Source: Deltaproteobacteria bacterium
GTDB lineage: Bacteria; Desulfobacterota; Desulfuromonadia; Geobacterales; Pseudopelobacteraceae
Length of the DNA: 40,802 nt
Assembly (NCBI GenBank): GCA_021782545.1
Contig: JAJXUW010000005.1
Coordinates: 1 to 40,802, forward strand
Direction of reading: 5' to 3'
Below the pieces are notes generated by a model that searched no databases, was not told the origin of the DNA, and saw only the letters and a list, made by a program, of their open reading frames with translations. A program made the translations under genes and the position numbers. This document shows positions 1 to 40,802 of the stretch, in pieces (the stretch's first letter is position 1; every line of letters begins with the position of its first letter).

Positions 1-1
1 T

Positions 2-700
2 ATCCCCTCTGTTGAGATATTGGGCCAGGCAGCACCTGGGGTGAGCACCGGCGAGGCGATGGCCGAGATGGAGAAGATGGCCGCCAAGCTGCCCACCGGT
101 ATCGGCTATGAATGGACCGGCCTCTCCTACGAGGAAAAGCAGGCCGGCAAACAGGCACCGGCCCTGTACGCCATCTCGCTGCTGGTGGTCTTCCTGTCGG
201 TGGCGGCCCTCTACGAAAGCGTGACCATCCCGTTTGTCAACATGCTGATGCTGCCGCTGGGGCTGGTGGGGGCGGTGACGGCGGTGACCCTGCGGGTGCT
301 GCCCAACGACGTCTACCTGCAGATCGGTCTCCTGACCACCGTGGGACTCTCCACCAAGAACGCCATCCTGATCATCCAGTTCATCAAGGAACAGCTCCAT
401 CAGGGGCATGAGCTGGTGGAGGCCACCCTGAACGCGGTCAAAATCAGGCTACGGCCGGTGATCATGACCTCCCTGGCCTTCTTCTTCGGCACCCTCCCCC
501 TGGCCCTCACCAAGGGGGCCGGCGCCGGGGCACAGAACGCCATCGGTACCGCCGTCACCGGGGGGCTCTTGTCGGCAACCTTCATCGACCTGATCTTTAT
601 TCCGTTCTTTTTCGTGCAGGTCTCCCGGCTCTTTGGCCGCAAGAAGTATAAACAACTTGCAGCAGAACCTGCCGCTGACACCGCTGCCAAGGAGCACTGA
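2..700 (+). CDS. RND (HAE1/AcrB-type) multidrug efflux transporter, C-terminal part, 5' truncated by window edge
   Basis: Frame is open to the window start ([20 protein letters not shown]...). AcrB-like C-terminal motifs: AAPGxSTGEAM, [56 protein letters not shown]. Confidence 0.95.
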
Positions 701-701
701 T

Positions 702-2117
702 ATGACCGCTAGAACCTATTATGCGACGGGAGCTCTGCTGCTACTCACCGGTTGCACCATGGCGCCCAGCTACACCCGCCCCGCTGCACCGGTCCCTGCC
801 GCCTGGCCCACCGGCCCGGCCTACAAGGCACCCGCCGACGCCACGACCGCCGGGAAACAGGCCGCCGATATCCCGTGGCAGGATTTTTTTATCGAGCCGC
901 ACCTGCGCCAAGTGATTGAACTAGCCCTGAAAGAGAACCGCGACCTGCGGGTTGCGGTTCTCAACATCGAGAAGACCCGGGCCCAGTACCAGATCCAGCG
1001 GGCCGACCTGCTGCCGACCGTGAACGGCACCGCCGGCGCCACCATACAGCGCCTGCCGGCCGACCTCTCCTCCACCGGCAGGGCGCGGACCAGCGAGCAG
1101 TACAGCGTCGGGCTGGGTGTGAGCAGTTATGAGCTGGACCTGTTCGGCCGGGTGCGCAGCCTGAAGGACCAGGCCCTGGAAGAGTACCTGGCCACCGAGC
1201 AGGCCCGACGCGCGGTCCAGATCAGCCTGGTGGCCGAGGTAGCCAACGCCTGGCTCACCCTGGCCGCCGACCGGGAACGGCTCAAGCTGGCCCAGGAGAC
1301 CCTCGCGAGCCAGCAGGAAAGCTACCAGCTGATCCAACACCGTTTTGATGCCGGTGCTTCATCACAATTGGACCTGCGCCAGGCTCAGACCCGTGTGGAG
1401 GCGGCCAGGGTAGACAGCGCCCTCTACACCGCCCAACTGGCCCAGGCCGTAAATGCCCTCAATCTGCTGGTGGGAGCTGCCGTCCCCGCCGATCTGTTGC
1501 CCTCTGAGCTGGGCGCCATCACGGCGATGCAGGAGCTGCCGGTGGGGCTCCCTTCCGAGGTGCTGCTCAAACGCCCCGATATCCTGCAGGCCGAAGGGCT
1601 GCTCAAGGCAGCCAATGCCAACATCGGTGCCGCCCGGGCGGCCTTTTTCCCACGCATCGGCTTAAGCGCCAGTTTCGGTACGGCCAGTGCCAAACTAACC
1701 GACCTGTTCATGCCCGGTTCGGCGGCCTGGAACTTCGTGCCGCAGATCAGCGTACCGCTCTTTGATACCGGCAGAAACCTGGCAAGCCTGAAGGTCAGCG
1801 AAGCTAACCGGCATATCGCCGTGGCCCAGTATGAAAAAGCGATCCAGACCGCCTTCCGGGAGGTAGCGGACACCCTGGCCAACAACGGCACGCTGGATGA
1901 GCAGTTGCAGGCCCAACAGGCACTGGCCGAGGCCAGTGCCGACAGCTACCGGCTGTCCGAGGCGCGCTACGACAAGGGGGTGGACAGCTACCTGACCGTT
2001 CTTGATTCACAGCGTTCGACCTACAGCGCCCAGCAGGGGCTGATCAGTGTCCGCCTAGCCAAACTGGCGAACCAGGTCACGCTGTACAAGGTGCTGGGGG
2101 GTGGCGCCGGCAAATAA
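702..2117 (+). CDS. Outer-membrane efflux lipoprotein, NodT/OprM family
   Basis: ATG at 702 directly after the RND stop. Lipobox LLLTGC, then [18 protein letters not shown] repeats ([46 protein letters not shown]). Confidence 0.95.
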
Positions 2118-2126
2118 AGGGACCCA

Positions 2127-2155
2127 TTGCCGGTTGATCGGCTGCCAACCGGTAA
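2127..2155. other. Strong RNA hairpin/inverted repeat downstream of the outer-membrane factor gene
   Basis: TTGCCGGTTG-ATCGGCTGC-CAACCGGTAA: 10-bp stem with one G-U; no U-tract on the plus strand. Confidence 0.6.
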
Positions 2156-2224
2156 AAAATTGGTACACTGATGAAGGTACGTCATGCCGTCATCACGAAT
2201 GGTCATCTATGCGGTTAATGCCGT

Positions 2225-2640
2225 GATGGCCTGCAGTACCGGGTCGCCCAGCCCGGCGAGGTGGTCGGCGCCGGCGGCCGGATGCCGAGCATGGTGGACC
2301 TAAGCGACGTCTACATGACCTTCTCCCTCCCCACTGCCGCCACAGGAAAGGTTGCCATCGGCACGAAGGTACGGCCAGTACTGGACGCCGCCCCTCAATA
2401 CGTCATTCCCGCCACGGCATCGTTCGTGACCGATGTGGCCCAATTCACCCCCAAAACCGTAGAGACCGCCAGAGAACGGGAGGAGCTGATGTTCCGCATC
2501 AAGGCACAGATCCCGGCGAAACTGCTCAACCAAGCACATCGCGCAGGTCACAACCGGCCTGCCGGGCGTGGCGTACATTCGACTGGATGCCAACACCACT
2601 TGGCCGGCACGCCTACAGATAAAGCCACCCCGATTCGTTG
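2225..2640 (+). pseudogene. HlyD-family (YbhG/EmrA-like) secretion adaptor remnant; N-terminus missing plus a +1 frameshift near 2531-2535
   Basis: One frame reads [103 protein letters not shown]. The family C-terminus continues in another frame as [32 protein letters not shown]. Stop just upstream (2216-2218) and no N-terminal half. Confidence 0.85.
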
Positions 2641-2791
2641 CCGCTCGGCCAGCGCCAGCGGCTTTCACTGACAGTGGCCATGCACCACGTTTAGAGAGAT
2701 TGAATAACAGAAAAAAAGAGGTACCATGCAACAGAGGCAGGTTGATCCATAACTGCCCAAAGGATGCATCCCGACCAAGGAGGACAATGAC

Positions 2792-5700
2792 ATGCAGGTG
2801 ACACGCAGGCAGTTCTTCAAGTTTTGCGCCGGCGGCGTGGGGGGATCCAGCGCGGCGCTGCTCGGCCTTTCCACCGGCGAGGCGCTGGCGGAGGAGGTGC
2901 GCGCCTTCAAGCTGACCCGTACCACCGAGGTCCGCAACACCTGTCCCTACTGTTCGGTGGGATGCGGCATCATCATGAGCAGCCTGGGTGACCGGGCCAA
3001 AAACGTCACCACGACCATCATCCATATCGAGGGCGATGCCGACCATCCGGTCAACCGCGGGACACTCTGCCCCAAGGGGGCCAGCCTGCTCGATTTCATC
3101 CACAGCCCCAACCGTCTGCACTACCCTGAATACCGGGCCCCTGGCAGCTCTGAATGGAAGCGGATCTCCTGGGATGAGGCGCTCGGACGTATCGCCCGGC
3201 TGATGAAACAGGACCGTGATGCGAACTTTGTCGCCAGGACGCCTGACGGCCTGACGGTGAACCGCTGGCTTACCACCGGCTTTCTGGCAGCCTCGGCCGC
3301 CAGCAACGAGACCGGCTACCTGACCAACAAGATGTTGCGCAGCCTGGGGGCGGTTGCCCTGGACAATCAGGCCCGGGTCTGACACGCCCCCACGGTGGCA
3401 AGTCTTGCCACCACCTTCGGCCGCGGCGCCATGACCAACCATTGGGTTGACATCAAAAACGCCGATGTGGTCGTCATTATGGGGGGTAACGCCGCCGAGG
3501 CCCACCCCTGCGGCTTCAAGTGGGTAACCGAGGCAAAGGCCCACAACAACGCCACGCTGATCGTCGTTGACCCGCGCTTCACCCGCTCGGCGGCCGTGGC
3601 CGATTACTACGCCCCGATCCGCTCCGGCAGCGACATCGCCTTTCTCGGCGGTTTGATCAATTACCTGCTGAGCAACGACAAGATTCAGCACGAGTACGTC
3701 AAACGGTTCACCGACGCCACCTTCCTGGTGAATGACGGCTACCGTTTTGAGGGAGGTCTGTTTTCCGGCTACGACCCGGCCACCCATGCCTATGACAAGG
3801 CCAGCTGGGCCTATCAGAAGGGGCCCGACGGCTTTGTAGTGACCGACGACACCCTGCAGCATCCGCGCTGCGTCTTCAACCTGCTCAAGCAGCACTACTC
3901 CCGGTATACCGCCGAGATGGTCGCCAGGGTTACCGGCACCCCCCGGGAGCAGTTTCTCAAGGTCTGCGAGCTGATCGCCGCAACCTCGGCCCCCGACAAG
4001 ACCACTACCTTCATGTACGCCCTGGGCTGGACGCAGCACTCCGTCGGTACGCAGATGATACGAACCACCGCCATGGTACAACTGCTTTTGGGCAATATCG
4101 GCATGGCAGGGGGCGGCATCAACGCCCTGCGTGGCCATTCCAACATCCAGGGACTGACCGACCTGGGGCTGCTCTCCAACATGCTACCCGGCTACCTGAC
4201 CCTGGCCGGGGACAAGGAACAGGATTTCAAGACCTTCCTCGACAAACGGGCCTTCAAACCGCTCCGGCCGGGCCAGATGAGCTACTGGCAGAACTACCCC
4301 GCCTTCCACGTCAGCCTGATGAAGTCATGGTACGGCGATGCCGCCACACGGGACAACAACTGGTGCTACGACTGGCTGCCCAAGCTGGACAAGGTGTACG
4401 ACGTCCTGCAGGTATTCGAACTGATGCACCAAGGCAAGCTGAACGGCTACGTGGCCCAGGGGTTCAACCCGTTGGCCGCCTTCCCCGACAAGGCAAAGAT
4501 CAGCCGCGCCCTGGCCAACCTGAAGTTCCTGGTGGTGATCGACCCGCTGGCAACGGAGACCTCTGAATTCTGGAAAAACTTCGGCGAGTTCAACGAGGTG
4601 AACCCTGCCGCGATCAAGACCGAGGTATTCCGCCTGCCCTCCGGTTGTTTTGCCGAAGAGGATGGCTCACTGGTCAACTCAAGCCGTCTCCTGCAATGGC
4701 ACTACAAGGGTGAAGACCCGCCGGGCGAGGCCAAGGGCGATGCCGAGATCATCGCCGGTCTCTTCCTGAAGCTGCGGGAACTGTACCGCACGGAAGGGGG
4801 CGCCTTCCCCGACCCGATCCGCAACCTTACCTGGCCCTACCGGATACCCGCCAGCCCCTCGGCCGAAGAGCTGGCCCGGGAGTTCAACGGCAAGGCGCTG
4901 GACAACGTGACCGACCCGAAAGACCCGACCAAGGTGCTGGCCAAGGCCGGCGAACAGCTGGCCGGCTTTGCCCAGCTGCGCGATGATGGTTCCACCGCCT
5001 GCGGCTGCTGGATCTTCTCCGGTGCCTGGACCCAGGTCGGCAACATGATGGCCCGCCGCGACAACAGTGACCCGAGTGGCCTGGGCAACACCCCCAACTG
5101 GGCCTTTGCCTGGCCGGCCAACCGGAGGATCATCTACAACCGGGCTTCCTGCGATGCCGCCGGCAAGCCCTGGGACCCCCGGCGCACGGTAATCGCGTGG
5201 AATGCCAAGGCTACGCAGTGGCAGGGGATGGACGTACCGGACATGCGGCCCGATGCGGCACCGGAACAGAACGTGGGCCCGTTCATCATGAACCCGGAGG
5301 GGGTGGCGCGGCTGTTTGGCGTCGACAAGCTGGCGGACGGCCCGTTCCCTGAACACTACGAACCGTTCGAGACACCGCTCGGCACCAACCCGCTGCACCC
5401 TGCCGTGGTCAGCAACCCGGCGGCACGGCTCTTCAAGGATGACCGGGAGGCGCTGGGCAGCGCCAAGGAATTCCCCTACATCGCTACCACCTACCGCCTG
5501 ACCGAACATTTCCATTTCTGGACCAAGCACGCCCGCCTGAACGCTATCCTCCAGCCAGAACAGTTCGTCGAGATCGGCGAGGAACTGGCCAAAGAAAAGG
5601 GCATTCGCTCGGGCGACCAAGTCACGGTCAGCTCAAAACGAGGCCATATCAAGGCGGTGGCCGTGGTAACCAAACGCTTGAAGGCACTCGTGGTGGACGG

Positions 5701-5857
5701 TAAGCTGCTCCATACCGTGGGGATTCCGATCCACTGGGGCTTCAAGGGGGTGGCGAAAAACGGCTATCTCGCCAACACGCTGACCCCCTTTGTGGGTGAC
5801 GCCACTACCCAGACCCCCGAGTTCAAGACGTTTCTGGTCACCATCGAGAAAGCGTGA
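2792..5857 (+). CDS. fdnG: Formate dehydrogenase-N alpha subunit, selenocysteine-containing, Tat-exported molybdopterin/tungsten oxidoreductase; TGA 3380-3382 read as Sec
   Basis: ORFs 2792-3382 and 3395-5857 share one frame and are separated only by TGA in the context DNQARV-U-HAPTVASLATTFGRGAMTNHW. N-terminal Tat-like TRRQFFKF and [4Fe-4S] CPYCSVGC. RBS AAGGAGG upstream. Confidence 0.97.
3394..3412 (+). promoter_or_regulatory. Bacterial SECIS-like hairpin immediately 3' of the fdnG UGA codon
   Basis: GGTGGCAAG-T-CTTGCCACC is a perfect inverted repeat (apical AAGUCU-type loop) starting 11 nt after the TGA, comparable in placement to the E. coli fdhF/fdnG SECIS. Confidence 0.85.
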
Positions 5858-5868
5858 GGGAGTGAGCC

Positions 5869-6747
5869 ATGGCACTGCAATCATTGGATATCAAACGACG
5901 CTCGGCCACGACCACCCCCTCTGCTGGCATACGCAGCACCCCGGAGCTGGCCAAGCTGATCGACGTCTCGAAGTGCATCGGCTGCAAGGCGTGTCAGGCC
6001 GCCTGCATGGAATGGAACGACCTGCGGGATGACATCGGTACTACCGCCGGCACTTACGACAACCCGCGCGACCTGACCGAACACAGCTGGACCGTGATGC
6101 GTTTCGCCGAGGTGGAGCCTGAGCCGGGAAGGCTCGAATGGCTGATCCGCAAGGACGGCTGCATGCATTGCGCAGATCCCGGCTGCCTCAAGGCCTGCCC
6201 GGCACCGGGGGCGGTCGTTCAGTACCACAACGGTATCGTTGACTTCCATGAGGAGCACTGCATCGGCTGCGGCTACTGCGTGACCGGCTGCCCCTTCAAT
6301 ATCCCACGGCTTTCCCGGGCGGATGCCAAGGTATACAAGTGCACCCTCTGCGCCGACCGGGTTGCGGTTGGGCTTGAGCCGGCCTGTGTGAAAACCTGCC
6401 CGACCGGGGCGATCATGTTCGGCACCAAGACGGATATGCTGAAGCAGGCGGCTGGACGGATCACCGATCTGAAGCGACGCGGCTTTGCCAAGGCAGGCGT
6501 CTACGACCCGAAAGGGGTGGGGGGGACCCACGTCATCTATCTGCTGCAGCACGCCGACCGTCCCGAACTGTACAGCGATCTCCCTGATAACCCGTCGATC
6601 AGCCCGATGGTCAGCCTCTGGAAAGGTGCCGTCAAGCCGCTGACCTCACTGGCCTTCGGCATGATCGCCGTTGGCGCCTTTTTTCACTATCTGGTCAAAG
6701 GTCCCAACCGGGTCCCGGAGGAGCGCGAACAGGAGGTTGACCAATGA
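5869..6747 (+). CDS. fdnH: Formate dehydrogenase beta subunit, ferredoxin-like 4x[4Fe-4S] with C-terminal TM anchor
   Basis: [42 protein letters not shown]...CVKTC motifs; C-terminal hydrophobic helix; RBS at 5855. Confidence 0.96.
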
Positions 6748-7376
6748 AAAACAATCCTCAGAATCTGCTCCGCTTTACGGCCGCCGAACGCGCCAACCAC
6801 TGGCTGGTGGCCATCTGCTTCGTCCTGGTGGCGCTGTCCGGACTCGTTTTCTTCTATCCGGCCTTTTACCCCTTGAGCCAGTTGTTCGGCGGCGGTGTCT
6901 GGGCCCGCATCCTCCATCCCTTCATCGGCCTGCTGCTGTTCGCCGCCTTCGGTCTGATGTTTGTCAAATTCAGGGACTTAAACCGCATCACCGCCACCGA
7001 TCGGGAATGGCTGCGGCATACGCGGGAGCTGCTGAACGGTGACGAACAAGGTCTGCCGGAGGCGGGCAAGTTCAACGGCGGGCAGAAGCTGCTGTTCTGG
7101 CTGCTGGTGGCCTGCGTGGCGCTGCTGCTGCTGTCGGGCATCGTCATCTGGCGGGCCTATTTCTCCCCCCTGTTTCCGCTCTGGCTGATCAGACTCGCCG
7201 CGGTCGTGCATGCCGCCGCCGGTGCCGGTATGATCGCCCTGATCCTGGGGCATATCTACATGGGCATCTGGACCAGCGAGAGCATGGCTGGCATGCTGTA
7301 TGGCCAGGTCAGGCGACCGTGGGCCAGACTGCACCACCGGGCATGGTTCCGCCAGATGACCGGAGACGACCAATGA
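6744..7376 (+). CDS. fdnI: Formate dehydrogenase gamma subunit, cytochrome b556
   Basis: ATGA overlap with fdn[33 protein letters not shown], four hydrophobic segments, C-terminal [21 protein letters not shown]. Confidence 0.95.
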
Positions 7377-8290
7377 CCACCGGCAGTCTCGTTCTGGAGC
7401 CAGGGCAGTTCGAACCGCCGGCAGGACAGATCACTTTCCTGTACCTGCCGGCACAGGACCTGTTCGTACGCCGTGCCGCACGTCTGCGACAGCTGGCCAA
7501 CGGCCACGCACTGGGCGGTTACCTGCAGTTTCTGGCCTCCCTGGCGGATACGCAACAGACGGCCCTTCAACGCCTGCCCGCACCGGTGTTACCGGCTCCT
7601 GACGAACAGCGGCTGTGCCGTCAGCACGGCATGCCGCTACTCAGTGCCACCACCTGGCCGCGTGAGCCGGTCTGGCACGAAGCGCTGTCAGCAATCCTGC
7701 GGCAGATGTCGCAGATCGACCTGCCGGTCGCGGCCCAGGAGACCATCCGTTCCTTGGCCCGGCAGACCCCGGCCTACCTGGAGCGACAGGCAGGGCTGAT
7801 GCTGATGGAGGAGTGGGAAGAACTCCAGCCGAACGAGGCGCCGTTTATCGGTGCCGCCCTGCAGGTCTACTGGCTGCGCCTGGCATCGGCCCTCGACGCC
7901 CAGACGGTTGGCCGCCTTGAGCCGTCAGGCCGCTGTCCGGTCTGCGGCTCCCGGCCGGTAGCCGGCATGGTGCGGGGCGATGGCCTACGCTACTTAAGCT
8001 GTTCACTCTGCTCCTGCCAGTGGCACCTGGTGCGGGTCACCTGCAGCAGCTGCCGGTCCACCCAGGGGATCAACCTCCATACGCTGCATGGTGCTGACGA
8101 TCCGGTGCGGGCTGAGAGCTGCGATGCCTGCAACAGCTACCTGAAGCTGCTATACCTGGAAAAAGAGGGGCTGCTGGACCCGATCGCCGACGACCTGGCC
8201 ACCCTGGCCCTCGACATGCTGCTGGAGCACGAAGGCTTCCTGAACGCCGGCTCGAATCTGCTGTTTCATCCCGGTCGCGGGCCCGAATGA
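7373..8290 (+). CDS. fdhE: Formate dehydrogenase accessory protein FdhE
   Basis: ATGA overlap with fdnI; rubredoxin-like cysteine pairs CPVCGSRPVAGMV, CSLCSCQWHLVRVTCSSC, CDACNSYLK. Confidence 0.93.
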   Translation: MTTGSLVLEPGQFEPPAGQITFLYLPAQDLFVRRAARLRQLANGHALGGYLQFLASLADTQQTALQRLPAPVLPAPDEQRLCRQHGMPLLSATTWPREPVWHEALSAILRQMSQIDLPVAAQETIRSLARQTPAYLERQAGLMLMEEWEELQPNEAPFIGAALQVYWLRLASALDAQTVGRLEPSGRCPVCGSRPVAGMVRGDGLRYLSCSLCSCQWHLVRVTCSSCRSTQGINLHTLHGADDPVRAESCDACNSYLKLLYLEKEGLLDPIADDLATLALDMLLEHEGFLNAGSNLLFHPGRGPE

Positions 8291-8292
8291 CC

Positions 8293-8322
8293 GTGACAAC
8301 CTGCGACCGTTCCTGCTATCAT
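8293..8322 (+). promoter_or_regulatory. Putative sigma70 promoter for sucAB-lpdA
   Basis: GTGACA - 18 nt - TATCAT with extended -10 (TGC), located in the fdhE-sucA gap. Confidence 0.5.
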
Positions 8323-8356
8323 CGCCCCGCAAACGGCTTGCTACGACGAGACACCC

Positions 8357-11083
8357 ATGCCATTTCTCACCAATATCACCCCCGACTGGCTGGAGGCCCA
8401 GTACCGCCGCTGGCTGGAGGCGCCCGACCAGCTGGATCCGGTCTGGCAGGCCTTTTTCAGCGGCTATCAGCTTGCCGGGGAAGGATCCGGTCAAGCGGGG
8501 CCTGACCCGTCCAGCGGCCGCTGCCGCGACTGTTCGGCCAAACAGGCCGGGGTGGCGGCCCTGATCCGCCGCTACCGCGACATCGGCCACCTGCTGGCCT
8601 GCACCGACCCGTTCTCACCCTGCCCCATCTCCCACCCCCTGCTGGAGCTGGCCAACTTCGGCCTGGATGACGGCGACCTAGACACCGTCTTTATCCTCCC
8701 CAATTTTCACCTGCAGCAGGCGACCCTGCGCGAGATCATCGCCTCACTGCGGGCGACCTACTGCCGCTCCATCGGTGTTGAGTACCAGCATATCCAGGAA
8801 CCGGCCGAACGCCACTGGCTGCGTGACCGGATGGAGCCCACCGCCAACCGGACCGTCCTCGACCGGGCGGCCCAGACGGCGCTCCTGCGCACCTTGAGCG
8901 AGGCAGCCCTGTTCGAGGCGTTCCTGCACCGGCGCTTTGTCGGCCAGAAACGGTTCTCCCTTGAAGGGGGCGAGGCGCTGATCCCCTTTCTGGAGCAGGT
9001 GGTGCAGGCGGCACCGGCGGCCGGGGTGCAGGAGCTGGTGCTGGGGATGCCCCACCGCGGCCGGTTGAATGTGCTGGCCACCATCCTGGGCAAACCGCTG
9101 GCCACCATCTTTGCCGAGTTTGCCGACAACCTGGAGCTAGGTTTTGTGGGGGAGGGGGATGTAAAGTATCATAAGGGGTTCGACAGCGACCGGATGGTTG
9201 CCGACGGCGGCCGGCTGCACCTGACCCTGGCCTTCAACCCAAGCCACCTGGAGGCGGTTAATCCGGTGGTGGAGGGGAAATGCCGTGCCCGTCAGGACCG
9301 GCGCGGCCCGGATGGCCGCCGGCAGGTGCTGCCGGTGCTGATCCATGGTGATGCGGCCTTCAGCGGCCAGGGGCTGGTGGCCGAGACCCTGAACCTCTCC
9401 CAGCTGGAGGGGTACGGCACCGGCGGCACCATCCATCTGGTGCTGAACAACCAGATCGGCTTTACCACCCTGCCGGTGGATGCCCGTTCCACCCGCTACG
9501 CCACCGATCTGGCCAAGATGCTGATGGTGCCGGTGTTTCACGTCCACGGTGAAGACCCCGAGGCGGTGGTCCACCTGGCCCGGCTGGCCCTGGACTACCG
9601 GCAGACCTTCGGCCGCGACACGGTGGTGGAGATCATCTGCTACCGCCGCCACGGCCACAACGAAGGGGACGAACCGGCCTTTACCCAGCCGCTGATGTAC
9701 GAGTGGATCAGGCAGCATCCCCCGGTGCACACCCTCTATGGGCACAAGCTGGTTGCCGACGGCCTCGATGCTGCCATCCCGGCCGCCCTGGAACAGGAGA
9801 TCGACCATCGCCTGCAGGCCGCCTACGGGTCACCGGCCGAGCCGGTGGGGCTCGGCTTCAGCTCCGCATGGCACGGCATCCAGCGCGACTACACGCCGGT
9901 CAGCGTGATGACCGCCATCCCCCGGCAACGGCTGATGGCGCTGTCCCAGCAGTTGGCCACCCTGCCGGACGGATTCAGCCCCCATCCCAAGATCGCGACG
10001 TTGCTGAACAAACGGCTGGAGGCGGTGCAAAACGGCGCCGGTATCGACTGGGGAAACGCCGAGACCCTGGCCTACGCCACCCTGCTTGCGGAAGGGATTC
10101 CGGTGCGGCTCTCCGGTCAGGACAGCCGGCGTGGCACCTTCAACCACCGTCACGCCGTGCTGCACGATAGCACAACCGGCGCGACCCACACGCCGCTGGC
10201 CGTACTACCGGCGGCCAACGCCCCCTTTGCGGCCTACGACAGCCTGCTTTCGGAAGCCGCGGTGCTGGGGTTCGAGTACGGCTATTCCGTAACCTCGCCC
10301 CACCAGTTGGTGCTCTGGGAGGCCCAGTTCGGTGACTTCGCCAACGGCGCCCAGGTAATCATCGACCAGTTCATCGCCGCCGGCGCCACCAAATGGGACC
10401 GTTCCTGCGGCCTGGTGCTGCTCCTGCCCCACGGCTACGAAGGACAGGGGGCGGAACACTCCAGCGCCAGGATCGAGCGCTATCTGCAACTCTGCGCCGA
10501 AGGCAACCTGCTGGTGGCCAACCCCTCCACGCCGGCCCAACTGTTTCATCTGCTGCGGCGCCAAGTGCACCTGCCGTTCCGCAACCCGCTGGTGGTATTC
10601 ACCCCCAAGAGCCTGCTACGCCACCCACGCTGCGTCTCCAACCTGGATGAGCTGACAGACGGCTCTTTCAGGGAGCTGCTGTTGGAAGCGCCTCCGCTGC
10701 AGGCCATCACCACGGTGCTCGTCTGCAGCGGCAAGGTCTACTACGACCTGCTCGAAGAACGGGAGCGGCACCGGCGCGACGATGTGGCCCTCATCAGACT
10801 GGAGCAGCTCTACCCCCTGCGGGAAGACCTGCTCGCCGAGGCACGTATGCGCTACGCCGGGGTGACGGACTGGCGCTGGGTGCAGGAAGAGCCGGCCAAC
10901 ATGGGGGCCTGGAGCTTCCTGCAACCCGAACTGACGCGACTTTTTGCACGCGAGCTGCGCTATATCGGCCGCCCGGCGGCGGCGGCCCCGGCCACCGGTT
11001 CCCACCGCCAGCACGGCGCGGAACAGGCGGCCCTGGTGGCGGCGGCCTTTGCGCCGCCCCAGACCGCCAGCCAGCCGGCATGA
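8357..11083 (+). CDS. sucA: 2-oxoglutarate dehydrogenase E1 component
   Basis: N-terminal WLEAQYRRWLEAPDQLDPVWQAFF; GMPHRGRLNVLATILGKP, GDVKYHKGF, HGDAAFSGQGLVAETLNLSQL, YRRHGHNEGDEPAFTQPLMY. Confidence 0.97.
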   Translation: MPFLTNITPDWLEAQYRRWLEAPDQLDPVWQAFFSGYQLAGEGSGQAGPDPSSGRCRDCSAKQAGVAALIRRYRDIGHLLACTDPFSPCPISHPLLELANFGLDDGDLDTVFILPNFHLQQATLREIIASLRATYCRSIGVEYQHIQEPAERHWLRDRMEPTANRTVLDRAAQTALLRTLSEAALFEAFLHRRFVGQKRFSLEGGEALIPFLEQVVQAAPAAGVQELVLGMPHRGRLNVLATILGKPLATIFAEFADNLELGFVGEGDVKYHKGFDSDRMVADGGRLHLTLAFNPSHLEAVNPVVEGKCRARQDRRGPDGRRQVLPVLIHGDAAFSGQGLVAETLNLSQLEGYGTGGTIHLVLNNQIGFTTLPVDARSTRYATDLAKMLMVPVFHVHGEDPEAVVHLARLALDYRQTFGRDTVVEIICYRRHGHNEGDEPAFTQPLMYEWIRQHPPVHTLYGHKLVADGLDAAIPAALEQEIDHRLQAAYGSPAEPVGLGFSSAWHGIQRDYTPVSVMTAIPRQRLMALSQQLATLPDGFSPHPKIATLLNKRLEAVQNGAGIDWGNAETLAYATLLAEGIPVRLSGQDSRRGTFNHRHAVLHDSTTGATHTPLAVLPAANAPFAAYDSLLSEAAVLGFEYGYSVTSPHQLVLWEAQFGDFANGAQVIIDQFIAAGATKWDRSCGLVLLLPHGYEGQGAEHSSARIERYLQLCAEGNLLVANPSTPAQLFHLLRRQVHLPFRNPLVVFTPKSLLRHPRCVSNLDELTDGSFRELLLEAPPLQAITTVLVCSGKVYYDLLEERERHRRDDVALIRLEQLYPLREDLLAEARMRYAGVTDWRWVQEEPANMGAWSFLQPELTRLFARELRYIGRPAAAAPATGSHRQHGAEQAALVAAAFAPPQTASQPA

Positions 11084-11096
11084 AACGAGGTGTGGT

Positions 11097-12278
11097 ATGG
11101 AGATAACCGTTCCCGCTGTGGGTGAATCGGTCTTCGAGGCCTTGGTGGCCCTGTGGCGCAAAGAGGACGGCGCGGCAGTGCGGCGCGATGAGGTGCTGTG
11201 CGAGCTTGAGACCGACAAGATCACCTTCGAACTCCAGGCCGAGGCCGCTGGCATCCTGCATATCACGGTACCGGCCGGCCAGACGGTAAAGATCGGTGCG
11301 GTCATCGGCAGCATTGAGGATGCAGGCGCCGCTGCAGCCACGAAGCCAACGGGGCCTACCGTCGCAGCCCCGCCACCCTTCGTCATGCCGGCGGCCCGCA
11401 AGCTGGCCGCCGAACAGGGGATCGATCCGGCCTCTCTTTCCGAAACCGGCACGGGGGGACGGGTCACCGTGGCGGATGTGCAGCACGCCTTGGCCGGGCA
11501 GACGCCTCCTGCTGCCGCTCCCATCGCACCACAACCGGCGCCGCCCCGCACCGGGCACCCACCGGCAGAACCAGAAAAAAACCGCAGCCGACGGGTGCCG
11601 ATGACGCCGATCCGCCGCCGGATCGCCGAGCGTCTGCTGCAGGCGCGCCAGCAGACCGCCATGCTGACCACCTTCAACGAGGTGGAGATGTCACGGGTCA
11701 TGGCTCTGCGCAGCCAGTACCAAGAGGTGTTCCGCCAGCGGCACCAGGTATCCCTCGGGCTGATGTCGTTCTTCGTCAAGGCCTCGGTGGAGGCGCTCAG
11801 GGAGTTTCCGGAGGTAAACGCCTCCCTCGACGGCGACGACATCGTCTATCACGACTTCTACGACCTGGGGATCGCCATCGGCGCGGAAAAAGGGCTGGTG
11901 GTGCCGGTGGTGCGGGATGCCGACCGGCTCCGTTTCCACGAGATCGAGCAGCAGATCGCCGACTATGGGCGCAAGGTTACGGAGAACCGGCTGACCATCG
12001 CCGATCTGGAGGGGGGCACCTTCACCATCTCGAACGGCGGGGTCTACGGCTCGCTGCTCTCCACGCCGATCATCAACCCGCCCCAGAGCGCAGTACTGGG
12101 GATGCACGCCATCCAGAACCGGCCGGTGGAGCGGGACGGCCAGATCGTGCTGCGGCCGATGATGTATCTGGCCCTCTCCTACGATCACCGGATCATCGAT
12201 GGCCGGACGGCGGTACAGTTCCTGAAGCGGGTCTGCACGCTGGTGGCCGAACCTGACGAACTGTTTCTCGAAGTATAA
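11097..12278 (+). CDS. sucB: Dihydrolipoyllysine succinyltransferase (2-OGDH E2)
   Basis: Lipoyl domain ITVPAVGESVFEA...CELETDKITFEL; E3-binding ARKLAAEQGIDPASLSETGTGGRVTVADV; catalytic YDHRIIDGRTAVQFL. Confidence 0.97.
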   Translation: MEITVPAVGESVFEALVALWRKEDGAAVRRDEVLCELETDKITFELQAEAAGILHITVPAGQTVKIGAVIGSIEDAGAAAATKPTGPTVAAPPPFVMPAARKLAAEQGIDPASLSETGTGGRVTVADVQHALAGQTPPAAAPIAPQPAPPRTGHPPAEPEKNRSRRVPMTPIRRRIAERLLQARQQTAMLTTFNEVEMSRVMALRSQYQEVFRQRHQVSLGLMSFFVKASVEALREFPEVNASLDGDDIVYHDFYDLGIAIGAEKGLVVPVVRDADRLRFHEIEQQIADYGRKVTENRLTIADLEGGTFTISNGGVYGSLLSTPIINPPQSAVLGMHAIQNRPVERDGQIVLRPMMYLALSYDHRIIDGRTAVQFLKRVCTLVAEPDELFLEV

Positions 12279-12289
12279 CGGAGGAGACC

Positions 12290-13708
12290 ATGACAGAAAC
12301 CTACGACCTGGTGGTGATCGGCGCCGGACCGGGCGGCTACGTGGCGGCGATCCGGGCGCGACAGCTGGGGATGACCGTGGCGGTGGTGGAAAAACGGGCC
12401 GCCCTTGGCGGGGTCTGCCTGAACGAGGGCTGCATCCCCAGCAAGGCGCTCCTGGATTCATCGGAGCTATTCGCCCAGATCAGGGACAAGGCGGCTGGCC
12501 ACGGCATTATGGTGGAACCGCCCCGTCTGGAGCTTGCCCGGATGCAAGAACGCAAGCGGGAGGTAGTGGGGAAGCTGACCGAGGGCATCGCCTTTCTATT
12601 CAAGAAGAACGGCATCACCCGGCTGACCGGCACCGCCAGCCTGGCCGGGGTGGGGAGTGACGGCCTGATCGCCGTCAGCATCGCCGGCGACGACCCGGCC
12701 CAACCTGCCCGGTTGCAGGGACGACGAGTCCTGCTGGCAACCGGCAGCAGCGCCGTCGCCCTGCCAGGCATTCCGTTCGACGGCCGCCATGTAGTGGATG
12801 CCAGCGGAGCCCTGGCCTTCGAGCAGGTGCCCGAGCACCTCCTGGTGGTGGGGGCCGGCTACATCGGGCTTGAACTGGGGTCGGTCTGGCGGCGCCTGGG
12901 GGCGCGGGTGACGGTGGTGGAGACCCTGGCCAAGCCGCTGCCGGCAACCGATGGCCAGGTGGCCGACACCCTGGTGCGCAGCCTGAAGAAACAGGGGTTC
13001 AGCTTCAGGATGGAGACCAAAGCCGCCGGCCTTAAGCAGCAGGATGACGGCCTGGCCGTTGAGCTGGCAGGGCCGGCCGGCAACGAACAGGTACACTGCG
13101 ACCGGCTGCTGGTGGCAGCAGGACGCCGGCCGGTCACCGCCGGTCTGGGACTTGAGAATGTGGGGCTCACCGTGGGCGTCGACGGGCGGCTCACGGTGGA
13201 TGAACAGTATGCCACCAGTGTGCCGGGTATCTTCGCCATCGGCGATCTGGTGGCGGGACCGATGCTGGCCCACAAGGCCTCGGAAGAAGGGGTGGTCTGC
13301 GTGGAACGGATGGCTGGCCAGGCCTCCCGGGTAGCGTACGACTGCCTGCCCGGCGTGGTCTACACCTGGCCCGAGGCGGCCGGTGTCGGCAGGACCGAGG
13401 AGCAGCTCAAGGCGTCGGGCCGCCCCTACCTGACGGGCCGGTTCAACTTCAGCGCCAACGGCCGGGCCCGCTGTATGGATGAGGGGGAGGGATTTGTCAA
13501 ACTGCTGGCCGATGCCGAGAGCGGCCGGATCGAGGGGGTCCATATCATCGGCCCACGGGCCTCGGACCTCATCGCCGAGGCGGTGACCGCCATGACCTAC
13601 GGCGCCACGGCCCAGGATCTGGCCATGACCTTCCACGGCCATCCAACCCTGGCCGAGGCCCTGAAGGAGGCCGCCCTGGACGCCCACAAGCAGGCCATCC
13701 ACGCCTGA
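12290..13708 (+). CDS. lpdA: Dihydrolipoamide dehydrogenase (E3)
   Basis: DLVVIGAGPGGYVAAIRA, redox GGVCLNEGCIPSKALL, GAGYIGLELGSVW, C-terminal FHGHPTLAEALKEAALDAH; RBS GGAGGAGACC. Confidence 0.97.
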   Translation: MTETYDLVVIGAGPGGYVAAIRARQLGMTVAVVEKRAALGGVCLNEGCIPSKALLDSSELFAQIRDKAAGHGIMVEPPRLELARMQERKREVVGKLTEGIAFLFKKNGITRLTGTASLAGVGSDGLIAVSIAGDDPAQPARLQGRRVLLATGSSAVALPGIPFDGRHVVDASGALAFEQVPEHLLVVGAGYIGLELGSVWRRLGARVTVVETLAKPLPATDGQVADTLVRSLKKQGFSFRMETKAAGLKQQDDGLAVELAGPAGNEQVHCDRLLVAAGRRPVTAGLGLENVGLTVGVDGRLTVDEQYATSVPGIFAIGDLVAGPMLAHKASEEGVVCVERMAGQASRVAYDCLPGVVYTWPEAAGVGRTEEQLKASGRPYLTGRFNFSANGRARCMDEGEGFVKLLADAESGRIEGVHIIGPRASDLIAEAVTAMTYGATAQDLAMTFHGHPTLAEALKEAALDAHKQAIHA

Positions 13709-13714
13709 TTCCAT

Positions 13715-13743
13715 TTGCCGCCCGCCGGCAGATGTTCTATACT
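13715..13743 (+). promoter_or_regulatory. Putative sigma70 promoter upstream of cbiET
   Basis: TTGCCG - 17 nt - TATACT; a small inverted repeat TGCCG-N5-CGGCA overlaps the -35. Confidence 0.5.
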
Positions 13744-13780
13744 GTCGTCGCAGAACGGTTTGAAGCTACGGGGGGCCTAT

Positions 13781-15001
13781 ATGGCACAGGAAACCATCTA
13801 TCTGATCGGGGCCGGCATCGAAGGCCAGGAAGGGGTCAGCGCCAAGGCGCGGGAGCTCATCGCCGGGTCAGGCCTCTTGGTCGGCCGGCAGCGGCACCTG
13901 GACCGCTTTGCGGATTTTGGCGGTGAAAAGGTGGTGCTGCCTGAACTGCCGGCCCTGCTGGAGCTCTTGAAAAACACCGACAAGCAGGCCGTGGTGCTGG
14001 CCTCCGGCGATCCCAACTTCTTCGGGGTGGCCCGCTTTCTCTTGCGCAACCTGCCCAAAGAACGGCTGGAAATCTTCGCCAACGTCACCAGCATGCAGTA
14101 CGCCTTTGCCCGGATCAAGGAACCGTGGGACGACGCCATCTTCCTGTCGGTCCATGGCCGGGGGATGGGACGGGTCATTGACAAGATCGTGGCCTCGGAG
14201 AAGGCCTGCATCCTGACCGACCCGGTCAACACCCCGGCGGCCATCGCCCGCGAGCTTCTGGACCGGGGGGCAGAAGGGTACGAGGCCTGGGTCTGCGAAA
14301 ACCTGGGATTGCCCGGCGAAAAATTTACCCGCACCGATGTCAAGGGGCTGCTGCAGCTCACCCCTTCCGACCTGAACCTGCTGATCCTGATCCGCACCTG
14401 GGAACCGACCCTTACCAACTACCCCCTGATCGGCATCGATGATGAGGAGTTCGCCACCATCAAAAAACTGATCACCAAGCAGGAGGTGCGGGCGGTCACC
14501 CTGGCCAAGCTGCAGCTCCAGAACGACCTGGTGCTGTGGGACATCGGCGCGGGATCCGGGTCGGTCTCCATCGAGGCCTCCAACCTGATGCCCAACGGCA
14601 AACTGTTCGCCCTTGAAAAGAACCCCCAGTGCGTGGCGCACCTGCGGGAGAACCTGGCCAAATTCTGCGCCCACAACGTCAAGCTGGTGGAGGCCTGCGC
14701 ACCGGAGGGACTGGAGGATCTGCCCGACCCGGACCGGGTCTTTATCGGCGGCGCCGGCGGCAGCCTGGAGGAGATCGTCGAGCAGGTGGATCGCCGTCTG
14801 AAGGGGGGCGGTCTGATTGTGCTCAATGCCGTGACCCTGGACACCCTGGGCCGGTCGGTGGAGCTGTTGGAGTATCACGGCTATCAGGTGGAGGTGGCCT
14901 GCATCAACGTGGCCCGTACCCGCCCGCTTACCGAGTACAAGCTGTTCGAGGCCCAAAATCCGATCTACATCATCTCGGCCGCCAAACCGGGGGCAGCATG
15001 A
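13781..15001 (+). CDS. cbiET: Bifunctional cobalt-precorrin-7 C5-methyltransferase / cobalt-precorrin-6B C15-methyltransferase (decarboxylating), CbiET/CobL
   Basis: N-terminal tetrapyrrole methylase (GDPNFFGVARFLL, IFANVTSMQYAFARI, LSVHGRG) fused to a SAM-MTase CbiT domain (LWDIGAGSGSVSIEASNLMP, VFIGGAGGSLEEIV). Confidence 0.92.
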   Translation: MAQETIYLIGAGIEGQEGVSAKARELIAGSGLLVGRQRHLDRFADFGGEKVVLPELPALLELLKNTDKQAVVLASGDPNFFGVARFLLRNLPKERLEIFANVTSMQYAFARIKEPWDDAIFLSVHGRGMGRVIDKIVASEKACILTDPVNTPAAIARELLDRGAEGYEAWVCENLGLPGEKFTRTDVKGLLQLTPSDLNLLILIRTWEPTLTNYPLIGIDDEEFATIKKLITKQEVRAVTLAKLQLQNDLVLWDIGAGSGSVSIEASNLMPNGKLFALEKNPQCVAHLRENLAKFCAHNVKLVEACAPEGLEDLPDPDRVFIGGAGGSLEEIVEQVDRRLKGGGLIVLNAVTLDTLGRSVELLEYHGYQVEVACINVARTRPLTEYKLFEAQNPIYIISAAKPGAA

Positions 15002-15705
15002 GCCGGCTGTTTCTGGTGGGGGTCGGCCCCGGTGACCCGGAACTGCTGACCCGCAAGGCGGAACGGGTGCTGCGGGAGGTGGATGTGATCGCCGCCCCGG
15101 TCACCGCCCCCAGCGAATCCAGCCAGGCGCTGGGCATCGTACGGGAGTTCCTCGATGAACGGCGTCAGCACCTGCTGCCGCTGCTCTTCCCGATGTCCAG
15201 CGACCGGGCCACGCTGGAGCCCCACTGGCAGGAGGCCTGCCGGCTAGTAGCCGAACGGGTGGACGCCGGCAAGACGGTGGCCTTCATCACCCTCGGTGAT
15301 CCCCTGTTTTACGCCACCTCCCTCTACCTGTTGGAGCGGATGCGCCAGGACTACCCGGAGGTGCCGGTTGAGGTGGTGCCGGGGGTCTCCAGCATCTCCG
15401 CCGCCGCCGCTGAGGGGAAGTTCACCCTGGCCGAAGGGGCCGAACGGCTGGCAGTGCTGCCGGCAACGGCCGGTGAGGCGGCTATCAGTGCGGCCCTGCA
15501 GCAGAACGACACGCTGGTGCTGCTCAAGGTCAAACCGGCCTTTGGCGCGGTCATGGCCCTACTTGACGCCTATCCCGATGCCCGGCTCTTGTTTGCTCAG
15601 CGGGTCGGCATGGCCGATCAGGTGATCCTCTCCGACCGGGCCGCCATCGCCAACCACCAGCCCGACTACCTGTCGCTTCTGATCGTCCGTCAAACCAAGC
15701 GCTGA
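14998..15705 (+). CDS. cbiL: Precorrin-2 / cobalt-precorrin-2 C20-methyltransferase
   Basis: ATGA overlap with cbiET; LFLVGVGPGDPELLTRKAERVLREVDVIAAP, TLGDPLFYATSLYLLERM, VEVVPGVSSISAAAA. Confidence 0.92.
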   Translation: MSRLFLVGVGPGDPELLTRKAERVLREVDVIAAPVTAPSESSQALGIVREFLDERRQHLLPLLFPMSSDRATLEPHWQEACRLVAERVDAGKTVAFITLGDPLFYATSLYLLERMRQDYPEVPVEVVPGVSSISAAAAEGKFTLAEGAERLAVLPATAGEAAISAALQQNDTLVLLKVKPAFGAVMALLDAYPDARLLFAQRVGMADQVILSDRAAIANHQPDYLSLLIVRQTKR

Positions 15706-15776
15706 GCCACCCTGCCACGCCTCTGCCCCCTGCTGTCGGCAATATCTGCACACCCGCGCCATGGAGAACCGTTGTC

Positions 15777-17429
15777 ATGTCTGATCCCCTGATTCCCCAC
15801 ACACCATCAGCCTACGACTACCCGCTTTTGATCAAAAACCTGCTGTTCTGCCCGGTTATCGATAATCCGGATCAGGAGATCGTGTACCGTCACCACCGCT
15901 TCACCTACCGTTGTCTGCGCCAACGGGTGGCGCAACTGGCCAATGCCCTGGCCGGGCTCGGCGTCAAGCGGGGTGATACCGTAGCGGTGATGGACTGGGA
16001 TTCACACCGCTACCTGGAATGTTTCTTCGCGGTGCCGATGATCGGGGCGGTCCTGCACACCATCAATGTGCGGCTGTCGCCGGAACAGATCCTCTACACC
16101 ATCGACCATGCCGAAGACGACCTGCTGCTGGTTAACGGCGAATTCCTGCCGATACTGGAACAGATCAAGGGAAGGATCGAGCAGTCCGGCACGGTGCGTG
16201 GTTACGTGCTGATGAACGACGAACCAACACTCCCCGCAAGCAGCATCCCCTTTGCCGGCGAATACGAGGCCTTATTGGCCAAGGCAGCGACAACGTTCGA
16301 CTTCCCTGACTTCGATGAGAACACCCGCGCCACCACCTTTTACAGCACCGGCACCACCGGCCTGCCCAAAGGGGTCTACTTCAGCCATCGCCAGTTGGTG
16401 CTGCACACCATGGGCGTGATGGCCATGCTGGGGTCATCCGTGGGGCACGGCAGCTTCAACCGGCAGGATGTCTACATGCCGATCACGCCGATGTTCCACG
16501 TCCATGCCTGGGGCCTGCCGTACGTAGCCACCATGCTGGGAGTCAAGCAGGTCTATCCCGGCCGCTATCTGCCCGATGTCCTGCTTGAACTGCGGGAAAA
16601 GGAAGGGGTGACCTTCTCCCACTGCGTCCCCACCATCCTGCATATGCTCCTCAAGCACCCGCATGCGCAACGTCTGGACCTCTCCGGTTGGAAATTGATC
16701 ATCGGCGGGGCGTCCATGTCCAAGGCACTCTGCCTGGAGGCGATGCAGCGGGGAATTGACGTCTTTACCGGCTACGGCATGTCGGAGACCTGCCCGATAC
16801 TGACGATTGCCCATCTCACCCCTGAACTCCTGGAGCTTTCGCACGAAGAACAGGCCGAGATCCGTTGCAAGACCGGCCGCACCCTGCCGCTGGTGGATCT
16901 GCGGGTGGTGGACAGCCACTTGCAGGAACAACCCCGCGATGGCCGGAGCAGCGGAGAAATTGCGGTACGGGCTCCCTGGCTGACCCAAGGTTATCTCAAG
17001 GATTACAAGGCATCGGAACGGCTGTGGGAAGGTGGCTGGCTGCACACCGGCGATGTGGCGGTGCGGGACGGTCTGGGCTATGTCAAGATCACCGACCGTA
17101 CCAAAGACGTGCTCAAGGTGGCGGGTGAATGGGTATCATCGCTGGAGCTGGAAGATATCATCGCCCATCATCCTGCCGTGGCCGAGGTGGCGGTGATCGG
17201 GCAGCCCGATGAAAAATGGGGGGAACGGCCCCTGGCGCTGGTGGTCGCCAGGCCGGCAACGGCCCTGACGGAGAAGGAGCTCTCCCACCATGTCATGGCA
17301 TATGCCGAAAAAGGGATTATCAACAAGCAGGTCGTGCTGCTGAAGATCAAACTGGTAGATCAGATCGACAAGACCAGCGTCGGCAAGATCAACAAGGTGG
17401 CACTGCGCGAAAAGCACCTCACGCCATGA
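15777..17429 (+). CDS. AMP-dependent fatty acyl-CoA synthetase/ligase
   Basis: FYSTGTTGLPKGVYFSHRQLVLHT, GYGMSETCPILTIAHL, WLHTGDVAVRDGLGYVKITDRTKDVLKVAGEWVSSLELED, C-terminal KTSVGKINKVALR. Confidence 0.93.
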   Translation: MSDPLIPHTPSAYDYPLLIKNLLFCPVIDNPDQEIVYRHHRFTYRCLRQRVAQLANALAGLGVKRGDTVAVMDWDSHRYLECFFAVPMIGAVLHTINVRLSPEQILYTIDHAEDDLLLVNGEFLPILEQIKGRIEQSGTVRGYVLMNDEPTLPASSIPFAGEYEALLAKAATTFDFPDFDENTRATTFYSTGTTGLPKGVYFSHRQLVLHTMGVMAMLGSSVGHGSFNRQDVYMPITPMFHVHAWGLPYVATMLGVKQVYPGRYLPDVLLELREKEGVTFSHCVPTILHMLLKHPHAQRLDLSGWKLIIGGASMSKALCLEAMQRGIDVFTGYGMSETCPILTIAHLTPELLELSHEEQAEIRCKTGRTLPLVDLRVVDSHLQEQPRDGRSSGEIAVRAPWLTQGYLKDYKASERLWEGGWLHTGDVAVRDGLGYVKITDRTKDVLKVAGEWVSSLELEDIIAHHPAVAEVAVIGQPDEKWGERPLALVVARPATALTEKELSHHVMAYAEKGIINKQVVLLKIKLVDQIDKTSVGKINKVALREKHLTP

Positions 17430-19957
17430 ATCCCGTTTTTTCCGCCGACTGCAGCGCCCTGATCAGCCACGAGATCATGGCAGCCCACGGTAACGAGGTG
17501 TTCTTCATCGCCCACCTTGATGCTGATGGTTGCATTGTCAGCGCCGAGGCGATTGCCCGCGGCAATCAGCAGGCGGTGCCGGCCATCCTCTCCCGGGCCA
17601 CTGCCGGCGAAATGGTGCTTCACAACCACCCCTCCGGCAATCTGACCCCCTCCGCAGCGGATCTCGACCTGGCCTCCATCTGCGGCAACAACGGTATCGG
17701 CTTTGCCATCATCGACAACCGGTGCGAACGCTGCTACCTGGTGGTCTCGCCCCACACCCCCCGCACCGGCGAACTGCTTGCCTTTGATGAGCTTGAGCGG
17801 GCCTTCGGGGGCGACGGAATGCTCGCCCACCACCTGAAAGGGTATGAACCACGCGCGGAACAACTACGAATGGCCTTTTGCGTGGCAGAGGCCTTCAACC
17901 ATGACAAGGTGGCGGCGATCGAGGCCGGCACCGGCACCGGCAAGTCCCTGGCCTACCTGGTCCCTGCCGTGCTCTGGGCGGTCCGCAACGAGCAGCGGGT
18001 GGTCGTCTCCACCAACACCATCAACCTGCAGGAGCAGCTGGTAAAGAAGGACATCCCCCTGTTGCAGCGTCACAGCAGCATCCCGTTCAACGCCTGCCTG
18101 GTAAAAGGGCGCAACAACTACCTGTGTCTGCGCAAGCTGCAGGCCGGCATTGCCGATCCGGTTCTGTTCCCGGACGCTGCCAGCGAAGAACTGAACGCCA
18201 TTGCCGCCTGGAGCGAGACCACCGCCAGCGGCTGCCGAAGCGATCTCTCCTTCCAGCCCAGCAACGAGGTATGGGATGACCTGCGCTGTGAGGCCGATCA
18301 GTGCGGCCGTTCCCGCTGTCCCCACTTTGGCCGTTGTTTCTTCTATCAGGCCCGGCGCGATGCGGCCTCGGCACAGCTGCTGGTGGTAAACCACGCCCTG
18401 CTCCTGGCCGATATCGCGCTGCGCCGGGAAAGCGGCTACGATGCCACCGCCATCTTGCCTCCTTTCAGCCGTCTGATCATCGATGAGGCCCATCACCTTG
18501 AAGAGGCGGCCACCAGTGCCCTGTCGGTACACATAAGCCGCGCCGGCGTGATGCGGCAACTGTCCCGCCTGGCACCGGCAGGCAGCCGCGCCGGCATCCT
18601 GACCCTCCTGAACAACAAACTGGGCAAAGAGCTGCCCGAACAGTGTGACGACCTGTATCAGGAGTTGTCCGGGCTGATCGAGGCGGCTCTGCTGCCCCAA
18701 ACCCACGAACTTGCGGCTCTGCTCGACCAAGAGCTTGATTGGCTGGCCCTCACCCTGCGGGAGATGCCGCTGCCGGGGACGGCAGGGCAGGCGGACCGCC
18801 AGCCGCGTGGTGAGATCAAGTACCGTATCACGCCTGAGGTACGGACAACGCCGTTATGGAGCGATCTTCAGGCGCGGCTGGGACGACTGGTGGAAAGGCT
18901 GGCCGAACTCTCGGCCGGCCTGGGGGCCTTGGACCGAGCCGCCGCCAAACTACCCGAACAGATCCGGCAAGGGCTCGACAGCTGGCTCACCGACGCCGCG
19001 GGCATCGCCCGGCGACTCTCCGCAACGGGCGATGAGCTGGGCTGGTTCTGCGGCCAGGACGAAGAGGTCTGCCGCTGGCTTGAGGTCAAACAAAGCAAGC
19101 GGGGCGATCAGGCCGCCATCTGCGTGGCACCGCTTGAGGTGGCCGGGACCATCAAGGCCGCTCTGTTGGAGCCGATCTCCACCGTGGTGCTGACCTCGGC
19201 TACCCTGACCGTGGGCGGTTCCTTCGGCTACCTGCGGCGACGTATCGGCTTGGACCTGCTGGATGCGGAACGATTGGAGGAATGTGCCCTGGCCTCCCCC
19301 TTTGATTATGCCAGACAGGCCCTGGTCGCCATTCCCCGCAATCTGCCGGACCCAACCAGTGCCGCCTTCCGTCAACCACTGGCCGATGCGATACTGCGGG
19401 CGGTATCCCTCTCCGGCGGCGGGGCCTTTGTGCTGTTCACCTCCTTTGCGCTGTTGCAGCAGACCCATGCGAGCCTGAAGGCGGACCTTGAACGACTGGG
19501 GCTGACGGTACTCCGTCAGGGCGAGGGGAGCGGGCGGCACCAGTTGCTGGCACGCTTTCGCAAAGAACGCCGCGCCGTGCTGTTCGGCACCGACTCCTTC
19601 TGGGAGGGGGTGGATGTGAAGGGGGACGCCCTGCGGCTGGTGATCATCACCCGTCTGCCATTCCAGGTGCCGAGCGAACCGATCCAGCAGGCGCGGGCGG
19701 AACGGATCGCCGCACGCGGCGGTGACCCGTTCCGGGAGATGTCGGTGCCCCAGGCGGTGCTCAAACTACGCCAGGGGTTCGGTCGGCTGATCCGCAGTCG
19801 TGACGACCGGGGTGCGGTACTGATCCTGGACAACCGAATTGTGACCAAAAACTATGGCAAACGGTTCCTTGCCTCACTACCGGCCACCGCCCAGGCCATT
19901 GACGATACGGATGGCGTATTCGGCCAGCTGGAACGTTTTTTTCTGTCCTGGCACTGA
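17426..19957 (+). CDS. DinG-family (XPD-like, Fe-S) ATP-dependent helicase with an N-terminal RadC-like JAB/MPN+ domain
   Basis: N-terminus: NEVFFIAHLDADGCIVSAEAI...VLHNHPSGNLTPSAADLDLA (JAMM motif). Then Walker A EAGTGTGKSLAYLVP, Fe-S cysteines CEADQCGRSRCPHFGRCFF, DEAH box LIIDEAHHLEE, motif VI-like QGFGRLIRSRDDRG. Confidence 0.93.
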   Translation: MNPVFSADCSALISHEIMAAHGNEVFFIAHLDADGCIVSAEAIARGNQQAVPAILSRATAGEMVLHNHPSGNLTPSAADLDLASICGNNGIGFAIIDNRCERCYLVVSPHTPRTGELLAFDELERAFGGDGMLAHHLKGYEPRAEQLRMAFCVAEAFNHDKVAAIEAGTGTGKSLAYLVPAVLWAVRNEQRVVVSTNTINLQEQLVKKDIPLLQRHSSIPFNACLVKGRNNYLCLRKLQAGIADPVLFPDAASEELNAIAAWSETTASGCRSDLSFQPSNEVWDDLRCEADQCGRSRCPHFGRCFFYQARRDAASAQLLVVNHALLLADIALRRESGYDATAILPPFSRLIIDEAHHLEEAATSALSVHISRAGVMRQLSRLAPAGSRAGILTLLNNKLGKELPEQCDDLYQELSGLIEAALLPQTHELAALLDQELDWLALTLREMPLPGTAGQADRQPRGEIKYRITPEVRTTPLWSDLQARLGRLVERLAELSAGLGALDRAAAKLPEQIRQGLDSWLTDAAGIARRLSATGDELGWFCGQDEEVCRWLEVKQSKRGDQAAICVAPLEVAGTIKAALLEPISTVVLTSATLTVGGSFGYLRRRIGLDLLDAERLEECALASPFDYARQALVAIPRNLPDPTSAAFRQPLADAILRAVSLSGGGAFVLFTSFALLQQTHASLKADLERLGLTVLRQGEGSGRHQLLARFRKERRAVLFGTDSFWEGVDVKGDALRLVIITRLPFQVPSEPIQQARAERIAARGGDPFREMSVPQAVLKLRQGFGRLIRSRDDRGAVLILDNRIVTKNYGKRFLASLPATAQAIDDTDGVFGQLERFFLSWH

Positions 19958-19964
19958 ATGTGCT
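19949..19964 (+). promoter_or_regulatory. Putative sigma54 (RpoN) -24/-12 promoter for the 20003-20545 gene
   Basis: TGGCACTGAATGTGCT: GG-N10-GC spacing exact, near consensus TGGCACG-N4-TTGCW; spans the dinG stop codon and lies about 40 nt upstream of a gene with RBS AAGGAGG. Confidence 0.55.
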
Positions 19965-20002
19965 ATGGTTACCACCATCACGTACCAAGGAGGAATTTCC
20001 TG

Positions 20003-20545
20003 ATGCGCATCATACCCCGCTTACTACTGGCTGCCCTGTTGGCAGTCCCCTCGCTCGCCCAGGCTGGAGTCAACGTCAACATAAACCTCGGCGCGCCGGC
20101 CCTGCCACTGCCACTGCCACCGCTGCCGGCACCGCCCAGAATCTTCTTCAATGCGCCGCCGTTGTTTCTGTCACCCTCTTCCCTCGGTTTCTATGTCGGC
20201 GTTGATATGCCCTACGACATGGTGCTGCTTTCCGGCAGTTATTACCTCTTTCAGGGCAATCACTGGTTCAGGGCCGGCAATTACAACGGACCGTGGACGG
20301 CAACCCGCTACGAGCAGCTACCCCCGCAGATCAGGCAGTACCGCATTGAGAAGATCCGCTCGTACCGCGACCATGAGTATCGCGCCTACCGCGACGATCG
20401 CGACCATTACCGCGGCAGATACTACCGGCCCGGCAGAGGGGACAACGAACGGTGGCATGAGGAGAAGGACTACCGCAAGGAACAGAAACGGTGGGAAAAG
20501 GATGAATACCGAGGCGGCTGGAGACACGGCCGTGGCGATGACTGA
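20003..20545 (+). CDS. Secreted/periplasmic hypothetical protein with Pro-rich N-terminal segment and Arg/Tyr/Asp-rich C-terminus
   Basis: Signal peptide MRIIPRLLLAALLAVPSLAQA; YYLFQGNHWFRAGNYNGPW; low-complexity tail YRDHEYRAYRDDRDHYRGRYYRPGRGDN; strong RBS. Confidence 0.85.
   Translation: MRIIPRLLLAALLAVPSLAQAGVNVNINLGAPALPLPLPPLPAPPRIFFNAPPLFLSPSSLGFYVGVDMPYDMVLLSGSYYLFQGNHWFRAGNYNGPWTATRYEQLPPQIRQYRIEKIRSYRDHEYRAYRDDRDHYRGRYYRPGRGDNERWHEEKDYRKEQKRWEKDEYRGGWRHGRGDD
20102..20119 (+). repeat. Short tandem repeat (CTGCCA)x3 within the Pro-rich coding segment
   Basis: Direct reading: cctgccactgccactgccaccgctgcc, encoding LPLPLPPLP. Confidence 0.8.
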
Positions 20546-20583
20546 CACCAAAAAGGCCCGGCAGATGCCGGGCCTTTTTGGTG
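20546..20583. terminator. Bidirectional Rho-independent terminator between convergent genes
   Basis: CACCAAAAAGGCCCGGC-AGAT-GCCGGGCCTTTTTGGTG: perfect 17-bp arms with A-tract/T-tract on both sides. Confidence 0.95.
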
Positions 20584-20601
20584 CCGCACAGGGGTAGGCA
20601 A

Positions 20602-21084
20602 CTACCTGGCTTCGCCCTGCTTACGCCGTGCCAGGAAATTGAAACACTGAAAATAGGCGAGTGAAAGCAGGAGAAACCCGAAGTAGGTGGCCGCAAGCAC
20701 CATTGAGGCGCCCCGCGCCTTGCCCGCATTGGGCGCCATGATGATAAAGACGATGAAGAAACCCATCACGCACAGCTTCCACAGGTCACCGACCAGGCGT
20801 CTGCGCCGCAAAACCAGCAGCTGTTCGCCCGAAAGGCCGGTCTGACTGGACTCCACCTCAACGGCCGCATCCCGTTGGGCCAGCAGCCACGCGGGGTACA
20901 GCATCACCAGTTGAAACGCGATCCCTGCGATAAGACTGCGGACAAACAGCCCCGGCATCCCCATCAGTACGAACAGTTTCTGGAAATTGAAGGCCATGAA
21001 GAGCAAAAGCCCCAGCAACACGATCTGCACGACGCGATAGATCAGCATCAAGCGCTTAAGACGGGTGAAATCGTACAACGCCAT
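20602..21084 (-). CDS. Conserved inner-membrane protein of unknown function (multi-TM)
   Basis: MALYDFTRLKRLMLIYRVVQIVLLGLLLFMAFNF... with several hydrophobic segments; RBS AGGAG upstream on the minus strand. Confidence 0.8.
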   Translation of the reverse strand: MALYDFTRLKRLMLIYRVVQIVLLGLLLFMAFNFQKLFVLMGMPGLFVRSLIAGIAFQLVMLYPAWLLAQRDAAVEVESSQTGLSGEQLLVLRRRRLVGDLWKLCVMGFFIVFIIMAPNAGKARGASMVLAATYFGFLLLSLAYFQCFNFLARRKQGEAR

Positions 21085-21111
21085 CGCTTTTCTCCTCAAG
21101 GCCAAACAGAT

Positions 21112-21141
21112 TTGTCAACGCCAGTGGAATTGGGTTATAAC
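21112..21141 (+). promoter_or_regulatory. Putative sigma70 promoter upstream of the histidine kinase cluster
   Basis: TTGTCA - 18 nt - TATAAC. Confidence 0.5.
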
Positions 21142-21187
21142 AGAACGGCGTTACAAGCACAACCGCGAAAAGAGGCCATACTGCCCC

Positions 21188-22144
21188 ATGAAACTGATGC
21201 GACGCATCTTCCATCCGGTCATAGCCCTGGTCGGCATCCAGCTGGTCTGGGTGGCGGTGGTGGTCTTATGGGTCACCTGGTTTGTAGGCAAGCACCGCGA
21301 GCTGAACGAACTGGTCGCCCGCTACCGTCCCGAACGGCTCTCGCAGGTCGGTGGCTGGTTTGCCCTGGTGCAGGGTCTGCTGCTCTTGGCAATCATCCTG
21401 GCTGGCGTCTATACCCTGTTCCTGTTCTGGCGCCGCCAATCGCGGCTCTATCAGCAGCAGCGCGAGTTCATCACCCAGTTGACCCACGAACTCAAATCGC
21501 CGCTGGCATCAATCCAGCTGCACCTGGAGACCATCGGACTGCGACAGTTGCCGCCGGAACGTCTGAACGCCTTTGTGCAAACCATGCTTGAGGACACCCA
21601 ACGCCTGCATTCACAGATCGACAACCTGCTGCTGGCGGCCAGGATCGAACGCCGCCGCCGGCCGGCCGAATTCCGTGAGATAGACCTCTCTGCCTTTGTT
21701 CAGGAATATCTGGAACGCGAGCGGCACCGCCTGCCGCCAGGCACCAGGCTTGACATCGATCTGGCGACCGGCCTGCGGGTAGCGGTGGAGCCGGATGAAT
21801 TGGGCACGGTCCTGCGCAACCTGCTTGAGAATGCGGTCCTCTACTCCCCCGGTACGCCCGAGATCGAGGTACGCCTCAACCGTGAAGGACGGCAGGTGCG
21901 CCTCTCGATCAGGGATCATGGCCGCGGCGTCAACCGCTCGGAATTGCAGAATATCTTTAAAATGTTCTATCGGGCCGACCAGCAGTCGGAGAAGATCCGC
22001 GGGACCGGCCTGGGCCTCTACATCGTCCAGTCGGTGATCAAGGGGGCCGGCGGCCAGGTTCGGGCCGACAGTGACGGCCCCGGCACCGGCTGCACCATCA
22101 CCCTGCAACTCCCCCTTGTGGAACGGAAAGGAAGTATCACATGA
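21188..22144 (+). CDS. Membrane sensor histidine kinase (2 TM, HisKA, HATPase_c)
   Basis: H-box FITQLTHELKSPLASIQLHLE; N-box LRNLLENAVLYSP; G-boxes IRDHGRGVNRSEL, GTGLGLYIVQSVIKGAGG. Confidence 0.93.
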   Translation: MKLMRRIFHPVIALVGIQLVWVAVVVLWVTWFVGKHRELNELVARYRPERLSQVGGWFALVQGLLLLAIILAGVYTLFLFWRRQSRLYQQQREFITQLTHELKSPLASIQLHLETIGLRQLPPERLNAFVQTMLEDTQRLHSQIDNLLLAARIERRRRPAEFREIDLSAFVQEYLERERHRLPPGTRLDIDLATGLRVAVEPDELGTVLRNLLENAVLYSPGTPEIEVRLNREGRQVRLSIRDHGRGVNRSELQNIFKMFYRADQQSEKIRGTGLGLYIVQSVIKGAGGQVRADSDGPGTGCTITLQLPLVERKGSIT

Positions 22145-22572
22145 CCGGCACCACCTGCCCGATGTGCGAACGCTGGGAGACCGACACCGACCTGCGGATC
22201 GCCGAACTTACCTACAGTTGGCTGATTCTCAACCGGGATCAATTTTTCCCCGGGTACTGCCTATTGATAACCAAAAAGCACCAGACCGAACTATTCCACC
22301 TGGATACGGCGGTCCGCCAGGGGCTCATGGAGGAGGTCAGCCGGGTGGCCCAGGCGTTGTCGCTCTGTTTTCGGCCCGACAAACTCAACTATGAACTCCT
22401 GGGCAACATGGTGCCCCACATCCACTGGCACCTGGTACCCCGCTACCGCACCGACCCCCTCTGGCCGCGGCCGATCTGGTCAGAACCCCATCAGGAGGTT
22501 CAGCTTTCAGCCGAGGAGTACCGCCAGCGCTGCAACCTGATCCGGCAAACCCTGGCAGGGATTGCCGGATGA
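22141..22572 (+). CDS. HIT family nucleotide hydrolase/transferase
   Basis: HIHWHLVPRY histidine triad; N-terminal CPMCERW; ATGA overlap with the HK. Confidence 0.92.
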   Translation: MTGTTCPMCERWETDTDLRIAELTYSWLILNRDQFFPGYCLLITKKHQTELFHLDTAVRQGLMEEVSRVAQALSLCFRPDKLNYELLGNMVPHIHWHLVPRYRTDPLWPRPIWSEPHQEVQLSAEEYRQRCNLIRQTLAGIAG

Positions 22573-23843
22573 ACCATCAGACGTTCACGCTTGCCAACGG
22601 GCTGCGGGTGGTCTCGGTTCCGCTGCCCCACCTCCACAGCATCGAACTGGCGGTCTACCTCAAGGTGGGGGCGCGCAACGACCCGCCGCAGCGTTCAGGC
22701 CTGTCCCACTTCCTCGAACATATGCTCTTCCGCGGCACTGCCGACTATCCCTCGTCCCTGGCCATCGAGACCGCCTTCGAAGAGCTGGGAGGTATCGTCA
22801 ATGCAGCAACCGATGCCGATTCAACCTGCTTTTATGCACGGCTGCACCCGCGCCATGCCGAACAGGGGCTGGCCATTCTGGCTTCGATGCTGCTGCGACC
22901 GACCTTGGAAGGCATGGAACTGGAACGGCGGATCATCGGTGAGGAGGCTCTGGAGGATATCAACGAGGAGGGGGTAGTGACCAGCCCTGATCTGGTGATG
23001 GGCGGTCTGCTCTGGCCCGGCCACCCGCTGGGTGGTGCCACGGTGGGCAGCCTGGAGGATATCGCCCGGATTACCAGCGCCGACCTGACAAAGCACCTGC
23101 ACACGTGGTACCGGCCGAACAATGCGGTGGTGGTACTCGCAGGCCCCCACGACCCAGCGGCCATGGCCGCCGCAGCTACGCGACTGCTCGGTGCCTGGGA
23201 ACCACAACCGGTGCCCACGTTCCACCCGGTACCGCCACGGCCGGCCGATGCACCCCGCCTGGCCCTGGTCCAGGACGCCGACAGCCAGGTCACGGTACAG
23301 TTGGCCTTTCCCTCCTTCAGCCGCAACGATCCGCGCACCACCAGTCTCAAGGTGCTGCGCCGGCTGCTGGCTGGTGGCGGCTGTTCACGGCTGCACCTGG
23401 CGCTACGTGAACAGCTGGGGCTGGTCTATGCGGTTGATTCGGCCATCGGCGCCTATGACGAGACCGGATGCATCACCATCGATTTCGCCACCGCCCCGGA
23501 GAACCTGGCTACCGTACTCGCCGTCACCCTGCACGAGCTGCAGCGGGTGAGAGCTGAGGCCATCCCGACTGCGGAACTTGAGCGGGTGCGGACCGCCTAT
23601 CTGGCGGATCTTGACTACAGCAGGGATTCGGTGGCCGAAATGGGGGCGCGCTACGGTTGGGGCACCCTGATGGAGGTGGTACGCAGCATCGATGACGAAC
23701 AACGGCTGGTGCAGGCAGTTGCCGCCGCCGACCTGCAACGGCTGGCCGGGGAGCTGTTTCGGCCCGAAAACCGTTTCCTGGTGGTTATCGGGCCGGTGGA
23801 TGGCATTGATCAACCAGCGCTACGGCTGCTGATCCAGCACTAA
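22569..23843 (+). CDS. M16 family zinc peptidase
   Basis: HFLEHMLFRGT (HxxEH) with downstream GEEALEDINEE; LANGLRVVSVPLPHLHSIELAVYLKVGARND; ATGA overlap with the HIT gene. Confidence 0.94.
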   Translation: MNHQTFTLANGLRVVSVPLPHLHSIELAVYLKVGARNDPPQRSGLSHFLEHMLFRGTADYPSSLAIETAFEELGGIVNAATDADSTCFYARLHPRHAEQGLAILASMLLRPTLEGMELERRIIGEEALEDINEEGVVTSPDLVMGGLLWPGHPLGGATVGSLEDIARITSADLTKHLHTWYRPNNAVVVLAGPHDPAAMAAAATRLLGAWEPQPVPTFHPVPPRPADAPRLALVQDADSQVTVQLAFPSFSRNDPRTTSLKVLRRLLAGGGCSRLHLALREQLGLVYAVDSAIGAYDETGCITIDFATAPENLATVLAVTLHELQRVRAEAIPTAELERVRTAYLADLDYSRDSVAEMGARYGWGTLMEVVRSIDDEQRLVQAVAAADLQRLAGELFRPENRFLVVIGPVDGIDQPALRLLIQH

Positions 23844-23860
23844 CGGCACCCCCCGCGGTG

Positions 23861-25318
23861 TTACCGCTCCTCCAGGACGCTGAGCCGGATCTTGCCGATC
23901 ACCCCGACCAACGGTGCCAGCTCAGCCGGGGTATGTCCCTCGAAAAAGGCCAGATGGGTCGGGTCGGCCGGCACCTGACCGAAGGTGGGGTCCACCGCCA
24001 CCCACCGACCGTCAAGCCAGCTTTCGGCCCAGCTGTGGTAGAGGAACCCCTTGCCATCCTGTGAAACCAGGCCCGAGACGAACCGGGTGGGGATACCGAT
24101 CGCCCGGGCCAGGGCGGTATACAGTTTGGCATGGCTTTGGCAGTTGCCGCTCAGCTTTTCCAACACGGTCAGGGCATTGCCGCTGTCATCGACCGTATCG
24201 GTCACCGAATTTGCCGTCCAGACCGCCAACGCCCGGGCCTGAGCAGTCGGATCGGCAATGCCGGTGGTCAGCTGCTGGGCCTTGGCCACCACGACCGGGG
24301 CCAGGGCCTCAATCCCCTCCACCGAGGCCAGATACCTGCTGTCCGGCGCTGAGGCCGCCGCAGAGACGGCCGGCCTCAACACCCCGGTCTTGATCACAAC
24401 CCGGTCACCCGAGCGCTGCGCCCATTGCCAGCCATCACCTACCAGCGGCAGCTTAGCCCCATAGCCGTCAATGGCCACCGCCAGTCCGGCCAGTTTGCCC
24501 GGCGCCTTGGTAAGTCCCGGCTCGGCCCGCACCAGGCTGAAATCATAGATCAGATCCTTTTGCGCCAGGGCCATGCCACTGACCACTGCCGCCAGCTTTT
24601 CCGGCTGTTCCGCCTTGGTCACCACCAGGCCGTCCCGCACCGACTCAAGCAGGGTATTGCCCTGACGATCCACCCAGATGTCGTTGTCGACAAAAGGATA
24701 CAGATTGTTGCGCAGCTTGATGGCCGGCTGGCCATCCGGGGTTGGCTGTTCGCCCAGCATGGTGATCTTGACCCCCTTGATCCGCACCTCTTCGGGATCA
24801 AAGGTCTGGACACGATACACCTTGCCGACGCTCAACTCCTGCAGCAGCGGGTAAAGGTTCAAGGCCGGTCCAGGGATCAAATCCCCCTTGAACTTGAACA
24901 GCTGGCTCCTCCTTTTGCCATCCACCATCATCCTGACCAGCAGGCCGCCATGCACCTTCTTGCCACTCAGCTGCGAACGGGTACCGTTGATGGTCTGTTC
25001 CACCTCCAGGGCTTGCAGCGCCAACGCCGGATCAACCTGATAGACCTCCCGCGAGGTGGCCTCTTTGGTGAAACCCATCACCCGCATCCGCACACTGCCG
25101 TCACCCTCAATCCGAAAGCCGCCTTCTGGCAGAGCGGCAATCTGTTGGTGGTAAAAACCGACCTGTTCATTGTCCACCAGGATGCCGAACCAACGTTCCC
25201 CTACTGGCGGGGCAGCGAGCAGGGGGGCGGCAAGGGCGCCGGAAGCGGTGTGCAGACACAAAAAAACGGCGGTCAGGACCGCCGCCAGCCAATGGTACAG
25301 TCTCACAGATAGCGACAT
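23861..25318 (-). CDS. Secreted transglutaminase-like domain protein
   Basis: Signal peptide; GNCQSHAKLYTALARAIGIPTRFVSGLV...YHSWAESWLDGRWVAVDPTFGQ (Cys-His-Asp triad context). Confidence 0.9.
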   Translation of the reverse strand: MSLSVRLYHWLAAVLTAVFLCLHTASGALAAPLLAAPPVGERWFGILVDNEQVGFYHQQIAALPEGGFRIEGDGSVRMRVMGFTKEATSREVYQVDPALALQALEVEQTINGTRSQLSGKKVHGGLLVRMMVDGKRRSQLFKFKGDLIPGPALNLYPLLQELSVGKVYRVQTFDPEEVRIKGVKITMLGEQPTPDGQPAIKLRNNLYPFVDNDIWVDRQGNTLLESVRDGLVVTKAEQPEKLAAVVSGMALAQKDLIYDFSLVRAEPGLTKAPGKLAGLAVAIDGYGAKLPLVGDGWQWAQRSGDRVVIKTGVLRPAVSAAASAPDSRYLASVEGIEALAPVVVAKAQQLTTGIADPTAQARALAVWTANSVTDTVDDSGNALTVLEKLSGNCQSHAKLYTALARAIGIPTRFVSGLVSQDGKGFLYHSWAESWLDGRWVAVDPTFGQVPADPTHLAFFEGHTPAELAPLVGVIGKIRLSVLEER

Positions 25319-25330
25319 ACTCTCGACATC

Positions 25331-25531
25331 CTATTCGGTAAAGATGGGGCTCTTGTCGGCCTCGGGCCGGGGAGATTGCTGTTTTACGTTGCACTGGCCA
25401 CCCTGGGGACCACCGGCCTCTGCCCTGCGGCGGACCAACGATGCGGCGTAGCTCATCAGATCGCCCTGCTCGGACGGCGACAGGTTGCGAAATTCGGCAA
25501 TCAGACGTTGCTCTTCAAGATTCAGTTCCAT
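25331..25531 (-). CDS. Small (66 aa) hypothetical protein
   Basis: MELNLEEQRLIAEFRNLSPSEQGDLMSYAASLVRRRAEAGG...; tight spacing (12 and 13 bp) to both neighbouring genes on the same strand. Confidence 0.65.
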   Translation of the reverse strand: MELNLEEQRLIAEFRNLSPSEQGDLMSYAASLVRRRAEAGGPQGGQCNVKQQSPRPEADKSPIFTE

Positions 25532-25544
25532 AACACGCTGCTCC

Positions 25545-26486
25545 CTATGAAAATGAGACGATGCTCTCGTGATCGTTAACAACCAGACAGTTCCGGCCCT
25601 GTTCTTTGGCCCGGTACAAGGCCTCGTCCGCCGCCCGCAAGAGGCCGTCAATTTCGTCATAGTGCGGCGAGGGGAAGGCGGCTATCCCCATGCTGGCGGT
25701 AATCCGTTCGCAGGACAGGGACCCCGCCAGATGCATCCCCTGGATCGAGAGTCTGATCCGGTCGGCCACCATATAGGCCTCTTTAAGATTCGTATCCGGC
25801 AGTACCGCCACGAACTCCTCGCCACCGTAGCGTGCGGCGATATCGTAGCTGCGCAGTTCCTTCTGCAGTTGCAGAGCCACCTTCTGCAGCACCACATCCC
25901 CCTGTATATGACCATAGGTGTCGTTGATCCGCTTGAAATGATCCAGATCGAGCATGATCATCGCCAGCATGCTATCCTTGCGCCGCGACCGCTGCAGTTC
26001 CTTATCCAGGGCCTCGATCAGGTAGCGCCGGTTGAAGAGGCCGGTCAGATGATCGGTGTTGGACAGTTCCAGCAGCAGCTCGTTGGTACGCTTCAGATCA
26101 TCCTGCAGGTGCTTGATCTTCAGGTGGACCTTCATGCGGGCCACCAGTTCCTCGGCATCGAACGGCTTGGTCAGAAAATCGCAGGCCCCCTGTTCCAGTC
26201 CTTTAAGCTTCAGCTCGCGATCCTCGTTGCCGGTGAGGATGATGACCGGGGTATCGGCCACCTCCGGCCGGGTCTTGAGCATCCCCAGAAACTTGAAACC
26301 GTCCATGCGGGGCATCTCCAGGTCGCAGAGAATGATATCGACAGGAGCGGCCAGAAGCTTCTTGAACCCCTCCAGGCCATCTTCGGCCTGATAAAAACGG
26401 GCAAACAGGTCGAGCGGCTCCAAGGTCTTGATGATCCGTTCCCGTACCGCCTCTGAATCGTCAATGATCAACACACTGTCGGCCAT
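25545..26486 (-). CDS. Response regulator diguanylate cyclase (REC-GGDEF, PleD-like)
   Basis: REC: VLIIDDSE, ILCDLEMPRMDG, LTG, FLTKPF. GGDEF: MLDLDHFKRINDTYGH, I-site RSYD then ARYGGEEF, ADEALYRAKEQGRN. Confidence 0.95.
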   Translation of the reverse strand: MADSVLIIDDSEAVRERIIKTLEPLDLFARFYQAEDGLEGFKKLLAAPVDIILCDLEMPRMDGFKFLGMLKTRPEVADTPVIILTGNEDRELKLKGLEQGACDFLTKPFDAEELVARMKVHLKIKHLQDDLKRTNELLLELSNTDHLTGLFNRRYLIEALDKELQRSRRKDSMLAMIMLDLDHFKRINDTYGHIQGDVVLQKVALQLQKELRSYDIAARYGGEEFVAVLPDTNLKEAYMVADRIRLSIQGMHLAGSLSCERITASMGIAAFPSPHYDEIDGLLRAADEALYRAKEQGRNCLVVNDHESIVSFS

Positions 26487-26513
26487 GGTTCTTCCGCTCC
26501 CCAGGTAAGGTAG

Positions 26514-27179
26514 CTACAGACGAGGCTCTTGCATCAGGCGTTTCATCTCGGCAATGGTGGCGGCGTAGTCGCTACTGCCGAACACGGCTGAACCGGCCAC
26601 CAGGACGTCGGCACCGGCATGGGCGATCCGGCTGACATTGGACGGCTTGACCCCGCCGTCTATCTCCAGCTCGGCCTCGCAGCCGCGACGGTCCAGCATG
26701 CTGCGCAGCTGTTGAATCTTATGGAGGCCCGATTCGATGAAGGACTGTCCGCCAAAACCGGGGTTAACGGTCATCAGCAGCACCAAATCAAGTTCCTCCA
26801 GCACATACTCAAGCGCACAGAGCGGCGTGGCCGGATTGAGCGACACACCGGCCTTCTTACCCAGCCCCTTGATCTGCTGCACCACGCGGTGCAGGTGCCG
26901 ACAGGCCTCGGCATGCACCACGATGATGTCGGCCCCGGCCTTGGCGAACGCTTCCACGTACCGTTCCGGCTCCTCGATCATCAAATGCACATCCAGGGGC
27001 AGGCTGGTCACACGACGGGCCGCCTCCACCACCAAGGGGCCGATGGTGATATTGGGCACAAAACGGCCGTCCATCACGTCGACATGAATATAATCGGCCC
27101 CTGCCGCTTCAACGGCCCGGATCTCATCGCCAAGCCGTGAAAAATCGGCTGAAAGTATCGAAGGCGCTATCTTTTTCAT
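26514..27179 (-). CDS. rpe: Ribulose-phosphate 3-epimerase
   Basis: [73 protein letters not shown]. Confidence 0.97.
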
Positions 27180-28543
27180 ACGGCAATCCTTTTGAACCGG
27201 GCGGCAAAAAAACCGTCGCACCCCTGACGGTGGGGCCAGGTGCGGAGACACCCGGCCGGGGTGAATAACTCCGCCCACGCCGGGCATACCTGAGCGCCAT
27301 TTTCTACCACAAACTCCGGATGACAGGAAAGAAAATCCTCGATCACCGCCTCATCCTCCGCCACGGCTGTGGAACAGGTGGCATACACCAACACCCCGCC
27401 GGGACCCAACAGGGGTGCCACCTGCTGCAACAAGCGCCGCTGACGCTCGGAAAAACGTTCGAAATCTGACGGTTGCAACCGCCATTTGGCCTCGGGATGA
27501 CGCCGGATCACCCCCAGGCCGGAGCAGGGGGCGTCCAACAGGACCCGGTCGAACTGCCGCCCCTGTTGGTAGTCCGCAGCCAGGCCGTCCCCCACCTGGG
27601 GCTGCAGACAGCTGAGCCCCAGCCGCAGAGCGGATTGCTCGACCTTGCGCACCTTGCGCTGGTTGCGATCGCTGGCCACCAGCACGCCCTGATCCCGCAT
27701 CAGCTGGGCTAGGTGGGTGGCTTTACCGCCCGGAGCGGCACAGACGTCCAGCACGGTCTCGCCCGGTTGCGGGTCAAGCAGGTGGGCCACCAACTGCGAG
27801 GCCTCATCCTGCACCGTAAACAGTCCCTCCGCAAAGCCAGGCAGATCAGGAATAAAATGCCGCCCCAGCAGCCGGATCCCTTCCGGGGCGTAACGGCACG
27901 CCTCGGTAGCGATTCCCTGCTCGACAAACAGCGCTAAAAGTTCCTGCCGTGTCGTACGCAAGGTATTGGTCCGCAGGGTCAGCAGGGGTGGTTCCAGCGA
28001 GGCGCTGCCCAAGGCAACGGCCTCTTCCTGCGGAAACTGCTGTAACCACTGTTCTGCCAGCCAGGACGGCACGGAATGGGCGGCGGCCAGCCAGCTGGCA
28101 GGATCAAACGTCTGATCCGGCAGCGCGAGACTTTCCCCACGACGCAAGGCCGCGCGCAGCACACCGTTCACCAGGCCGCTGGCCTTAGGGCAGAGCTGCT
28201 TGGCCAGTTCCACGCTTTCGTGCACCGCCGCATGGGGGGGGACGCGGTCCAGGTAGCGCAGCTGATACAACCCCAGCCTGAGCAGCAGCAGCACTGGCCG
28301 CTGCAGCTTGGGCAACGGTTGGTCCACCAGCTGGGCCAGATAGTGATCGAGGGTGCCCTGATGCCGCAGCACGCCAAAGACCAGTTCACTGAACAGCCCC
28401 CGGTCAAGACCGAACAGCGAGCCCCGCGACAGCTGCTGATCGATCAGATCGTCGGCATGCAGGTCGCTGCCGGCCAGACGATCAAGCACCAGGTAGGCCG
28501 CATGGCGAGGGGAACCGCTGGTAGGTGAAGAGGAGACGGACAT
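27176..28543 (-). CDS. rsmB: 16S rRNA (cytosine967-C5)-methyltransferase
   Basis: NusB-like N-terminus ([15 protein letters not shown]...); [58 protein letters not shown] overlap with rpe. Confidence 0.95.
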
Positions 28544-28551
28544 ATGCCCTA

Positions 28552-28580
28552 ACCATAGCCTTGAAAAGCGGGCTTGGCAA
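28552..28580 (-). promoter_or_regulatory. Putative sigma70 promoter for rsmB-rpe operon
   Basis: Minus strand TTGCCA (28580-28575) - 17 nt - TATGGT (28557-28552). Confidence 0.4.
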
Positions 28581-28593
28581 TGGTCTCTGCCAA
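28574..28593. promoter_or_regulatory. Palindrome, candidate operator, in the rsmB/ndk divergent region
   Basis: TTGGCA-N8-TGCCAA perfect 6-bp arms overlapping the predicted rsmB -35. Confidence 0.35.
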
Positions 28594-28716
28594 ACAAAAA
28601 CCAGCATCAACAAAACACGGCTGAAGCCCCTTATCACCCTGTAACGCCTTGACATTTCCGGCCTGACATGGTAACTGCAACCCTTCATTGAACTGACCTT
28701 ACGAAGGAGAACAACC

Positions 28717-29133
28717 ATGGAACGCACCTTTGCCATCATCAAGCCGGACGCCGTGGAGCGGGGCCTGGCCGGTAAAATCTTAAGCCGCATCGAGGAAAAA
28801 GGCTTCAAGATCGTCGGTATGAAAAAGATTCAGCTCAGCCTTACCCAGGCCCAGGGCTTCTACTACGTCCACAAGGAACGCCCGTTCTTTAACGACCTGT
28901 GCAGCTTCATGTCCCGCAGTCCGGTGGTGGTGCTCTGCCTGGAAAAAGAGAACGCCATCGCCGACTGGCGTACCCTGATGGGGGCCACCAACCCGGCCAA
29001 CGCCGAGCCGGGCACCATCCGCAAGGACTTCGCCAAGAATATCGAGGAAAACTCGGCCCACGGTTCCGACGCCCCGGAAACGGCGGCCTTCGAGATCCCC
29101 TACTTCTTCAGCGCCCTTGAGCTGGTGGGCTAA
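28717..29133 (+). CDS. ndk: Nucleoside diphosphate kinase
   Basis: [30 protein letters not shown], catalytic-region [28 protein letters not shown]. Confidence 0.98.
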
Positions 29134-29148
29134 CGAGAATCCATTCGT

Positions 29149-29181
29149 AAGGCCCTTCCTGCCACGGAAGGGCCTTTTTTT
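29149..29181 (+). terminator. Rho-independent terminator after ndk, abutting the rlmN start codon
   Basis: AAGGCCCTTCC-TGCCAC-GGAAGGGCCTT followed by TTTTT, then ATG of rlmN at 29182. Confidence 0.85.
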
Positions 29182-30216
29182 ATGCATCGAACCGACCTCA
29201 AAAACCTGACCCTCGAGGGGTTGACCCAGTTCCTGGCCGGCCAGGGCAAGGAGCGCTACCGCGCTACTCAGCTCTTCAAATGGCTCTACCAGCAGGACGC
29301 TGTCAGCTTTGACGAGATGACCAACCTCTCCAAGGCGCTGCGGGAAGGACTGGCCGTCACCGCCTGCATCAGCCGCCTGGAGCCCGAAGCGGTGGAGATC
29401 GGCAGTGACGGTACGCGCAAGTACCTCTTCCGGCTAAACGACGGTAACGCCGTCGAGAGTGTGCTGATCCCGGACGAGGACCGCAACACGCTCTGCATCT
29501 CCACTCAGGCCGGCTGCGCCATGCAATGCGCCTTCTGCCTGACCGGCACCTTCAGGCTGACCCGCAACCTGACCACGGCCGAGATCGTCAATCAGGTCCT
29601 GGCGGTACGACGCGACGTCGAGGTGCGCAACATCGTGCTGATGGGGATGGGGGAACCGCTGCACAACCTGGAGAACGTAATTGCGGCCCTGCAGATCATG
29701 ATCAATGACAACGGGCTCAAACTCTCCAGCCGGCGGGTGACCGTCTCCACCTGCGGCCTGGTGCCGGAGCTGGAACGGCTCGGGCGCGAGGTGACGGTCA
29801 ATCTGGCAGTGTCACTCAATGCCACCACCGACGAGCTGCGGGACCGGATCATGCCGGTCAACCGACGCTACCCGATCGCCACCCTGCTGGCGGCGCTCAA
29901 AAAATTTCCCCTGCCGGGCCGCCGCAAGATCACCATTGAGTATGTGTTGCTGGGGGGCTTAAACGATACGCTGGAGGATGCCAAACGCTTGGTGCGCCTT
30001 TTGTCGGACATCCCCTGCAAGATCAACCTGATCCCGTTCAACCCCCACGAAGGGGCCGACTTCAGGCCGCCGACCCGGGCGGCGTTGGACGCCTTCCACC
30101 GCTATCTGCTGGACCGCCATTTCACGGTCATCACCCGCGACAGTCGCGGCAGCGACATCTCGGCGGCCTGCGGCCAGCTGAAAGGCAAACTTGAGCGAAA
30201 GGCCACCGCTCCATGA
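29182..30216 (+). CDS. rlmN: Dual-specificity 23S rRNA/tRNA adenine-C2 methyltransferase (radical SAM)
   Basis: Radical-SAM [62 protein letters not shown]. Confidence 0.97.
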
Positions 30217-31508
30217 GCCTCTTAAGCCATGATCGTTTCCGCCTGTTGGTGGAGAACAGCATCGAGGTCATCTGGCAGACCGATCTCGAACTGCAGATCG
30301 CCTACCTGAGCCCGAGCGTGGCCAGTACCCTGGGATATGCACCGGACAGCCTGATCGGCAGCTGCCTGCTCGATCTGTTGACGGCAGACTCCCGCGAGTA
30401 CGCTGCCGCCCGCCTGCTAAGCCGCATAACCGAACTCGAGACCCCCAAAAAACTGCATCCCCGCTTGCTGGACGTACAACTGCGCCATGCCAACGGCAGG
30501 ATGGTGTACTGCGAGATGAGCGCCACGCTGGTGCGTGGAGGCGACGGCACGCCGATCGGCTTCCAGGGGGCCATACGCGATGTCTCTGACCGGATCCGGG
30601 TCGATACACGGATGTGGCAGAGCGAACGCAACTACCGGGAGCTGGTGGAACGGACCAACAGCTTTATCCTGCGCTGGTCCCCCGATGGCACGATCACCTT
30701 TGTCAATGCCTACGCCTGTGAATTTTTCGGTTTTTTGCCGGATGAACTGGTGGGACGGCACCTGGTGGGGTCCATCGTACCGGAGATCGAAAGCACCGGC
30801 CAGGGGTTGCGCGACCTTATCACGGCAATCGGCAGCAACCCCGAGGCATTCCCTACCGCAGAGCATGAAAACTGCCGCTGGGATGGCAGCCGGGTCTGGG
30901 TCTCGTGGTCCAACGCCCCCGCCTACGACGGTAAGGGGCAGTTGACCGAGATTCTGAGCGTAGGGCACGATGTCTCCGAACGCAGACAGCGCGAACAGCA
31001 ACTGGCCTATCTGACGGTCAACGACCCGATGACCGGCCTGTATAACCGGGCCTACTTCGAGACCGAGCTGGAACGGCTGGAACGGGGCCGCCGGTTTCCG
31101 GTAAGCCTGGTGATCGCCTCCCTGGACAACCTGCAGCAGGTGAACGACCAGGAAGGACGCGAAACGGGGGACCTGCTGCTGATGAAGACCGCCCGATTGC
31201 TGCGTGGGGGGTTTCGGGCCGAGGACCTGATAGCCCGCACCGGCGGCGACGGTTTTGCCATCATCCTGCCCGGCATGGATGAACAACAGACCACCGCCTG
31301 TCTGCTCCGCTTCAGGAACGAGTTGGCCGCTGCCTCCCAGACAGAGCCGGCCGTACTTCTCTGCCTGGGAGCCGGCACGGCCCATACTGCCAGCGAATTG
31401 CTGCGCGCCCAACGCGAGGCGGCGGCAGCCATGGCGGCGGAAAAACTGCTGCACAAGAAGCAACGTGAACAGCAGGAACAACAGGGCAGGAAGGAGCAAC
31501 CGGCATGA
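30213..31508 (+). CDS. PAS-PAS-GGDEF protein with degenerate catalytic motif (GGDGF) and retained RxxD I-site
   Basis: Two PAS domains; [34 protein letters not shown]; the usual metal Asp is replaced ([12 protein letters not shown]). Confidence 0.9.
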
Positions 31509-32368
31509 TCGGCGTTATCGGCGGTAGTGGCCTGTATGAGATGGATGGCCTGGAACAGGTACAAGAGGTGCGGCTGCAGACCCCCTTTGGGGAGCCGTCG
31601 GATGCCTATGTCACCGGGGTGCTGAACGGGGTGCGCATGGCATTTCTGCCCCGCCACGGCAGGGGGCATCGCCTGCTGCCCTCGGAGGTGAATTACCGCG
31701 CCAATATCTACGGTATGAAGGTCCTGGGGGCGGAACGGATCATCTCGGTCTCCGCCGTCGGCAGCCTGAAGGAGGCGATCGCCCCAGGGCAGATCGTCAT
31801 CCCCGACCAGTTCATCGACCGCACCAAGGGTATCCGCAGGGACACCTTCTTTGGGGACGGCATCGTGGCCCATGCCGGGTTTGCCGATCCCACCTGCAGC
31901 TGCCTTTCGGCAACCCTCTTCCGCGCGGCCCAAAAGGCCGGTGCCACGGTCCATCAGGGGGGGACCTACATCTGCATGGAAGGGCCGGCCTTCTCCACAC
32001 GGGCCGAGTCGTTCATGTACCGGGGCTTATCTGGGGATATCATCGGCATGACCAACCTGACCGAGGCCAAGCTGGCCAGGGAGGCCGAGATCTGCTACGG
32101 CGTGATCGCCCTTTCCACCGATTACGACTGCTGGCACGAATCCCACGAGGTGGTCACGGTGGAGGCAATCCTGGCCATCATGCACCAGAACGTGGCCATG
32201 GCCAAGGAGATCATCCGGCTGGCGGTAAACGAAGCGGCGGCACAGCGGGGCTGCACCTGCAACAGCGCCATGCAGTACGCCATCGTGACCGACCGGGCGA
32301 TGATCCCCGCGAAAACCGCGGCAAAACTTGCCCCGATTGTCGGCAAGTACTTACACCAAGGAGCATAA
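31505..32368 (+). CDS. mtnP: S-methyl-5'-thioadenosine phosphorylase family
   Basis: [84 protein letters not shown]. Confidence 0.93.
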   Translation: MIGVIGGSGLYEMDGLEQVQEVRLQTPFGEPSDAYVTGVLNGVRMAFLPRHGRGHRLLPSEVNYRANIYGMKVLGAERIISVSAVGSLKEAIAPGQIVIPDQFIDRTKGIRRDTFFGDGIVAHAGFADPTCSCLSATLFRAAQKAGATVHQGGTYICMEGPAFSTRAESFMYRGLSGDIIGMTNLTEAKLAREAEICYGVIALSTDYDCWHESHEVVTVEAILAIMHQNVAMAKEIIRLAVNEAAAQRGCTCNSAMQYAIVTDRAMIPAKTAAKLAPIVGKYLHQGA

Positions 32369-32373
32369 ACGTC

Positions 32374-33294
32374 ATGGGCATCGTCGTTGTCGGCACCGTC
32401 GCCTTCGATACCGTGGAGACCCCCTTCGGCAAGGGCGAAAACGTGCTGGGGGGATCTGCCACCTACTTTTCCACCGCGGCAAGTTTTTTCAGCGAGGTTT
32501 CGCTGGTGGCCGTGGTGGGTGATGATTTTCCGGAGGAGCATGTCAGGTTCCTGCGCTCCCGCGAGATCGACCTCGAGGGGCTGCAGCGGATCCCCGGCAA
32601 GACCTTCCACTGGACCGGCAGGTACGGCTATGACCTGAACGAGGCCCAGACCCTGGATACCCAACTGAACGTGCTGCTGGCATTCAAACCGCAGCTACCG
32701 CCGGCCTACCGGGACACCGATGTCCTGTTTCTGGCCAACATCGACCCGGAGCTGCAGCTTGAGGTACTGGATCAGGTGGCGTCTCCCCGGCTCGTGGCCT
32801 GCGACAGCATGAACTTCTGGATATCCTCCAAGCCATCTGCCGTGCGTGAGGTCGTCAAGCGGGTGGATATCGTGATCATCAACGAGGGTGAGGCCCGCAT
32901 GCTTACCGGCGAGCCCAACCTGGTCAAGGCGGCCCGCAGCATCATCGCCATGGGGTGCAAGCGGCTGGTGGTAAAACGGGGCGAGTACGGCGTACTGATG
33001 TTCACCGCCGATACGGTCTTTGCCGCACCGGCCTTCCCGCTGGAGGAGGTGTTCGATCCCACCGGCGCAGGTGATACCTTTGCCGGTGGCTTCATGGGCT
33101 ATCTGGCCAACACCGGCGACATGAGCGAAGACAGCATTCGCCAGGCCCTGATATTCGGCTCGGTCATGGCCTCCTTCAATGTCGAGGACTTCAGCCTCGA
33201 ACGGATGAAAGGCCTGGAGTACCGGGAGATTGAGGCCCGTTACCGCAGCTTCCGGCAGCTCACCACCTTCCGCGACCTGCCGGCAGCCGTCTGA
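32374..33294 (+). CDS. PfkB family carbohydrate/nucleoside kinase
   Basis: GIVVVGTVAFDTVETPFGKGENVLGGSATYFSTAA; DPTGAGDTFAGGFMGYLA. Confidence 0.9.
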   Translation: MGIVVVGTVAFDTVETPFGKGENVLGGSATYFSTAASFFSEVSLVAVVGDDFPEEHVRFLRSREIDLEGLQRIPGKTFHWTGRYGYDLNEAQTLDTQLNVLLAFKPQLPPAYRDTDVLFLANIDPELQLEVLDQVASPRLVACDSMNFWISSKPSAVREVVKRVDIVIINEGEARMLTGEPNLVKAARSIIAMGCKRLVVKRGEYGVLMFTADTVFAAPAFPLEEVFDPTGAGDTFAGGFMGYLANTGDMSEDSIRQALIFGSVMASFNVEDFSLERMKGLEYREIEARYRSFRQLTTFRDLPAAV

Positions 33295-33308
33295 CCCGCG
33301 GGCGCCGA

Positions 33309-33337
33309 TTGACAACTGCGCCGCCTTTTGCTACGGT
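33309..33337 (+). promoter_or_regulatory. Putative sigma70 promoter for TPR-lipoprotein/rodZ-like/GAF genes
   Basis: TTGACA - 17 nt - TACGGT with TG extended -10 (ttgcTACGGT). Confidence 0.5.
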
Positions 33338-33380
33338 TCGCACGCCGTTCTGCACGGTTATCCCCATCTGGAGGGATTGC

Positions 33381-34133
33381 ATGCACCGTCACACCCTATT
33401 GCTGGCCTTGGCGCTTCCTGTCGTTTTGGGAGGTTGCGCCGCATCCCTCCACTCCACCACCGACGACAAACCGGCCTCCTACCATTATCAAATGGGGCTT
33501 GCCTACCTAGGAGAGCACAACTACACTGCGGCCTTGCGGGAGCTGCTCGAAATCGAAAAGCACAACGCCAGTGATGCCGAGCTCCAGTACAATCTGGGGG
33601 TGGCCTACATGGGCAAACGTCGCCCCGACCTTGCGGTCCCCCGGTTCCTTAAGGCGATCAGCCTCAAGCACAACTACTCGGTGGCCCACAACGATCTGGG
33701 GGTCGTCTACATGGACCTCAAGCAATGGGACAAGGCCATTCAAGAGTTCAGGCTGGTCAAGAACGACCTGCTCTATCCCCAGCACAACAATGCGGTGATC
33801 AACCTGGGCCTGGCCTACCTAGGCAAAGGCGACTATCCCAAGGCCATGGAAGAGCTTGATAGCGTACGCACCGACGACCCTAGCAATCCGACCATCAGGG
33901 TCACCATCGGGCGGGTCCTGGCTGCCCAGGGGAAGACCTCCCAGGCGATTGCAGAATACCGCAAGGCCCTGGAGTTCTACCCCAACTACGCCTCGGCCCA
34001 TTACTATCTCGCCCTGAGCTTGATGAAGGTCGATCTGGTGGCGGCCCGTAGCGCCTTCCGGGAGGTAACCCGGCTCGCCCCCGACACCGAACTTAGCCAG
34101 AGTGCTCAGGAGTATCTGGAACTGCTCAAGTAG
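33381..34133 (+). CDS. TPR-repeat lipoprotein, PilF/PilW-like
   Basis: Lipobox VVLGGC; multiple TPRs (AELQYNLGVAYMGKRRPDLAVPRFLKAI, AHNDLGVVYMDLKQWDKAIQEFR, VINLGLAYLGKGDYPKAMEEL). Confidence 0.88.
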   Translation: MHRHTLLLALALPVVLGGCAASLHSTTDDKPASYHYQMGLAYLGEHNYTAALRELLEIEKHNASDAELQYNLGVAYMGKRRPDLAVPRFLKAISLKHNYSVAHNDLGVVYMDLKQWDKAIQEFRLVKNDLLYPQHNNAVINLGLAYLGKGDYPKAMEELDSVRTDDPSNPTIRVTIGRVLAAQGKTSQAIAEYRKALEFYPNYASAHYYLALSLMKVDLVAARSAFREVTRLAPDTELSQSAQEYLELLK

Positions 34134-34141
34134 GAGCCTAC

Positions 34142-34918
34142 ATGGAACCAGACCAAGCTGTCCAGGAGATGGAGTCGCCCCCGCAGACCCCGGGGCCGAT
34201 CTTGCGCCGTTGCCGTGAATTCAACCAGATAACCCTCGATGAGGCGGCCGAGGCCACCAAGATCGGTAAAAACTACCTGCGAGCGTTGGAAGAAGACCGC
34301 ACCGCCGACTTTGCCAGCCCAGCCTACCGCAAGGGGTTTCTGCGGATTTACGCCACCCATCTGGGCCTGAATGCAGACGACCTCCTGCGGATGCTGGAGC
34401 CTGAACAGCCCGCCGGCGTTCCAGCCGAGACGGCCAGGGCACTTCAAGAGACTGAAGCGGCCCGTTTTACCTGGCAGCGCCTGCTCCTGCCCTCGATACT
34501 CCTGGCCATCATCATCGTACTTGCCCTGTTCATGCATGCCAACGATCAACCGGTGATCCGCCGGCCAGCTAAACCGGTGCCGGTAGTCCAGCCTCCACGG
34601 TCAAGCGCCCAGCGCCTGCCGGCTACCGACACATCAGCCACAGCAGCACCAGCAACGGTGCCGTCATCAGGCATCACGTTACGAATCAGGGTCTTGCGCA
34701 AGGGCACTCTGGTTGTTACCATGGACGATGTGACGAGCCAGTCCTATGACTTAAGTGAGGGCGACCTGATCGAATGGAAGGCAGACCGGGTCATCAACCT
34801 GGAGCTGAGCGATCCGGGCAGTGTCGAGATGGAACTGAATGGCAAACCGTACAAACCGGCCCTGCCGCCCGGCCAGCCGGCCACGCTGACCCTTGACGCC
34901 GCTGGTGTCCACCCCTGA
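34142..34918 (+). CDS. RodZ-like HTH / single-TM / C-terminal DUF4115-like protein
   Basis: Cro-like HTH (LRRCREFNQITLDEAAEATKIGKNYLRALEEDRTADFASPAYRKGFLRIYATHLGL), TM LLLPSILLAIIIVLALF, C-terminal SYDLSEGDLIEWKADRVINLELSDPGSVEMELNGKPY. Confidence 0.85.
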   Translation: MEPDQAVQEMESPPQTPGPILRRCREFNQITLDEAAEATKIGKNYLRALEEDRTADFASPAYRKGFLRIYATHLGLNADDLLRMLEPEQPAGVPAETARALQETEAARFTWQRLLLPSILLAIIIVLALFMHANDQPVIRRPAKPVPVVQPPRSSAQRLPATDTSATAAPATVPSSGITLRIRVLRKGTLVVTMDDVTSQSYDLSEGDLIEWKADRVINLELSDPGSVEMELNGKPYKPALPPGQPATLTLDAAGVHP

Positions 34919-34948
34919 TCAATCAAGTTTTACGTCAAGGAGCAACAT

Positions 34949-35695
34949 ATGCAGATTGCAGCCCGTTGTCGCAAATGCGGCAAGGTAATGAGCAGCCAAC
35001 GGATAGACAACTACCGGGTCAAACTGACCTGTTCCTGCGGCTACAGTGATTATCGAACCGCCACCGAACGGATCAAGACCGTCAATCCCTACTACCATCG
35101 CGCCAATATGACGCCGTTCATCGAAAACGACCGCGGCAACATGGTTCTGACCATGCAGCGGGCTGACCGAGAGCACCTGGAGATCATCTCGCTGGAAGAG
35201 ATCAGCATGCTGGTCTCTTCCGATTTCGACCTGGCGGAGGTACTACGTTCCGTTGCCGGAAAACTGGCCCATCAGCTCAAGGCCAGCGTCTGCAACATCT
35301 ATCTGCTGGAAGGCGACGACCTGATCCTCAAGGCCACCTACGGCTTTGAAAAAGACCATATCAACAAGATCCACATCAAGATCGGCGAGGGGATTACCGG
35401 CACCGTGGCCAAGAACCTGCAGCCGATCAACCTGTCCAAGGCCTCTGCAGACCCGCGCTACAAAGTGTTTCCCGAACTTAACGAAGAGAAGTACAACTCC
35501 ATGCTCTCCTACCCGATCACCGACAAAAAGGACTGCTACGGGGTGATTAATGTCCAGACCACCTCGATGCGCACCTTTCCGGAGGATGAGTTGTACTTTG
35601 TTTCAATCATCGCCAACCTGATCCTGACCGCCATAAAAATCCGGCGGACCACAGCCTCCAGACTCTGTCGCCCAGAGGCTGGCGGTGAACCTTGA
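34949..35695 (+). CDS. GAF-domain protein with N-terminal C4 zinc-ribbon-like segment
   Basis: CRKCGK...CSCGY; GAF region SFDLAEVLRSVAGKLAHQLKASVCNIYLLEGDDLILKATYGFE...GEGITGTVAKN...YPITDKKDCYGVINVQ. Confidence 0.85.
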   Translation: MQIAARCRKCGKVMSSQRIDNYRVKLTCSCGYSDYRTATERIKTVNPYYHRANMTPFIENDRGNMVLTMQRADREHLEIISLEEISMLVSSDFDLAEVLRSVAGKLAHQLKASVCNIYLLEGDDLILKATYGFEKDHINKIHIKIGEGITGTVAKNLQPINLSKASADPRYKVFPELNEEKYNSMLSYPITDKKDCYGVINVQTTSMRTFPEDELYFVSIIANLILTAIKIRRTTASRLCRPEAGGEP

Positions 35696-35719
35696 CACCC
35701 CCCGACTCCATGCTAGAAT
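35692..35719 (+). promoter_or_regulatory. Strong-looking sigma70 promoter overlapping the GAF gene stop
   Basis: TTGACA - 16 nt - TAGAAT with extended -10 TGC. Confidence 0.65.
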
Positions 35720-35752
35720 TGTCGTACCGAGTGCAGACCAATGGAGTCAGCA

Positions 35753-36154
35753 GTGTCAAAACCGCACAGAAGGATACTGGTTGTCGATGACGAAGAAAAC
35801 ACGCGGCTTGCCCTGACACGTTTACTTGCCAGGGAAGGCTATGATGTGAAGACCGCCGCCAATGGCAGCGAGGCCCTCAATCAGATCCGCAGCCATCCGG
35901 TAGAGCTGATCATCACCGACCTGAACATGCCGGTGATGAACGGCCTGGCCTTTCTGCGTGAATTAAACCGCGAGCAGCCGGCCAGCAACGTGATCATGAT
36001 CACCGCCTACGGCGAGGTGGAATCCTATCTGGAAGCGCTCAACCTGGGCGCCTTTGAATACCTGAACAAACCGGTCAAACTTGATGAGCTCAAGAAAGTC
36101 ATGCGCAAGATGTTTCATGAACCGATCGTGAACGGCGAGGAGGAATTGCAATGA
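35753..36154 (+). CDS. Single-domain response regulator (REC); alternative start ATG 35741
   Basis: RILVVDDEENTR, LIITDLNMPVMNG, ITAYG, YLNKPVK. GTG 35753 has an SD-like GGAG 6 nt upstream. Confidence 0.92.
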   Translation: MSKPHRRILVVDDEENTRLALTRLLAREGYDVKTAANGSEALNQIRSHPVELIITDLNMPVMNGLAFLRELNREQPASNVIMITAYGEVESYLEALNLGAFEYLNKPVKLDELKKVMRKMFHEPIVNGEEELQ

Positions 36155-36603
36155 AATCATTCCAAAAGATACTGATTGCCACTGATTTTTCGGACTGTTC
36201 CGAAGAGGCCTGCGCCTATGCCCTGGATCTGGCCCGCAAGTTCGACGCATCGCTTCTGGTGCTGCATGTCATTAACGAACCGGTCGACCTGCGCGGTTTC
36301 TATGTGCCGCATATCTCCTTTGACCAGCTGGAAAAGGAGATAGCAGAGGGGGCGGCCACCATGCTGGAGACCTTCTGCAAAGAAAACCTGCAGGACTTCA
36401 ACCGCTACAGCAGCCTGGTCGTAAGCGGCGTCCCGTATGAAGAGATCAACCGCATCGCCCAGGAACAGTCCTTCGATCTGGTCGTGATCGGCACCCATGG
36501 CCGCAGCGGCCTGGACCACCTGATCTTCGGCAGTACCGCCGAACGCGTGGTACGCAGTGCGCCCTGCCCTGTCCTGACCACCCGTCTGCCGAACGTCATC
36601 TGA
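36151..36603 (+). CDS. Universal stress protein (UspA family, ATP-binding type)
   Basis: KILIATDFSDCSEEACAYALDLA; G2xG9xGS motif GTHGRSGLDHLIFGSTAERV; ATGA overlap with REC gene. Confidence 0.94.
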   Translation: MKSFQKILIATDFSDCSEEACAYALDLARKFDASLLVLHVINEPVDLRGFYVPHISFDQLEKEIAEGAATMLETFCKENLQDFNRYSSLVVSGVPYEEINRIAQEQSFDLVVIGTHGRSGLDHLIFGSTAERVVRSAPCPVLTTRLPNVI

Positions 36604-36610
36604 CCAGCCG

Positions 36611-37807
36611 ATGGGTAGGGATGATGCCGATTCCGGAGCACCGATCGCCAGCATCATAATTGTTGATGATGACCCCGCCGTTCTGGAACTGGTCTCGTTC
36701 CTGCTGGCCCAACGCGGTCATCGGGTTACCACCGCAACCGACGCCCGGACGGCGCTCAGCCTGATCACTGCCGAAAAACCCGAGCTGGTGCTGATGGACT
36801 ACCTGCTGCCCGACCAGGATGGCCTGTCGTTGTTGCAGACTATCCGCGAGCAGTTTCCCGCCACCTATGTCATCATGTTTTCAGGCCAGGGCGACCAGGA
36901 AATCGTCGTCAAACTGATGAAGGCGGGGGCCGCTGAATACCTGCTGAAACCGTTCAACAACCGCACCCTCCTGGAACGGGTCGACGGGGTGTTGCGCCTG
37001 CGGGAGATCGAGCAGGCCAACCGCGCCTTGCAGACCGAGCGAGAGCGGCTTTTGCTGGAGATCGAGACCTGGAACCGCGAACTGCAGGAACGTGTCCGCG
37101 AAAAGAGCGAGGCGTTGCAGCAGGCCCAGACCGAGATCGCCCAGACCGAAAAACTGGCCGCCTTAGGGTATCTTTCGGCCGGCATGGCCCATGAGATACG
37201 CAACCCGCTCAACTCTATCGCCCTGTTTACCCAGCTGATCCGACAAGGCGTTGACGATGAGGAACTCTGTGACTATCTGGACAAGACCCTCAAAGAGGTG
37301 GACCGGATCGACGGCATCATCCGCAAACTGGTTGATGCGGCAGGCCGCAGCCGCACCATCGCACCCGATGTCAAGGTCGATCAGGTGATCCATTCGGCGC
37401 TGGAGGTATTCGCCCCTCAGATCGAGGCACGCCGTATCGCCGTATCGTTGCACTGTGATGCACCGCCACTCCCCATCATGGCTGACCCGGCTGAACTGGA
37501 GCAGATCTTTACCAATCTGTTTCTAAACGCCCTGGAAGAGATGCCCCAAGGCGGACGACTGGCCATTGAGGTGACCAACCCGGAACAGCGGGTCGTGGTT
37601 CGTGTGAGCGACACCGGCGGCGGCATACCTGAGGAGTTGCGGGAGACCGTCTTCGAACCGTTTTTCACGACGAAAAGCCGCGGTACCGGCATCGGTCTGC
37701 CGGTCGTGCGCAGGATCGCCCGCTTGTACCGTGGCGATGTCACCATAGAGCAGACCTCGCCACGCGGAACCACCTTCCGGGTCAGTTTTCCCTCCTTCCA
37801 GGGATGA
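36611..37807 (+). CDS. Hybrid REC-histidine kinase (N-terminal REC, coiled coil, HisKA, HATPase_c)
   Basis: IIIVDDDPAVLE, VLMDYLLPDQDG, YLLKPFNN; H-box GMAHEIRNPLNSIALF; DTGGGIPEELRETVFEPFFTTKSRGTGIGLPVV. Confidence 0.95.
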   Translation: MGRDDADSGAPIASIIIVDDDPAVLELVSFLLAQRGHRVTTATDARTALSLITAEKPELVLMDYLLPDQDGLSLLQTIREQFPATYVIMFSGQGDQEIVVKLMKAGAAEYLLKPFNNRTLLERVDGVLRLREIEQANRALQTERERLLLEIETWNRELQERVREKSEALQQAQTEIAQTEKLAALGYLSAGMAHEIRNPLNSIALFTQLIRQGVDDEELCDYLDKTLKEVDRIDGIIRKLVDAAGRSRTIAPDVKVDQVIHSALEVFAPQIEARRIAVSLHCDAPPLPIMADPAELEQIFTNLFLNALEEMPQGGRLAIEVTNPEQRVVVRVSDTGGGIPEELRETVFEPFFTTKSRGTGIGLPVVRRIARLYRGDVTIEQTSPRGTTFRVSFPSFQG

Positions 37808-37829
37808 ACCGATCTGCCGGAGAGACGCG

Positions 37830-38237
37830 ATGACCACCGTGCCAGCCAGCATCCTACTCATCGATGACGACCCCTTTTACCTGCGGGTGTTAGGGGCCGT
37901 GTTCCGTGAGAACGGCTACCTTGTCAGTACGGCCCGCGATGGCATCGAAGGGATCAAGGTCTATCTGGACAAGCGCCCCCAGGTGGTGATCAGTGACCTG
38001 GTGATGCCCCGCATGGGCGGGGTCAGCACCTGTATTGAGATCCGCCGCCTGGCCGGCGAACAGGAACCGATCATCATCCTGCTCACCTCCATGTTCCAGG
38101 AAGGCCCCCACGAACATACCCCCCCCGACATGGGGGCCCGTTATCACATCCCCAAGACCACCACACCGCTTGACATCGTGATCCTGGTGGAGCAGTTGCT
38201 GACCCGCGACCGGCAGCCCCTGCCACCCTCTGCCTGA
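37830..38237 (+). CDS. Single-domain response regulator (REC)
   Basis: ILLIDDDPFYLRV, VVISDLVMPRMGG, LLTSM, HIPKTTTP. Confidence 0.9.
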   Translation: MTTVPASILLIDDDPFYLRVLGAVFRENGYLVSTARDGIEGIKVYLDKRPQVVISDLVMPRMGGVSTCIEIRRLAGEQEPIIILLTSMFQEGPHEHTPPDMGARYHIPKTTTPLDIVILVEQLLTRDRQPLPPSA

Positions 38238-38239
38238 CC

Positions 38240-39817
38240 ATGCCCGTTCTTCTGCGAAACCTGACCCTGCGTCCCGGTGATGACGAAGGGAACTTGCCCC
38301 TGTTGACGGCCCAGGCCTGTGGTCTGCCACCTTCGGCCCTGCAGGAATTCCGCATCCTGCGCAAAGGGGTGGATGCCCGCAAAAAACCGCGCGTCCTCCT
38401 GGTCTATACGGTTTCCTTCAGCCTGTCCGATGAAGAGGCCTTCTGGCAGCGGCAGAGCGGCAACCCCCATCTGGAACGGCTGCCGGCTACGGCACCGCTG
38501 GCCGTTACCAAACGCCGTGCCAGCGAGCCTGTTGCCATCGTTGGCATGGGGCCGGCCGGCCTGTTCTGTGCCCTGCGCCTGGCTGCCTACGGCATTGCCG
38601 CCACCCTGTTCGAACGGGGAAAGCCGGTGGAACAACGCGTACAGGATGTGACCCGCTTCTGGCGGGATGGGCAGTTGGATACGGAGAGCAATGTGCAGTT
38701 TGGTGAAGGCGGGGCCGGCACCTTTTCCGACGGCAAGCTAACCTGCCGCCTGCGCGACCCCAACACCTCCTGGGTGCTGGACCAGCTGGTCACGTTCGGG
38801 GCCCCGGCGGAGATTCGCTACCAGGCGAAACCTCACGTGGGCACGGACCGACTGCGTCATCTGGTGGCGGCCATCCGAAAACATCTTGCCGAAAACGGCA
38901 TGACGATCCGTTTTTCAACGCGATGCACCGGGTTGTCTACCACAAACGGCCAGCTGTATGCGGTACGCTGCAATGACCACGAGGAGGTCGCCTGCCGCCA
39001 TCTCGTGTTGGCCATCGGCCACAGCGCCCGGGATACCTACGCCGAACTTGCCGGCCACGGGCTCCTGATGGAACCCAAGCCGTTCGCCATCGGCCTGCGG
39101 GTGGAACATCCCCAGGGGTTGGTCGACAGCATCCAGTACGGGCAGCCCCATCCGGCCCTGCCCAGGGCCGATTACGCCCTCACCTACAACAACCACACCA
39201 CCGGACGCAGCTGTTATTCCTTCTGCATGTGTCCCGGCGGTGTGGTAATCGCCAGTTCTTCCGAGGTGGGGATGGTGGTGACCAACGGCATGAGCAACCT
39301 GGGGCGTGATTCTGGACAGGCCAACAGCGCCCTGGTGGTGAATGTGCGACCAGAGGACTTTGACGGTGGCGACCCCCTGGCCGGGGTTCGCTTTCAGCAG
39401 CAGTGGGAACGGCGCGCCTTCGAGGCCGGCGACTGCAGCTACCACGCCCCGTCACAGAACCTGTTGACCTTTCTCAGGCGCGGGAGCGGGCCGGTGCGCT
39501 CCAGCTACCGTCCCGGCACCGTGGAGGCCGATCTGGCTGCCGTGCTGCCGGACTATGTTACTGCTACCCTGCGGGAAGGGATCGAGGCATTTGACCGAAA
39601 GATGCGGGGCTTTGTCACCTCCGAGGCCACCCTGACCGGGGTGGAGACCCGCACCTCGGCGCCCTTACGCATCCTGCGGGGCGAGGACTGCCAGGCTCCA
39701 GGCCTGCGGGGGCTCTACCCCTGCGGTGAAGGGGCCGGCTATGCCGGCGGTATCATGTCCGCCGCCCTGGACGGCGTGCGGGTGGCGGACATGATCGCGA
39801 GGCAGTTTACTCCCTGA
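38240..39817 (+). CDS. FAD-dependent dehydrogenase, COG2509-like
   Basis: [77 protein letters not shown]. Confidence 0.9.
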
Positions 39818-40802
39818 CCTGGCCATCCCCATAGACGATGAACTTGGTGGTGGTCAGATCCTCCAGCCCCATCGGGCCGAAGGAATGCAGCTTGGTGGTA
39901 GAGATGCCGATCTCGGCCCCCAGCCCAAGCTGACCACCGTCGTTGAAACGGGTAGAGGCGTTCACCAGCACGCAGGAGGAGTTGACCTCGCGGATAAAAC
40001 GCTGGGCATGGCCGTAGTCGCTGGTGATGATCACCTCGCTGTGCAGTGAGCTGTAGCGGTTGATATGCTCGATCGCCTCGTCCAGGTCGGCCACCACCTT
40101 GCAGGCCAGGATCAGCTCCAGGTACTCGGCGGCCCAATCCTCCTCGGTTGCCGGCTTCGCCTGCGGCGCATAGGCACGAAACGCCGCATCACCCCGCAGT
40201 TCTACCCCCGCGTCCCCTAACGCCCGGGCGATCTGCGGCACGAAGGCTGCGGCCGCATCCTTGTGGATCAGCAGGGTCTCCAGGGCGTTACAGACCCCAG
40301 GTCGCTGGGTCTTGGCGTTGATGATGATCCGGGTGGCCATCGCAAAATCGGCCTGTGCATCCACAAAGGCGTGGCAGACCCCCTTGTAATGCTTGATGAC
40401 CGGAATCCGCGAGTTCTCCACCACAAAACGGATCAGGCTCTCGCCGCCGCGGGGGATGATCAGATCGATCAGCTCCTCCTGCTTGAGCATCTCCAGCACC
40501 CCTTCACGCTCGGTGAACGGGATCAATGACAGGGCTGAGGCAGGTATGCCCAGCTCCTGCATCACCCCCTGCAGAATCGTGGCAATAGCCCGGTTGGAAT
40601 GTATCGCCTCGGAGCCGCCCCGCAGGATCACGGCGTTGCCGCTCTTCAGACACAGGGCAGCGGCATCGGCGGTCACGTTGGGGCGCGATTCGTACACAAT
40701 ACCGATCACCCCCAGCGGGATCCGCATCTTGCCCACCATGATCCCGTTGGGACGTCTCCACATCCGGGTCACTTCCCCCACCGGGTCCGGCAGGGCAGCC
40801 AC
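39807..40802 (-). CDS. proA: Gamma-glutamyl phosphate reductase, 5' end beyond window
   Basis: [87 protein letters not shown]. Confidence 0.96.

Follow-up and report, generated by a model that had tools for sequence, protein, structure and literature searches.

Between positions 17426 and 19957 of the window, that is, of the whole 40,802-nucleotide stretch analysed here, the forward strand carries one stop-free frame that starts with ATG and translates into 843 amino acids. Pfam matches follow one another along this protein, with RadC (PF04002) at residues 9-83, DEAD at 159-232, DEAD_2 at 301-372 and Helicase_C_2 at 656-820. The PF04002 match scores 32.3 bits, over a gathering cut-off of 22.1, and confirms the N-terminal segment as JAB; Helicase_C_2 scores 165.9 bits. 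Together with the homologue alignment, the Pfam search upholds the domains named in the initial annotation of this DNA, a RadC-type JAB domain with an intact JAMM site and a DinG/XPD-type Fe-S helicase, and the coordinates given there for the H-x-H...S-x2-D part of the motif (H66 to D79) are exact (Table 1). We consider the RadC-JAB/helicase architecture, and the assignment of the protein to the RadC-like DinG family, virtually certain.

Table 1. Features of the JAB-helicase gene, in window coordinates.
Feature	Position	Strand	Evidence or conservation
Complete CDS, RadC-JAB / YoaA-DinG helicase fusion	17426..19957	+	ORF, translation, Pfam; relatives equal in length and architecture
RadC-type JAB (MPN+) domain, residues ~5-119	17438..17782	+	Pfam PF04002; AlphaFold pLDDT 90.9; Foldseek top match RadC 2qlc
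E24, JAMM glutamate	17495..17497	+	invariant 72/72; invariant in A1 and A2
HNHPSGNLTPSAAD, with H66, H68, S76 and D79 of the JAMM motif	17621..17662	+	invariant 72/72
Walker A GTGTGKS, residues 168-174	17927..17947	+	G170, G172, K173 invariant in homologues
Predicted Fe-S domain	18125..18337	+	each Cys kept in 76-78 of 78 homologues
Fe-S cysteines C234; C293; C298; C304	18125-18127; 18302-18304; 18317-18319; 18335-18337	+	76-78 of 78 homologues
DEAH box, residues 353-356	18482..18493	+	D353, E354 78/78; H356 77/78
Motif VI QGFGRLIR, residues 783-790	19772..19795	+	R787 81/81; R790 80/80
Predicted C-terminal helix, residues 828-840, at the YoaA alpha-7 position	19907..19945	+	full-length AlphaFold, block pLDDT about 94

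The fusion reported in the initial annotation is genuine. A frameshift or assembly artefact that united two genes can practically be dismissed, since dozens of separately assembled genomes, among them the single-contig genomes G060, G052, G053 and G057, show the same continuous frame, as do all 53 good genomes from the family of the host. Overall, 71 of the 76 family genomes have a match, nearly always full-length and in one frame, and the fusion is a standard gene throughout this family. In a few draft genomes (G074, G066) the gene is split in two pieces, which is the opposite error to joining.

Scanning the genomes of bacteria and archaea yielded at least 80 loci, most of them co-linear across the whole protein. 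The record titles of the matches listed span about nine phyla-level groups (Geobacteraceae, Planctomycetota, Sumerlaeota, Auribacterota, Acidobacteria, Bacillota, Fusobacteria, Spirochaetota and Desulfurellaceae), of which single taxon assignments may be wrong because many matches are metagenome bins; homologues listed include Trichlorobacter thiogenes, Oryzomonas japonica and Geotalea. JAB and helicase identities drop in parallel (90/85%, 63/59%, 46/42% and 38/33%), indicating that the two parts diverged together. Within the phylum, a survey of 247 genomes, in most of which three first-look candidates were scored, found co-linear matches over both domains in 22, plus one genome (G126) with a degenerate JAB domain; most of the other genomes with a strong match encode a helicase of about 650-680 aa that has no JAB domain. 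The host also encodes a separate canonical RadC (contig C8, 149.8 bits), so the fusion has not replaced RadC. A second DinG-family helicase was not detected in the host genome, which is 84% complete. Several family genomes, including those of L096 and L097, have a second, distant one of about 800-1000 aa, whose identity of ~30% is confined to the C-terminal part.

The architecture itself is not new. RadC fusions to DinG/RAD3-like helicases were mentioned by Iyer et al. 2017 (PMC5512222), and Cheng 2025 (PMC11981726, section 3.8) named a subgroup 'RadC-like DinG' and modelled a member from Desulfuromonas soudanensis with Zn. Given these two records, the window protein is a further ortholog of an already described subgroup, and the tone of novelty in the initial annotation fails. 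As PMC11981726 describes the subgroup, its members share with the window protein an N-terminal RadC-like JAB in frame with a DinG-family helicase, a putative E/H/H/D metal site (here E24, H66, H68 and D79, invariant in 72 homologues), a four-cysteine Fe-S domain (predicted here), a YoaA-like alpha-7 helix (predicted by AlphaFold here) and a genome without HolC. As described, they show no substantial difference from the window protein, which comes from a Geobacteraceae-type genome. Cheng 2025 also notes that RadC-like DinG has seen no research and that no experiment on it exists. What the present analysis adds is the family-wide conservation, the absence of HolC, the scarcity of E2-like proteins, the lack of a cross-lineage partner, a tree that suits an old fusion, and the decay of the JAB domain in G126.

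For the helicase part, the top NCBIfam model is that of YoaA (NF053712), at 583.5 bits and under the equivalog cut-off of 680, with the DinG models next. The full-length AlphaFold model (pLDDT 87.3) has a predicted helix at the position of the YoaA C-terminal alpha-7 helix, which is described in PMC11981726. Because the helicase is nearer to YoaA than to DinG, an R-loop/G4 role taken over from the E. coli DinG protein finds no specific support. E. coli YoaA, however, has no JAB domain and partners with HolC. HolC (PF04364) was absent from all 60 family genomes searched, including the host, while the E. coli and Caulobacter controls were positive; a HolC partner is thus rejected, and recruitment would differ from that of E. 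coli YoaA. Co-occurrence with HolC, by which PMC11981726 delimits YoaA, is accordingly not seen in the host's family. ExoDinG and Bacillus-type DinG (TIGR01407, PRK08074) also carry an extra enzyme domain ahead of a DinG-family helicase, but there the front is RNase_T/DnaQ whereas here it is a RadC JAB; the window protein scores under both cut-offs and has no Pfam match to the exonuclease family PF00929.

By its predicted structure, the N-terminal domain has the RadC fold. A Foldseek search with the AlphaFold model of the first 125 residues (pLDDT 90.9) placed RadC 2qlc best (E about 2e-5), followed by the JAMM isopeptidases CSN5 and Rpn11, with modest TM-scores of about 0.5. Canonical RadC (PF04002; TIGR00608; PDB 2qlc) shares the JAB fold and the JAMM residues, but has no helicase. 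The window protein holds the complete JAMM set, E24, H66, H68, S76 and D79. The glutamate, which the initial annotation had not placed, is E24 in 'GNEVFF' according to the homologue alignment, in which E41 in 'SAEAIARG' varies. This alignment comprises 81 sequences, and in all 72 that have the N-terminal domain E24, H66, N67, H68, P69, P75, S76 and D79 are identical. As the JAMM residues stay invariant at JAB identities of 32-90%, the site is under selection.

It is conceivable that the metal site of the JAB domain is structural and that the domain serves mainly in regulation or in binding, be it of ssDNA or of a partner protein, or in oligomerisation. In G126 (L104 / L102, G126:C4:97589-100039) a domain at the JAB position is indeed still recognisable although all five JAMM residues are lost, with E24 replaced by G, HNH by RVR and S76 by E, and no D aligned at 79; a pseudo-exonuclease, pExoDinG, is named in PMC11981726 and offers a precedent. 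However, E24 and S76 do not vary in any of the 72 other homologues, and neither is expected to be necessary for structural Zn binding, which speaks against a metal site that is structural only. The JAMM residues are also kept in all seven checked relatives from the order of G126 whose N-terminus is complete. We regard a binding module as improbable. The helicase of G126 is intact, with Walker A, the Fe-S cysteines, DEAH and motif VI, so the reaction of the JAB domain is not essential to helicase function everywhere. A 'pseudo-RadC DinG' type of this kind is not mentioned in the accessible text of PMC11981726.

A tree built solely from the helicase region requires 3 changes of the JAB label, of which well-supported branches force two; shuffles require 13.9, and none of 500 came as low as 3. 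This pattern agrees with a single ancient fusion that was rarely replaced or decayed, though the deep branches of the tree are weakly supported. The exceptions within the JAB group are the G126 proteins and Peptococcaceae proteins with a DnaQ-type exonuclease. In L077 an RNase_T/DnaQ exonuclease occupies the N-terminal position of JAB, and the helicase groups weakly among the JAB-helicases (support 89, long branches). L077 and L078, both from Peptococcaceae, are exonuclease-type DinG; an exchange of N-terminal domains is possible, with moderate support and long branches.

The surroundings of the gene vary. Its ATG overlaps the stop of the upstream acyl-CoA synthetase gene (15777-17429) by 4 bases (ATGA), and such a synthetase lies near the JAB-helicase in only one other locus (L002), without overlap. 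At the sister locus L001 the JAB-helicase is instead preceded by the cobalamin-type gene that in the window lies ahead of the synthetase. Downstream synteny, with a membrane protein and a histidine kinase, is limited to the host's family. No neighbours recurring across lineages were found among the compared loci, and a conserved partner gene or operon is rejected. SOS control is rejected as well: a search with four LexA-box patterns gave nothing upstream of the window gene and three scattered matches in relatives. Universal presence in the family, combined with varied neighbourhoods, points to a self-sufficient maintenance function.

Most likely, the JAB domain works as a metal-dependent hydrolase on substrates that the helicase uncovers. 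Tentatively, we favour a chromosomal, housekeeping YoaA-like 5'-3' Fe-S helicase whose JAB domain hydrolyses, in cis, nucleic acid that the helicase lays open. According to this model, the helicase, like YoaA, would load on ssDNA where forks are damaged or stalled; JAB would hold Zn by H66, H68 and D79, with E24 as general base, and would hydrolyse a phosphodiester-type bond, at an end or a flap, thus taking the place that a DnaQ exonuclease holds in ExoDinG. The nucleic-acid reading is supported by the exonuclease found at the same N-terminal position in L077 and by Iyer et al. (PMC5512222), who suspected nucleic-acid processing from the same fusions; an earlier nuclease proposal for RadC was repeated in PMC3482391 (2012). 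Against it count the persistence of the G126 helicase with a dead JAB, the absence of an SOS box upstream in the window, and the literature searched, which yielded no report of a RadC/JAB protein with nuclease activity.

Two further observations that weigh against hydrolysis of nucleic acid speak for a metallopeptidase, which would cleave DNA-bound or cross-linked proteins ahead of the translocating helicase and so be, in principle, a bacterial counterpart of the repair of DNA-protein crosslinks coupled to a helicase. The E/H/H/S/D constellation, including E24 and S76, is that of JAMM isopeptidases, CSN5 and Rpn11 being the best non-RadC structural matches, and the nearest folds that DALI gave for the RadC-like DinG domain in PMC11981726 are metalloproteases, with no nucleases. 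Having all JAMM peptidase residues makes the protease a close rival, although we think it rather unlikely: RadC JABs have no groove for a ubiquitin-type tail, as argued in PMC5512222, the domain is a compact 125-residue model, and E2-like proteins are scarce. The last of these were found in 4 of the 60 family genomes searched and neither in the host nor in 55 of its 59 relatives, so a ubiquitin-type substrate is unlikely and a ubiquitin-type conjugation context is rejected. The four cases (G038, G020, G041 and G025, relatives of one genus) have a Prok-E2_B domain in proteins of about 600 aa. That JAB frees replication proteins from a modifier of ubiquitin-like or sulfur-carrier (ThiS/MoaD) type, as its fold, its JAMM site and these four genomes might suggest, seems very improbable for a gene that is universal in a family where E2-like proteins are rare. 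With HolC in 0/60 and E2-like proteins in 4/60 genomes, recruitment by YoaA-HolC pairing and a role as deubiquitinase are both poor fits.

Hydrolysis of exposed nucleic acid thus stays our preferred reading, and the proposal of the initial annotation, that adducts of protein or nucleic acid at stalled forks are acted on, is compatible with these data. JAB domains of the RadC family are widespread. We hold it nearly an even matter, though falling just short, that the domain is active in a way new for RadC, as a nuclease or a helicase-coupled protease, in what would be the default YoaA-type machine of a whole family, with scattered members in other phyla. Here such a domain is joined to a helicase whose type is known, and every good genome of a family with named, sequenced strains has the gene, which opens the way to a direct genetic test, and the naturally dead JAB of G126 provides a useful comparison.
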